Below are positions 1-60,584 of a DNA stretch of 60,584 nt, piece by piece. The stretch comes from Acidimicrobiia bacterium (GTDB lineage Bacteria > Actinomycetota > Acidimicrobiia > Acidimicrobiales > Bin134), in the NCBI GenBank assembly GCA_009843865.1, contig VYCQ01000003.1, positions 1-60,584 on the forward strand, given 5' to 3'. The stretch's first letter is position 1. Every line of letters begins with the position of its first letter. Under the pieces are notes generated by a model. It was not told the DNA's origin, did not search any database, and saw only the letters and a program-made list of their open reading frames with translations. A program made the position numbers and the translations under genes.

Positions 1-53
<53 letters not shown>

Positions 54-2555
54 CAATTATCGGTGGAGTTTCAAGAGGGTTCGGCGCTACGGGTCGCCTC
101 ATTCGCCGAAATGAACGCCGATAGTTACCGTCTGTCGGGTCCCGATGCTGGCTTGTTTGAGATTACCAACAGTGTACTGCGCTTTTCGGTAAACGACGTT
201 CGATTCCTGCCAGATTTCGAGCATCCCGCCGACGAAAACAGCGATAACCGCTATGAAGTAACCGTATCTGGGCCCGAAGGCGAGCAACAGGTACGCGTGA
301 CGGTGCGAGATCGCGACGAGCCCGGCACAGTGCATCTCTCAGAGCAACAACCGAAGGTGGGCATACCTGTGACAGCACGGCTCAGCGACCCCGATCGTGG
401 GGTCAAATCGGTAAACTGGCAGTGGGAACGCTCAGTTGACATCGAAACCTTCGTACACATCAAGGGGGCCGACGAAACGGTTTATGTTCCAACGGCTGCG
501 GATTCGGGCCACTACTTGCGCGCGGTGGCCAGCTATACCGATCGCCACAGTGACGCGACTATGGCGACAGCCGCCACTACTTCCATTAGCGCTGTGATTG
601 GGCCGCAGCTTGTTTCTTTGTCTGCGAGCAGCGAGAGCTTTCCTAACAACGAAGGATTGGTGCCCGCGTTCCACCCCGATGTGTTGCACTACAAGATCCC
701 CTGTTCACAAACCGATGTGGTTTCGGTAACCGCAACTCTGCCCTCGGGAACACGATTAAATGTAAACGGGGTACAGCCGCCGCCGCGAACAGAAACGGGG
801 GCAGCAATAACGGTTACCGAAACCAGCGACATCGTAATAACATTGGCTAGTGTCGACGGCACGTTCACCCGCTATGTGGTGCATTGTGCCCCCAAACCGC
901 TGGCCGCAATCCGTACCCGAGTCTCCACTGAGATGCCGCTGGAAACGCTTTTAGCCATTACGTCTGACCAATGGATTGCGGTGATCGACCAACACGGCGT
1001 GCCCCGATTCCACCGCCGCTCTGAACACGAAGACAACGATATCGCCACCGAGTTCTTCAGTGTCAACGTCGGGTTCTTCCTGCGCTCGTTCGGCACGGGA
1101 TCAACCCGCCAATGGGCACATGCGACCAAGACGGATTCGGGCCTGATGTGGCAAATTCTAGATGCTGCTTTCGCGCCAATAAATCGGGTGGCAACAGCGC
1201 CGCCGCTGACCACCACCGGTCGCCACGATCTACGCATACTAAACGATGGGTCACTGCTGTTGATGACCTACGAACCCGCGGTGCGCGACTTCTCCTACCT
1301 TTCAGATCGCAGTAACAATTCCTCATCAGCAGCGGCAGTACACTTTGACGATCCCAGCGGGCAGTCCTGGAGCAACGCTGTGGATACATCCGACTCGGCC
1401 ATTCAGATTCTCAACCCTGATGGCAGCGCCCGTTGGACATGGAACTCTTGGGGACGAATTCCTTTAGAGGACTGCACTGCGCACCGCTTCCCCGAAGACT
1501 ACGCACACGTCAACTCCATCGAGATGACACCTAATGGCGTGCTGGCCTCGTTTAGGGGCTGCTCAACAGTCATGCTGATCAATCCTGATACCGCAACTGG
1601 CGCTGAGATCGTGTGGCGCATTGGACAAACCAACCTTGAGCCTGACCACTGGGAGCAGCGCGGCTTAGGACCTGCTCCTCTACGACTAGTAGGCGATCCG
1701 TTAGGTGCCTTCTGCGGTCAGCATGCCGCCTCTCTCATTCGCGGGGCACCTGAGGATCGCCTACTGCTGTTCGACAACGGCGTAGCTTGTGTGATCGACC
1801 CTGCAACCGGACTACCACTATCACGCCCCGGAGACGAATACAGCCGCGCTGTCGAATATGCCATCGACCTCGTACACGGTGAAGCTGTTTTTGTGCGCGA
1901 TCACTCCTTAAGCGGAAAGCAATCAGCACTGGTTGCTGTAGGCGGGCATGTCGAAACACTCCCCGACGGAACCTGGCTAATCAGCTGGAGTAACTCAGCC
2001 AGAACTGACGACTCAGCCCAGCAGCCCAGCAACCCATCTACTATGCCCTTTCCAGATGCTCTTGTCAGCCTCGTTGATCCCCATACCAAAACCGAGATAT
2101 TCTCAATCTTGGATGCCGGTGGCAATGCCGGCCCTCGCAGATTACGCGCCGTACCCGTCAATCTCTTGGCACTCGAAAAGCCGCTACCGCCCCTCACTGC
2201 CACATTCACCGATGCCGCACCCGTCACTCTGCCCACCCACAGCCTCGACAATGCAACGACAGCGCCACAACAAAAAGCCATTGGCATAGCCGTGGCATTC
2301 TCTAGACCGGTGAAAGACATCAAAACCAACACGCCTTCTATTCAAATAGAAGGAGGCACGCTCACCGCAGTGATGCCGCGCTTAGAGTTCGGCAAACCGG
2401 CCAACAGCTATATCCTCGCCATAACCCCCCATGGCACTGAGCGTGTGACCGTACGTTTACTTGCAGACCAGCCTTGCGATCAAAACGGCATCTGCACTGC
2501 CGATAACACCCTATTAACAACCGTTCCACCCCCTTGGACAAACCCGTCTGAGTGA
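54..2555 (+). CDS. Secreted arylsulfotransferase-like multidomain protein, 5' partial
   Basis: The reading frame is open through the left edge of real sequence, so the N-terminus and any signal peptide are missing. A GTG at 63 is the first possible start but is probably internal. Counting from 63, residues 1-95 look like the end of a cadherin-type repeat, 95-180 like an extracellular Ig-like repeat ending in a 'GHYLRAVASYTD' motif, and 185-280 like a cadherin-like beta-sandwich (PF12733 type). Residues about 300-715 resemble the arylsulfotransferase (ASST) propeller, with a D-Y-A-H-V-N motif whose His is near residue 482. ASST enzymes move sulfate between phenolic compounds without PAPS. Function here is inferred from fold only; it could be a non-enzymatic surface protein. 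The stop is TGA. Confidence 0.6.
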   Translation, partial: QLSVEFQEGSALRVASFAEMNADSYRLSGPDAGLFEITNSVLRFSVNDVRFLPDFEHPADENSDNRYEVTVSGPEGEQQVRVTVRDRDEPGTVHLSEQQPKVGIPVTARLSDPDRGVKSVNWQWERSVDIETFVHIKGADETVYVPTAADSGHYLRAVASYTDRHSDATMATAATTSISAVIGPQLVSLSASSESFPNNEGLVPAFHPDVLHYKIPCSQTDVVSVTATLPSGTRLNVNGVQPPPRTETGAAITVTETSDIVITLASVDGTFTRYVVHCAPKPLAAIRTRVSTEMPLETLLAITSDQWIAVIDQHGVPRFHRRSEHEDNDIATEFFSVNVGFFLRSFGTGSTRQWAHATKTDSGLMWQILDAAFAPINRVATAPPLTTTGRHDLRILNDGSLLLMTYEPAVRDFSYLSDRSNNSSSAAAVHFDDPSGQSWSNAVDTSDSAIQILNPDGSARWTWNSWGRIPLEDCTAHRFPEDYAHVNSIEMTPNGVLASFRGCSTVMLINPDTATGAEIVWRIGQTNLEPDHWEQRGLGPAPLRLVGDPLGAFCGQHAASLIRGAPEDRLLLFDNGVACVIDPATGLPLSRPGDEYSRAVEYAIDLVHGEAVFVRDHSLSGKQSALVAVGGHVETLPDGTWLISWSNSARTDDSAQQPSNPSTMPFPDALVSLVDPHTKTEIFSILDAGGNAGPRRLRAVPVNLLALEKPLPPLTATFTDAAPVTLPTHSLDNATTAPQQKAIGIAVAFSRPVKDIKTNTPSIQIEGGTLTAVMPRLEFGKPANSYILAITPHGTERVTVRLLADQPCDQNGICTADNTLLTTVPPPWTNPSE

Positions 2556-2633
2556 TGAAAGCACTCCTAGTAATACCCATCAAGACACCGCGCCCAGGTA
2601 TGTCTGCGGATTTATCTGCGAATCGCTAGCCTA

Positions 2634-4478
2634 GTGGAGATGCTAAAAATTATCTTGAAACAATCGCGAAGACAGCAATGGAAATGGGCGCTGCTCGCCA
2701 TCGTTCTACTCATCACCAGTTGCAGCACCTCCTCTGAGCCGTCTGAAGCTAAATCAGCACCGCTGACAACGAAAGCTATCGCTGAAGAGTTGCGCCAAAA
2801 TGCCAAAGAGTTCTCTTATGAGATAGGCACTCACGGTGGTACGCTCACCTTGGCAACAATCTCCGAACCGCTCTCGTTCAACCTCGAACTCGCCACTGAT
2901 GCTGGATCGTCTGGGGTTCTGTATTACTTGTTTGAAGGGCTCACCGAGACATCATGGCTGACCGACGAGATCGAGCCGCTGCTGGCCGAATCTTGGGAAC
3001 ACTCCGACGATGGTCTGCGCTGGGTGTTCCATCTGCGCGATGATGTGCGTTGGCACGACGGCACGCCGTTCACCGCCCACGATGTGGATTTCACATTTAA
3101 CCAGGTCATCTACAACGATGACTTCAACGCGTCGAGCCGGGCTACCTTTGAATTTCGCCGTTTAAACACCGCTACTGGAGAGTGGGAACAGTCGCCCATG
3201 ACGGTGGAAGCGCTCGACGACCACACTGTGGAGTTCTTGTTACCTCAACCATTTGCTCCGTTCCTACGTTCGATGGGCACCGCCATCTACCCCAAACACA
3301 TTTTGGAAGGACCTATCGAAGCAGGCACCTTTAAAGATTTCTGGGATATCGACACCGATCCCACTGAGATCATCGGCACCGGCCCGTTCACCATCGTGGA
3401 GTACACGCCCGGCGAGCGAATCGTGTTTGAGCGAAACCCCGACTACTGGCTGTTTGACGATGCTGGCGGGCAACTGCCCTACCTGGATCGCGTGGTAGAA
3501 CTGATAGTAGACGAGCTAGAAGACGAGCTAGAACTGTTCCGCGACGGCACCAGCGACTTTCACAGCGTACTGGGCGAAGATTACGCGCTGCTCAAAACGC
3601 TGGCCGAAGAAAAAAACTTCACCCTGCACCGGCGGGGGCCAAACTTCGGCACAACGTTTCTGGCATTCAACCAGAATCCCGGATCAAACGATGCTGGCGA
3701 GCCCTATGTCAATCCGGTGCAGCTCCGCTGGTTCCAAAATGTTGAGTTCCGCCAAGCCGTGGCCCACACCATGGACAAAGCAACCATGGTCGACGGAATC
3801 CAGCACGGCTTAGGGTATCCACAGTGGTCATCGGTGAGTCCAGCCGCTGGCGACTTCCACAACCCTGGAGTACGCCGATACCCCTATGACCTGGAAAAAG
3901 CGAATGAGATTCTCGACGGGTTGGGCTGGATAGACAGCGACGTCGACGGCACCCGTGAAGACGATCTTGGCAATCCCATCTCGTTTACCCTCATCACCAA
4001 CGATGGCAATAAGATAAGATCTGACATTACACAGATTATCCAAGACGGCATGACCGCGGTGGGGCTTGATGTCACCTTTGAGTTGGTTGACTTCGGGCAA
4101 CTGGTAGACCAACTTACCACCACATACGACTGGGAAGCCCTAGTGGTAGGGTTCACCGGCGGCTCCGACCCCTATAGCGGCATCACGATGTGGCACAGCA
4201 GCGAATCGTTACACCTGTGGCACCCCAATCAGACTGAACCCGTCACCAAGTGGGAAGCTGAAATTGACGAGTTATATATTGAAGCAAGCTCTGAGTTAGA
4301 TCACGACCGGAGGGTAGAACTCTATCAAGAGGCGCAAGCCATCATCTCAGAGAACGTGCCGCTGATCTACACCACACTTGGCGAACGGCTAGGCGCAGTT
4401 CGCAATGTGTTCGGCAACTACACACCTACGCTGTATGGCTACTGGGACCTGCGCTACCTGTATCGCACTGACCAATAG
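2634..4478 (+). CDS. Peptide/nickel ABC transporter solute-binding lipoprotein (SBP family 5)
   Basis: This 614-residue protein begins with a basic n-region, a hydrophobic core and the lipobox I-T-S-C with Cys30, so it should be lipidated and held outside the membrane. The mature part matches the family 5 extracellular binding proteins (DppA/OppA type) along its length, including 'GTGPFTIVEYTPGE' and 'VEFRQAVAHTMDK'-like segments. It would bind an oligopeptide or similar ligand for an ABC importer. No permease or ATPase genes follow, so the partner must lie elsewhere. The start is uncertain: GTG at 2634 has no obvious Shine-Dalgarno, and ATG at 2640 sits directly against a GGAG. A strong hairpin at 4505-4551 ends the unit. 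Confidence 0.85.
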   Translation: MEMLKIILKQSRRQQWKWALLAIVLLITSCSTSSEPSEAKSAPLTTKAIAEELRQNAKEFSYEIGTHGGTLTLATISEPLSFNLELATDAGSSGVLYYLFEGLTETSWLTDEIEPLLAESWEHSDDGLRWVFHLRDDVRWHDGTPFTAHDVDFTFNQVIYNDDFNASSRATFEFRRLNTATGEWEQSPMTVEALDDHTVEFLLPQPFAPFLRSMGTAIYPKHILEGPIEAGTFKDFWDIDTDPTEIIGTGPFTIVEYTPGERIVFERNPDYWLFDDAGGQLPYLDRVVELIVDELEDELELFRDGTSDFHSVLGEDYALLKTLAEEKNFTLHRRGPNFGTTFLAFNQNPGSNDAGEPYVNPVQLRWFQNVEFRQAVAHTMDKATMVDGIQHGLGYPQWSSVSPAAGDFHNPGVRRYPYDLEKANEILDGLGWIDSDVDGTREDDLGNPISFTLITNDGNKIRSDITQIIQDGMTAVGLDVTFELVDFGQLVDQLTTTYDWEALVVGFTGGSDPYSGITMWHSSESLHLWHPNQTEPVTKWEAEIDELYIEASSELDHDRRVELYQEAQAIISENVPLIYTTLGERLGAVRNVFGNYTPTLYGYWDLRYLYRTDQ

Positions 4479-4504
4479 CCACTAGTCTCAAACTTGATAG
4501 TTGC

Positions 4505-4551
4505 TTAAAACCCTCGACTCTCAATAAAAGATTGAGAGTCGAGGGTTTTAA
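4505..4551. terminator. Bidirectional intrinsic terminator
   Basis: A perfect inverted repeat of about 21 bp with a 5-base loop (4526-4530). The G+C-rich core CCCTCGACTCTC is flanked by A4 on one side and T4 on the other, giving a U-tract on both strands. It lies between convergent genes: the binding-protein gene on plus and the ribbon-helix-helix fusion on minus. Confidence 0.92.
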
Positions 4552-4580
4552 AGGTAGATCACTATTCAGAAACCAACTGC

Positions 4581-5585
4581 TCAGGGTAGGCGAGGGGTAT
4601 CACTCCATCCAAAAGGAGCTTCATAAGATTTGCCCCAACTAACACAATCAGGAGATGCTTCGTGTGAATACTGTTCCCCGTAATTACATGGATGATCGTC
4701 AGGGTAAAGGCAACGTTGCTGCTTAGGCCAGGTTTGTCTGTATCCAGGCGGCATCACCCCGTATGGTAAAGGCCCAGCGAAGTTTGGCTGACTACTGAAC
4801 CCCAGCCCATCACAACCACCCCACAACATATCTTGCACAGCCCTCAGCTGACCATAAGCACCTATAAGATCACCATACCGAACATACCCATCGTGCTCAT
4901 GAAAATGATCAGCATGGCCGCCATAGCCGTGGGAATGTTCAGGATACCCATCGTGAGAATGCACCAACTCGGCGTATTCATCATGGCCGTGAGAGTGTCC
5001 AGCGACCAGATGATAGATGACCAAGGCCAAAAGGGCTGATAGCACCATCAACCCCGAAACCAGCAAGATAGTAGGCAAACTAACCTTTGACTCAGCCGAA
5101 CCATCGTCCATTACAGCCTCACCACGCTCTTCAGATAAAGATGGCTCATCTAAGGCCGCTTCGTTGCCTGAGGCATCACGCGGTTGGCTGACTTGAGGTG
5201 TACTAACCTCATCAACAACAGCAGGGCTCACAACAGTTTGGCTTGTAGTGCTTTCAGGGGCATCAGGAATGCCAGCACTCTCGGCCTGTTCAGGCGGTGG
5301 TGGTTCCTCGTTGATAATAGGGTGAGAGGCAACTCCTTCATCAGCGACAACCTGTGGTGGTTCTTCTTTAGGTGGTGGTTCCTCGTTGATAGCTTTGACA
5401 GTTTGGCTTGTAGTGCTCTCAGGGGCATCAGCATTCCCAAACGGCAACTCTCCTCTCTCCACAACTTCCTCATACAGCCGGGTAATAGCCTCGGTAGCAG
5501 TCACTCCGATATCAGCAAGCGCCTTATCAGCCTGCTGCTTAAGTTCCGGCTCTACCCGAGCTCGAATAGTCTCAGTCTTGGCCAT
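4581..5585 (-). CDS. RelB/DinJ-like ribbon-helix-helix protein fused to a membrane helix and His-rich domain
   Basis: This 334-residue protein has an unusual layout. Residues 1-50 look like a RelB/DinJ-type ribbon-helix-helix DNA-binding domain ('TIRARVEPELKQQADKAL...'). Residues 51-165 are a Pro/Glu/Ser/Thr-rich linker with duplicated pieces ('DAPESTTSQTV' at 53-63 and 108-118, 'INEEPPP' twice). Residues about 168-195 form one hydrophobic helix. Residues 192-231 hold 12 histidines in H-x-H and H-D-G-Y patterns, a likely metal-binding stretch. The tail (240-334) is rich in Gly, Pro and Tyr, with four Cys (258, 292, 300, 314). The simplest topology is DNA-binding domain inside, His-rich tail outside. 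A Shine-Dalgarno AAAGGA lies 6 bases before the ATG. No toxin gene sits next to it. I infer a metal- or envelope-sensing membrane-tethered regulator, but no function is proven. Confidence 0.7.
   Translation of the reverse strand: MAKTETIRARVEPELKQQADKALADIGVTATEAITRLYEEVVERGELPFGNADAPESTTSQTVKAINEEPPPKEEPPQVVADEGVASHPIINEEPPPPEQAESAGIPDAPESTTSQTVVSPAVVDEVSTPQVSQPRDASGNEAALDEPSLSEERGEAVMDDGSAESKVSLPTILLVSGLMVLSALLALVIYHLVAGHSHGHDEYAELVHSHDGYPEHSHGYGGHADHFHEHDGYVRYGDLIGAYGQLRAVQDMLWGGCDGLGFSSQPNFAGPLPYGVMPPGYRQTWPKQQRCLYPDDHPCNYGEQYSHEASPDCVSWGKSYEAPFGWSDTPRLP
5233..5431. repeat. Nested direct repeats inside the linker-coding region
   Basis: A 34-base repeat occurs at 5233-5266 and 5398-5431 with one mismatch. 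A 21-base repeat occurs at 5296-5316 and 5371-5391, nested between the first pair. Both are in frame and encode the duplicated 'DAPESTTSQTV' and 'INEEPPP' linker segments of the minus-strand gene. This suggests recent slippage or duplication that changes linker length. Confidence 0.9.
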
Positions 5586-5801
5586 CCTTCGTCCTTTCTA
5601 AGCCTCGTCTCTACGCCTCATCAAGAGAAGCTACTATTTCATAGCGAAAAAGCGCCCATCGTGAAACATCGTCACCTTAAACAAAAGCAATAATCCACCA
5701 TATACCCCACAGCCACACCAAGTCTCAAAAAGTACCCAATCAATAAGATGCGCCTCGTAGTGTGTCGCAAAAATAGAGAACAAAAGGCCGTCTAAACCCA
5801 A

Positions 5802-7559
5802 TTAAGCAGACACAGTAACCAAAGTAGTGAGGATCACCAAGGTCAGCAGCGACATAGGCACTCCTAAGCGCAAGTAGTCGGTAAAGCGGTAGCGCCCAGG
5901 GCCGTAGACCATGGTGTTGGTTTGGTAGCCGATTGGAGTCAGAAATGATGCCGATGCCGCTACTGCTATGCCTAGAGCCAGAATACGAGAATCTAATCCC
6001 AATTGTGCTGCGGTTTCTAGCGCCACGGGGAACACGAGAGCTACCGCTGCCACATTAGTAATCAACTCAGTGAGCAACATAGTGACAACCATGATGCCTG
6101 CCACCACCCCAGCATTGCCGAAAAAATCCAAACCAGTAATAATGTGATTGGCTAAATCCTGAGCCAACCCAACCTCTTGCAAGGCTGCTCCCAAACCAAA
6201 AGCAGCTCCAATGGTAATCAACACGCTTAAGTCCACAGACTCACGGGCCTCGCGTGGGGTAAGAACGCCCCCCACAATTACCGTTCCCGCAGCAATCAGC
6301 GCTGCCTCCAAAACACCTAACAACCCCACCGCGGGCAGCACCACCAACCCGGCCACTGCTAGCAGTGCCACTGGTGTTCGTCGAGTGGCCCGAGGTGGCG
6401 ACCCCCCAAGTCGAGACACCAGCAAAAAATCGCTGTGATTGCTCCACCTAGAATCAAACCCATCAGCAGCCAACACCAACAACGTGTCGCCAACCCTTAA
6501 ACGCACCTGACCAAACTTGGCCTCTACGGGTGCTCCAGAACGATGAATACCAACCACCGCAGCCTGATAACGACCACGAAAACCAGCCTCAGCCAGCGTC
6601 CGACCACTAAGGGGGGAAGCCACACCCACAACCGCCTCGAAAAAAGTGTGATCTTGAGAATCAACAGCCTCTAAATGGGGGTCTTCGGCTGAAGCCAGCC
6701 CCGACATGGCCTGTAAATCAAGCACCAGATCCACCCGACCAGCAAAGGTAAGCCGATCGCCCCCCCGCAACACAAAAGTTGGTGCCACCGGAGCAATCAC
6801 CGCGCCCTGACGCTCTGCCTCTACTAAAAACACGCCTTGCAGGTGACGCAACCCTGCGGTCTCCACCGATTGGCCATCAAACGGCCCTTGAGCAACCACA
6901 TACATTGACACCAAATAAGAACGCTCCTCACCGACAGGCTGCTTGTCGCGACGCTCGGGTAACACAAGCGGCGCAGCGATCACGATGAGCACTAGCCCAG
7001 CACCTGCCAGCGGCAACCCAAACCGAGCTAGCTCAAACATCTTCAGCTCATCTTGACCCGCTGCTTGTAGTAATCCACCCAAAACAAGGTTGGTGCTTGT
7101 TCCTATAGCAGTGATGACACCGCCCAAAATAGTGGCATACGACAAGGGAATGAGGTACTTAGACGCAGCTATGCCATAACGCTCAGCCCATCCCCGCACG
7201 GTGGGCACCAGCATCGCCACAATTGGGGTATTAGCCAAAAAAGCTGAGGCAGCACTAGCTGGTGTCAACAAGCGGATCAAGCCCATCCGACCACGCGAAC
7301 CCTGATCCAACATCTTGACCACCAATGGTTGCAAAGCATTTGTCTTGCTAACCGCGCCCGCTACCACATACAGCGCCCCTATGGTGATGGGCGCAGGATT
7401 ACCAAACCCCCTAAAAGCAGCATCGGCATCAATAACGCCCACCAAAAATAACCCTGCGGTAGCCCCCATCACCCCCGATGCCGGAGAAAGCCGACCGCTA
7501 ATAAGCCCTGCGCCCATCAACATGAGCACCACCACTGTTAGCACCGCATCGCTGTCCAT
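5802..7559 (-). CDS. SLC13/DASS-type anion transporter with two TrkA-C domains, probable sulfate permease
   Basis: This 585-residue membrane protein has two hydrophobic halves around two central soluble TrkA-C (RCK_C) domains at about 205-290 and 300-375. That is the layout of the SLC13-like transporters related to algal sodium/sulfate carriers. Conserved helix-hairpin features such as 'TSTNLVLGG' and 'TPIGYQTNTMVYGPG' are visible. It starts 31 bases from the divergent ATP sulfurylase/APS kinase gene, and an APS reductase follows that, so sulfate is the likely substrate. The divergent promoters must overlap coding sequence or the very short gap. Stop TAA. Confidence 0.85.
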   Translation of the reverse strand: MDSDAVLTVVVLMLMGAGLISGRLSPASGVMGATAGLFLVGVIDADAAFRGFGNPAPITIGALYVVAGAVSKTNALQPLVVKMLDQGSRGRMGLIRLLTPASAASAFLANTPIVAMLVPTVRGWAERYGIAASKYLIPLSYATILGGVITAIGTSTNLVLGGLLQAAGQDELKMFELARFGLPLAGAGLVLIVIAAPLVLPERRDKQPVGEERSYLVSMYVVAQGPFDGQSVETAGLRHLQGVFLVEAERQGAVIAPVAPTFVLRGGDRLTFAGRVDLVLDLQAMSGLASAEDPHLEAVDSQDHTFFEAVVGVASPLSGRTLAEAGFRGRYQAAVVGIHRSGAPVEAKFGQVRLRVGDTLLVLAADGFDSRWSNHSDFLLVSRLGGSPPRATRRTPVALLAVAGLVVLPAVGLLGVLEAALIAAGTVIVGGVLTPREARESVDLSVLITIGAAFGLGAALQEVGLAQDLANHIITGLDFFGNAGVVAGIMVVTMLLTELITNVAAVALVFPVALETAAQLGLDSRILALGIAVAASASFLTPIGYQTNTMVYGPGRYRFTDYLRLGVPMSLLTLVILTTLVTVSA

Positions 7560-7590
7560 CCACCAAGATGCTACGGCCTACAGCTCACCA

Positions 7591-9366
7591 ATGAATTCCA
7601 TCCTGCCCGATAGTTTGGCCAAAGAACGATCGCGCTATGAAAATAGCTCTGTGACAAGCAACCTCATCCAACCCCATGGCGGCAGTCTCGTTGATCTCTT
7701 AGCAGATAGTGCCAAAGCTAAAGAACTCACAACAGTGTCGCGCGACCTGCCCTCCCTCACCCTGCAACCCCGTCACATGTGTGATTTAGAACTGCTGCTG
7801 AACGGCGGGTTCTCTCCCTTACGTGGCTTTATGGGCCAACATGACTACGATCGAGTGTGCTCTGAAATGCGCCTAACCGACGGCACGCTTTGGCCAATGC
7901 CAATCACTCTTGATACTGATGAAGAGACCGCAGCAGCAGCACAGGCGGCTGGGCGGCTAGCCTTGCGCGACATTGAAGGTGTCATGCTTGCGGTGCTCAC
8001 CGTGAGCGATGCCTGGCAACCCGATCTAATGGCAGAAGCCAAGGCCGTGTTCGCTACCACCGACCCCGACCATCCCGGGGTTTCCCACCTTCTCCGTCAT
8101 ACTGCACCGGTCTATCTCGGTGGGAGCATACAAGGTCTACAACTCCCCCTGCACCACGATTTCACCGAGCTACGTTTAACGCCAGCTCAGCTACGCTGTG
8201 CTTTTGAAACACGGGGATGGAACCGTGTGGTTGCCTTTCAAACTCGCAACCCCATGCACCGAGCACATGTGGAACTAACCCGTCGAGCCGCAGTTAAAGC
8301 CGATGCCAACTTGCTGATTCACCCGGTGGTGGGCATGACCAAACCCGGCGACGTAGACCACTACACAAGAGGTCGAGTTTATCAACACATCGTCGCCCGC
8401 TATCCCAAGAACACAGCGATGTTGGCCATGCTGCCACTAGCCATGCGCATGGGTGGACCCGTCGAAGCAGTGTGGCACGCCATCATCCGTAAAAACTATG
8501 GGGTTTCCCACCTCATCGTAGGACGCGACCATGCTGGCCCGGGATCGAATGCGGCGGGCGAACCCTTTTATAGCCCTTACGATGCACAAGAAATGCTCGA
8601 ACGTTTCGCCGAAGAGCTAGATGTCACGATGGTGCCATTCAAAATGATGGTGTACCTGCCCGACAACGATAGCTACCGCCCTGTTGACGAGGTGGAAGAC
8701 GGCGCTAACACCCTCACCATCAGCGGCACCGAGCTGCGCGATCGCCTGATGTCAGGCGACGACATACCCGAGTGGTTTAGCTACCCCGAAGTGGTGGACG
8801 AATTGCGGCGCACTCATCCCCAAAAATCTAAGCAGGGCTTCACCGTGTTCTTCACGGGGCTCAGTGGATCGGGTAAATCCACCATCGCTAACGCATTGAT
8901 GTCCAAGCTACTAGAAACGCAGGGACGGCCCGTAACCCTGCTAGACGGCGACGTAGTGCGAACCAACTTGTCGTCGGAACTAGGATTTTCTAAGGAACAC
9001 CGCAACATCAACATCACACGCATTGGATACGTGGCCTCTGAGATCACCAAACACGGCGGCATCGCCATTTGCGCTCCGATTGCCCCTTATGCCGAACCCC
9101 GCCGTTGGAATCGAGAAACCATCTCAGCCCACGGTGGCTATGTGTTAGTACACATAGCCACACCGCTAGAAGTATGCGAACAACGAGATCGTAAGGGCCT
9201 CTACGCCAAAGCCCGTGCTGGCATCATCAAAGAGTTTACTGGAATCTCTGACCCCTACGAAGAACCCACCGATGCCGACATTGTGCTCCCCACGATAGAT
9301 CAGACCCCGGGCGAAGCGGCTCAAACCATCATGGATCATCTAGTGACCGAAGGATACCTAGCCTAA
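7591..9366 (+). CDS. Bifunctional sulfate adenylyltransferase / adenylylsulfate kinase
   Basis: The enzyme makes APS from sulfate and ATP, then phosphorylates APS to PAPS. The ATG at 7591 gives 591 residues and the typical N-terminus 'LIQPHGG'; the frame stays open upstream only as overlap with the divergent transporter gene. The sulfurylase part (1 to about 410) has the nucleotide motif 'QTRNPMHRAH' at 217-226 and 'GRDHAGPG' from 311. The kinase part (about 415-590) has Walker A 'GLSGSGKS' at 423-430. This single-chain fusion replaces the CysD/CysN/CysC system. Its neighbours, the transporter and cysH, complete a route from outside sulfate to sulfite, although cysH is the APS-reducing type and would not need PAPS. 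Confidence 0.95.
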   Translation: MNSILPDSLAKERSRYENSSVTSNLIQPHGGSLVDLLADSAKAKELTTVSRDLPSLTLQPRHMCDLELLLNGGFSPLRGFMGQHDYDRVCSEMRLTDGTLWPMPITLDTDEETAAAAQAAGRLALRDIEGVMLAVLTVSDAWQPDLMAEAKAVFATTDPDHPGVSHLLRHTAPVYLGGSIQGLQLPLHHDFTELRLTPAQLRCAFETRGWNRVVAFQTRNPMHRAHVELTRRAAVKADANLLIHPVVGMTKPGDVDHYTRGRVYQHIVARYPKNTAMLAMLPLAMRMGGPVEAVWHAIIRKNYGVSHLIVGRDHAGPGSNAAGEPFYSPYDAQEMLERFAEELDVTMVPFKMMVYLPDNDSYRPVDEVEDGANTLTISGTELRDRLMSGDDIPEWFSYPEVVDELRRTHPQKSKQGFTVFFTGLSGSGKSTIANALMSKLLETQGRPVTLLDGDVVRTNLSSELGFSKEHRNINITRIGYVASEITKHGGIAICAPIAPYAEPRRWNRETISAHGGYVLVHIATPLEVCEQRDRKGLYAKARAGIIKEFTGISDPYEEPTDADIVLPTIDQTPGEAAQTIMDHLVTEGYLA

Positions 9367-9370
9367 GCGG

Positions 9371-10045
9371 CTAATTGTGCAGGCCGCACTCAGTTTTGTC
9401 GGTACCAGCCCAGCGACCAGAACGAGGGTCAGCGCCGGGTGCCACTGGCTTGGTGCAGGGCATGCAACCGATCGAAGGGTAGCCCCGCTCTAACAATGGG
9501 TTGAAAGGAACGCTATGCGTGACCATATAGTCGGCCACTTGCTCGTCTGTCCAAAGAGCAATGGGGTTCAGCTTCACAAGCCCTCGCAAATCTCGCACCA
9601 CAATCGGAGCAGATGCTCGAGTAACAGCCTCTGCTCGGCGCAAACCGCTCATCCATGCGGCCTTGCCAGCAAGGGCTCGATCTAGTTGCCCTGCCTTAAC
9701 CGCGGAACAGCAGTTCTCAGGGTCCATTTGCCACAGGTTGGGGTCGTGACGAGCCACGGTCATCAACCGCAAGTTCAGGCCATAGTGTCGACGCACCCGC
9801 TCCACCGTTTCCAATGTCTCAGGGAAATGAAAACCGGTATCGATGAACACCACTTCAATGGCTGGATCTACCTTGACAGCCAAATCAATTAACACCGCAT
9901 CGGTCATGGATGCAGCCAGCGAAAGATGAGGCGAGAAGTTGTCGACCCCCCACTGGATGACCTTATCGGCGGGGAGATGCTCAAACTCTTCATTGAGGTC
10001 GGCCAACTCCTCGTCGGTAAAGTTAGAGACGGTCAAATTAGACAT
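9371..10045 (-). CDS. cysH: Assimilatory adenylylsulfate (APS) reductase, iron-sulfur type
   Basis: Reduces APS to sulfite and AMP. The 224-residue protein has the PAPS-reductase fold with 'SLAASMTDAVLIDL' as the nucleotide loop. A cysteine pair C112-C113 and C194-x-x-C197 are the ligands of a [4Fe-4S] cluster, which marks the APS-specific (plant/actinobacterial) type rather than the PAPS-specific enzyme that lacks them. The catalytic Cys is C220 in the C-terminal 'ECGLHN'. The gene is convergent with the sulfurylase/kinase gene, with only 4 bases between them. Stop TAG. Confidence 0.93.
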   Translation of the reverse strand: MSNLTVSNFTDEELADLNEEFEHLPADKVIQWGVDNFSPHLSLAASMTDAVLIDLAVKVDPAIEVVFIDTGFHFPETLETVERVRRHYGLNLRLMTVARHDPNLWQMDPENCCSAVKAGQLDRALAGKAAWMSGLRRAEAVTRASAPIVVRDLRGLVKLNPIALWTDEQVADYMVTHSVPFNPLLERGYPSIGCMPCTKPVAPGADPRSGRWAGTDKTECGLHN

Positions 10046-10093
10046 GCAAAATCGCCAATCATCGTTAAACCAATCATCATCGGGTAACAGCTA

Positions 10094-10116
10094 AATCAGA
10101 CTACTCCGATCTGATT
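10094..10116. promoter_or_regulatory. Inverted repeat upstream of cysH
   Basis: AATCAGA (10094-10100) and TCTGATT (10110-10116) form a 7-bp inverted repeat with a 9-base spacer, about 50 bases upstream of the cysH start on the minus strand. It could be an operator for a sulfur regulator or a chance repeat. Confidence 0.3.
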
Positions 10117-10142
10117 ACTTGTCTATCAGCACACTAATCCAA

Positions 10143-10164
10143 AATCAATTAAGCCCAATTGATT
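10143..10164 (-). terminator. A/T-rich hairpin at the end of amtB
   Basis: AATCAATT (10143-10150) and AATTGATT (10157-10164) are perfect 8-bp arms around a 6-base loop. The repeat overlaps the amtB stop codon and is followed on the minus strand by TTTTGG. The weak A/T stem makes it a possible but not strong terminator. Confidence 0.4.
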
Positions 10165-11356
10165 AGTTGTATGCGGTCTCGGCGTGAAGAGATGTATCAA
10201 GGCCGATCATCTCTTCTTCAACAGAAGTGCGAATAGTCATCCAACGATTTAGCACCCAGGCAATCAGAAAGGTACCCACAAAGCTATAAGCCATAACCGC
10301 CAAAATCGACACGATTTGGTTCAACAGCAGCTCGCCGCCGCCGTAGAAGATTCCATTAATAAAGTCACCACCTTCAACAGCACCCGAATCGGCAAACAGG
10401 CCGATCAAAACCCCGCCTACGACACCCCCAAACATGTGAATGCCCACGACATCCAAGCTGTCGTCGTACCTGAAGCGCAACTTTAGACCAATGGCTAGGT
10501 AACACACCACCCCGGCCAATCCTCCGATAACTATCGACGACATGGCACCCACAAACCCCGCAGCCGGAGTAATAGCCACCAGCCCAGCCACAATACCCGA
10601 AGCCATACCCAAGGCGGTCGGCTTGCCATCCTTAATGATTTCAGCCACCATCCAAGTGCATAACGCCGCTGCGGCGGCTAAAAAGGTGGTCAAAAAAGCA
10701 TGAGCTGCCCGACCATCGGCAGCCAGCGCTGAACCAGCATTAAACCCAAACCAGCCAAACCACAAAATGCCAGCCCCCAGCAATACCAAAGGCAAGTTGT
10801 TAGGGAAGTCCACCTCGTTAGGCCAATCTCGGCGAGGGCCTAACACCAAAACCAGCGCCAGGGCTGCAATACCGGCGTTGATATGAATAGCAGTGCCCCC
10901 AGCAAAATCGTGAGCAGGCAAGTTGGCTATCCATCCCTCACCACCGTAAATCCAATACACCACCGGCGAATAGACCAAGAACGACCACACTGGCACGAAT
11001 ATTGCCCAAGCCGAGAACTTCATCCGCCCTGCAACGGCACCAGAAATAAGCGCAGGAGTGATAACGGCGAAAGTAAGCCCAAAAACAAACTCTCGTTTAA
11101 CCACCACATCGTCAACACCACTGAGCCAAAAAGCATCAAAATCACCAAAGAGAGGGAAGCTCCAATCGCCCGAAGCAAACCCAAACCCAGCCACCGCCCA
11201 CAGCAGGGGTACCACGCCCAAACAATAAAGGTTCATGTTCATCATGTTGAGCATGTTCCTTTTACCGACCATGCCGCCATAAAACAATGCGAGGCCCGGC
11301 ACCATGAACATCACCAACGCTGCCGATATCAGTACCCAAACGGTGTCAGCATCCAT
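10163..11356 (-). CDS. amtB: Ammonium transporter
   Basis: A 397-residue Amt/MEP/Rh channel with about 11 membrane helices, moving ammonium/ammonia into the cell. Family landmarks include 'ALFYGGMVGKRN' near the N-terminus, the pore histidine in 'GGTAIHINAG' and the second in 'GIHMFGGVVGG'. A good Shine-Dalgarno (GGGGAG) lies 6 bases before the ATG. A perfect 15-base palindrome sits just upstream (11372-11386). No glnK/glnB gene is adjacent, unlike the common amtB-glnK pairing, though the PII-modifying enzyme gene glnD lies about 5 kb away. Confidence 0.95.
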   Translation of the reverse strand: MDADTVWVLISAALVMFMVPGLALFYGGMVGKRNMLNMMNMNLYCLGVVPLLWAVAGFGFASGDWSFPLFGDFDAFWLSGVDDVVVKREFVFGLTFAVITPALISGAVAGRMKFSAWAIFVPVWSFLVYSPVVYWIYGGEGWIANLPAHDFAGGTAIHINAGIAALALVLVLGPRRDWPNEVDFPNNLPLVLLGAGILWFGWFGFNAGSALAADGRAAHAFLTTFLAAAAALCTWMVAEIIKDGKPTALGMASGIVAGLVAITPAAGFVGAMSSIVIGGLAGVVCYLAIGLKLRFRYDDSLDVVGIHMFGGVVGGVLIGLFADSGAVEGGDFINGIFYGGGELLLNQIVSILAVMAYSFVGTFLIAWVLNRWMTIRTSVEEEMIGLDTSLHAETAYN

Positions 11357-11371
11357 TAAAGCTCCCCTAGT

Positions 11372-11386
11372 TGAATTGACAATTCA
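11372..11386. promoter_or_regulatory. Palindrome in the amtB leader, candidate operator
   Basis: TGAATTG-A-CAATTCA is a perfect 7-bp inverted repeat centred on one base, starting 16 bases upstream of the amtB start codon. Its position suggests a binding site for a nitrogen regulator. It does not match the GlnR box that I know, so the protein is unknown. Confidence 0.4.
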
Positions 11387-11435
11387 GTTGACCCTCAAGT
11401 CTCATTGCCTTACCTGAGAGTATGACAAATCTGGC

Positions 11436-12230
11436 TTAGCGGTCTACTAAAGACGCGTTCAAATTGCCCGAACGCAAGCCTTCTAAATCCAGCGTCACAT
11501 AGCGATAACCCGCATCTTGCACAACCGCTACCACCTCAGCCCGCTGCTCTAACACATCGCTCAACTGAGCTTGAGGCACCTCGATGCGGGCCAGATCTCC
11601 GTAGTGACGCACCCGCAACGCAGCGAAACCCAAACCTCGTAAAGACTCCTCAGCATTATCAACCGATGCCAATGCTCCCAACGTAACTGGGGTGCCGTAA
11701 GGAATCCGCGAGGCCAAACAGGGCGCAGCGGGCTTGTTTGAAGTACGTAGCCCTAAACGCTTAGACCACTCGTACACATCAGCTTTCGAGAAACCCGCGT
11801 CCACAAGGGGAAACACCGCTGCGCGCTGTGTAGCTGCTTGTTGACCTGGGCGATAATCAGTCAAATCATCAAGGTTCACGCCTAAAACCACCGTTGCCGA
11901 CGCTGCCTTCGCTACCGGGCCAAGAGCATCCATCAGAGCCTGCTTGCACCAATAGCAACGATCGGCACCATTGGCCAAATAGGCAGGGCTGGACATCTCG
12001 AAGGTGTACACCTCACTCCAATTTAAGCCCCATTCTCGAGCCAGCACAGCACATTCAGACCGTGCCTGATGTCCCAAAGATTCAGATACTGCTGTAAGGG
12101 CTTGGCACCTATCCCCCAGCACATCATGGGCCACCCAAGCCAACAGCGAAGAGTCAACCCCACCACTAAACGCCACCACCACCGACCCCAGCCGCTGAAG
12201 ATCTTGGCGAAGTTGAGACATATTACCCAT
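11436..12230 (-). CDS. larE: ATP-dependent sacrificial sulfur transferase LarE-like
   Basis: LarE uses its own cysteine sulfur to make thiocarboxylates on the pyridinium cofactor of nickel-pincer enzymes such as lactate racemase. The 264-residue protein has the PP-loop 'SGGVDSSLL' at 22-30 and 'APCLASR' with C171, equivalent to the sacrificial cysteine of the family. 'RCYWC' (91-95) adds further cysteines. larB, larC and larA are not in the window, so the final enzyme target is unknown. The start lies only about 10 bases from the divergent permease gene. Confidence 0.85.
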   Translation of the reverse strand: MGNMSQLRQDLQRLGSVVVAFSGGVDSSLLAWVAHDVLGDRCQALTAVSESLGHQARSECAVLAREWGLNWSEVYTFEMSSPAYLANGADRCYWCKQALMDALGPVAKAASATVVLGVNLDDLTDYRPGQQAATQRAAVFPLVDAGFSKADVYEWSKRLGLRTSNKPAAPCLASRIPYGTPVTLGALASVDNAEESLRGLGFAALRVRHYGDLARIEVPQAQLSDVLEQRAEVVAVVQDAGYRYVTLDLEGLRSGNLNASLVDR

Positions 12231-12239
12231 GCATCTAGT

Positions 12240-13586
12240 TTGCCCACTAAGTTCTTAGCAGTGCGACTTCCCACAGCAATCATTAGCTTGATGGTAGGCT
12301 TAACGTTTTCTGCGGCACTGGCTTGGCCTGCATCAGCGACAGCGCAAAACACAGCCGACAGCGATGCCCCCAGCATAGGCAACCAGCAGTCATCCGATGA
12401 ACAAGCAACCCTGCTAGAGGGAACGCTAAGAGTGGGCTTTGAGCAGTACGTGGCTGGTGTCACTATTTCAGTCAGCGACTCGGTAGGCAACCTGATTGAA
12501 AAGACCATCACAAACAGCCACGGCCAATGGCTAGTTCAACTTCCCGGTGCTGGCACCTACACGGTGACTTTAGACGAACAAACCCTACCCACAGAGCTAA
12601 AGCTACGTGAGGGCTACGAAACCACCACAACAGTAACAACACAGCAAGGGACTTCTAGAGCGGTGGTGTTCGCCGTAGGCGAAACCCCTCAAGGCGCGGC
12701 CTTTGGCGAACGGGTCGCTCAAACCATGTTCAACGGCTTAAAATTCGGCCTAATCATCGCCATCAGCGCCTTGGGTCTATCGTTGATCTACGGCACTACT
12801 GGCCTTGTAAACTTTGCTCACGGCGAATTGGTCACCTTCGGTGCCATCATCGCCTGGTACTTCAACACGTCCTGGGGCGGCCTAAACCTATTAGCAGCAG
12901 CGATTGTCGCCACAATCGTATGTGCAATGTTAGGTGCTGGCCTAGAAAAAGGAGTATTTCGACCACTCCGACAGAAACGCTTGGGCATCTTTCAGCTAGT
13001 GGTGGTCACCATCGGCTTGTCACTTCTAGGCCGGCAAATAATGCAGCTCTTTTTCGGAGCTGAACCCCGCGCCTACAACGACTTTCAAATACAACAACGC
13101 TGGGGAATCGGCCCCTGGGAAGTGACCCCTAGAGAATTGATGTCGGTTGCAGTAATCACCGTCATCTTGATAGCGGTAGCGTTCTCACTACAACGCACAC
13201 GCTTTGGCAAGGCTATTCGCGCGGTGTCCGACAACAGCAGCCTAGCCGAAGCCTCGGGGATTAACGTTAACCGCATCGTGGTGTTGGTGTGGGTGGTGGG
13301 TACCGCCTTAGCCGGTTTAGGCGGAATATTCCAAGGTCTCGACACCGACATTGACCCATTCTTAGGCTTTCAGCTCTTGTTGTTGATCTTCGCTGGAGTA
13401 GAGCTAGGCGGACTGGGCACAGCCTACGGTGCCATCGCTGGGTCGCTGATCATCGGCATGTCCACCGAGTTGAGCACGCTTTGGCTCTCTCCAGAGCTCA
13501 AATTCGTGGTGCCGCTAGTGACACTTATCGGTGTGCTGTTGCTAAGGCCACAAGGATTGTTCGGCGTAAAAGCCAGGGTGGGTTAG
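12240..13586 (+). CDS. livH: Branched-chain amino-acid ABC permease LivH with an extra N-terminal secreted domain
   Basis: The last ~285 residues form a LivH-type permease ('LSLIYGTTGLVNFAHGEL', 'GVELGGLGTAYGAIAGSLII'). In front is something unusual: a signal-peptide-like segment ending in A-T-A, then about 90 residues that look like a carboxypeptidase-regulatory/CNA-B beta-sandwich ('VAGVTISVSDSVGN...NSHGQWLVQLPGAGTYTV'). That domain should lie outside the membrane. Start candidates are TTG 12240 and GTG 12261; both give a signal peptide and neither has a clear Shine-Dalgarno. livM begins right after its TAG stop. No livK binding-protein gene is present, so the extra domain may help with ligand capture or docking; this is inference. 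Confidence 0.85.
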   Translation: MPTKFLAVRLPTAIISLMVGLTFSAALAWPASATAQNTADSDAPSIGNQQSSDEQATLLEGTLRVGFEQYVAGVTISVSDSVGNLIEKTITNSHGQWLVQLPGAGTYTVTLDEQTLPTELKLREGYETTTTVTTQQGTSRAVVFAVGETPQGAAFGERVAQTMFNGLKFGLIIAISALGLSLIYGTTGLVNFAHGELVTFGAIIAWYFNTSWGGLNLLAAAIVATIVCAMLGAGLEKGVFRPLRQKRLGIFQLVVVTIGLSLLGRQIMQLFFGAEPRAYNDFQIQQRWGIGPWEVTPRELMSVAVITVILIAVAFSLQRTRFGKAIRAVSDNSSLAEASGINVNRIVVLVWVVGTALAGLGGIFQGLDTDIDPFLGFQLLLLIFAGVELGGLGTAYGAIAGSLIIGMSTELSTLWLSPELKFVVPLVTLIGVLLLRPQGLFGVKARVG

Positions 13587-14591
13587 ATGGAGTTCGACAT
13601 CATCATTACCAATGCCGCCCGAGCTGCGGTGGGGCCCGAAGCGCTAATTCTAGCCCTAGCCGCAATCGGCCTCAACATGCATTTCGGCTACACCGGTCTA
13701 TTGAACTTTGGACAGGTGGGTTTCATGCTGCTTGGGGCTTACGGAACCAGCGTAGCAGTAGCAACCTTCGGCTGGTCTTTGTGGTTAGGAGTGCTGCTGG
13801 GCCTGATTTTGGCTACGGCCTTTGCAATCACACTGGGGCTGCCCACCTTACGTTTACACGCCTTGTTGTTCGCCATCGTCACCATTGCAGCTGCTGAGAT
13901 CGTACGAATCCTCGTCGGCTCCACCGATGCCATCGGACTCACAGGCGGCCCCCTCAGCATCAGCTTTGATGCAGGTGCCTTCTACGACCTAAACCCCTAC
14001 CCCGACGGGCCTAACGATCGCTACGGTGCTGGCACTTTTGAGTTCACCGGTCAGCAACTATGGGTGATGACAGTTGGCTGGACACTAGTAGCGCTGGTGA
14101 GCGTGGGAGTGTTCTTGTTGGTGCGCAGCCCTTGGGGACGGGTTTTGAAATCCATTCGCGAAGATCAAGATGCGGCTCGTAGCCTGGGCAAAAACGTATT
14201 CACCTACAAACTTCAGGCTCTTGTGATCGGCGGGCTGATTGCCGGTTTAGGGGGAGTACTAGATGCCATCAAAACCTCTGGTGCTGACCCAAACGGCTTT
14301 CGTCCTCAGGTAACCTTTTTTGCATACGCAGCCCTACTCCTAGGTGGTTTGGCCACCTACATTGGGCCGGTACTAGGGGCAATCCTGTTTTGGTTCCTAC
14401 GCGAGCTGATTGAGTCGTTCTTGCGTCAACTCGTGGCACAAACCTGGCTGCCCGATGCTATAGCCAACTTTTTCGACGGTGCCGAAGGGATTATCAGCGT
14501 AGGCATGGTTGGCTTGGCACTAATCCTGCTGATGCTGTTTCGACCTCAAGGCATCGTGGGCAGCCGCAACGAAATGCAGTTAAATGGTTGA
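13587..14591 (+). CDS. livM: Branched-chain amino-acid ABC permease LivM
   Basis: A 334-residue integral membrane permease, the second half of the Liv-type translocation channel. Family segments 'AIGLNMHFGYTGLLNFGQVGF' (split here across helices) and 'SIREDQDAARSLGKNVFTYKLQ', the ATPase-docking loop, are visible. It starts immediately after livH and overlaps livG by 8 bases, so the four genes H-M-G-F form one translationally coupled operon. Stop TGA. Confidence 0.93.
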   Translation: MEFDIIITNAARAAVGPEALILALAAIGLNMHFGYTGLLNFGQVGFMLLGAYGTSVAVATFGWSLWLGVLLGLILATAFAITLGLPTLRLHALLFAIVTIAAAEIVRILVGSTDAIGLTGGPLSISFDAGAFYDLNPYPDGPNDRYGAGTFEFTGQQLWVMTVGWTLVALVSVGVFLLVRSPWGRVLKSIREDQDAARSLGKNVFTYKLQALVIGGLIAGLGGVLDAIKTSGADPNGFRPQVTFFAYAALLLGGLATYIGPVLGAILFWFLRELIESFLRQLVAQTWLPDAIANFFDGAEGIISVGMVGLALILLMLFRPQGIVGSRNEMQLNG

Positions 14592-15417
14592 GTCGGTTCA
14601 ACCTATTTTAACCGTCCCCGCTGAGGTGGGTACACCCAAACCTAACCCTATATTGGTTGTAGACTGCCTAGAACGGAGCTTTGACGGGCTCAAGGCAGTA
14701 GACATTGACCATCTAGAGATTGAACGAGGGGTGGTCACCTCTCTAATTGGGCCAAACGGCGCGGGTAAAACCACTTTGTTCAACCTACTGAGCGGTTTTG
14801 AGCAGGCCGACAAGGGCCGTTGGCAGTTTGATGGCCAACCCGCTACCCACACATCACCCGACAAACTGGCACGCCGAGGGATGATCCGCACCTTTCAGCT
14901 CACCAAATCGCTCTCCAAGCTAACCGTGTTAGACAACGTGCTGCTAGGGGCACCAGATCAACAAGGTGAGCGGCTCTGGGCTGCCCCGTTCCAATCCAAA
15001 TGGCAACAACAAGAGCAAGCTAACCGCCAACGAGCCGAAGAATTGCTAGAACGCTTCAACCTAACTCATATGTGCCACGAGTTAGCAGGCACCTTGTCAG
15101 GCGGACAGCGCAAGCTGCTTGAGGTGGCCCGAGCTCTCATGGCCAACCCTGTGCTGATAATGCTTGATGAGCCGATGGCTGGAGTAAACCCCGCATTAGG
15201 GCAGTCGCTAATGCGCCACATAACCCAACTCGCATTTGAAGGGGTGAGCGTGGTTTTCATAGAACACGCTATGGAAGTGGTGACCGGTCTCAGCGACTGG
15301 ATTGTAGTGCTAGCACAGGGCCAAGTAATCGCTGAGGGGCCGCCGTGGAAGGTCATCCACGACGAAGCAGTGGTAGATGCCTATTTGGGTGGACAACAAG
15401 AAAATCGACAACGATGA
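14584..15417 (+). CDS. livG: Branched-chain amino-acid ABC transporter ATPase LivG
   Basis: A 277-residue cytoplasmic ATPase. It has Walker A 'GPNGAGKTTLFN', signature 'LSGGQRKLLEVARALM', and Walker B 'LIMLDEPMAGVNP'. The long insert after the Q-loop and the 'EHAMEVVTGLSD' H-loop are typical of LivG rather than LivF. It overlaps livM by 8 bases and livF by an ATGA. Stop TGA. Confidence 0.95.
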   Translation: MVESVQPILTVPAEVGTPKPNPILVVDCLERSFDGLKAVDIDHLEIERGVVTSLIGPNGAGKTTLFNLLSGFEQADKGRWQFDGQPATHTSPDKLARRGMIRTFQLTKSLSKLTVLDNVLLGAPDQQGERLWAAPFQSKWQQQEQANRQRAEELLERFNLTHMCHELAGTLSGGQRKLLEVARALMANPVLIMLDEPMAGVNPALGQSLMRHITQLAFEGVSVVFIEHAMEVVTGLSDWIVVLAQGQVIAEGPPWKVIHDEAVVDAYLGGQQENRQR

Positions 15418-16160
15418 GCGATCTGTCGACCAAAACACCGCAAATCCAAGTAACCAACCTAATAGCAGGGTATTTACCTGGAGTAAACATCCTAAACAAC
15501 TGCTCCCTAGAACTGCATAAGGGTGAGGTGGTAGGAATCATTGGGCCCAACGGCGCGGGCAAATCCACCTTGTTGAAGTCCGTCTTCGGCCTAGTACAAA
15601 TCCGTGGGGGCTGTATCCGGTTGCTAGACGAAGAGATCTCAGGGCTAGCACCTCATGAGCTAGTGGCTCGAGGCATTGGCTTTGTCCCTCAAAGCAACAA
15701 CGTGTTCCCACGGCTTACCATCGCCGAAAACTTAGAAATGGGTTCCTTTCAAAAACCCGAATCATTTGCCGAGCGATTTGAAGCCCTAGCCGAGCTCTTT
15801 CCGTTGCTCGCCGAACGCCGCAACGAACGAGCCGATGGGCTCTCAGGCGGGCAACGCCAGATGGTGGCAATAGCGAGGGCATTAATGATGAATCCAAAGG
15901 TTGTGTTAATGGACGAACCTTCCGCTGGTCTCTCACCTGCCTACCAAGATGAGGTATTTGCTCAGGCAGCTCAGATAGCACAAAGCGGGGTTTCTCTGCT
16001 CATGGTGGAACAAAACGCTCGCCGTTGTCTAGAGATTTGCGACCGGGGCTACGTACTAGACCAAGGTGCCAACGCCTACACCGGCACCGGTCAAGAGCTC
16101 TTGGCAGACCCGAAGGTGGTGAGCCTCTACTTAGGCTCTCTCATGGGTATTCAGCCATAG
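15414..16160 (+). CDS. livF: Branched-chain amino-acid ABC transporter ATPase LivF
   Basis: The second ATPase of the Liv importer, 248 residues from the ATG at 15414 that overlaps the livG stop as ATGA. Walker A 'GPNGAGKSTLLKSVFG', signature 'LSGGQRQMVAIARALM', Walker B 'VVLMDEPSAGLSP' and the H-loop 'MVEQNARRCLEI' match LivF. The 'VPQSNNVFPRLT' Q-loop is also typical. It closes the operon; no clear terminator follows. Confidence 0.95.
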   Translation: MSDLSTKTPQIQVTNLIAGYLPGVNILNNCSLELHKGEVVGIIGPNGAGKSTLLKSVFGLVQIRGGCIRLLDEEISGLAPHELVARGIGFVPQSNNVFPRLTIAENLEMGSFQKPESFAERFEALAELFPLLAERRNERADGLSGGQRQMVAIARALMMNPKVVLMDEPSAGLSPAYQDEVFAQAAQIAQSGVSLLMVEQNARRCLEICDRGYVLDQGANAYTGTGQELLADPKVVSLYLGSLMGIQP

Positions 16161-16271
16161 TCATTGCTGGCATAGTCGTTGCCGGGTATCTGCGGTTAAA
16201 TCTTGTAAAGCTCATAACTTGAACTAAGGCGTTCGCCCAATAACGTTAAACCCCACTAGCCTCAGCTAGCA

Positions 16272-18641
16272 ATGGCTAACAGCAAGACAACGCAACAAGC
16301 GAGACCACCCAAGCTGCATCGCAATGAACTGTTAGCCGACCACATCATGTCGGGTGCCGTATTGTGTCGGGCATTGGCGCGTCACATGGACGAGTGGCTA
16401 GCCGATAGCTTCACCGCAGTGGTATCAGACCAACAAGGCATCGCCTTAGTAGCGGTGGGCGGTTATGGCCGTGCCGAGTTGTGCCCGAACAGCGACATCG
16501 ACTTGTTATTACTGCACGACGACCGCTCAGATGTGGACAAGCTGGCACCACAGCTTTGGTATCCCATTTGGGATGAAGGTCTCAAACTCGGTCACGCCAT
16601 GCGATCCCCCAAAGAGTGCCGGGATTTAGCCAAAACCGATATAGACACCACAACAGCTTTGCTAGATGCCCGTCACATCGCTGGTGATGAAGCGCTGACC
16701 GCAGATGTGATCGCCGAAAACGCTGCTTACTGGCGTAGAACAGCCAAACGATGGTTGCCTAAGCTGGCCGAAAATATCACAAACCGTCACGAACGCCATG
16801 GGGACGTGGCCTACAAGCTTGAGCCCGACCTCAAACAAGGCAAGGGAGGTCTGCGAGATGTCCACTCCCTGCGCTGGGCTGAAGCTGCCTTTATAGAGAT
16901 AGAAGACCCCGTCAGCCGCAAGGTGTGGACATCTTATGAGGTGCTCTTAGCAGCACGAGTGGAGTTACACCGCACCACCGGTCGTTCAACCAATGTGCTA
17001 CTGCTACAAGAACAAGATGGCGTAGCCGCTGCGCTGAACTATGAGAATGCCGACGTGATGATGAGCGAGATCGCTGGCGCAGCCCGTTGGATTGGTTGGC
17101 ATAGCGACGAGATTTGGGCGTGGCTGCGAGAAACCGAAATCCGCAGCAACAAACGCTTTGTGTTACGACATCGCGCAGCCCGCAATAGCAAAACTCTGGC
17201 AAACGGTGTGGCTGTGCTAGAAGGCCGTGCAGTGCTGACTGAGAATGCCGACCTCAGCGATCCCTGCACTGCGCTGCGACTTGCACATGCGGCAGCCACC
17301 AACGAGCTGCGCGTGGGACGCGCCAGCCTCGAGCTGCTACGAGATCACATGCAACCGATAGGCACACCATGGCCCGATGAAGCACGTCGACTGTTCGTAG
17401 AACTACTCCTCGCAGGACAAGCTGCCCCACCAATTATTGAGGCACTAGACCAGATGGACTTGTTCGTCCGCATCTTGCCTGAGTGGGAACCAAATCGCAG
17501 CCGCCCACAACGCAATGCTTACCACCAATACACAGTGGACAGACACCTTTGTGAGACCGCGGCGTTAGCGGCTGAACTCATCGACAGGGTTAATCGACCA
17601 GATTTACTGGTACTCGGAGCACTGCTGCACGACATCGGCAAGGGCTACTCTGGGGACCACAGCAAAGTGGGCATGGTGTTGGTATCAGACATCGCCCATC
17701 GTATGGGCCTTCCGCCCATTGATGTTGATGTGCTGGTGGCGATGGTGCAGCACCACCTGTTATTGCCCGACGTCGCCACCCGAAGAGACTTAGAAGACCC
17801 CGACACCATCGCCGAAGTGGCCCGCCAAGTCAAGACTGTAGAAACGTTGCGCCTGCTAGGAGCCCTAACCGAGGCCGACTCGTTAGCTACCGGCCCTGCT
17901 GCCTGGAGCGATTGGAAAGCCAGCTTAGTGCGCTCGTTGGTAGCCCGCTGCGCCCATGTACTAGAAGGCGGCGACATTAAAGAGATCACCTCTAAATTCC
18001 CCACCCAAGAACATCGCCAAATGATGGAGGCTGGCGAAAGTTTAGTGGTAGGCGAAGGCAACACGCTGTTAGTAATCGTTCCCGACCAACTCGGAATGTT
18101 CTCCAGAGTAACAGGGGTGCTAGCCCTAAGCGGATTGCGGGTGCTGCTAGCAGAGGCGCACACCGAATATGGGATGGCGTTAGAGCAGTTTCGTGTTGAA
18201 AACGTGCTGGGCTTGGAAATTAACTGGCCACAAGTAACGGACTATATCAAGTTAGCGCTGTCACGCAGGCTCGCTCTTGAGGCTCGCTTAGCCGAGCGAA
18301 TCGACAACTACCAATCCACAGAGGTGTCAGCACCCCGACCGGTAGTAACCCCCAAAATCACCATTGACAACGAATCATCTTCGACGGCCACCATTATTGA
18401 GGTGGCTACGCACGCACACGTAGGGTTACTAAGCAGAATATCTGGGGCACTCTCGGAACTGGATTTAAGCATCTTCACCGCCAAAATGCAGGACTTAGGA
18501 GGCGACGTGGTGCATGCCTACTACGTGCGCGACAGCCAAGGCAAAAAAGTGGCCGATGCCAAACATCAAGACGAAATCCACCGAGCCATCAATCACGCTA
18601 TCGACTCCTACGTACCAGCAACCCTCAAAGCCAGCCAATAA
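16272..18641 (+). CDS. glnD: PII uridylyl/adenylyl-transferase and removing enzyme GlnD
   Basis: GlnD adds and removes a nucleotide on PII protein in response to glutamine. The 789-residue protein shows the nucleotidyltransferase motif 'GGYGRAELCPNSDID' at 63-77 with metal-binding Asp75 and Asp77. The HD hydrolase motif 'LLHDIGKGYSGDH' lies near residue 452, and two C-terminal ACT domains occupy about 610-680 and 705-785. Length and domain order are normal. In Actinomycetota the target is usually GlnK, whose gene is not in this window. It stands alone between the liv operon and a convergent accessory gene. Confidence 0.93.
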   Translation: MANSKTTQQARPPKLHRNELLADHIMSGAVLCRALARHMDEWLADSFTAVVSDQQGIALVAVGGYGRAELCPNSDIDLLLLHDDRSDVDKLAPQLWYPIWDEGLKLGHAMRSPKECRDLAKTDIDTTTALLDARHIAGDEALTADVIAENAAYWRRTAKRWLPKLAENITNRHERHGDVAYKLEPDLKQGKGGLRDVHSLRWAEAAFIEIEDPVSRKVWTSYEVLLAARVELHRTTGRSTNVLLLQEQDGVAAALNYENADVMMSEIAGAARWIGWHSDEIWAWLRETEIRSNKRFVLRHRAARNSKTLANGVAVLEGRAVLTENADLSDPCTALRLAHAAATNELRVGRASLELLRDHMQPIGTPWPDEARRLFVELLLAGQAAPPIIEALDQMDLFVRILPEWEPNRSRPQRNAYHQYTVDRHLCETAALAAELIDRVNRPDLLVLGALLHDIGKGYSGDHSKVGMVLVSDIAHRMGLPPIDVDVLVAMVQHHLLLPDVATRRDLEDPDTIAEVARQVKTVETLRLLGALTEADSLATGPAAWSDWKASLVRSLVARCAHVLEGGDIKEITSKFPTQEHRQMMEAGESLVVGEGNTLLVIVPDQLGMFSRVTGVLALSGLRVLLAEAHTEYGMALEQFRVENVLGLEINWPQVTDYIKLALSRRLALEARLAERIDNYQSTEVSAPRPVVTPKITIDNESSSTATIIEVATHAHVGLLSRISGALSELDLSIFTAKMQDLGGDVVHAYYVRDSQGKKVADAKHQDEIHRAINHAIDSYVPATLKASQ

Positions 18642-18713
18642 ACAAGCACTAACTACCTATAGAGCTGTTCAAATGCGCTTACAATATTAAAGCTGGCCTT
18701 CACCGAAAACAGC

Positions 18714-21700
18714 CTAAGGACGAGTCTTTTTCCCCCCATGTACAGAGGGCTCAGCACACCACTGAAATCGTAGCGTCGATAATGGATCAAGAATGGTAGT
18801 GGGAAGATCAAGCACATCACACAACACCCGTTTATCTAATTCCTGACGAACATTATCCCGATAAGCCTCGTTGGCTGGCAGCATGGGGCGGTGCTCAAAC
18901 TGATCGAACACCTCGGCCAAGGCTTGGCGCTGATCGACCGAAATCGCTCTCAGATTCAGTACTGAAATACTCCCTAAAGTACTCACCGTAAGTCTGGCCC
19001 GACCCGTCTGTTGCCTATTAGAAACCCACCAGCGACCCACCAATCCCAGCGTGCTGTTCAACCACACACAGATTGCCTTCTCCCAATTCTCGTTCTCGAC
19101 CTCATCATCTGCCGTTGGCTGAAACGAGGGCCAAGCGACCCCACCGATAACAGGCTTGGGAGTCAAACACGCTGCCATCGGTTGCGAGTTCAACCTAAAA
19201 TCACTGTTGAGATGCAATCGAGTCGCGCCAGCTATGGAATATCCCAGCTCATTGATACGCCCATTCCACACGATAAGACCCAACCCCTTCATTTCGGAGC
19301 GCTCGATCCCCTGAGAACAAGGCAACACTTGCATAGTTGTCTCGAAGGTGTGATCGTGCGACCAAAGCACAGGCCAACTCGCCTCGGCATATCTAGATCG
19401 ATCTTTCAGCTTCACAATGTCGAACGGACCGCGAGAAGTCTCGTCTGTGTTGCGTCCAGAAATATCACGGTGAACCGGACCTCGGTATCCCAACTTGTTC
19501 AAAGTAGAAATCGGCAAGACAACAGGAGCATGACGCGGCAAATGCAACCGACCGGCAATTAACTCAGTGGAAACCACCATAACATCGACATTCGAGACAC
19601 CGACCGGCTGGCCCTTCATTTCTGGCCCCAATGGTGCGACAGCATGAAGGCCAATATCTTGACAGCCAACCATAAGCAAGCCGCTGTCTCCAGTCTTGGC
19701 ATTGATCTCTCGTGCCATCTCGACTCCGGCAACTGATGAAGAAGGTCGGTTGTTCAAGATGGCATGAACAATCTTCGATACGCCCGTCGCTGAACCAGCT
19801 TTCTTCGTAGCTAAAACAATTACTTCAGCCATTCCGGTGTCAGCTGAAAAGGCACGACCTTCAGAAGACTCATCTCCATGCCCAGATATGGATACAACAA
19901 TAATATTTTCATACCGAAGAGCCAGTAATCCTCGGGCACCACCCCACGCCGCTCCAGAGACCAGTGAGGCGGGCAAGATCAGAGCTAGCACACCACCGGG
20001 CTTCAATTTGATGTGAGCTAAGTCAATAAAATTAGAGGCAATCCCCGCATTACCGTGACTCGCTTTATCACCTCTGATTTCACCCGTACTCATGGCCAAT
20101 GCATCCGACATCGCCTTTTGATCTTTCAGATCATTCCCCAAACCAGCAAAGGCTGGGTTAGGCACCTCAGCATGACCAGCCTCATGATTGGTTGGGCGAG
20201 TAAACGGCGGGTTCATAATGGCAATGTCCAACGACTCTGCGGGAACGTCGGCGATAGCCAGCGCATCTTCTCCTTGAGCAGCAGCCGCCATTGTGCCATC
20301 ACCCCAAAGGACATAACGCTTGTTGGAATGGAGCAGATCAAGCGCACCGATCCGGTATCCGACTACGCCTTGGGTATCAGCCACCTTACCGTAAGGCATC
20401 ACCCAGGTCTTAGTGCTGGTGTAATCGATATCAGGCCGTTCTCCAGAAAGTCGCGCAACAGTCAAATGAACGGCGGCTGCCATAATGTCACAACCGATCA
20501 TCACCTCTTCCATGAGCGGCCGATGAACCTTGGCATCATCACCCCCCTCAACCCTGTGCCGCTCAACAATTCGTCGATACACCGCAGTCAGCAGTGCGCC
20601 CGTACCGCAGGCCATGTCACCCACTCGCAACCCGGCAATGGCTTCGGGGTTTGACCAATCTACATCCAAACGATCAACCGCTAACTCAGCTAACAGCGCC
20701 GCGGAAGCGGGGCGGGTGTAAAAAGTGGCGAGAAACTTGCGGTCACCAATCAACTCACCAAAGAATCGTCCAACCAAGCCTGACGAGTTCGGCTCTTCGA
20801 CAACCTCCCCTACGGTGAGACACAAAATTTCAAGCGCTCGCTTGGCCCCCACAAAGCTATTAATAACCCGCAACAGTCTTCGACTCACTCCAAAGATAGG
20901 CCAGTAGTTCACCTCCAAAATGTCCTGCCACATTTTCAAGACATGAAGCTGATCAAGCTTACTGTCGGCCATCATCTGAGACGGCGTTGGTATTTTCGGA
21001 TGATGATTCGCAATATGAAACTGAAACAGCATGGCGTTGAACAAAATGGCCATGGCCATGCGGTTGGTCTGCTCCCCCGGCTCCTGATTCAACACCTCTC
21101 CAAAGGCTTCTGTTGTCCCGACCCCCTCGGTTGCCTGCCCGACCGCTGCGGTCAAACGCACCTGCAACAACTCAGCTACAGGGCCAATATCCGCGCCATC
21201 AACCCCTGCCCGATCGATAAATGCGGCCAACTCAGCGATTCTGCCCTTTAACCACCCAGATTCGGGAAACCTAACCGGATCGCCTTCTCCGTTCACAGAC
21301 CACATCGCCCACTGAAATGTGATCTCGGTGAACACACCTTCGGCCAAGTCCTCGTCAGAAAAATCATCTAGTCGCTCGGGGCTTCTCATACCAACCACCA
21401 CACGGACTGCTCGCTGATCTGTAGCCCACTGCGTTCCAAAGTGTGCCAAGCACTGCTGCTCCAATGCCCGAGGAAAGACACCTGCGTACTTGTTTTCAAT
21501 CAGCACTCGTTCTCGGCCCGGCGCATCCACCGTGATATCAGGTTGTTTCGCTGAGCCAACCAACCTGCTAGCTCGCTCAGCCTCCACAACCGCCCTCGGA
21601 TGACAACGGCTAATAGCCGCAGCGATGGCAGCATTCAACGCTTTTTCATCACGATGACCAAATGAAGATTGAATTGTTGAACCAGCTACCAAACTAGCAG

Positions 21701-21731
21701 TTGTGGCAAAGGTCGGGCCAGCAGAAGACAT
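18714..21731 (-). CDS. Single-chain N6-adenine DNA methyltransferase with nuclease-like N-terminus (type IIG/IIL-like)
   Basis: A 1005-residue accessory protein. Near the N-terminus 'PDITVDA...VLIENK' (D65, E79, K81) resembles a PD-(D/E)xK nuclease core. The middle has a SAM-binding motif 'GDMACGTGALL' (near 372) and the amino-methyltransferase motif N-P-P-F (near 506), typical of gamma-class N6-adenine methyltransferases. The C-terminal ~400 residues would hold target recognition. One chain that both cuts and modifies would resemble type IIG enzymes, but the nuclease part could instead be inactive. No separate specificity or helicase gene is adjacent. It borders the three-gene hydrolase operon across tpx, so the stretch may be a small defence island. 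Confidence 0.75.
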   Translation of the reverse strand: MSSAGPTFATTASLVAGSTIQSSFGHRDEKALNAAIAAAISRCHPRAVVEAERASRLVGSAKQPDITVDAPGRERVLIENKYAGVFPRALEQQCLAHFGTQWATDQRAVRVVVGMRSPERLDDFSDEDLAEGVFTEITFQWAMWSVNGEGDPVRFPESGWLKGRIAELAAFIDRAGVDGADIGPVAELLQVRLTAAVGQATEGVGTTEAFGEVLNQEPGEQTNRMAMAILFNAMLFQFHIANHHPKIPTPSQMMADSKLDQLHVLKMWQDILEVNYWPIFGVSRRLLRVINSFVGAKRALEILCLTVGEVVEEPNSSGLVGRFFGELIGDRKFLATFYTRPASAALLAELAVDRLDVDWSNPEAIAGLRVGDMACGTGALLTAVYRRIVERHRVEGGDDAKVHRPLMEEVMIGCDIMAAAVHLTVARLSGERPDIDYTSTKTWVMPYGKVADTQGVVGYRIGALDLLHSNKRYVLWGDGTMAAAAQGEDALAIADVPAESLDIAIMNPPFTRPTNHEAGHAEVPNPAFAGLGNDLKDQKAMSDALAMSTGEIRGDKASHGNAGIASNFIDLAHIKLKPGGVLALILPASLVSGAAWGGARGLLALRYENIIVVSISGHGDESSEGRAFSADTGMAEVIVLATKKAGSATGVSKIVHAILNNRPSSSVAGVEMAREINAKTGDSGLLMVGCQDIGLHAVAPLGPEMKGQPVGVSNVDVMVVSTELIAGRLHLPRHAPVVLPISTLNKLGYRGPVHRDISGRNTDETSRGPFDIVKLKDRSRYAEASWPVLWSHDHTFETTMQVLPCSQGIERSEMKGLGLIVWNGRINELGYSIAGATRLHLNSDFRLNSQPMAACLTPKPVIGGVAWPSFQPTADDEVENENWEKAICVWLNSTLGLVGRWWVSNRQQTGRARLTVSTLGSISVLNLRAISVDQRQALAEVFDQFEHRPMLPANEAYRDNVRQELDKRVLCDVLDLPTTILDPLSTLRFQWCAEPSVHGGKKTRP

Positions 21732-21884
21732 AAGGCGATTGTAGAAGGAAGCCGCGACAACTTAGCTGCAAATGGACTGTGAAGAAATGAAACACATACC
21801 AATAAGCACAGCTCATACCAACAAACATCAAGAACATGATGCTTGGGCAAGGGATTAGAAGCAGAGAAGTGGTACAACCTTGGC

Positions 21885-22385
21885 ATGGCTGAAATTATGT
21901 TTAGAGGCAATCCTGTTCATACCAAAGGCGAGTTGCCTGCAATTGGTGCGGCTGCACCGGCATTCACACTTACCGGTGGTGATCTCTCTCAGGTCACGTT
22001 GGAAGGCTTGGCTGGTCGCAACGTGGTGCTCAACATCTTTCCCAGCATTGACACCGGGGTATGCGCTAGCAGCGTGAGAACCTTTAACGAACGTGCCAGC
22101 AACCTTGACAACACCACCGTGGTCTGCGTCTCAATGGACCTGCCCTTCGCTAGCGCTCGCTTCTGCGGCGCTGAAGACATCGAAAATGTAACCATTGGCT
22201 CGGTCTTCCGTAATCGGGAGTTCTTAGACAACTATGGCGTAGAGATGGTCGACGGTCCACTTGCTGGCCTAACTGCCCGGGCTGTTGTTGTCATCGCCCC
22301 TGACGGCACCCTCACGCACACCGAGCTTGTAAACGACATCACCTCAGAACCCAATTACGAGGCAGCACTCGCCGCCTGCTCCTGA
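21885..22385 (+). CDS. tpx: Thiol peroxidase
   Basis: A 166-residue atypical 2-Cys peroxiredoxin that reduces peroxides with thioredoxin. The peroxidatic Cys60 lies in 'SIDTGVC' and the resolving Cys94 in 'ARFC', matching the spacing in E. coli Tpx. The ATG at 21885 gives the normal family N-terminus; upstream in-frame codons are not needed. It sits between accessory genes, divergent from the methyltransferase gene. Stop TGA. Confidence 0.95.
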   Translation: MAEIMFRGNPVHTKGELPAIGAAAPAFTLTGGDLSQVTLEGLAGRNVVLNIFPSIDTGVCASSVRTFNERASNLDNTTVVCVSMDLPFASARFCGAEDIENVTIGSVFRNREFLDNYGVEMVDGPLAGLTARAVVVIAPDGTLTHTELVNDITSEPNYEAALAACS

Positions 22386-22431
22386 CTCACGCTAGCTAAC
22401 AAATGACCAAGTGCATAAGGTTGAAGATCTA

Positions 22432-23091
22432 ATGGCTAAGCCACGTCAAATCCAACACCAAATCGCTCTCGTTGTACTTGGCGAATTTAATCCTTCAATC
22501 TTTCAGCCTTCATGATTTGCTCAAGAAGATTTGATCCGTCAGGAGGAAGTCGATGCTGCCAAAATTGAAATCATCCACCCAGAAGTAGCTGCTTTTCAGT
22601 TGGATTGGCTCCTTCTGCAAGTAACACGTAACCGTCTTGGTTTTCACTCAAACCGAGAATCGCATTACGAAGCTGCTAGGGACTTACTTATTGGCACACT
22701 TGACCTACTCCGACACATGCCAACTCGGGCACTAGGTGTTAATCACAACTTAGTGCTTGAGTACGAAACTCAGGGCCACTGCAACCAACTAGGGCGGGAA
22801 CTTGTGCCTGAAAACAAGTGGACAACCGTTCTGCAACGACCTGCCATGGCACGAGTCGAAGAACAAGGTGAACGAACAGATGGTCAGGATGGATATATCC
22901 GAGTAAGGATTGAGCCAATCTTAGATGAAGGCACCAAAGTCCTTTGTGAAGTGAACGATCACTTCAACTTATCTCCAGACAACCTACCTTCTTCAACAGT
23001 AGCGATAGTCAAGTTGTTAAACGAAGAATGGAGAAATATTGCAGAACGCGCAACTCATATAATTCAGTATGTGGAGACTCTGCTTAGATGA
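22432..23091 (+). CDS. Unrecognised protein, first gene of a three-gene operon, with in-frame TGA at codon 28
   Basis: Read from the ATG at 22432 the frame encodes 'GEFNPSIFQPS', then a TGA at 22513-22515, then 'FAQEDLI' and an unbroken 190-codon remainder. From memory, related uncharacterised proteins carry an N-P-x-x-F-x-P-x-W-F motif here, so the TGA sits exactly where Trp is expected. Without readthrough only a shorter product from TTG 22531 could be made, lacking the conserved N-terminus. The rest is soluble, with 'EIIHPEVAAFQLDWLLLQVTRNR' -like content (split for clarity: beta-rich then helical), reminiscent of TIGR04255-type proteins. Its TGA stop overlaps the next start as ATGA. Function unknown. 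Confidence 0.6.
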
Positions 23092-23633
23092 CAACAACTA
23101 ACACAACGAGACCTCTTGACATAAACAGCCCATATTCCGAAATGGCTGTTACCCCTGCTTTCGATATCCCCCCACAAGCCCGATCACCGGTATCTGCTAA
23201 TGTATCAACAACAGCGCCTCGCAATGATCAGATGACTGCCTTAGGGCATGATCGGCCTTACTTACCCGTTGGTCTACCTGTACCCCTACCAACACACACT
23301 GAAGCTCAACCACTCTTCACTGCTCTTCAGAAGTGGCAAGGAACCGTGTCTCAAGTAACCGACTCAACATTTAGCGCCGTGCTCTTGGATCTACTAGAAC
23401 CATCAGTGGAAGAGGTGGCTGAATTCGATCTCGAAGAAGTAAGTCGCGGAGACCTTGATCTTATTGCACCAGGTGCTGTGTTTTATTGGAGTATCGGTTA
23501 CCGCACTGAGCCGTCTGGAGAACGAAGCCGGTCGTCGGTTCTCGTATTCCGTCGTCTACCAGCTTGGAGCGAAAAAGATCTACAAAGAGCGACTGACAAT
23601 GCCAAGGAGCTTCGAAATAATTTCGGATGGTGA
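23088..23633 (+). CDS. Unrecognised 181-residue protein, second gene of the operon
   Basis: The first ~90 residues are Pro/Thr/Ser-rich and probably disordered. Residues about 95-165 form a compact conserved-looking domain with 'WQGTVSQV', 'FDLEEVSRGDLDLI' and 'PGAVFYWSIGYR', consistent with a small beta-barrel. No enzyme motif or membrane segment is seen. It is coupled on both sides: ATGA overlap with the gene before and TGATG with the hydrolase gene after. It probably acts with those two proteins; function unknown. Confidence 0.7.
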   Translation: MTTTNTTRPLDINSPYSEMAVTPAFDIPPQARSPVSANVSTTAPRNDQMTALGHDRPYLPVGLPVPLPTHTEAQPLFTALQKWQGTVSQVTDSTFSAVLLDLLEPSVEEVAEFDLEEVSRGDLDLIAPGAVFYWSIGYRTEPSGERSRSSVLVFRRLPAWSEKDLQRATDNAKELRNNFGW

Positions 23634-24712
23634 TGTCTCAACGCCCAGAGGACGATGAAATCGAAATAACACTCCTCGGCCCAGGTCGTGGAGAATGTTG
23701 CGTACTACATGTCGGCGGTGGTGAGTGGCTCGTCATTGACTCCTGTGTAACCCAGACCGGTCATCCCGCCGCTCTTTTCTACCTAGAATCTTTAGGAGTG
23801 TCACCTACCGCTGTCCGTTGGATTGTTGCCACCCATTGGCATGACGATCACATACGCTGCTTTGCAACATTGGTAGAAAAATGTTCCCAAGCGAGAGTGT
23901 TCCACTCCGCCGCCCTCGAAAAGGACGAGTTCACGGTGCTTGCCGCCTTAGATGCAGACTCGTTGATAGAGGGCTCTTCTGGAGCCAAAGAGATGTGGAA
24001 AACTTGGACCTATCTCAAGAACTCAGGACGAGGTTCACCAGAACTTACTTTATCAGACTTAAGAATCTTCCAACGACCTTTAGGCTTGAGCCCAAATTGT
24101 GAAATCTGGGCCTTATCTCCAAGCAATGCTTCAGTTGCGAAAGCTATAACTAACTTCAGCACCCTAATCGCTAAAGTTGGCCAACCCAAACGCGCCATCC
24201 CACGACCAGAACGTAACCCATCCTCGGTGGTAATTTGGGTAAGAACAGGTGATGTTATCGTTTTGCTTGGCGCTGACCTAGAGCGAACTTCTGAGGTGTC
24301 ACGAGGTTGGCAAGCAATCATTAACTCCAACGGCAGACCACTTGAACAGGCTCACTTGATCAAAATCCCTCATCACGGCTCGCATGATGCACATGACCAG
24401 GCTATGTGGAATAACCTTCTTGTACCCTATCCCATCGCTGGGCTCACTCCCTTTAAGCAGGGAAACATAAATCTCCCTAGAAACAGCGATCGCGCACGAA
24501 TCGCAAGCCTGACATCACAAGCTTGGCTTACCCGCGACAACGCCACCGCTCGTCCAAAACGACGTCCCCGCCCTGTTACTAAAACAATCAAAGAAGCAAC
24601 TCGCCGATTTGAACGATTATCAATCAACCCTGGACGCGTCACCTTTCGCTGCCACTCAACTCAACCCGTCAGATGGACAGTTGATGCTCCTTCTCCTGCT
24701 ATTCAGTTATAG
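23633..24712 (+). CDS. Metallo-beta-lactamase-fold hydrolase, third gene of the operon
   Basis: A 359-residue protein with the metal-binding signature 'THWHDDH' (H68, H70, D72, H73), a later 'LLGADLE' Asp and 'KIPHHGSHDA' His, which together complete a two-metal site. The arrangement resembles the hydrolase domain of ComEC/Rec2 proteins, but with no membrane channel, so it is cytoplasmic. The last ~70 residues are rich in Arg and Lys ('ARPKRRPRP') and could contact nucleic acid. ATG 23633 is preferred over 23627 because it overlaps the previous TGA stop as TGATG. Substrate unknown; a nuclease or phosphodiesterase role in defence is possible. Confidence 0.82.
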   Translation: MSQRPEDDEIEITLLGPGRGECCVLHVGGGEWLVIDSCVTQTGHPAALFYLESLGVSPTAVRWIVATHWHDDHIRCFATLVEKCSQARVFHSAALEKDEFTVLAALDADSLIEGSSGAKEMWKTWTYLKNSGRGSPELTLSDLRIFQRPLGLSPNCEIWALSPSNASVAKAITNFSTLIAKVGQPKRAIPRPERNPSSVVIWVRTGDVIVLLGADLERTSEVSRGWQAIINSNGRPLEQAHLIKIPHHGSHDAHDQAMWNNLLVPYPIAGLTPFKQGNINLPRNSDRARIASLTSQAWLTRDNATARPKRRPRPVTKTIKEATRRFERLSINPGRVTFRCHSTQPVRWTVDAPSPAIQL

Positions 24713-24751
24713 CCCTTTCGCTAGCGCTTCGCCGCCTGTAGCTAACTGTGA

Positions 24752-25987
24752 TTAAGCCTTAGGGCCTCTCACGAAGAACTTGTATATACGCTTAAGTTGA
24801 CGTTGCGGATTGTGCTTGGAGTTGCTACGACGATGCGAAGCTTCGACATCGGCAAGCTCTTGCACCACCTCACCCCGCTCTAAATAACTAGACAAAAAAG
24901 CCTGGATCGTTGCCGCCGCTGGAAGTGCCAACACCGCACCAACAGGACCTAACAACAAACCACCCACGATCACCGATCCAAATGCCACGGTCACATGGAT
25001 CTCCATGGTATGAGCAGTCACCTTAGGCTGAAGCAAATAGTTCTCCACCTGCTGATAAGCAGCAATGGCTATTAGCATCCCCAACCCCGTTGAGGGCTGG
25101 TCTAACAACCCAATCAGCACCGGCAGAGCCCCCGCAATGTAGGTGCCAATTACCGGCACAAACTGCGAAACCAGTCCCACCCAAAGGGCTAGTGGCAGCG
25201 GAAATGGCGCACCTAACAACCAAAAAACCAGCCAATGCACCAAGGTAGAAATGACAGCCAAGATCAACCGGCTGTAGATATAGCCACCGGTCTTCTCAAT
25301 AGCTAGATCCCAAATCTTAAGCACCTGTCGCTGATGCTGCGGCTTAAGCAGCGAGCAAATGTTGCGCCGCAATGTGGGGCCCTCAGCCACCAGATAAAAC
25401 GTGAACAACAATATCGTTAGGATCTGAAACAGCACTTGCAAAACGGTGGCACCCAAGTTCACCAAGTTGTCGGCCAAGCGCGTAGCCAGATTAGCCACAG
25501 CACCACCCTCTTGAAACTCATCAATCAACCCCTCGGCATCCACCGCGATCTGAAAAGTGCCCTCCACCCAATTTTCAATATCGCTGATGTATTCAGGACC
25601 ATTGTCAGCAAACTCCCCAATTTGATCAGCCAACACAGTGCCTATCGCCCACAGAAACATCCCCAACAACGCAAACAACAGCAAAAACATCAACCCCGTG
25701 CCAGCCCCACGACGAACCCCCATACGTTCCATACGGTTAACCGCAGGCTCCAAAGCAAACGACAAAAAGAACGACACCAACACAATCACCAACAAGATCT
25801 GAAGCTGCTGCACCAGCCAACCCAGCACGTAGAGCCCGGCTAATGCCCCCACGCCAAACAATATGGCCCGTAATAACCAGGGCGGTAACTTGTTAGCAGA
25901 ACCAGGCACCTCTGTCGAGGATTCATCAGAAGAAGCAGCTGAGCCAGAAGAAGCGTCCAAGGTAACTTTGGGCGTAAAATCCGACAC
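24752..25987 (-). CDS. AI-2E family transporter (PerM-like membrane protein)
   Basis: A 411-residue membrane protein with a hydrophilic acidic N-terminus, about eight predicted helices and a basic C-terminal tail. The pair 'GAPFPLPLALWVGLVSQFVP' and 'QPKVTAHTMEIHVT' match the AI-2E/UPF0118 family signature. Members have been linked to autoinducer-2 export or sodium/proton exchange; the substrate here cannot be told. It is transcribed away from the ribosomal operon. Stop TAA. Confidence 0.88.
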   Translation of the reverse strand: MSDFTPKVTLDASSGSAASSDESSTEVPGSANKLPPWLLRAILFGVGALAGLYVLGWLVQQLQILLVIVLVSFFLSFALEPAVNRMERMGVRRGAGTGLMFLLLFALLGMFLWAIGTVLADQIGEFADNGPEYISDIENWVEGTFQIAVDAEGLIDEFQEGGAVANLATRLADNLVNLGATVLQVLFQILTILLFTFYLVAEGPTLRRNICSLLKPQHQRQVLKIWDLAIEKTGGYIYSRLILAVISTLVHWLVFWLLGAPFPLPLALWVGLVSQFVPVIGTYIAGALPVLIGLLDQPSTGLGMLIAIAAYQQVENYLLQPKVTAHTMEIHVTVAFGSVIVGGLLLGPVGAVLALPAAATIQAFLSSYLERGEVVQELADVEASHRRSNSKHNPQRQLKRIYKFFVRGPKA

Positions 25988-26165
25988 TTATTTTTACGTT
26001 ATACCTAAAAAATTGCCCAACAAGGGATTTGGCTAAACCATCACCACCCATTATCCTTTTATGATTGCGGTCTCTATGTAGGGCGCAGTTCGTATCAAAC
26101 GATGTCCATCTAGGCCTATGTAGGTGTCAGCGCACCAATCAGGAACCAGATGGCAAAACCGAAAA

Positions 26166-26214
26166 CCGCTCCGCCGGAGAACGCCCTCCATGGGTTCTGT
26201 TCCGTGCGGAGCGT
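26166..26214 (+). promoter_or_regulatory. Structured leader of the ribosomal operon, candidate autoregulatory RNA
   Basis: The 8-base arms CGCTCCGC (26167-26174) and GCGGAGCG (26206-26213) pair perfectly. Inside them GAAC/GTTC and CC/GG form a second helix. The structure ends about 22 bases before the rplC start. Ribosomal operons are commonly controlled by a ribosomal protein (often L4) binding such a leader; the ligand here is inference. Confidence 0.55.
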
Positions 26215-26235
26215 TCGTATGAAGGCAGGTTCGCG

Positions 26236-26880
26236 GTGGTTGCTAAGGCGATTGTCGGCGAAAAACTTGGAATGACCCAGATATGGGATGACGATGACCG
26301 CGTCGTGCCCGTGACGGTACTAAAGGTGCAATCCTGCCGCATCGTGCAAATAAAGCGGCCCGAAACCGACGGCTACTCCGCCCTTCAGGTGACCTACGGA
26401 ACTCAAAGGCCAGAGCGATTAACACAACCCGAGCTAGGCCACCTACACAAGACAGGGGTAAAACCAGGGCACAGATTAATAGAATTTCGCCTTGACGATG
26501 TAGGTGCTTATGAAGCTGGTCAAGAACTCGGGGCTGAAACCTTTAACAGCAGCGAGTTGGTAGATGTTACCGGCCTCAGCAAGGGTAAAGGATTCACCGG
26601 AACCATCAAACGACACAACTTCAGTGGGCAAAAAGCCAGCCACGGTACGCACAAAGTGCATCGCAAACCCGGTGCGGTAGGCCAATGCGCCACTCCATCT
26701 AGAATCTTTCGAGGCAAAAAAATGCCAGGACGCTCTGGTGCCGAAAAAGTGACCACGCTTAATCTGCGAATAGTGCGAGTAGACAGTGAGAAAAATCTGA
26801 TCTTAGTAAAAGGCTCGGTGCCCGGCCGACGAGGGTCAACCGTGCTTATACGCAGCGCTATCAAAAGTAAACAGCAATGA
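26236..26880 (+). CDS. rplC: Ribosomal protein L3
   Basis: L3 starts 50S assembly near the peptidyl transferase centre. The GTG at 26236 gives 214 residues beginning 'VVAKAIVGEKLGMTQIW', the family N-terminus, with a Shine-Dalgarno-like AGGCAGG 6 bases upstream. The frame is open further upstream, but that part is leader RNA, not protein. 'HGTHKVHRKPGAVGQCATPS' is the conserved glutamine-methylation loop region. It overlaps rplD by ATGA. rpsJ, which normally precedes it, is absent here. Confidence 0.96.
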   Translation: MVAKAIVGEKLGMTQIWDDDDRVVPVTVLKVQSCRIVQIKRPETDGYSALQVTYGTQRPERLTQPELGHLHKTGVKPGHRLIEFRLDDVGAYEAGQELGAETFNSSELVDVTGLSKGKGFTGTIKRHNFSGQKASHGTHKVHRKPGAVGQCATPSRIFRGKKMPGRSGAEKVTTLNLRIVRVDSEKNLILVKGSVPGRRGSTVLIRSAIKSKQQ

Positions 26881-27557
26881 AGGCCGTAGCTGTGCGCAAC
26901 CCCTCAGGCCGAAAGACCGGTTCGGTGGACTTGGATCCCGAGGTATTCGACATTGAGCCCAACATGGCAGTAATGCACCAAGTGGTCACTGCTCAGCTTG
27001 CTGCCCAACGCAAGGGCACGCAAAACACCCTCACTCGTGCTGAAGTTAAAGGTGGGTCGGCTAAACCGTGGCGACAAAAGGGCACAGGCAGAGCCCGTCA
27101 CGGTTCCACACGCAACCCGCAATGGCGCAGCGGCGGCGTTGCACTAGGCCCCAAACCTCGCAGTTACCAACAACGAACGCCTAAAAAGATGATTCGCTTA
27201 GCATTGCGCTCAGCTCTGTCAGACAGGGCCCGCGAAGGCAAGATAATAGTGATAAACAAATGGCGTTTCGAAGCTCCCCGCACCAAAGATGCCATCGCTG
27301 CCCTAAACGCGCTGAAGTTAAAAGGTCAGGTGCTGCTAGTTGTTGATGCGCGACAAAAAGAGGTGTGGAAAAGCTTCAGCAACCTGCCTAAGGTACACAT
27401 CATCAGCCCTACAGAGTTAAACGCTTACGATGTACTAGCTGCTGATTCGGTAGTATTCACCCTTGACACTCTGCCGACCACTACCTCTGAAATTAATACC
27501 CCTGAAACTGAAAATGCTGCAAGCTCAAATAACGACTCAAAAAGTGAACCACAATGA
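26877..27557 (+). CDS. rplD: Ribosomal protein L4
   Basis: L4 lines the exit tunnel and in many bacteria represses its own operon. The 226 residues include the extended tunnel loop 'GGSAKPWRQKGTGRARHGST'. The final ~25 residues are a low-complexity acidic tail ('TETENAASSNNDSKSEPQ' style) not needed for the fold. It is coupled to rplC and rplW by ATGA overlaps. Confidence 0.96.
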   Translation: MKAVAVRNPSGRKTGSVDLDPEVFDIEPNMAVMHQVVTAQLAAQRKGTQNTLTRAEVKGGSAKPWRQKGTGRARHGSTRNPQWRSGGVALGPKPRSYQQRTPKKMIRLALRSALSDRAREGKIIVINKWRFEAPRTKDAIAALNALKLKGQVLLVVDARQKEVWKSFSNLPKVHIISPTELNAYDVLAADSVVFTLDTLPTTTSEINTPETENAASSNNDSKSEPQ

Positions 27558-27844
27558 GAGACCCTCGTGACGCGGTCATCGCCCCTATTGTGTCTGAAAA
27601 ATCCTACGAGCTTTTGGAGTCCAACGTCTACACATTCAAGGTACACCCCCTTGCAACAAAGCCAGAAATCAAAGACGCGGTGGAATCCCTCTTTGGTGTG
27701 ACCGTGCTTAAGGTGAACACCATGAACCGCAAAGGTAAACGCCGCCGCAACCGTCGCAGCCCCACCTACGGTCGTCGCCCAGACATAAAACGAGCTTTAG
27801 TGACACTGGCTGAAGGCGATCAAATCGACCTGTTCGATTCATAA
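27554..27844 (+). CDS. rplW: Ribosomal protein L23
   Basis: A 96-residue protein at the tunnel exit where signal recognition particle and trigger factor dock. 'APIVSEKSYEL' and 'VNTMNRKGKRRR' are typical. ATGA overlap with rplD; rplB starts 9 bases downstream of its TAA. Confidence 0.96.
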   Translation: MRDPRDAVIAPIVSEKSYELLESNVYTFKVHPLATKPEIKDAVESLFGVTVLKVNTMNRKGKRRRNRRSPTYGRRPDIKRALVTLAEGDQIDLFDS

Positions 27845-27853
27845 GGCACGCAC

Positions 27854-28690
27854 ATGGCTACACACAAACGCAACCCCACTAGCCCAGGCCGACGCTTCCA
27901 AACGGTGTCAGATTTTGCTGGCATCACCACATCTCAACCCGAGCGTTCGCTGCTCGCAAAAAAAATCGCCACCGGCGGGCGCAATAACCTCGGTCGCAAA
28001 ACAGCCCGCCATCGCGGCGGCGGTCACAAGCAACGCTACAGGATGATCGACTTCAAAAGAACCAAAGACGGCGTACCAGCCACCGTAGCCTCGGTTGAAT
28101 ACGACCCCAACCGCAACTGCCGCATCTTGCTCTTGCACTTCCACGACGGTGAAAAACGCTACGTACTCGCCCCGGAAGGCGTAGGAATCGGCGAGATTCT
28201 CCAAAACGGACCCCGAGCCGAGATAAAACCAGGCAATGCCCTACCGCTACGCTACATCCCCGTTGGCACCACAATCCACGCTGTAGAAATAAAGCCTGGG
28301 GCTGGGGCTCGCATGGCCCGTTCAGCCGGTGCTAGCGCACAACTCGTAGCTAAAGAAGGAGGCTTCGCCACACTGCGTCTACCTAGCACTGAAATGCGCA
28401 AAGTGGACATCGATTGCAGAGCTACTGTAGGAGCCGTAGGCAACGCCGAGGCCGAGCTAATCAAGCTGGGCAAAGCTGGTCGAGGCCGGTGGAAGGGCGT
28501 GCGACCCCAAACAAGAGGTGTGGCGATGAACCCCGTCGACCACCCCTTGGGCGGAGGCGAAGGGAAATCGTCTGGCGGGCGACACCCGGTTTCACCTTGG
28601 GGCAAGCCAGAAGGCCGTACCCGCAACACCAAAAAGAAATCTCAAGAAATGATCGTACGCCGACGTCGCAACCGCGGTGGACGACGCTAG
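27854..28690 (+). CDS. rplB: Ribosomal protein L2
   Basis: A 278-residue, highly conserved 23S-binding protein needed for subunit joining and peptidyl transfer. '[19 protein letters not shown]' near the start and '[20 protein letters not shown]' near the end are the hallmark segments, including the conserved His in M-N-P-V-D-H-P. Normal length, no anomalies. Confidence 0.98.
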
Positions 28691-28718
28691 AGCTCGAAGA
28701 CGAAAAGAGGAGCCCTGC

Positions 28719-28997
28719 ATGCCAAGAAGCTTAAAGAAAGGCCCGTTTGTAGATGGTCACCTACTGCGCAAAGTAGACGCACTGAACGAGGAAAAAACTA
28801 AGCAGGTCATCCGCACCTGGTCGCGGCGCTCCACAATCATCCCCGACATGGTGGGCCACACCATCGCAGTTCATGACGGTCGCAAGCATGTGCCGGTATA
28901 CATCACCGAAACGATGGTGGGGCACAAACTAGGAGAGTTTGCCCCAACCCGCACATTTAGAGCACACGCAGGTCAAGAACGAGGAGCCCGGCGCTGA
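28719..28997 (+). CDS. rpsS: Ribosomal protein S19
   Basis: A 92-residue 30S head protein. The ATG at 28719 with AAGAGG upstream gives the canonical '[16 protein letters not shown]'; upstream codons of the frame overlap rplB and are not used. '[16 protein letters not shown]' is typical of the C-terminus. Its TGA overlaps the rplV start (TGATG). Confidence 0.97.
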
Positions 28998-29656
28998 TGG
29001 CTGCCATCACCGTAGAGAACGAGGCTCGTCCGGGCAGCAGGGCCGTAGCCAAATATGTACGCTCATCGGCCTACAAGGCTCGCGAGGTTTTAGATTTAGT
29101 ACGAGGCAAGCCCTACAACGAAGCTAGGGACATCTTGACCTTCTCTGAGCGCAGTGTCTCAGACACCATCGCCAAGTGCCTGGACTCTGCGGCAGCCAAT
29201 GCTGAGCACAACAATGAACTAAATGGCGACGAGTTGTTTGTGGCCGCTTGTTATGCCGACGAAGGCCCTACTCTAAAACGCTGGCGACCTCGTGCTAGAG
29301 GCAGAGCCACCAGGATTCGCAAGCGCACCTGTCATATCACGATGATTTTAGCTCGCTACACCGAAGAAGAAATAGAAGCCAGAGACAATCGCATGGCTCT
29401 GAAGAGCAGCGGTCGACGTGCCTCGGCCTCAGAAGCCCGACGGCGACGAGTAGAAGCCAGCAGGCAACGAGATGCCGAAGCCAGCCAAGAAGACACCGAA
29501 ACCACCCAAGGATCTGAAGAAATCACAGAAAAATCTGAAGAGACCTCAGATGCTGAGGTGACCCAAGGATCTGAAGAAGAGACCACACACGCTGAACAGC
29601 CTGAACCCAATGATCTCGAACCTGAACCCAATGACCCGAAAGAAAGAGAATCCTGA
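28997..29656 (+). CDS. rplV: Ribosomal protein L22 with long acidic C-terminal extension
   Basis: The first ~125 residues are a normal L22 (tunnel-wall protein), including the hairpin region '[20 protein letters not shown]'. The family is usually about 110-120 residues, but this one has 219. The extra ~95 residues are an Arg-rich stretch followed by a Glu/Thr/Ser-rich tail with 'TQGSEE' repeated twice. The base sequence is not repeated exactly, so this is a real low-complexity tail rather than an assembly error. The tail should project from the exterior of the 50S subunit; its role is unknown. Confidence 0.95.
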
Positions 29657-30558
29657 TGGGCCAAAAAATCAACCCCTACGGATTCCGCTTAGGAGTAACC
29701 ACCGACTGGAAATCCCGTTGGTTCGCTAACCGTCGCGAATACGGCGACTTCATCATCGAAGACTGGCAAGTGCGCAATTACCTAATGACAGAACTGCCTC
29801 ACGCTGCCATCAGTCGCATTGAGATTGAACGCACCCGCGACCGACTACGTGTGGATGTTCACACCGCCCGCCCGGGCATCGTGATCGGTCGCCGCGGCAG
29901 CGAAGCTGATCGACTCCGCAACGGCTTAGCTGAAATCACCGGCAACATTCGGGTGCAACTCAACATTCAAGAAATCAAACAACCCGAACTTGATGCCGCA
30001 CTGATCTCTCAAGGCGTAGCCGATCAGCTAGCCAACCGCGTGGCTTTTCGGCGAGCCATGAAAAGAGCTGTGCAGAACGCCCAAAAAGCAGGTGCCCTCG
30101 GCATCCGAGTACAGTGTTCGGGCCGTTTGGGAGGCTCCGAAATGGCGCGAACTGAATGGTACCGCGAGGGTCGTGTACCCCTGCATACCCTGAGAGCCGA
30201 TATCGACTATGGCTTTAGAGAAGCTCACACTACCTACGGACGCATCGGCGTAAAGGTTTGGATCTACAAGGGCGACATTTTGCCCTACAAGACCCAAGCC
30301 GAAGACAAGATCAGCCGCGAAGCTGCTATGGCGGTAGGCGAAACCTCAGGCAGCCAGATAAACCGCAACGTGGTGTCTTCAGCCGCTGCCCCACGCTCAG
30401 GCGACATAGATCGCGCAGACGAACCTGAGGAACCAGCTCCACTAATCAAAGAAGCTGATCCTGAGTTCGAAAAGCTGCTTGAAGAAGAAGAAGACATCCT
30501 CCGCAGCACTAAAGAGCACCGCGAAACCCCCCATTTCCGACCCAGCAACACAGATTGA
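29656..30558 (+). CDS. rpsC: Ribosomal protein S3 with acidic C-terminal extension
   Basis: A 300-residue 30S head protein at the mRNA entry. The KH domain contains '[20 protein letters not shown]', and the C-terminal domain ends near residue 215. The following ~80 residues are charged and Glu-rich ('[15 protein letters not shown]'), longer than in most bacteria. TGATG overlap with rplV. A 112-base gap with a possible small reading frame separates it from rplP. Stop TGA. Confidence 0.97.
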
Positions 30559-30563
30559 CCACG

Positions 30564-30677
30564 ATGAACCCCCCAACCTCTATTGACTCTACTGACACCT
30601 CAAATGATCCCAACATGGCTGCTGCCATCTCCATAAACGCAGCAAAGCCGCGTTTGAACAGGGCCAAGCCATGTTGA
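30564..30677 (+). CDS. Possible 37-codon small reading frame between rpsC and rplP
   Basis: An ATG at 30564, six bases after the rpsC stop, opens a 37-codon frame whose TGA (30675-30677) overlaps the second ATG of rplP as TGATG. The peptide (N-terminus '[13 protein letters not shown]') resembles nothing I know. Elsewhere in the operon genes touch or overlap, so this frame would keep ribosomes moving across an otherwise untranslated gap. It could be a coupling or leader peptide, or chance. Confidence 0.3.
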
Positions 30678-31084
30678 TGCCCAAGAAGGTCATGCACCGC
30701 AAACATCACCGCGGTCGCACCAGCGGCGTGGCCAAAGGTGGTACCAGTGTTTCGTTTGGCGAATATGGCATCAAGGCACTTGAACCCGGATGGCTCACCG
30801 CCCGACAAATCGAAGCCGCCCGTATTGCCATCACCCGCCATATCCGCAGAGGTGGCAAGGTTTGGATCAACGTCTTTCCCGACAAACCGGTCACCGAGAA
30901 GCCAGCCGAAACCCGTATGGGTTCAGGCAAAGGAAACCCTGAACGCTGGGTAGCCGTGGTACGACCTGGACGTATCCTCTTTGAACTCTCCTACCACGAC
31001 CGTGAAGTGGCTAAAACAGCCATAGAGCGGGGTATTCAAAAGCTTCCAATCAAGGCTCGCTTCGTCGAGCGTCAGGAAGGCTGA
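30671..31084 (+). CDS. rplP: Ribosomal protein L16
   Basis: A 137-residue 50S protein beside the A-site tRNA. '[16 protein letters not shown]' at the start and '[20 protein letters not shown]' in the middle are diagnostic. ATG 30671 is the usual start; ATG 30677 is an alternative that would be coupled to the small frame upstream. rpmC follows after 5 bases. Confidence 0.97.
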
Positions 31085-31089
31085 AGGGC

Positions 31090-31326
31090 ATGGCTCGCAA
31101 CGCCAACTGGCAAAACCTAAGCGATGGCGACCTCCTTGAGCGGCTTGATGAGGCCAAAGAAGAGGTGTTCAAGCTCAGGTTCCAAATTATCACCGGTCGA
31201 CTAGACAACAACGCTCGCCTTAAGCAAGCCAAAAAAGAAGTAGCCCGAGCCATGACCGAACTGCGGCTGCGTGAAATACAAGCCGCGGAGACTCAAGCAC
31301 AGATGCAGGAGGCCACAGATGCCTGA
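31090..31326 (+). CDS. rpmC: Ribosomal protein L29
   Basis: A 78-residue two-helix protein near the tunnel exit. 'DEAKEEVFKLRFQIITGRLDN' -type helix is typical (split by family position). It overlaps rpsQ by 8 bases. Stop TGA. Confidence 0.95.
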   Translation: MARNANWQNLSDGDLLERLDEAKEEVFKLRFQIITGRLDNNARLKQAKKEVARAMTELRLREIQAAETQAQMQEATDA

Positions 31327-31585
31327 CGAAGCACGCCGCAACAACCGTAAAGTGCGCGAAGGTCTCGTGTCGTCGGTAGACATGGACAAGACAGCCATCG
31401 TTGTCTGCACCGACCGGGTTCGCCACCGCCGTTACAACAAAACCGTACAACGCACGACTCGACTTTACGTCCATGATGAATCAAACCAACTCACAGTAGG
31501 CGACAGGGTAAAGGTGCAAGAAACTCGCCCCCTGTCCAAAACCAAACGCTGGCGGCTCGTTGAGGTTTTGGAGCGTGCCCGATGA
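31319..31585 (+). CDS. rpsQ: Ribosomal protein S17
   Basis: An 88-residue OB-fold 16S-binding protein. The ATG at 31319 overlaps the end of rpmC and gives the normal start '[15 protein letters not shown]'. '[13 protein letters not shown]' and '[20 protein letters not shown]' are typical. ATGA overlap with rplN. Confidence 0.96.
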
Positions 31586-31956
31586 TCCAGCAAGAAACCA
31601 GAGTAAAGGTGGCTGACAACTCAGGTGCCAAAGAAGTGTTGTGTATCAGGGTGCTGGGCTCATCACGCAAACGCTACGCCAGCATTGGCGATGTCTTCGT
31701 AGCCACGGTAAAAGATGCCATGCCCGGTGCTTCTGTCCGCAAGGGCGATGTGGTGCGTTGCGTGTTGGTGCGTGCTAAGAAGGAAAAACGGCGCAAGGAT
31801 GGCTCCTACATACGCTTTGACGAGAACGCCGCGGTGCTTCTTAGCGAAACTGACAAGCTTCAGCCCCGCGGCACCCGCATCTTTGGCCCAGTAGGTCGAG
31901 AACTACGAGACAAACGCTTCATGCGCATCGTCTCACTAGCACCGGAGGTTCTCTAG
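31582..31956 (+). CDS. rplN: Ribosomal protein L14
   Basis: A 124-residue 50S interface protein that contacts 16S helix 14 and binds the silencing factor RsfS. '[19 protein letters not shown]' and '[20 protein letters not shown]' mark it clearly. ATGA overlap with rpsQ; stop TAG. Confidence 0.97.
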
Positions 31957-31960
31957 CACC

Positions 31961-32269
31961 ATGAAGATCCGTAAAGGCGACCGTGTCAGAGTACTCAGCG
32001 GTAAAGACCGAGGCAAAGAGGGCGAGGTCATGTTTGCCTTCCCTGCCGACGGCACCGTGATTATCGACGGAGTACACGTAGCTAAAAAACACCAAGGACC
32101 ACGCCAAGGCATAATGCAAACAGGCATCATTGATAAAGAGATGCCCATTCGGGTATCCAATGTGGCAGTGCTTAGCCCTGCCGACAACAAGCCCACTAGG
32201 GTGGCTTATCGTTTTGATAGCAACGGCCAAAAAATACGCATCTGCCGCCGCACTGGAGTTGACCTGTAA
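31961..32269 (+). CDS. rplX: Ribosomal protein L24
   Basis: A 102-residue 50S assembly initiator with the KOW motif '[19 protein letters not shown]'. Normal length. Its TAA overlaps the rplE start (TAATG). Confidence 0.96.
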
Positions 32270-32835
32270 TGCCCTCTACGATGACCATTCCCCGACTCCA
32301 AGAGCAATACCACTCTGAACTGCGTCAACAACTCCAAGAAAAGCTCAACCTAACCAACATCATGCAGGTACCACGCTTTGAAAAAATCGTGGTGAACATG
32401 GGCGTGGGTGAAGCCGTATCGCAAGCCAAGCTCCTAGAAGGTGCTTTGGCCGACCTAGCCACCATCGCCGGACAACGACCAGTAATAACCAGAGCCAAAA
32501 AATCTATAGCCAACTTTAAAATCCGCGAAGGCAACCCCATAGGTGCCAAGGTGACACTGCGGGGGCCACGAATGTGGGAGTTCTTAGATCGACTCATTAA
32601 CCTAGCCATCCCCCGAATTCGTGACTTCCGTGGCCTATCGCCAAAATCATTTGACGGCAACGGCAACTACACCTTCGGTGTAACCGAACAGCTCATCTTC
32701 CCAGAAGTGAGCTACGACTCCATCGACACCATACGAGGAATGGACATCACCATCACTACAACCGCAACCACCAACGAAGAGGGTAAAGCACTGCTTGAAG
32801 CCCTCTCGTTTCCTTTCCGACAAGAGGGACAGTAA
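32269..32835 (+). CDS. rplE: Ribosomal protein L5
   Basis: A 188-residue 5S rRNA-binding protein of the central protuberance. '[14 protein letters not shown]' and '[20 protein letters not shown]' are diagnostic. rpsN follows after 5 bases. Confidence 0.97.
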
Positions 32836-32840
32836 CCCAA

Positions 32841-33026
32841 ATGGCAAAAAAGGCACTCGTGCAAAAGCAACAGAAAATGCCCAAGTTCAAGGTACGGGGC
32901 TACACCCGCTGCCGACGCTGCGGGCGACCGCGGGCTGTATACCGCAAGTTTGGCCTTTGTCGGGTATGTCTTAGGGAACTAGCCCATGCTGGCGAGATCC
33001 CTGGATTAACCAAGGCAAGCTGGTGA
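32841..33026 (+). CDS. rpsN: Ribosomal protein S14, zinc-binding short form
   Basis: A 61-residue S14 of the zinc (type Z) form, with paired C-x-x-C motifs 'CRRCGRP' and 'CRVCLRE'. The short form is usual in Actinomycetota and Firmicutes. A zinc-free paralogue, often made under zinc starvation, is not in this window. Confidence 0.96.
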
Positions 33027-33038
33027 GGTGATGCGTCC

Positions 33039-33443
33039 ATGACAATGACCGACCCCATTGCTGACATGCTCACACGCATCCGCAACGCCAACACGGCCAT
33101 GCGCGATGAGGTAAAAATACCCTATTCCAAAATGAAGGTAGCGCTCGCAGATGTGTTGCAACAAGAGGGCTACATCAAAAGCTTCGGTGTGACCCAAGAC
33201 GATTCCGGACCAGGGCAAACACTCAAGATCGACATGAAGTACTCCAAGCAACGTGAACGCGTCATCTCGGGCATAACTCGAGTGTCCAAACCTGGGCTGC
33301 GGGTGTACTCCAAGTCTGACAAAATCCCCCGCGTGCTCGGAGGTCTAGGAGTAGCAATCGTTTCCACTAGCAAAGGCTTAATGAGCGACCGTGAAGCGCG
33401 ACGTCGTCGTATCGGCGGCGAAGTGGTCTGCGTGGTCTGGTAA
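33039..33443 (+). CDS. rpsH: Ribosomal protein S8
   Basis: A 134-residue 16S-binding protein. '[16 protein letters not shown]' at the start and '[20 protein letters not shown]' at the end are hallmark segments. The first two codons (M-T) before the canonical M-T-D may be a start-site extension. Stop TAA. Confidence 0.97.
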
Positions 33444-33457
33444 TAGAAGGATTTATC

Positions 33458-33997
33458 GTGTCGCGCGTAGGTTCAAACCCGATTACAGTTCCCGAAGAAG
33501 TGCAGATATCGATAGAGGGCAGCCACATCACCATCACCGGCAAACGCGGTGCCTTAGAACACGACCTGCCTGATACGATCACCGTTCGCATCCAAGACAG
33601 CACCTTGCTAGTCGAACGTTGCGACGATTTGCGTTTCACCAAGGCGCTACATGGGTTAACCCGATCGCTGTTGGCCAACATGGTGACCGGTGTGAGCAAG
33701 GGTTACCGCAAGGAACTAGAGATCGTAGGAACTGGATACAGAGCTCAAGCTCAAGGCAACGACAAGATCGAATTGCAGCTAGGTTTCAGTCATCCAGTAA
33801 AGGTGCAAGCACCAGAAGGCATCACCTTTGAAGTACCCGACCAAACCAGCATCCATGTGCTAGGCATCGACAAGCAGGCTGTCGGCCAAGTCGCAGCCGA
33901 TATTAGAGCCCTCCGCAAACCCGAGCCTTACCGTGGCAAAGGCATCAAATATGTTGGAGAACAAATCATCCGCAAAGCTGGTAAGGCCGCCAAATGA
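33458..33997 (+). CDS. rplF: Ribosomal protein L6
   Basis: A 179-residue 50S protein near the sarcin-ricin loop. It starts with GTG at 33458 ('[15 protein letters not shown]') with AGAAGG upstream. The C-terminal motif '[15 protein letters not shown]' is diagnostic. ATGA overlap with rplR. Confidence 0.97.
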
Positions 33998-34356
33998 GCA
34001 GCGTAAAGCACAAACATCAAAGCCGCATAAAACGGCATCGGCGGGTTCGCAAAAAGATTCAGGGCACCCCACAGCGCCCTCGCTTTGCGGTTTACCGATC
34101 TAATCGACACATCGTGGCTCAAATTATTGACGACACTGCGGGGCACACCTTGGTAGCGGCATCCTCCACTGAATCGAAACTGCGTTCAGGGCCAACCGGT
34201 AATATCGCTGGAGCGATAGCAACAGGCAAGCTGCTAGCAGAGCGCGCCAAAGACAAGAACATCACCACAGTGGTTTTTGACCGGGGAGGCTTCCGCTACC
34301 ACGGTCGCGTAGCCGCCTTAGCAGACTCGGCCCGCGAGGCCGGACTGGAGTTTTAA
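33994..34356 (+). CDS. rplR: Ribosomal protein L18
   Basis: A 120-residue 5S rRNA-binding protein. The basic N-terminus '[20 protein letters not shown]' and C-terminal '[18 protein letters not shown]' are typical. Coupled to rplF (ATGA) and rpsE (TAATG). Confidence 0.97.
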
Positions 34357-34934
34357 TGGCAGAATCGGGTACCCCGTCAACAGATTCGCAACTACGCGAC
34401 TCGCGAGTAATAAACATCAACCGAGTGGCCAAGGTTGTCAAAGGTGGCCGCCGCTTTTCCTTCACTGCTTTGGTGGTTATCGGCGACGGAGCTGGACGTG
34501 TCGGGCTGGGATACGGCAAAGCCAAAGAGGTGCCCTTGGCCATCCAAAAAGGCACCGAAGAAGCCCGTCGCAACCTATTCAAGGTTCCTTTGGCCTCCTC
34601 TACCATCACCCACCCCATAATTGGCGAGATGGGAGCAGGGCGGGTACTGCTTAAACCAGCCGCTCCTGGTACTGGTGTGATTGCTGGTGGTGCGGCCCGC
34701 GCCATCCTAGAAGAAGCAGGCATCGGCGATGTGCTATGCAAATCTCTGGGTTCTGCTAACCACATCAACGTTGCCAGAGCCACTATCGCAGGGCTGCAAG
34801 CTCTAAAGCGACCCGACCAAGTGGCCCAACAACGTGACCTACCGGCTGACGAATTTGTTCCCACTGGCTTGTTGGCTGCTTATCGTGAATCTGAACGTAC
34901 CGCAGCCAACGTAACTAGCGAATCCGAAGAGTAG
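34356..34934 (+). CDS. rpsE: Ribosomal protein S5
   Basis: A 192-residue protein for decoding accuracy. '[20 protein letters not shown]' is the RNA-binding loop, and '[20 protein letters not shown]' lies in the second domain. A short acidic tail ends the chain. Stop TAG. Confidence 0.97.
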
Positions 34935-34936
34935 CC

Positions 34937-35122
34937 ATGGCGCTTAAAATCACCCAGACCCGCTCTGCAATCGGCACTCGTCCTAAACAACGCGGCACCC
35001 TGAGAGCCTTAGGGTTACGTGGCATTGGACAAACCAACACCTTGCCTGATGCTCCAGAAATCCGTGGCATGATCAACAAGGTGGCCCATCTGGTGACCTA
35101 CGAAGAGATCAAAGATTCATGA
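34937..35122 (+). CDS. rpmD: Ribosomal protein L30
   Basis: A 61-residue 50S protein: 'LKITQTRSAIGTRPKQRGTL' and 'RGMINKVAHLV' fit the family. It lies 2 bases after rpsE and overlaps rplO by ATGA. Confidence 0.95.
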   Translation: MALKITQTRSAIGTRPKQRGTLRALGLRGIGQTNTLPDAPEIRGMINKVAHLVTYEEIKDS

Positions 35123-35604
35123 AGCTGCACGACCTCACCCCAGTACCAGGATCCCGCAAACAACCCCAACGCAAAGCCCGGGGGATCGCTGGCAAAGGCG
35201 GAAAAACCGCAGGCCGCGGTTCTAAGGGCCAACGTGCTCGTAGCAAGATTCCAGTAGGATTTGAGGGCGGCCAGATGCCCCTAAACCGTCGTATACCCAA
35301 GCTAGGAGGGTTCAAGAACCCATTTCGGGTGGAATATCAGGCCATCAACTTAGATGTAATTGAGGCCACCGAACTCACCGAGATCACCCCTGAGGTATTG
35401 CACCAGCGTGGCTTGTTGCACAAAGGTGCCTTGGCCAAAGTGCTGGGCCGTGGCGAACTCAACCGCTCTGTAACGGTGAAGGCCCACGCCTTCTCAGAAT
35501 CCGCAAAAGCGGCCATAGTTGCCGCAGGCGGTAGCGTAGAGGTGTTGCCGAAGCCATTTAGCGGTAGGCCACCGGCCAAGGGCAATGCCCTCACCAACCG
35601 CTAA
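35119..35604 (+). CDS. rplO: Ribosomal protein L15
   Basis: A 161-residue late-assembly 50S protein. 'GKGGKTAGRGSKGQRAR' and 'FEGGQMPLNRRIPKLGGFKN' are the signature Gly/Arg-rich segments. ATGA overlap with rpmD. Stop TAA. Confidence 0.97.
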   Translation: MKLHDLTPVPGSRKQPQRKARGIAGKGGKTAGRGSKGQRARSKIPVGFEGGQMPLNRRIPKLGGFKNPFRVEYQAINLDVIEATELTEITPEVLHQRGLLHKGALAKVLGRGELNRSVTVKAHAFSESAKAAIVAAGGSVEVLPKPFSGRPPAKGNALTNR

Positions 35605-35640
35605 CCACCAACAACACGAACCAAAGAAGTAGGAGTCGCC

Positions 35641-36990
35641 GTGCTCAACAGGGTGGCAAACATGTTTCGAGTTGCCGATTTGCGCAACAAGATCTTGTTC
35701 ACATTATCCATGCTGGTGATCTTCCGCATCGGTGTAGCCATACCCTCGCCCGGAGTAGACCTTGACGCTGTAGATCAGCTCCGCAATAATGCCGATGCTG
35801 GTGGGGTCACCGGGCTATTAGACTTTTTCTCAGGCGGTGCTTTATCGCAGTTCGCCATCTTCGCGTTGGGCATCTTCCCCTATATCACCGCTTCTATCAT
35901 CATGCAGGTACTAGGCGTGGTCGTCCCCCGCATTGAGCAATGGCAAAACCAAGGCGCAGTGGGTCAACGCAAAATCACTCAGTGGACCCGCTATCTCACC
36001 ATCGCTATTGCCATCATTCAAGCCACCTCCTTCGCCTTCTTATTCCACAACGGCGGTGGCGGGCTAAGCCTCACCGGAGGCAACGCCAACCAACCAATCG
36101 ACCTTTTGCCCAACTTCACCGCTCCCCGAGTATTCCTAGTTGTACTAACCCTCACCGCAGGCACTGCATTGTTAATGTGGATGGGTGAGTTAATCACTCA
36201 AAAAGGCATCGGCAATGGGATGTCGCTAATCATCTTCGCCTCGGTTGTTTCCACCATCCCCAACCAGTTTTCTCTGGTCAAAGCCTCAGAAGGCTGGGGT
36301 GCAACCTTCGTCATTGGCGTAATGTACCTAACGCTGTTAGTGGCCATCGTGTTCGTAGAAAACGGTCAACGACAGATCCCCGTGCAATTTGCCAAAAGAG
36401 TTGTAGGACGCCGCATGGCTGGTGGCCAAAACACCTACATCCCCCTTAAAGTAAACCAATCAGGAGTGATTCCCATCATCTTCGCCAGCTCAGTGCTGTA
36501 TCTGCCGATCCTGTTATCAGCAGTTCTGCCATCTGACTCCAACCCTGACCACGACACCTGGGGTGAAAAAGTTCAAAATTGGGTCAACGTTCACCTAGGC
36601 GACCCCGCAGATGTGATCTACCTAGTGACGTTCGCTTTAATGATCGTGGGGTTCGCCTACTTTTACACCGCCATCACCTTCGATCCAGTCAAGCAAGCCG
36701 ATCAAATCCGCAAACAGGGCGGCTTCATCCCTGGCATTCGCCCCGGCCGGCCGACCGAGCGGCATCTAGCGCATATTTTGTCGCGCATCACCTTGCCCGG
36801 CGCGCTCTTTATCGCTGCTGTGGCTGTGATCCCCGCCATTGCTTTATCGCAGTACATCCCCTCTCAAAGCACCTCGGCTTACAGCTTTAGCGGCATCTCC
36901 GTGCTTATCGCCGTGGGCGTGGCTCTAGAAACCATGAAACAAATCGACAGCCAACTCATGATGAGAAACTATGAGGGCTTTTTGAAGTAA
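35641..36990 (+). CDS. secY: Preprotein translocase channel SecY
   Basis: The 449-residue central pore of the Sec translocon with ten membrane helices. 'FRIGVAIPSPGVDL' near the start, the plug helix after it, and 'GGFIPGIRPGRPTERHL' in the large cytoplasmic loop are typical. GTG start at 35641 with AGGAG 6 bases upstream. Its TAA overlaps adk (TAATG). Confidence 0.98.
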   Translation: MLNRVANMFRVADLRNKILFTLSMLVIFRIGVAIPSPGVDLDAVDQLRNNADAGGVTGLLDFFSGGALSQFAIFALGIFPYITASIIMQVLGVVVPRIEQWQNQGAVGQRKITQWTRYLTIAIAIIQATSFAFLFHNGGGGLSLTGGNANQPIDLLPNFTAPRVFLVVLTLTAGTALLMWMGELITQKGIGNGMSLIIFASVVSTIPNQFSLVKASEGWGATFVIGVMYLTLLVAIVFVENGQRQIPVQFAKRVVGRRMAGGQNTYIPLKVNQSGVIPIIFASSVLYLPILLSAVLPSDSNPDHDTWGEKVQNWVNVHLGDPADVIYLVTFALMIVGFAYFYTAITFDPVKQADQIRKQGGFIPGIRPGRPTERHLAHILSRITLPGALFIAAVAVIPAIALSQYIPSQSTSAYSFSGISVLIAVGVALETMKQIDSQLMMRNYEGFLK

Positions 36991-37565
36991 TGCCCCTGGT
37001 CTTTGTTATTTTGGGTCGTCAGGGATCAGGCAAAGGCACCCAAGCTGCATTGATCGTAGAACGTTATGGTCTGATTCACATATCCACTGGGGACATGCTA
37101 CGCAACGCGGTAGAAGCAGGCACCGATTTAGGTCTCCAAGCCAAAACCATCATGGATGCTGGCGAACTTGTGGGCGACGACATAATCAACAGCATCGTGG
37201 CCGAGCGATTAGAACAACCGGACATTCAAACCCACGGTGTTTTGCTCGACGGCTTCCCGCGTACTACCACCCAAGCCGATGCCCTAGCACGCATATTGCA
37301 AAAAGATGGCCCGAACTTGGCGATCAACCTAAATGTACCCATCGAAGAGGTAACCCGCCGAATGCTGGATCGAGGCAGAGGCGACGACACTGCTGAGGCC
37401 ATTGCCCGTCGTTTAGAACTCTACGAGACACAAACCGCCCCGCTATTAACCTGGTTTCAAAACAATGGCTGCTTGCAAGTGATAGACGGCAGGGGTAGCG
37501 AACAAGAGGTATTCGCCAGACTCGTTAAGATCATCAATAATACCTACGATGACATTATGGGCTAA
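36990..37565 (+). CDS. adk: Adenylate kinase, short-lid form
   Basis: Converts ATP and AMP to two ADP. The 191-residue chain has the P-loop 'GRQGSGKGTQ' at 8-17, the AMP site 'STGDMLRNAV', and 'DGFPRTTTQADAL'. The lid is the short form without zinc cysteines ('DRGRGDDTAEAIARRL'), usual in Actinomycetota. The methionine aminopeptidase gene that often follows is absent; a 193-base gap precedes infA. Confidence 0.97.
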   Translation: MPLVFVILGRQGSGKGTQAALIVERYGLIHISTGDMLRNAVEAGTDLGLQAKTIMDAGELVGDDIINSIVAERLEQPDIQTHGVLLDGFPRTTTQADALARILQKDGPNLAINLNVPIEEVTRRMLDRGRGDDTAEAIARRLELYETQTAPLLTWFQNNGCLQVIDGRGSEQEVFARLVKIINNTYDDIMG

Positions 37566-37758
37566 AGCTGTTGATTGAAAGCTAACCTGTTGAGTTTGTA
37601 AGCCTGCAAAAGGGCAAGTAGCATAACAAGACGGTTTAGTTAAAAGCTCTTTTGGCGCGGATCGCCACAAAAATCTACTGACCAAGAAACTACAAACGTA
37701 GCCTAGCAACACATCCCCACCTAGAAAACCTAAGCCAAGACATCAAGAAAGGTTGCCC

Positions 37759-37983
37759 TTGGCAAAAAACAAAGAAGATGCAATCATCATGGAGGGAACC
37801 GTTACCGAATCCCTACCCAATGCCATGTTTCGAGTTGAACTCGAAAACGGGCATAAAGTGCTTACTCACATCTCCGGCAAGATGCGGATGCATTACATCA
37901 GGATTCTCCCCGGCGATCAGGTTCAAGTGGAATTAAGCCCCTACGACCTGCAACGAGGCCGAATCACCTACAGATACAAATAA
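37759..37983 (+). CDS. infA: Translation initiation factor IF-1
   Basis: A 74-residue OB-fold factor that binds the 30S A-site. TTG at 37759 is chosen because GAAAGG lies 6 bases upstream; the TTG at 37753 would touch that site. It yields '[14 protein letters not shown]' and the normal '[18 protein letters not shown]' C-terminus. A separate promoter in the preceding gap is likely but I cannot point to a convincing one. Confidence 0.96.
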
Positions 37984-38042
37984 CCCCCCGATACAAATCA
38001 CCAAAGAACCAACGGGCACATCAGATAAGCGAAAGGTGCGTA

Positions 38043-38156
38043 TTGAAAGTCCGTCCTAGCATCAAAAAAATGTGCGATAAGTGTAGGGTCATTCGACGCC
38101 ATGGCAGCGTGCGGGTGATTTGCTCTAACCCGCGCCACAAGCAACGGCAGGGCTGA
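38043..38156 (+). CDS. rpmJ: Ribosomal protein L36
   Basis: A 37-residue protein from a TTG start with GAAAGG upstream. It has the zinc ligands C-x-x-C in 'KKMCDKCRV', then Cys and His in '[13 protein letters not shown]'. This is the zinc form. It is too short for ordinary gene callers. rpsM starts 3 bases after its TGA. Confidence 0.95.
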
Positions 38157-38159
38157 AGT

Positions 38160-38540
38160 ATGGCTCGCATCGCTGGCGTTGACATTCCGCGTGAAAAGCG
38201 CGCCGTGATCTCCCTCACCTATATCTACGGCATTGGACACACCTTGGCTCGTGAGGTTTGCACCGAGGCGGCAGTAGATGAGCACTCCCGGGTACGCGAT
38301 CTGACCGATGAAGAGATTGCACGCCTACGCAACTACATCGAGGGTAACCTCAGGATTGAGGGCGACCTTCGCCGCGAAACCAGCCAAGACGTAAAACGCA
38401 AGATGGAAATTGGCTGCTATCAGGGTATTCGTCATCGTCGCGGCTTACCGGTACATGGTCAGCGCACACACACCAACGCTCGAACCCGCAAAGGTCCCAA
38501 AAAGATCGTGGCTGGCAAGAAAAAGGTTATGAAGAAATGA
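38160..38540 (+). CDS. rpsM: Ribosomal protein S13
   Basis: A 126-residue 30S head protein touching the P-site tRNA and L5. '[20 protein letters not shown]' and '[20 protein letters not shown]' are diagnostic. The C-terminus is Lys-rich, as expected. Confidence 0.98.
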
Positions 38541-38562
38541 GCCAAGAAAGGAACCGGCACTA

Positions 38563-38961
38563 ATGCCCAGCCCAGCAGCCTCAGGACGACGACCCCGGCG
38601 TCGCGTGCGTAAAAACATCTCTTACGGAATAGCTCACATCAAAAGTTCTTTTAACAACACCATCGTGACCATTGCCGATCAACGAGGCAACGTGGTGTCT
38701 TGGTCATCTGCTGGCAACGTGGGCTTTAAGGGCTCTCGCAAATCCACCCCTTTCGCTGCACAGATGGCAGCCGAAGAAGCTGCTCGCAAAGCCATGGAGC
38801 ACGGCATCCGCAAGGTAGATGTACATGTACGGGGCCCAGGCTCAGGTCGCGAAACCGCTATTCGTTCCTTACAAGGAGTAGGCATTGAGATAACTGGCAT
38901 CAAAGATGTCACCCCTATGCCGCATAACGGCTGCCGCCCAGCTAAGCGGAGAAGAGTCTGA
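38563..38961 (+). CDS. rpsK: Ribosomal protein S11
   Basis: A 132-residue platform protein near the mRNA exit. '[18 protein letters not shown]' and '[18 protein letters not shown]' identify it. GGAACCGG upstream is a weak ribosome site. rpsD follows with 1 base between. Stop TGA. Confidence 0.98.
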
Positions 38962-38962
38962 G

Positions 38963-39580
38963 ATGTCTCGCTACACAGGTCCGAAATCCAGAATCTCACG
39001 CCGTTTGGGTGTCAACGTATGGGGCACTAAAGGTGAAACGGAAGCGCTAGAGCGGCACCCCTACCCTCCCGGTGAACACGGCAGAACGCGACGACGAGGC
39101 AACGTTTCAGAATACCTACTGCAACTTCAAGAAAAACAAAAAGCTCGTTACACCTACGGGCTGAACGAACGTCAGTTTCGCAATGTCTTCAAACAAGCAG
39201 CCCGCCAAAAAGGAGTCACCGGTGAAAACATGCTGCGCTTTTTGGAATTGCGTCTTGACAACGTGATCTACCGGCTGGGCTGGGGGGCCACGCGTCCCCA
39301 AAGCCGTCAGCTAGTATCCCACGGACACATCAACGTAAACGGACGACGCGTAAACATCCCTAGCTATCGGCTTCGTAAAGGCGACGTGCTAGCACTGCGT
39401 GAAAAAACACGCCAAATGGTGATTGTGGGTTGGAACCTTGATGTTTTAGATCGAACCCCGCCAGCCTGGCTACAGCGCACCGATGATGGGTTTGAAGCCA
39501 GCGTGCAAGAAGCGCCGCTACGCGAACAAATCGACGTGCCGGTGCGAGAACAGCTCATCGTTGAGCTATACAGCAAATAG
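38963..39580 (+). CDS. rpsD: Ribosomal protein S4
   Basis: A 205-residue 16S assembly initiator. ATG 38963 gives 'MSRYTGPKSRISRRLGVN'; upstream codons of the open frame overlap rpsK. 'RLDNVIYRLGW' begins the S4 RNA-binding domain. The N-terminal zinc cysteines are missing, so this is the zinc-free form. Stop TAG. Confidence 0.97.
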   Translation: MSRYTGPKSRISRRLGVNVWGTKGETEALERHPYPPGEHGRTRRRGNVSEYLLQLQEKQKARYTYGLNERQFRNVFKQAARQKGVTGENMLRFLELRLDNVIYRLGWGATRPQSRQLVSHGHINVNGRRVNIPSYRLRKGDVLALREKTRQMVIVGWNLDVLDRTPPAWLQRTDDGFEASVQEAPLREQIDVPVREQLIVELYSK

Positions 39581-39657
39581 TTGAACCCCTACTTACCCAC
39601 TCAGATTTCTGAGACCAACTTGATATCCACCACTCATAAAACCGAGGGAGCCGGACC

Positions 39658-40602
39658 ATGCTGGTAATGCAGCGACCCGCAGTCGAAACCGTTACTGATC
39701 TCGACAACCACCGCCAAAAGTTCGCCGTTGGCCCACTAGAACCTGGTTTCGGGCACACACTAGGCACCTCTTTGCGGCGCGCCCTGTTGTCATCCATTCC
39801 AGGAGCCGCGGTAATTCGGGTGCGTTTTAATGATGCCCTACACGAATTCGACACCATCAGTGGAGTGGCAGAAGATGTCACCGACATCTTGTTAAACCTG
39901 AAAGATTTAGTGCTGCGCTGCCACAGCGAAGAGCCAGTAGAACTGCATCTAGACCACAAAGGTCCAGGTGAAATCACCGGGGCTGACCTCACCACCAACC
40001 CCGATATAGAGGTGCTCAACCCAGAACTGCTGATCGCTCGACTAAATGATAAAGCTCGCCTAACCATGGATATAACGATTTCACAGGGCCGTGGCTATGT
40101 TTCCGCAGAAACCAACAAGTTGGATTCCACCATCGGCGTAATCCCCATTGATTCAATCTTCTCACCGGTTCGCCGGGTGACCTACGTGGTTGAACCAACC
40201 CGAGTAGAGCAATCCACCGAGTTTGACCGATTAGTGCTTGATATCGAAACCGACGGCTCTATTTCTCCCCAAGAAGCACTTGCCTCCGCTGGCGGCACCC
40301 TGCGAGCCCTAGTGCAACTAGTCGAAGAAATGAGCGAAGAGCCCCAAGGTCTAGCTATAGCTGAGGCCGGATCTGCGCCTACTGGTGCTCCCGATTTAGA
40401 CCTCCCAATCGAAGACTTAGAGTTGTCAGAGCGTCCTCGCAACTGTCTCAAACGGGCTCAGATAAACATGATTGGCGAGCTGTTGTCGCGTACCCAAGAC
40501 GAACTCTTGGCTATCACCAACTTTGGGCAGAAGTCTTTAGATGAGGTAAACGAGAAGCTAGACGAACGGGGCCTCGCACTGGCGGCTGGCCCCCGCGGCT
40601 AA
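39658..40602 (+). CDS. rpoA: RNA polymerase alpha subunit
   Basis: The 314-residue assembly platform of RNA polymerase. The N-terminal dimerisation domain has 'EPGFGHTLGTSLRRALLSS'; the C-terminal DNA/activator domain (about 235-314) has 'LELSERPRNCLKRAQINMIG'. Normal length. An in-operon gap of 77 bases precedes it; rplQ follows after 13. Confidence 0.98.
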   Translation: MLVMQRPAVETVTDLDNHRQKFAVGPLEPGFGHTLGTSLRRALLSSIPGAAVIRVRFNDALHEFDTISGVAEDVTDILLNLKDLVLRCHSEEPVELHLDHKGPGEITGADLTTNPDIEVLNPELLIARLNDKARLTMDITISQGRGYVSAETNKLDSTIGVIPIDSIFSPVRRVTYVVEPTRVEQSTEFDRLVLDIETDGSISPQEALASAGGTLRALVQLVEEMSEEPQGLAIAEAGSAPTGAPDLDLPIEDLELSERPRNCLKRAQINMIGELLSRTQDELLAITNFGQKSLDEVNEKLDERGLALAAGPRG

Positions 40603-40615
40603 AGGTTCTATCACC

Positions 40616-40969
40616 ATGGCTGGACGACCTCGTAAGGCTCGCCGATTTGGCGGCAGCTCTCAGCACCAAAAGCTGATGATGGCCAACTTAGTGGCATCTT
40701 TAATTGCCGCTGAGGGAATCACCACCACTGAGGCTAAAGCCAAAGCCATGCGACCCCTAGCAGAAAAGCTCATCACCAAGGCTAAAAAGGGTGGTCTGCA
40801 CAACCACCGCCAAATCATCTCGCAGCTAGGCGATCCTGAGATTGCTGACAAGCTTATGGTAGATGTTGGCCCCCGCTACGCCAACCGCCCCGGTGGCTAC
40901 ACTCGCATCCTCAAGCTTGGCCCCCGCTCAGGCGACAACGCCCCGATGGCCAGGATTGAGTTGGTCTAA
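40616..40969 (+). CDS. rplQ: Ribosomal protein L17
   Basis: A 117-residue protein at the tunnel exit. 'HQKLMMANLVASLIAAEGI' and 'NRPGGYTRILKLGPRSGDNA' are typical. The N-terminal M-A-G-R-P-R-K-A-R-R-F-G differs slightly from the common form. Stop TAA. Confidence 0.97.
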   Translation: MAGRPRKARRFGGSSQHQKLMMANLVASLIAAEGITTTEAKAKAMRPLAEKLITKAKKGGLHNHRQIISQLGDPEIADKLMVDVGPRYANRPGGYTRILKLGPRSGDNAPMARIELV

Positions 40970-41040
40970 TCTGGAGCCAGCAAAGTCGCAAGAAACCACG
41001 ACAAACCTCAAAAACAAACCTGAAGACCACTGAACCAAGC

Positions 41041-41808
41041 ATGCGCATCAAAGCAACAGTGGCTTATGATGGTGCATCGTTCCACGGTTTTGCAACCAAC
41101 CCCGGAGTACGTACCGTAGGTGGCGAACTAAGCGAAGCTCTTTCCCGCTGCTTGCGTCAAGTCATCAAACTAACCTGTGCTGGCCGCACTGACACCGGTG
41201 TCCACGCTCAAGGGCAGGTCGTGAGCTTTGATGTCTGTGATAACAACACCGCCAACAACAACCTGACCACTCTCCGTAACTCTGTTAACAAGATGTTGGC
41301 ACCAACCATCGCCATACGCGAGATGTCACAAGCCTCCGATACCTTTGATGCCCGCTTGGATGCTCAAAGCCGCACATACCGCTATACCTTGCTCAACTCC
41401 GAAGTACACGATCCCCTTTTAGCCAACACCACATGGCACCATCCCCGGTCCCTTGACATAACCGCCATGAACGAGGCTGCGCAACACCTGTTGGGAGAGC
41501 ACGATTTTTCCTCCTTTTGCCGTCGTCAACACTCCCGCGATGGAACCGACAAATCCCGAATTCGCCAACTCCTCAGAGCTCAATGGGCTGACATCGGCGG
41601 TGAGCTATTGCAATTTGAAATTGAGGCCTCTTCATTTTGTCAGCAAATGGTGCGCTCCATCGTCGGCACCCTTATAGACATTGGCACCAAACGCTGGCCA
41701 CCCGAAACTATGTCCTCAATTTTAGCTGCAAAAAACCGTTCTCATGCTTCCAACCTCGCCCCTGCTCGGGGGCTCTGCTTGTGGGCAGTTACCTACCCGC
41801 AGCCTTAA
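41041..41808 (+). CDS. truA: tRNA pseudouridine(38-40) synthase
   Basis: Makes pseudouridine at 38-40 of tRNA anticodon stems. The 255-residue enzyme has 'GRTDTGVHAQGQV' with the catalytic Asp, plus 'FDARLDAQSRTYRY'. Its place after rplQ is the usual one in Actinomycetota. Confidence 0.96.
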   Translation: MRIKATVAYDGASFHGFATNPGVRTVGGELSEALSRCLRQVIKLTCAGRTDTGVHAQGQVVSFDVCDNNTANNNLTTLRNSVNKMLAPTIAIREMSQASDTFDARLDAQSRTYRYTLLNSEVHDPLLANTTWHHPRSLDITAMNEAAQHLLGEHDFSSFCRRQHSRDGTDKSRIRQLLRAQWADIGGELLQFEIEASSFCQQMVRSIVGTLIDIGTKRWPPETMSSILAAKNRSHASNLAPARGLCLWAVTYPQP

Positions 41809-41817
41809 TCGCCTCAG

Positions 41818-41847
41818 TTGTCGTGAACCCCCACAAGGCCGTATCAT
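41818..41847 (+). promoter_or_regulatory. Probable promoter of rplM-rpsI
   Basis: TTGTCG (41818-41823) and TATCAT (41842-41847) are separated by 18 bases, in the 89-base gap before rplM. The transcript would start near 41854, leaving a ~44-base leader containing an AAGGAAAG ribosome site. Confidence 0.45.
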
Positions 41848-41897
41848 TATGATCTTGGTACCGCATCTACCGATGTAGTTCCTGTCAAGGAAAGCTA

Positions 41898-42356
41898 ATG
41901 CCCACTTTCAGCCCTAAAACCAAAGAGATACAACGCGCATGGCATGTCGTAGATGCCGAAGGTCTCGTGCTAGGTCGTATGGCCACTGAGGTCGCCCGCT
42001 TACTGCGCGGCAAGCATAAACCCGAATTTGCCCCTCATATAGACACCGGTGATCATGTAATTATCGTGAACGCCGCCAAAATAGTACTAACCGGCAAGAA
42101 AACTACCAACAAGCAAGTATACCAACACTCTGGCTACCCCGGTGGCCTACGTCAATTTAGTTACGGAGACTTGCTCGCCACCCAACCTGCTGAGGCTGTG
42201 CGCAAATCCGTGAAGGGAATGCTTCCCAAGAACCGCCTAGGTCGTCAAATGCTTGGCAAGCTCAAGATTTATGCTGGTCCTACTCATCCTCACGAAGCTC
42301 AGCAACCACAACCCCTAAAGATTGCTGCGGCCCGAGTCCACACAGGAGATTCCTGA
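41898..42356 (+). CDS. rplM: Ribosomal protein L13
   Basis: A 152-residue early 50S assembly protein. '[19 protein letters not shown]' and '[19 protein letters not shown]' identify it. AAGGAAAG lies 4-5 bases before the ATG. TGATG overlap with rpsI. Confidence 0.97.
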
Positions 42357-42748
42357 TGTCTGCTCCCCTTACTCAAGCCACCGGCAGACGCAAACGCGCC
42401 GTAGCTAGGGTGTGTTTGCGGCCGGGAACCGGTCAGGTCACAGTAAACGGTCGCTCAGCCGACGATTACTTCCCCTCCCGCAGCCATCGCATGGCCTTTA
42501 TGGGGCCGCTGCAAATCACCGATACCATCGACAAGTACGACATCACAGTGAACATGCACGGAGGCGGTGCTAACGGCCAAGCCGGTGCTCTGCGCCTCGG
42601 TCTCGCACGAGCCCTAGTCGCTCTAGACCCTGAACTACGCGAAATCCTTAAACAGGCCGGATTTCTCACCCGAGACGACCGCAAGAAAGAATCCAAGAAA
42701 TACGGCCTCAAAAAAGCGCGTAAAGCTCCTCAATACTCCAAGCGCTAG
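42356..42748 (+). CDS. rpsI: Ribosomal protein S9
   Basis: A 130-residue protein whose C-terminal tail reaches the P-site tRNA. '[17 protein letters not shown]' and the terminal '[12 protein letters not shown]' are diagnostic. Coupled to rplM. Stop TAG. Confidence 0.98.
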
Positions 42749-42783
42749 TGGTGGGTTCACAACCTTTAGTCAGACAACGCTAA

Positions 42784-44121
42784 GTGTTGCGCTTCGGCAC
42801 AGACGGAGTTCGAGGTCGAGCATATGAGAACCTCTTTCCCGATGATTGCATACGATTAGCTCAAGCTTTTACCCGCGCCCTCACGCCTAGCAGCCCTATC
42901 ATAATCGGACGCGACACCCGCGACTCCAGCCCCGATTTTGCTCATGCCCTGTGCGCAGGATTTAACGCCATGGGGATTCACACCATCGACCTAGGCGTAG
43001 CCCCCACCCCTGCTGTAGCCTGGGTTGCAGCAACTCAAGCCGCGCCTGGAGTTGTGGTATCAGCATCACACAACCCTTGGCACGACAATGGCCTCAAACT
43101 GTTTAGCCCTAAAGGACTCAAACTAGACAACGAAATACAAGCCACTTTGGAGTCCATCCTAAGCGATCCCGACTGGCAACCTATTCCCACGCTAGGAACA
43201 CCCAATCGCACTTCCGACGGCACAGGCTTATTACAACAATACCAACAAGCACTAACAGCTAGCGTGAACTTTGATGCCAACGGGCTCAAAGTTGTGGTGG
43301 ATGCAGCCAACGGTGCCGCCACCGCTGTGTTGGCCCAACCCCTGCAAGCTCACAACTTAATAGTGACCGTGATTAATGCCAATCCCGATGGGCGAAACAT
43401 CAACCGCCAATGTGGTTCTACTTACCCCGACACCGTGGCTGAAGCTGTCGTGCGGCACAACGCTGATCTCGGTCTCACCTTTGATGGAGATGCCGACAGG
43501 GTGTTGGCCGTAGATCACACCGGCGCTGTTCTAGACGGCGATCAGATCATCGCTATCTGCGCCACCGACCGCAAACAACGTAATAAATTAGCTGGCAACA
43601 CCGTAGTGGTAACCGTGATGACCAACCTAGGGTTTCACAGGGCAATGGCAAAACAACAAATCAACGTGGTGACCACACCGGTAGGCGACCGCAACGTGTG
43701 GACTGCACTAGAAGAAGGCCAATGGGCATTAGGTGGCGAACAGTCCGGTCATGTGATTTTTCCTGAGCTGACTACCACCGGAGATGGCATGGTTACTGCC
43801 CTGCAATTGCTTGAAGTGGTAGTCCGCCGCAGCGTACCACTGAAGGATTTAGCCGCTGAAGCTATGACCAAAATGCCTCAGGTTCTTCACAACGTAAAAA
43901 TGGGGCCCGCATCGCTAGATGAACAGCACCTTAACTCAGCCGTAGCTGCTGCCGAAAAAACTTTGCAGGGCAACGGACGTCTGCTAATCAGACCCTCGGG
44001 CACCGAACCGGTAATCCGCATCATGGTAGAAGCCGAAACATCGCAACTAGCCCAATCAGTAGCCGCCGATCTAGCTTCCGCATACACCGCTGCTGAACAA
44101 GAGAACGCAAAATGGCAATGA
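42784..44121 (+). CDS. glmM: Phosphoglucosamine mutase
   Basis: Converts glucosamine-6-phosphate to the 1-phosphate for cell-wall precursors. The 445-residue enzyme has the phosphoserine loop 'VVSASHNPWHDNG', the metal loop 'TFDGDADRVLAVD', the sugar loop 'GGEQSGHV' and the phosphate loop 'RPSGTEPVIRIM'. It begins at GTG 42784 with TTG next; either could start. It ends overlapping rarA. Confidence 0.96.
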   Translation: MLRFGTDGVRGRAYENLFPDDCIRLAQAFTRALTPSSPIIIGRDTRDSSPDFAHALCAGFNAMGIHTIDLGVAPTPAVAWVAATQAAPGVVVSASHNPWHDNGLKLFSPKGLKLDNEIQATLESILSDPDWQPIPTLGTPNRTSDGTGLLQQYQQALTASVNFDANGLKVVVDAANGAATAVLAQPLQAHNLIVTVINANPDGRNINRQCGSTYPDTVAEAVVRHNADLGLTFDGDADRVLAVDHTGAVLDGDQIIAICATDRKQRNKLAGNTVVVTVMTNLGFHRAMAKQQINVVTTPVGDRNVWTALEEGQWALGGEQSGHVIFPELTTTGDGMVTALQLLEVVVRRSVPLKDLAAEAMTKMPQVLHNVKMGPASLDEQHLNSAVAAAEKTLQGNGRLLIRPSGTEPVIRIMVEAETSQLAQSVAADLASAYTAAEQENAKWQ

Positions 44122-45431
44122 GCGATGATTTGTTTGCCACTGCCGCTGCTAAGCGCTTAGCTAAAACCGCACCTCTAGCCGACCGCCTCCGACCTCAAAA
44201 CCTAGACGAGTTGGTGGGCCAAAAACACCTGCTCGGCCAGGGCAAACCACTGCGCAGCCTCATCGAATCTGACCGGTTATCATCAGCCATCTTGTGGGGA
44301 CCTCCTGGCACGGGTAAGACCACCATTGCCCGGCTAATGGCCAACACCACCACCCGGGCCTATGTTCAGCTCTCCGCTGTCGCTGCTTCAGTCAAAGATG
44401 TGCGAGAGGTCATGTCTGAGGCACGCGATCGCCTCGGCCAACGCAATCAAGGCACGATCTTATTCCTCGATGAAATTCATCGCTTCAACCGAGCCCAACA
44501 AGATGCTCTATTACCCGCAGTGGAATCTGGACTTATCACCCTGATAGGAGCCACCACCGAAAACCCATATTTTGAAGTGAACCCACCGCTGCAATCCCGC
44601 TCCACCCTGTTTCGCCTCAAGCCCTTAGACATCAATGCACTAGATGAACTACTACGCCGAGGGCTGCAAGCCGAAGGAGTAAAAGCCGACAACAACGCGC
44701 TAAAGCATTTAGCAACCCAAGCCACAGGAGACGGCCGTCAGGCCCTTACTAGCCTAGAAGTGGCCATTGCGCTAGCTTCAGCTCGTCTCGACAACCCTCC
44801 TCAGGTCACACTGTCTGATGCTGAGAACGCTCTAGGTACCAGCGCAGTCCGCTATGGTCGCGACGAGCATTACGATATCATCAGCGCTTTCATCAAAAGC
44901 CTGCGAGGATCCGACCCTGATGCCGGGCTGTACTGGATGTCACGAATGCTAAAAGCGGGAGAAGAACCCCGATTCATAGCCCGCCGCATGGTGATTTTGG
45001 CTTCAGAAGACATCGGCATGGCCGACTCTCAAGCACTGCTGGTTGCCAATGCAGCAGCCAGAGCGGTGGAATATGTCGGGCTTCCCGAAGCGCAGCTCAA
45101 TCTAGCCCATGCAGTTGTATATCTGGCTACCGCCCCTAAGTCGAACACCGTCACCACTGCACTGGCAAAAGCTCATCTCGACGCTGACAACGGCAGTGGC
45201 GAGGTGCCGCGCCATCTACGAGATGCCCACTATCAAGGAGCGGCTAACCTAGGACACGGCAATAACTACGCGTACCCGCATGATGATCCACAAAACTGGG
45301 TACAGCAACAGTATCGTCCTGATCGCTTTGAGAACCAACGCTATTACCATCCGTCAAAACACGGTGCCGAAAAGGAGATTCGCCAACGAATGATGGGCCG
45401 AACAACAAACAACAACAACGAGAAAAGTTGA
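44118..45431 (+). CDS. rarA: Replication-associated recombination AAA+ ATPase RarA (MgsA)
   Basis: A 437-residue clamp-loader-like ATPase acting at stalled forks. Walker A '[10 protein letters not shown]', Walker B '[20 protein letters not shown]', and sensor 1 '[14 protein letters not shown]' fit the family. ATG 44118 overlaps the glmM stop as ATGA and is preferred over ATG 44112. The Asn-rich end (T-N-N-N-N-E-K-S) is low complexity. Confidence 0.93.
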
Positions 45432-45471
45432 TGACCCACTGGTGGGGCGCAACCAAACAAACCCTGCTGCC

Positions 45472-46935
45472 ATGATTCCCATCGTCACTCCGACAGAAAT
45501 GGCTGCAATTGATGCAGCAGCACCAGAATCTGTCGAAGAACTAGTTGATCGCGCTGGATCCGCTTTAGCCGTAGCTGCCCGTACCATGCTGAAGGGCAGC
45601 TACGGGCGACGTGTAACTGTGTTGGCTGGTCAGGGCAACAACGGTGCGGACGGACGAGCAGCAGCCTACTACCTGCGCCGTAATGGTGTGCGGGTAGCGG
45701 TGGTAGATGCTGCTGATTCTCCCCAAACCCTGCCCCCTTGCCACCTCACCATTGATGCCGCCTATGGTACCGGGCTGAGCCGCGACCATTGCCCCGCGCC
45801 GCCACCATTATCTCTGAACACTCGACATGATACGCCAAACCAACGGGCACCCATTTTGGCAGCCGATATCCCATCGGGCGTTAATGGACTAACCGGCGAA
45901 TTGCATGGGAACCCCTGGCATGCAACACGCACCCTTGCCTTCGGTACACTCAAACCTGGTCTGGTGCTACATCCAGGAGCAAGGTACTGCGGCCCCATTT
46001 CTGTGGCCACCCTCGGGCTAGACACTTCACAAGCCAAAGCCCACCTACTCACCGCATCAACAGCAGCTAACTGGCTGCCTGGCCGCCCCGCCGCAGCTCA
46101 CAAGTGGCATGCTGCCTGCTGGATAATCGCCGGATCGCCGCACATGACTGGTGCCGCCCACCTTGCTGCTTTGAGTTCGCTACGAGGCGGAGCGGGCTAC
46201 GTGCGTCTAAGCACGCCCGGTACGAACAACTTCTCAGGTGGACCCATCGAAGCTGTTAGACATGCCTTGCCCCAAAAAGGCTGGTGGCAGCACATGGCCA
46301 ACCAAGACCTGCCCCGATTCAAAGCCATCCTGATCGGACCAGGACTAGGCCGCCAACCCCACTTCAACTCCGAAATTCGCGAGCTACTAACCCACGCCCC
46401 ATTACCACTAGTGATAGACGGCGATGGCCTCAACGCGTTAGGATCTGATGTCTTCAAAGTGCTGGCCAGCCGTCCCGCAGCCACCATCCTCACCCCTCAC
46501 GCTGGCGAATACCGCGCCTTAACTGGCAGCCCACCAAGACCCGATAGCTTCGATGCGGCCCGTTCCTTAGCCACAAGCACCAACGCGACAGTACTGCTAA
46601 AGGGGCCCTGCACCATCGTTGCGCAACCCGACGGCACCACAATAGCCATACACAACGGAGATGCCCGTCTGGCCACCGCTGGCACAGGTGATGTTTTAGC
46701 TGGCCTCATCTGCGGTCTACTCAGCGCCGGTGCACCACCTCAGCAAGCAACAGCAACAGCAGCCTGGCTACACGGCCAAGCCACCCAAGCCCTACCACAC
46801 GCACCCATAACCGCTAGCGACCTACTGCCCGCACTAGCGCATGCTTGGGAAACTACAGCCGCTCATCGCAGCTCGCAGCGAGTGCCTGACACACCAAAAA
46901 CAGTGGAAAGGCCACATCAAAAAAGCACGCCATGA
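45472..46935 (+). CDS. nnr: Bifunctional NAD(P)HX epimerase / ADP- or ATP-dependent NAD(P)HX dehydratase
   Basis: Repairs hydrated NADH/NADPH. Residues about 1-200 are the epimerase (YjeF N-terminal) domain with 'VTVLAGQGNNGADGRAAAYY' and 'AADIPSGVNGLTGE'; about 210-470 are the ribokinase-like dehydratase with 'VIDGDGLNAL', 'LTPHAGEY' and 'ATAGTGDVLAGLICGLL'. ATG 45472 gives the usual 'TPTEMAAIDAAA' start; GTG 45442 is possible. ATGA overlap with alr. Confidence 0.94.
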   Translation: MIPIVTPTEMAAIDAAAPESVEELVDRAGSALAVAARTMLKGSYGRRVTVLAGQGNNGADGRAAAYYLRRNGVRVAVVDAADSPQTLPPCHLTIDAAYGTGLSRDHCPAPPPLSLNTRHDTPNQRAPILAADIPSGVNGLTGELHGNPWHATRTLAFGTLKPGLVLHPGARYCGPISVATLGLDTSQAKAHLLTASTAANWLPGRPAAAHKWHAACWIIAGSPHMTGAAHLAALSSLRGGAGYVRLSTPGTNNFSGGPIEAVRHALPQKGWWQHMANQDLPRFKAILIGPGLGRQPHFNSEIRELLTHAPLPLVIDGDGLNALGSDVFKVLASRPAATILTPHAGEYRALTGSPPRPDSFDAARSLATSTNATVLLKGPCTIVAQPDGTTIAIHNGDARLATAGTGDVLAGLICGLLSAGAPPQQATATAAWLHGQATQALPHAPITASDLLPALAHAWETTAAHRSSQRVPDTPKTVERPHQKSTP

Positions 46936-48077
46936 GACCCACCTGGGCTGAAATCAATTTAGCCGCCATCGCCCACAACGTGAAGCTGCTAGCCCAACTG
47001 GCGCAGCCTGCCAAACTTTGTGCTGTTGTAAAGGCCAACGGCTACGGTCACGGCATCATCCCCGTAGCCCGCACAGCAATACACGCAGGTGCTGACATGT
47101 TAGCCGTGGCCCTGGTGGAAGAAGGTGCCCAACTGCGCGAGGCCGGACTCCAAACCCCTATTCTAATGCTGTCAGAACCAACACCTAACCAATTTGGCGA
47201 GGTAGTGGAACTCGGCCTTACCCCTACGATATATCAGCTTGAAGGTCTAGCTGCTGCTAACGCAGCAGCAGCAAAAGCTAAGGTGAGTTTGCCAGTACAC
47301 CTCAAGATTGACACTGGTATGGCTCGAGTGGGTGCCTCAGCAAAAGATGCAGTCAGCCTGGCCAATGCCATCGTCGCGCATGAGACACTAGATCTGGCTG
47401 GCGTGTGGACTCACTGTGCTATGGCCGACAGCCCCGATCACCCCTTCACCGCCCAACAAATCCAACGATTCAACCAAATCATCGCTGAGCTAACAGCCGC
47501 TGGTCACAACAATTTTTGCGCTCATCTCGCTAACTCAGCAGCTTGCATGGCCAACCCTGAAAGTCGACTAAACATGGTGCGCTGCGGCATCTCTGTCTAC
47601 GGCATCGCACCATCTAGAGCATTAGAAGGCTGTGTTGCACTTAAATCAGCCATGACCATTCGCACCAAAGTCTCAATGGTCAAACAAATCCCCGCCGGAA
47701 CTGCCGTATCATACGGCCACCATTACACCGCTACACACGACACACAACTTGCCTCTATCCCCATTGGCTATGCCGACGGGTTACCACGGTGCCTCGGGCT
47801 AACCGGCGGCGAAGTGCTGATTGGCGGACAGCGTCGCCCCATCGCTGGAGTGGTCACCATGGACCAAACCATGGTGGACTGCGGTACTGAACATCTGGTC
47901 GCAGTAGGCGATGAGGTAGTCCTGCTAGGCAAACAAGGAAACCACGAAATTACCGCCACCGAGATCGCCGACCACGTTGACACCATCGCCTACGAGATCA
48001 TCACCCGCCTAGGCCCCCGCCTGCCCTTGCACTTCACTAAACACCCGTACACCACAGCTACAAGTGACTTAAATTAA
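46932..48077 (+). CDS. alr: Alanine racemase
   Basis: Makes D-alanine for peptidoglycan. The 381-residue PLP enzyme has the Schiff-base lysine in 'AVVKANGYGHG' and the second catalytic tyrosine in 'AVSYGHHYTA'. 'IPIGYADGLPR' is also typical. Coupled by ATGA to the NAD(P)HX repair gene, a common actinobacterial neighbour. Confidence 0.96.
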   Translation: MRPTWAEINLAAIAHNVKLLAQLAQPAKLCAVVKANGYGHGIIPVARTAIHAGADMLAVALVEEGAQLREAGLQTPILMLSEPTPNQFGEVVELGLTPTIYQLEGLAAANAAAAKAKVSLPVHLKIDTGMARVGASAKDAVSLANAIVAHETLDLAGVWTHCAMADSPDHPFTAQQIQRFNQIIAELTAAGHNNFCAHLANSAACMANPESRLNMVRCGISVYGIAPSRALEGCVALKSAMTIRTKVSMVKQIPAGTAVSYGHHYTATHDTQLASIPIGYADGLPRCLGLTGGEVLIGGQRRPIAGVVTMDQTMVDCGTEHLVAVGDEVVLLGKQGNHEITATEIADHVDTIAYEIITRLGPRLPLHFTKHPYTTATSDLN

Positions 48078-48175
48078 AAAAACGGCCATTACGACCAAGG
48101 ACTATTAAAGCCAACAGCCATTAAAGGCGCGTATCCTTAACAAGTGGCTTTGACAGTACGCGAAACGTTGAATCA

Positions 48176-48670
48176 ATGATTCACGCCCATACAAAGTCGC
48201 CCGCTCAGACCAAAGACATAGGCGCAGCTCTGGCAAAGATCGCCAAACCCGGAGATCTTTTAATCTTAATAGGCGATTTGGGAGCCGGTAAAACAACCTT
48301 CGCTCAGGGGTTTGCTGCTGGTCTAGGCATCACCAAGCAAGTAAGTAGCCCAACCTTTACCTTGGCTAGTGAATACCAAGGACGGCTACTACTGCATCAC
48401 CTAGATGTATTCCGTCTGGAGCACCTCTCAGAGGTGCTGGACTTGGACTTGTTCGAGTTATTGGATGGAGACAACGTGACCCTCATCGAATGGGGCAACA
48501 TGATACGCCAAACCCTGCCCACCGATTACCTTGAGATTGCCTTTACCTTTACCAACTCCCTTGAAACCTCGCCCGATGAACGCACCATAATCCTGCAACC
48601 AACAGGCAACCGTTGGCAGAACCGAGCCAACACCCTCAGCGAAACACTGCAACCTTGGATAACGCGGTGA
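48176..48670 (+). CDS. tsaE: tRNA t6A-synthesis ATPase TsaE
   Basis: Helps TsaD/TsaB make threonylcarbamoyl-A37 in tRNA. The 164-residue protein has Walker A 'GDLGAGKTTFAQGF', 'VSSPTFTLASEY' and 'LIEWGN'. It opens the tsaE-tsaB-rimI-tsaD cluster. The last ~30 residues vary between species. Confidence 0.95.
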   Translation: MIHAHTKSPAQTKDIGAALAKIAKPGDLLILIGDLGAGKTTFAQGFAAGLGITKQVSSPTFTLASEYQGRLLLHHLDVFRLEHLSEVLDLDLFELLDGDNVTLIEWGNMIRQTLPTDYLEIAFTFTNSLETSPDERTIILQPTGNRWQNRANTLSETLQPWITR

Positions 48671-48779
48671 GCAGGTTAAGCCTAAGACGTTTGAGCCTGG
48701 GGCCTTTAAACCTAGAGCAGGGCCTTATGAACTGGTGCTGTCATGTTAAAGCTACGATTGCAGCCACCAAGACCCTGCC

Positions 48780-49475
48780 ATGTTGATCTTGGGCATTGAG
48801 TCGGCCACTCAGCAAGTGGGCTGCGCCCTTGGCGGGCACGAAGGTGTGCTGGCATCAGCTCATAGCGCGCGAGGTCGCCGCCATGCCGAAGCAATCGCTC
48901 CTCAGGTGCAGTTTGTCGCCCAACAAGCCCGTGTGGAACTGCAAGATGTGAGCTGTGTGGCAGTAGATCTCGGCCCGGGTCTTTACACCGGTCTACGGGT
49001 GGGTATATCTAGTGCGATGGCTATCGCTTACGCTCTAGGAGTGCCGATGATTGGTGTGTCTAGCCTTGATCTCTTGGCATTTGCAGTGCGCCATACGAAT
49101 CGGCTGATCGTGGCGGCTATTGACGCGCGGCGCAGTGAGCTGTTTTACGCTTGCTATCGGCAAGTGCCGGGAGGCATCCAGCGAATAACCAAAGCACAAG
49201 TTGGGACACCTCACGACCTCGCAACGGAACTCTCGGCTGCCAACGAAGAAAAACTGCTAGTTGGCGACGGTGCAAGACGCTATTGCGAAGATTTTGATCG
49301 CCTACAAAAAACTGAAATCGCTGAGCAGGGATTGGCCCATCCTTCGGCTTCCTCACTTGTGCAACTAGCCCACGCACGGGCTTTGCGCGAAGAGTTTGTG
49401 AAACCCTGGGAACTAAAGCCAATTTACTTGCGAATGCCCGATGCCGACATCAACTGGAACACCCACAATTCGTAA
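48780..49475 (+). CDS. tsaB: tRNA t6A-synthesis protein TsaB
   Basis: A 231-residue ASKHA-fold partner of TsaD without catalytic metal site. 'ILGIESATQQVGCAL', 'VAVDLGPGLYTGLRVG' and 'AIDARRSELFYACY' mark it. The gap before it (109 bases) has no obvious element. Confidence 0.94.
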   Translation: MLILGIESATQQVGCALGGHEGVLASAHSARGRRHAEAIAPQVQFVAQQARVELQDVSCVAVDLGPGLYTGLRVGISSAMAIAYALGVPMIGVSSLDLLAFAVRHTNRLIVAAIDARRSELFYACYRQVPGGIQRITKAQVGTPHDLATELSAANEEKLLVGDGARRYCEDFDRLQKTEIAEQGLAHPSASSLVQLAHARALREEFVKPWELKPIYLRMPDADINWNTHNS

Positions 49476-49487
49476 CAACTTCTAAAG

Positions 49488-50078
49488 ATGACTTGCTCCA
49501 CTCACCCACAAACCACCATGAAACGCCACCAAATCACCATTAAACAAATGCAAACAACACAGCTCAACGAGGTGATGGCTATAGATGCCGCTTGTTATCG
49601 GGTGCCCTGGCCCAAAACTGTTTACGAGGCTGAACTTGCCTGCATCAGCAATCGCTGTTACCTAGTTGCTTATCTACAATCGCAGCAACCCCAATCAAAC
49701 AACACGCTTGGCACCATAGTTGGCCACGGAGGTGTGTCGTTTGAAGCCGACGCAGCTCATATAACGACCCTTACCGTGGCCCCACAATGGAGAGGCCACG
49801 GTGTCGGCATCCGCTTGTTCTTAGCCCTCGCAGTGGCCGCCCGCAAACACAAAGAATCGCTAATGCTAGAAGTGGGTGCCGACAACCCAACCGCGCAATC
49901 CCTCTATCGACGCTTTGGGTTAGCCCCTGTAGGCATTCGCAGGGGATACTACGCCAAAATGGGGTTAAGCGATATAGGTTTATCTCCCGATGCAGTGGTG
50001 ATGCGCGCCGATAACATCCAAGAACCCGACTACGCCAGCCGCTTAGCCAAAATCGCGCTTGAACTAGAACACACATGA
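49488..50078 (+). CDS. rimI: Ribosomal protein S18-alanine N-acetyltransferase RimI-like
   Basis: A GNAT acetyltransferase with the acetyl-CoA loop in 'VAPQWRGHGVGIRLF' and 'EVGADNPTAQSLYRRFG'. The start may be ATG 49518 ('MKRHQITI'), 10 codons in, which better fits the family. Placed between tsaB and tsaD as in many Gram-positives; overlaps tsaD by ATGA. Confidence 0.9.
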   Translation: MTCSTHPQTTMKRHQITIKQMQTTQLNEVMAIDAACYRVPWPKTVYEAELACISNRCYLVAYLQSQQPQSNNTLGTIVGHGGVSFEADAAHITTLTVAPQWRGHGVGIRLFLALAVAARKHKESLMLEVGADNPTAQSLYRRFGLAPVGIRRGYYAKMGLSDIGLSPDAVVMRADNIQEPDYASRLAKIALELEHT

Positions 50079-51136
50079 TAGACCAAAAACCCCCGAATAA
50101 GATTGTCCACCACGCTACGCCTGGAATCGCTGAGGTGCAGTTTGTTTTAGGCATCGAAACTTCCTGCGATGAGACCGCCGCCGCCGTAGTGTCAGGATCC
50201 AACAACGTGTTGTCATCAGTAATCAGCAGCCAAGTTGACCTACATGCTCGCTACGGCGGAGTAGTACCAGAAGTCGCTAGCCGAGCTCATGTTGAGATGC
50301 TCACACCCGTGATTGCTCAAGCTGTAGTTGAAGCAGGTCTCAATGATGGTGACATCCAAGCAGTAGCCGCCACAGCAGGCCCCGGTCTGATTGGTGCGCT
50401 GCTAGTTGGAGTGAGCGCAGCTAAATCACTAGCACTGATTTGGGATGTGCCATTTGTGGCGGTTAACCACCTTGAAGCCCACCTGTACTCTTCGTTTCTT
50501 GAAGAACCAGACTTAGAACTACCAATGGTTATCTTATTGGTATCGGGAGGCCACACCCTGTTGGTGCTAATGGAGGCATTCGGGAAATACCGTCTCATCG
50601 GTCAGACCTTAGATGATGCCGCAGGAGAGGCCTTTGACAAAGTTGCCCGCTTTATGGATTTGGGCTACCCGGGCGGACCCGTAATCGATCACCTAGCAAT
50701 CACCGGCAACCCCGTAGCGGTGGCCTTTCCTCGACCTATGCACGACGACGGCTACGATTTTTCCTTTAGCGGCCTCAAAACGGCAGTAATAAACCATATG
50801 CGCAAAAACCCCAATTCAGATGTAGCCGACGTGGCTGCTTCTTTCCAAGAAGCCGTGGTGGACGTGCTCATCCATAAAGCACGCAAAGCAGCTCAGCAAT
50901 TCGGAGCTAAGGGTCTATGCCTCTCCGGCGGAGTAGCCGCCAACTCCTTGTTACGAGAACGTCTGTTGAACGTATGCAACGAAGACAGCATCAGGGGATT
51001 TCTCCCCAGCCGCTCTATGTGTACAGACAACGCCGCGATGGTGGCTGCGGTTGGGTGGCATCGTCTGCACCTAGACGGACCATCGCCGTTGGACTCTGGA
51101 GCCGACCCTAACCTTGCTCTGCCACTGCTCACTTAA
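50075..51136 (+). CDS. tsaD: tRNA N6-adenosine threonylcarbamoyltransferase TsaD
   Basis: Transfers the threonylcarbamoyl group to A37. The 353-residue protein has 'GIETSCDETAAAVV', the metal-binding 'VNHLEAHLYS', 'FSFSGLKTAV' and 'CLSGGVAANSLLR'. ~20 residues before the canonical start are extra, so the real start may be a little downstream. Stop TAA, followed by the groES promoter region. Confidence 0.95.
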   Translation: MIDQKPPNKIVHHATPGIAEVQFVLGIETSCDETAAAVVSGSNNVLSSVISSQVDLHARYGGVVPEVASRAHVEMLTPVIAQAVVEAGLNDGDIQAVAATAGPGLIGALLVGVSAAKSLALIWDVPFVAVNHLEAHLYSSFLEEPDLELPMVILLVSGGHTLLVLMEAFGKYRLIGQTLDDAAGEAFDKVARFMDLGYPGGPVIDHLAITGNPVAVAFPRPMHDDGYDFSFSGLKTAVINHMRKNPNSDVADVAASFQEAVVDVLIHKARKAAQQFGAKGLCLSGGVAANSLLRERLLNVCNEDSIRGFLPSRSMCTDNAAMVAAVGWHRLHLDGPSPLDSGADPNLALPLLT

Positions 51137-51165
51137 TCTCGCTAATCAATTCGTAACTTTTAGAG

Positions 51166-51195
51166 TTGCTATTTCTCTAACTCACCCCGTATCCT
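51166..51195 (+). promoter_or_regulatory. Probable groES-groEL promoter
   Basis: TTGCTA (51166-51171) and TATCCT (51190-51195) are 18 bases apart. The -10 box abuts the CIRCE operator, so HrcA binding would block the start site. Confidence 0.5.
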
Positions 51196-51221
51196 TAGCA
51201 CTCGCGTATCGAGAGTGCTAA
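51195..51221. promoter_or_regulatory. CIRCE operator (HrcA site)
   Basis: TTAGCACTC (51195-51203), nine spacer bases, GAGTGCTAA (51213-51221): an exact match to the CIRCE consensus. It lies 29 bases before the groES start, so the heat-shock repressor HrcA should control groES-groEL. Confidence 0.97.
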
Positions 51222-51250
51222 AACTCAAACTCAACCATTGGGAGGCCAAA

Positions 51251-53193
<1,943 letters not shown>

Positions 53194-53210
53194 GTCTATA
53201 GTGAACACAG

Positions 53211-54374
53211 GTGGCTGAGCTTGAAATTGGACTAGGCAAAACCGCACGACGGGCTTATGGGTTTGATGACATCGCCATCGTTCCCTCGCGTCGCACTCGC
53301 GACCCTGAAGATGTAGACATCTCTTGGGAAATTGATGCCTATCGTTTTGAGTTGCCGCTTATGGCCTCGGCGATGGACGGCGTGGTCAGCCCTGAAACTG
53401 CAATAGCTATTGGCCACCTCGGCGGGGTGGCGGTACTCAACCTAGAAGGGCTCTGGACTCGTTACGAAGATCCTGCACCTATCCTAACTGAGATCGCCTC
53501 TCAACCCCCTGAAAAAGCCACTTTAGGCTTGCAAGAGTGCTACACCGAACCCATCAAGCACGAGTTGATTGGTCAACGTATCCGTCAAATCAAAGATGCT
53601 GGTGTGGTGTCATGCGCTTCAGTCACGCCGCAACGCACTGAAGAATTCGCGCCACACATGCTGGCAGCAGAGCTAGATCTCATGGTGATTCAGGGCACGG
53701 TGATCACAGCCGAACATAAATCCAAAACGCAAAAACCACTCAACCTCAAACAATTCGTGCGCCAACTAGAGATCCCTATAATCGTAGGGGGATGCGCTAG
53801 CTATGATGCTGCACTTCACCTGATGCGCACCGGAGCAGCTGGTATATTAGTAGGAGTTGGGCCAGGCCAAGCCTGCACAACCCGCGGTGTGTTAGGTATC
53901 GGAGTGCCTCAGGCAACAGCTATCGCCGATGCTAGAGCTGCGCGCATGCGGCATCTAGATGAAACCGGCGTTTACGTCCACATCATCGCCGATGGAGGAA
54001 TAGCCACTGGAGGTGATATAGCCAAGGCCATAGTGTGCGGAGCCGATGCGGTGATGATCGGCTCTCCTCTAGCAGCCGCCCACGAAGCCCCCGGACTCGG
54101 ATACCACTGGGGCATGGCTACCTTCCACCCCACCCTGCCTCGAGGTGCCAGAGTGCAAACCACTCCTCGGGGTACCCTACAAGAAGTGCTCTTAGGGCCT
54201 GCTCAAGAAAATGATGGCCGCTTAAATCTCTTTGGAGGACTTCGCACTTCAATGGCTACCTGTGGGTACGAATCGCTAAAAGAGTTTCAAAAAGCCGAGT
54301 TGATGATCGCCCCGGCACTACAAACTGAAGGCAAATCGTTACAACGCTCTCAGGGTATCGGCATGGGCAGGTGA
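53211..54374 (+). CDS. GuaB3 family IMP dehydrogenase-related protein
   Basis: A 387-residue TIM-barrel of the GuaB3 type found in Actinomycetota and cyanobacteria, lacking CBS domains. The catalytic-cysteine loop is '[15 protein letters not shown]'. '[20 protein letters not shown]' binds phosphate. It starts at GTG 53211 and overlaps guaA by GTGA, so it likely feeds XMP to GMP synthase or moderates purine balance. Confidence 0.93.
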
Positions 54375-55930
54375 CCAAGCCACAACATCCGGTCTTGGTG
54401 GTAGATTTTGGTGCTCAATACGCTCAACTCATAGCTCGACGGGTGCGAGAAGCCCACATCTACAGCGAGATCGTACCCCACTCAATCAGCGCTGAGCAGT
54501 TGGCTGACCGCCAGCCCGGGGCACTCATTTTCTCAGGGGGCCCGAAATCAGTTCACATAGACGGATCACCACGCATCCATCCCGACATCTACAAGTTAGG
54601 CATCCCTACATTGGGAATCTGTTATGGGGCTCAGCTCATCGCCCACGATCTTGGCGGCAAAGTAACTCACACCGGCATTGGCGAATACGGGCGCACCCCC
54701 CTGAGTCTCCATAAAAAAGGAATGCTGCTCACTACTTGGGCCAGCGCTTCAAACACCCCAAACACCGAGCAGCAAGTATGGATGAGCCACTTTGATTCCA
54801 TCACCCACCTACCTGAAGATTTCGTAATAACCGCTCATACGCCACAAGCCCCTATTGCCGCTTTCGAAAACACCCAGCAACGCATTTTCGGCGTGCAGTT
54901 TCACCCCGAAGTTGCTCACACTCCCGCTGGACAAAAGATCCTAGAACAGTTCCTTTATGAAGGAGCAGACTTATCGCCTAATTGGACCACTAAGTCATTT
55001 ATTGATGAGGCCATCGTCGGCATACAAACCCAAATCGGTCAAAACCGCGCAATATGCGGGCTGTCAGGCGGTGTGGACTCAGCGGTTGCCGCAGCCCTGG
55101 TTCATCGCGCTATAGGCAATCACCTAACATGCGTGTTCGTAGACACCGGCCTGATGCGTCAAAACGAAGGCCAGCATATAATCAATGCTTTCCGCCGCTC
55201 TCAAGGGATTGATCTGATCGCCGTTGATGCTTCCGAACGATTCTTTGCATCTCTTGCGGGGATTACCGAGCCCGAAGAAAAACGCAAAATCATCGGCGAG
55301 CTGTTTATTCGAGTGTTTGAGGACACTGCCGAACAAATGAACAAAGCTAACTTTTTGGTTCAAGGTACGCTTTACCCCGATGTAATTGAGTCTGGCTCTC
55401 ATACCGCAGCAAAGATCAAAAGCCATCACAATGTAGGTGGCATCCCCGAAAAAATGAACTTTGAGCTTGTGGAACCTCTGAAAGATCTGTTCAAAGACGA
55501 GGTACGCGCTATTGGTACTGAGTTGGGCTTGCCTAATGAAATTGTTTGGCGTCACCCCTTCCCCGGCCCAGGTCTCGGCGTGAGAGTGATAGGAGAAATA
55601 ACACCCCACAAAGTTACGCTGTTAACTAAAGCCGATGCCATAGTCCGAGCAGAGATCACCGCTGCGGGGCTAGAACAGCACATTTGGCAAACCTTTGCTG
55701 TGCTGCCCGACATCCGCACCGTAGGTATCATGGGCGACGAGCGCACCTACGGGCACCTTGTGGTGATCAGAGCCGTCACCAGCGAAGATGCCATGACAGC
55801 AGACTGGGCTCGACTGCCTTATGAGTTACTAGAGAAGATGTCTAACCGCATCATCAACGAGGTGAAGGGCATCAATCGAGTGGCTTACGACATCACTTCT
55901 AAGCCTCCGGGCACAATTGAATGGGAATAG
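54371..55930 (+). CDS. guaA: GMP synthase (glutamine-hydrolysing)
   Basis: Makes GMP from XMP. The 519-residue enzyme has the glutaminase Cys in '[12 protein letters not shown]' and His/Glu in '[11 protein letters not shown]', the ATP-pyrophosphatase loop '[13 protein letters not shown]', and the dimerisation end '[20 protein letters not shown]'. GTG start inside the GTGA overlap. Confidence 0.98.
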
Positions 55931-55968
55931 CTGGTGAACAAAACCAAACACACCACTAGACCCAGACA

Positions 55969-58155
55969 ATGAAAAGCTCTCTACACACTGATCTACAAGT
56001 GGGGGGGATGACCTGTGGTGCCTGCGCAGTTCGGATTCAAAGTCGGCTGAACACAGTTAGCGGGGTCACTAGCACACAAGTAAGCCTCGTTACTGGTCGC
56101 GCCAGCATCACGCACGACCCATCGGTGAATGAAGCTGCTCTAGTACAAGAAATAACAGCCCTCGGTTACGAGGTGCTAGATAAACGCACCGCTGAACAAA
56201 GCGCAACAAAACACCAAACAGATCTGTACCAACGCTTGTTGATAGCTACGGCCCTGACGCTTCCGGTGGTGCTCATCTCAATGATTTCAGACCTGCATTT
56301 TGAAGGACACAAGTGGGTGGTGGCAGGGTTAACCACATTGGTGGTTGCCTGGTCGGGTTGGCCGTTCCACCGAGCTACTTGGTTAAACCTGCGACATGGC
56401 ACTACCACCATGGACACGTTAATTTCACTGGGTTCACTAGCTGCGTTCATCTGGTCGACTGTGGTGCTGATAGGCAACATAGGCGATGGTCACCTCTACT
56501 TTGAGACCAGCGCGGCCATCATCTCGCTGATTCTTTTGGGGAAGTGGCTTGAACTTCGAGCTAAGCACATCTCTGGAGATGCAATCCGAGCCCTAGCTAG
56601 CCATGCCGCCAACACCGCCCTTCTGACCGACGGCCGTGAAGTTGCTCTAGACAACCTCGCTATAGGGATGCAGTTCGTAGTACGTCCTGGAGAAAAGATT
56701 GCCACCGACGGCATTGTGGTGCAAGGCCGCTCAGCGGTGGACATGTCAATGATCACCGGCGAACCAATACCAACCGATGTGGCTGTAGGCGATGAGGTGA
56801 TCGGTGCCACCATCAACCTAGATGGCTCTCTTGTGGTGCAAGCAACCAAGGTGGGTGCCGACACGGCTTTGGCACAGATCATCAACCTGGTGAACCAAGC
56901 ACAAAGCAACCACACCAAGGTGCAACGCTTGGCTGACCGGGTAGCGGCGGTGTTCGTACCGGTGGTGATGCTAATTGCATTCTTATCGCTTGGCACATGG
57001 TTGTCGTTAGGCCACGACACACAAGAGGCCTTTACTGCTGCGGTCGCAGTGTTGATCATCGCCTGCCCTTGTACCTTAGGACTAGCAACCCCTCTAGCCA
57101 TGATGGTAGGTACTGGCAAAGCTGCGCAAATGGGGATAATCATCAAGGGTGGCGATGTTCTAGAAGACACCCGTGCAATAGATATGGTCGTATTAGACAA
57201 AACTGGCACGGTCACCGAAGCAAAAATGTCAGTAACCGGCGTGGTTGCCCCGGGGTTGGATGATGATGCAAGGCAACACCTAATTAAAATTGTGGCAATC
57301 GCAGAGACCCGCTCTGAGCATCCCATAGCGCGAGCCATCACCAACTTTACGGACACAAAGCCATCCGACCAACACGATATTTCGGCTTTTGAAAACCTAC
57401 CCGGTGCTGGGATTTTAGCAACCGTCAACGGCAAACAAGTGCAAGTGGGTCAACGTCACCTCTTTGAATATTTGCCTAATGCGCTTAAGGCCGCAGCCCT
57501 TGATACCGAGACCAGGGGTGCCACCACAGTGTTCGCTGGGCGCGAAGGCGCTGCGGAGATGATTATTGAGTTAACCGATCCCATAAAAGCGACCTCAAAA
57601 GAAGCAGTTGCAACATTGCAACGCCAAGGCTTAGAGGTGATGCTGCTAACCGGTGACAATGCCAGCACTGCTCGGTTTGTGGCCAGCGAGGTTGGCATCA
57701 GCACGCAGCCAGATGGCGGAATGCCAAACAACGGAGTAATCGCCGAGGTGCGTCCCGAAGACAAGACCGCGGTGATCCAGCAACTGCAAACCAAGGGTAA
57801 TCGAGTAGCAATGGTGGGTGACGGCATAAACGACTCGCCCGCCTTAGTGCAGGCTGATCTGGGCATCGCCGTTGGCACCGGAACAGACATAGCAATCCAA
57901 GCGTCAGATATCACAATTGTTTCTGGTGATCTGCGAGCCGTGGCCGATGCCATCGGGCTGGCGCGACGCACCTTAGCAACGATCAAAGGCAACTTGTTTT
58001 GGGCCTTCGCCTACAACACGGCTGCCATCCCACTAGCTGCAATAGGTGTGTTGAACCCCATAATTGCGGCAGCAGCCATGGGTCTGTCCTCGTTATTCGT
58101 AGTGTTCAACTCCCTACGCCTACGTTCTACACATCTCAACAGACCCAGCAAATAA
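55969..58155 (+). CDS. copA: Copper-exporting P1B-type ATPase
   Basis: A 728-residue heavy-metal pump. One N-terminal HMA domain has G-M-T-C-G-A-C (near 13-19), the membrane C-P-C motif is in '[17 protein letters not shown]', the phosphorylated Asp in '[12 protein letters not shown]' and the hinge in '[14 protein letters not shown]'. C-P-C indicates Cu(I), though Ag(I) is possible. No csoR or copper chaperone is adjacent. Confidence 0.95.
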
Positions 58156-58200
58156 ACAATCCTGATACAACGAAAAATGTCAGTGCCCCAAAAATCAAAC

Positions 58201-58344
58201 GGCCAATTGCCAAATAGAACCAACAAGTCAGTTGTTCCAACTGTCATACCCCGCCGCTAAGATGGCAATTAGGCCATACGACGCTTTGAATCATCAAGGT
58301 GCATTGGTCCAACCCACTGGGGCCCGCAAATTGCGGGTCCCAGT
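58201..58344. ncRNA. Candidate structured RNA or regulatory region between copA and the DUF3800 gene
   Basis: Three pairings fall in one non-coding stretch. GGCCAATTGCCA (58201-58212) pairs with 58263-58275 apart from one bulged base. A CAGTTG-TTC-CAACTG hairpin (58229-58243) sits inside it. A 12-bp hairpin (58316-58344) follows. I do not recognise a known family; strand is undetermined. Confidence 0.35.
58316..58344. terminator. Strong hairpin between convergent genes
   Basis: A 12-bp stem with one G-U pair and a 5-base AAATT loop: ACTGGGGCCCGC pairs with GCGGGTCCCAGT. There is no T-tract on either side, so termination is plausible only as a non-canonical (L-shaped) type. It lies between copA and the minus-strand DUF3800 gene. 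Confidence 0.5.
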
Positions 58345-58372
58345 CGCGTAGAACCGCTTACTTCTCAGCCTT

Positions 58373-59122
58373 CTAACTCGGCCATCTATCTCGCCAAGTA
58401 ACAACACGAGGACATATCCACCTCATATACAATCGTTGAATTTCTCTAGCTGATGGACGGTTGTCGTTGCTATCCAAGCACCGATCACGTCTATTAATAA
58501 TAAAAGCCACGAGATCGGCCAACTGAATACCACGATTTCTCTCAGACGGAACAAAATACACGTTGTCAACAATGTGCTCTGTCGTTCTGGCAATACCGAA
58601 AACAGAACCTATAGGACCGCCCGATTTCTGCATCTCACGAACAAGTTCAACAGCATATTGCTCCTCTTGATGATTCTGATCAGCAACAAGAAGCCCTCGT
58701 CGACACAATGGATCTGAGTTTGACGCTATCCATCCATCAATTTTCTCTGTCAGAAATTGCAATGCATACAAATGCGGACTTGCCCATGGTCCGCGCTGTG
58801 CCAGATCGGGCTTACTGATCGAAGCATGAGCAATATACGCATCAACCTCGGTAATCACAGTAAGAGCCTTCTCATACTCAGAAATCCGGGCATGAGACTC
58901 CACCCCATTCCACGGTCCACTACCCGAAAACAGCTCTTGGCCATGGTACTCCACAAGCTTAGCTGTTGTTGCTGCGCCTGCTGCTAATTCGTCAAGCAGC
59001 TTAGACAATTGAGACACCTTGTCCTCCCGAACCATGACCGCGACAAGATAGTGATACGGCTGATAAGGGTCATCGAGGCGTGACCCAGTATTCCCCGATT
59101 CATCCAAGTAACAAAGCAACAT
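58373..59122 (-). CDS. DUF3800 domain protein
   Basis: A 249-residue protein with the family features 'YLDESGN' at the start, 'LLVADQNHQEEQ' in the middle and 'GIQLADLVAFIINRR' near the end. The acidic residues give an RNase H-like layout. DUF3800 proteins are frequent in defence islands and mobile elements; biochemical role unknown. It is divergent from the restriction-like helicase, with about 100 bases between the starts. Confidence 0.85.
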   Translation of the reverse strand: MLLCYLDESGNTGSRLDDPYQPYHYLVAVMVREDKVSQLSKLLDELAAGAATTAKLVEYHGQELFSGSGPWNGVESHARISEYEKALTVITEVDAYIAHASISKPDLAQRGPWASPHLYALQFLTEKIDGWIASNSDPLCRRGLLVADQNHQEEQYAVELVREMQKSGGPIGSVFGIARTTEHIVDNVYFVPSERNRGIQLADLVAFIINRRDRCLDSNDNRPSAREIQRLYMRWICPRVVTWRDRWPS

Positions 59123-59224
59123 GAACTATGCAAGATACCCAGACACACATCAAATTGAGCTGATCTGACCCAACCAGATTGATTTGATAACCTTCGCACG
59201 ACATGACTGATAAAAACGGTGTCA

Positions 59225-60584
59225 ATGAGTAAAGCTGGCTGGGATCCAGCGACTGATCCGATCCTGTGCTCGCCATATGACCCGCCCGATCGGCACTGGG
59301 CGCTAGACGATTTCGGACGAGCAGAGCGGGGCAAAGCACCCATTGCAGGCCGGCGCCAACCAGTAAACATCAGCGTTCCCGAAGATCAAAAGGCCGGTCG
59401 CCAGCAGATAATGGGCCTGAATGACCGCAAAGTAAATCAGACAGTACAAAAGATCAGAGCCGAGGTAGCTCAATGGCGGGCCGACAACTACCAGGGCATA
59501 ACAGCCACCACCCGGCGGTTACTCCAACATTGGACCGACCCTCAGGCCATGAAACACCGGCTGTTCTTCGCCCAAGTAGAAGCAGCAGAAACGCTCATCT
59601 GGCTGCGCGAGGCAACCACCCGCCAAAATCCGCTCCGCCGGGAGCTAGAAGCCGAAGCCCGAAAACATAACGACGGACTGGTGCGGCTATGCGCCAAGAT
59701 GGCCACCGGCACGGGCAAGACGGCGGTGATGGGCATGGTCATCACCTGGCAAACGCTGAACGCAGCCCGCTCCACCCGTACCCGCAACGTTCAACACACC
59801 GACCGGTTCGTTGTGTTCGCCCCTGGACACACAGTGCGAGAGCGGCTCGGAGTACTCCTGCCTTCAAATCCAAACAACGTGTACGACGACATGGGCATCG
59901 TCCCCCACGACATGCGCTCAATGCTCAACCGGGCCAAAGTGCGCATCGTGAACTTCCAAGCATTCACTTCAAAAGATCTAATAAACGATGGCCCGGCCCG
60001 CAAGCTCTTGGGCAAGGCCCGGAGCGAAGACATCGAAACCTGGGAGGCAGCGGTGCGCCGAGTGTTAGGCGACCTCATCGCCAGCGCCGGGCGCAATGGA
60101 GTGTGCGTGATAAACGACGAGGCCCACCACTGCTATCTGCCACCAGAGCAAAAGCGGGCCCGGGCCGACAAAGATGAAGACCGAAGAGCAGCGGTGTGGT
60201 TCAACACCATTCGAGCACTGCGCGACATGAGGGCATTAGGCCGATCTGACGCGCAAAGCGGACAAGCTCATCCGGTGCTGGACTTCTCAGCCACGCCGCT
60301 GTGAATCGACACCGCCAGCAAGTCCGAGCCCGAGCAGTTTCAGTGGGTGGCCTCGGATTTCGGGCTCATGGATGCCATTGAATCAGGACTGGTAAAGGTG
60401 CCGCGGGTACCCATCGACGACGACAGCACCCGAGACGAGACGGTGTGGAGACGACTGCACCAGAACACCAGGCCCAAAAACCTTAAAGAGTGGTTCGCCG
60501 ATCCCGATAACATCGGACAGCTTCCTCTGACTCTGAACAACGCCGTGGTCGCGGTGATCGAAGACTGGAAACGCACCCTGGAGG
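59225..60584 (+). CDS. Type III restriction-like DEAD/DEAH helicase, interrupted by an in-frame TGA and cut by the window end
   Basis: An SF2 helicase resembling the Res subunit of type III restriction systems (BPTD_3080-like). It has Walker A 'MATGTGKTAVMG' near 160, the box 'INDEAHHCY' near 297, and motif III 'DFSATPL' near 355. Directly after that Leu is a TGA (60302-60304); the same frame then continues open for 93 codons to the window edge with 'WVASDFGLMDAIESGLVKVP', clearly the same protein. An aromatic residue (Y/F/W) is expected at that place, so TGG to TGA is the likely change. ATG 59225 is preferred over GTG 59219. Base use is more G+C-rich than the neighbours, suggesting transfer. 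The cognate methyltransferase would lie beyond the window. Confidence 0.8.

What the first reader, a model, noticed from the sequence alone, without database searches (positions are those of the whole stretch)
22432..24712. Tightly coupled three-gene operon of two unknown proteins and a metallo-hydrolase
ATGA and TGATG overlaps bind the genes into one unit. The third is a ComEC-like metallo-beta-lactamase fold without a membrane channel; the first two have no assigned function. It lies near a restriction-modification gene. A new defence or stress system is plausible.
Basis: partly seen in the sequence, partly recalled or inferred. Interest (0 to 1): 0.75.

Follow-up and report, generated by a model that had tools for sequence, protein, structure and literature searches.

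The report
Mobile three-gene DNase defence module
Three tightly joined genes in this bacterium form a unit that recurs in the same order across bacteria, one archaeon and prophages, often at places where phage-defence systems sit; it probably protects cells from viruses with a DNA-cutting enzyme controlled by two proteins of unknown type, although the copy in this genome has its first gene interrupted.

Summary
Gene1-gene2-MBL is one module: all three genes, same order and strand, in 110 of 118 loci examined (about a dozen bacterial phyla, one Thermoplasmata contig, two plasmids, about 30 viral/prophage contigs). The three protein distance matrices correlate at r = 0.81-0.85, and dN/dS against a relative is 0.10-0.18. 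Placement is defence-like. Eight loci lie by Hma/DUF499 "BREX-related" genes (about 0.24 expected); P2-like prophages carry it between portal and gpA, the published old/tin defence hotspot; eleven lambdoid prophages carry it beside gene Q. In E. coli RefSeq the gene-1 relative WP_000143147.1 is named "anti-phage protein" in two records; I could not find the source. The MBL is ComEC/Avs1a/HamM-like, with intact ligands and about 47 extra residues between its metal motifs, where (by inference) the gates of related pro-nucleases lie, but no protease accompanies it. Gene 1 has a confident fold without a clear PDB match; gene 2 has an OB-like barrel behind a disordered tail. Correction: gene 1 here carries an in-frame TGA at codon 28, a Trp in 82/83 relatives, so this copy is probably broken or misassembled. 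Best reading: anti-phage/anti-MGE module with a DNase effector licensed by a gene1-gene2 sensor. Function untested here.

The parts
22432..23091 (+). gene 1 (219 codons plus stop), alpha/beta protein of unknown family; interrupted by in-frame TGA at 22513-22515
   Evidence: homologues in 110 loci; AF2 pLDDT 96
22513..22515 (+). in-frame TGA at codon 28 of gene 1, at a Trp conserved in 82/83 relatives
23088..23633 (+). gene 2 (181 aa): about 75 disordered residues, then an OB-like small beta-barrel and a C-terminal helix
23627..24712 (+). gene 3 (361 aa): ComEC/Avs1a/HamM-like MBL-fold predicted nuclease (start could be 23633)
23834..23851 (+). HWHDDH metal-binding motif (residues 70-75)
   Evidence: H70, D74, H75 93/93 and H72 92/93
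23852..24214 (+). interval between HxHxDH and N197, about 47 residues longer than in ComEC; the interval where the gating insertions of related pro-nucleases are inferred to lie
   Evidence: comparison with PMC12799240
24269..24283 (+). GADLE motif with ligand D217
   Evidence: D217 93/93
24371..24382 (+). HHGS motif (residues 249-252)
   Evidence: H250 93/93

Best explanation
A mobile anti-phage or anti-mobile-element module. Gene 3 is a DNA-cutting MBL effector kept inactive in the resting cell, probably by the extra segment beside its active site. Genes 1 and 2 form a sensor/regulator pair: a curved alpha/beta protein and an OB-like protein with a long disordered tail, probably touching nucleic acid. 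They release the nuclease when foreign DNA replication or a phage component is present, giving DNA degradation and block or death of the infected cell. Shown: conserved unit, co-inheritance, purifying selection, catalytic ligands, defence-type locations. Inferred: DNase activity, gating, the role of genes 1 and 2, the trigger. In this genome the module is likely impaired because gene 1 is interrupted.
For: Three-gene synteny in 110/118 loci; 43 of 45 strong gene-1 matches in 44 whole genomes sit directly by gene 2; distance-matrix r 0.81-0.85 against null maxima near 0.2; dN/dS 0.11, 0.18, 0.10 by NG86. Location: DUF1156 methyltransferase of Hma/BR operons in 8 loci, six of them directly downstream of the MBL, against about 0.24 expected from 55 such genes in 44 genomes; between portal and gpA in P2-like prophages, the hotspot that carries old and tin; beside Q in 11 lambdoid prophages, between holin and Q in 14/5426 E. 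coli genomes. RefSeq product name 'anti-phage protein' for the gene-1 relative WP_000143147.1. MBL: ComEC MBL structure E 7.7e-12; PADLOC LmuA, RTasMBL and Avs1a hits; related MBLs are proteolysis-gated DNases (PMC12799240).
Against: No protection or nuclease assay exists here. No protease or recognisable sensor accompanies the MBL, so the published gating mechanism cannot apply unchanged. Nearest PDB folds for genes 1 and 2 are at background level. The Hma association may be one or few transfers among sponge-associated genomes. The general PADLOC tally is only moderately higher near the module than farther off. The source of the RefSeq name is unknown.
Confidence: 0.62

Rival explanations
1. 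Toxin-antitoxin-like maintenance module: the MBL is a DNase toxin held by genes 1 and 2, keeping prophages, plasmids and islands in the cell; any phage effect is secondary.
For: Found on plasmids, prophages and islands; tight operon with a hydrolase last.
Against: Repeated placement inside Hma/BR operons and the P2 defence hotspot; two conserved partner genes is unusual for a simple antitoxin.
Confidence: 0.15
2. Accessory effector of restriction-like systems only: the module works as a backup nuclease that needs a neighbouring RM/Hma/BR system for its signal.
For: Direct embedding between DUF499 and DUF1156 genes in several loci; a methyltransferase gene near the window module and an ORF of like size at the same place in L008.
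Against: Most loci, including the E. coli prophages, have no Hma/BR partner.
Confidence: 0.12
3. Phage counter-defence or phage-fitness genes (not cell defence): prophages carry the module for their own replication or lysogeny, and chromosomal copies are relics.
For: About 30 viral contigs carry it.
Against: Most relatives are on chromosomal contigs of many phyla, some next to bacterial defence genes; the chromosomal pair compared is under purifying selection.
Confidence: 0.06
4. Housekeeping or stress metabolism enzyme with two helpers.
For: The MBL superfamily has many metabolic members; a thiol-peroxidase-like gene sits 46 nt upstream here and in L008.
Against: Rare and patchy (1 of 296 Actinomycetota sampled; 14 close matches in 5426 E. 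coli), no constant metabolic neighbour.
Confidence: 0.05

Closest known systems
Gated MBL pro-nucleases of nuclease-protease pairs (HamM, Avs1a, Lamassu and DRT MBLs, CanC of Canu; PMC12799240)
   Same: ComEC-like MBL fold, conserved ligands, extra segment between HxHxDH and the NxxSVVL strand, encoded beside non-homologous partners, mobile and defence-associated
   Different: No trypsin or caspase partner; scores far below the Avs1a (21.8 vs 420 bits) and 6A-MBL (13.5 vs 220 bits) cut-offs; own pair of partner genes
Hma / DUF499-centred BREX-related (BR) systems (PMC12839542)
   Same: Module is inserted within such operons in several genomes
   Different: The module has none of the three core BR genes and usually occurs without them; the main text of that paper does not mention a lactamase-fold effector
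ComEC/Rec2 DNA-uptake nuclease domain
   Same: Best sequence-detectable solved relative of gene 3
   Different: No membrane channel, extra segment, different partners
E. coli prophage 'anti-phage protein' WP_000143147.1 and its operon
   Same: Homologue of gene 1 in the same three-gene order
   Different: Distant (about 21% identity for the near-identical L102 copy); the basis of the name is not known to me

Membership tests
Gated MBL nuclease-protease systems | MBL fold with HxHxDH, Asp and His ligands, ComEC-like | tested here: met
Gated MBL nuclease-protease systems | Insertion(s) next to the active site relative to ComEC that block it | tested here: inconclusive
   About 47 extra residues between H75 and N197 (about 122 vs about 75 in 9ic4); blocking of the site not modelled
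Gated MBL nuclease-protease systems | Adjacent trypsin- or caspase-type protease | tested here: not met
   Genes 1 and 2 match no protease family; no recurrent protease neighbour among the clusters scanned
Gated MBL nuclease-protease systems | Cleaves DNA after activation | not testable with these tools
   Needs biochemistry
Avs1a (NF041809) | Score above the 420-bit cut-off | tested here: not met
   21.8 bits
6A-MBL (NF058524) | Score above the 220-bit cut-off | tested here: not met
   13.5 bits for the window protein, 27.6 bits for the E. coli relative
Hma/BR system | DUF499 ATPase, DUF1156 methyltransferase and helicase in the operon | tested here: not met
   The only two DUF1156 matches of the genome lie on other contigs
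ComEC DNA uptake | Membrane channel (Competence) domain | tested here: not met
   361-aa protein with only an MBL match in Pfam
Anti-phage defence system (functional class) | Protects against phage infection | not testable with these tools
   Only location, distribution and a RefSeq product name

The most novel reading that the evidence does not exclude
A stand-alone, deeply spread immune system in which a DNA-degrading MBL effector is switched on without proteolysis, by a two-protein sensor of previously undescribed families (a curved alpha/beta protein and an OB-like adaptor); that is, a second, protease-free way of controlling the ComEC-like immune nucleases.
Probability: 0.4. Interest if true: 0.8.

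Novelty: new variant of a known kind. Interest (0 to 1): 0.66.

Why it matters
MBL nucleases were shown in 2025 to be shared, protease-activated effectors of several immune systems. This module keeps such an enzyme with two other conserved proteins and no protease, across many phyla, an archaeon and prophages, and sometimes inside BREX-related operons. It would show a different control mechanism for the same kind of effector, and natural E. coli prophage copies make it directly testable in a laboratory strain.

Tried and rejected
Gene 1 as a member of a named family: no NCBIfam family was hit by more than one of 82 members, all weakly. Gene 1 or 2 as a protease: no family match; the conserved residues of gene 1 (N20, P21, P26, W28, D84, G102, N104, P126, W130, N175) show no Ser/Cys triad. 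Fold searches: gene 1 best Z 8.4 to McsB and arginine kinases, then AdoMetDC and a TBP chain, in the range of background; one viral model of unknown name matches better (A0A515MGR4, TM 0.63-0.68, E 1.3e-9); gene 2 best Z 7.9 to eIF5A OB domains. TGA as a sense codon: rejected, genes 1 and 2 themselves end in TGA. Papers: none found naming this operon; the DefensePredictor passages read name no MBL system; Brenes and Laub 2025 (prophage defence) is not held, so a published test of the E. coli module there cannot be excluded. The gene-1 and gene-2 alignments could not seed viral scans. Actinomycetota survey: gene 1 in only 1 of 296 genomes.

Full report
What is there. The window holds three overlapping genes on the + strand: gene 1 at 22432-23091, gene 2 at 23088-23633 (ATGA overlap) and gene 3 at 23627-24712. 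Gene 3 is an MBL-fold hydrolase. Genes 1 and 2 match nothing in Pfam, PADLOC or NCBIfam (82 and 94 relatives scanned gave only isolated weak hits).

From its ATG, gene 1 runs into a TGA at codon 28 (22513-22515) and would need to restart at a TTG at 22531. Codon 28 is Trp in 82 of 83 aligned relatives and intact in the two close relatives checked, L008 and L003. TGA is a normal stop here, since genes 1 and 2 both end in it. So this copy is either really interrupted or the base is an assembly or sequencing error in a draft genome of 43 contigs. Gene 1 is also split over frames in a few other loci (L059, L083, L086). For searching and folding I read the codon as Trp.

It is a conserved unit. The MBL alignment found relatives in genome and viral collections. 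Profiles of genes 1 and 2, built from only five and six sequences, then recovered partners at almost every one: 110 of 118 loci hold all three, in the order gene 1, gene 2, MBL. Five of the eight exceptions are cut by a contig end (L009, L014, L015, L030, L069); L061 lacks a gene-1 match, L119 is a remote MBL, and L004 is a viral contig with a lone gene-2 domain. Record titles span about a dozen bacterial phyla and a Thermoplasmata contig (L087); two plasmids (Adhaeribacter, Pantoea) carry it as well. In a reverse test on 44 whole genomes, 43 of 45 strong gene-1 matches lay beside gene 2; the other two are at a contig end (G352) or on another contig with an internal stop (G353). These genomes were chosen because they hold the module, so this tests for orphan copies only. 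Distance matrices of the three proteins over 89 non-redundant loci correlate at 0.85, 0.81 and 0.83, with permutation maxima of about 0.2, so they travel together. Between the window and L008, dN/dS (NG86) is 0.11, 0.18 and 0.10. It is rare: 1 of 296 sampled Actinomycetota, 14 close and 3 divergent matches among 5426 E. coli genomes.

It sits where defence genes sit. The recurrent chromosomal neighbours include the DUF1156 methyltransferase, DUF499 ATPase and SNF2/PLD helicase of Hma, also called DUF499-centred BREX-related systems (PMC12839542). A DUF1156 gene lies in 8 loci; in six it is directly downstream of the MBL. The 44 whole genomes searched, which include all eight, hold 55 DUF1156 matches in about 214 Mb, so about 0.24 would be expected in the stretches held. 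The eight may not be independent, as several come from sponge-associated genomes. A PADLOC tally of 124 genes within 3 kb showed HmaB six times; it is not among the families listed for 135 genes more than 6.5 kb away, though other defence families appear in both sets. In P2-like prophages (L097, L100, L109; L098 and L101 by similarity) the module is next to gpA, and where both sides are held the other side is the portal gene: this is the region that carries old and tin in P2 and was published as a hotspot of antiviral systems (PMC9122126). In eleven lambdoid prophage contigs it lies beside and convergent with antiterminator Q, in E. coli between holin and Q. There the gene-1 relative WP_000143147.1 is called 'anti-phage protein' in two records and 'hypothetical protein' in others with the same accession. 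No NCBIfam model of the copy at hand explains this name and no held paper cites the accession, so I treat it as a lead and not as proof.

How it may work. Gene 3 keeps the metal ligands H70, H72, D74, H75, D217 and H250 almost without exception. Its best solved relative by sequence is the ComEC nuclease domain (9ic4, 7.7e-12), and PADLOC places it near MBLs of Lamassu, DRT and AVAST. Tuck et al. 2025 (PMC12799240) showed that such MBLs are gated pro-DNases opened by a partner trypsin or caspase that cuts loops over the active site. Our family has about 47 more residues than ComEC between the HxHxDH motif and the NxxSVVL strand; that the published gates lie in the same interval is my inference from residue numbers. 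But no protease is present: genes 1 and 2 match none and show no triad. Gene 1 folds with high confidence (pLDDT 96) into a two-layer alpha/beta protein with a long C-terminal helix, with only background-level resemblance to phosphagen kinases, AdoMetDC and TBP. Gene 2 has a disordered N-terminal stretch of about 75 residues and an OB-like barrel (pLDDT over 90 in the barrel), a fold often used to bind single strands or partners. I infer that genes 1 and 2 form a sensor or adaptor that holds and releases the nuclease. Shown: unit, selection, ligands, location. Inferred: substrate, gating, trigger, outcome.

Novelty. The effector type is known; the pairing with these two families and the absence of a protease are not described in the papers I could read. 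Because RefSeq already links an E. coli relative to phage defence, and one relevant paper was not available, I class it as a new variant of a known kind rather than categorically new.

Noticed in passing
window 18714-21731 (-): 1005-aa methyltransferase with an N-terminal stretch that looks by eye like a PD-(D/E)XK nuclease (IENKY), possibly a single-chain type IIG-like restriction-modification enzyme; a 1019-aa ORF lies at the same place in L008.
   Followed up: partly
window 21843-22385 (+): Redoxin/thiol-peroxidase-like gene ends 46 nt before gene 1; spacing is the same in L008, so it may be co-transcribed in this lineage.
   Followed up: partly
G000 contigs C36:11365-11577 and C21:153974-154183: The same genome holds two DUF1156 (Hma/BR-type) methyltransferase matches away from the module.
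   Followed up: no
L004:4818-5264 (+): A viral contig encodes only the gene-2 OB-like domain, without genes 1 and 3; it could be an inhibitor or decoy of the module.
   Followed up: no
L059, L083, L086, gene-1 regions: Gene 1 is also broken across frames in a few other loci, so loss of gene 1 may recur.
   Followed up: partly
BFVD A0A515MGR4: A 202-aa viral protein of unknown name matches the gene-1 model at TM 0.63-0.68 with 15% identity.
   Followed up: no
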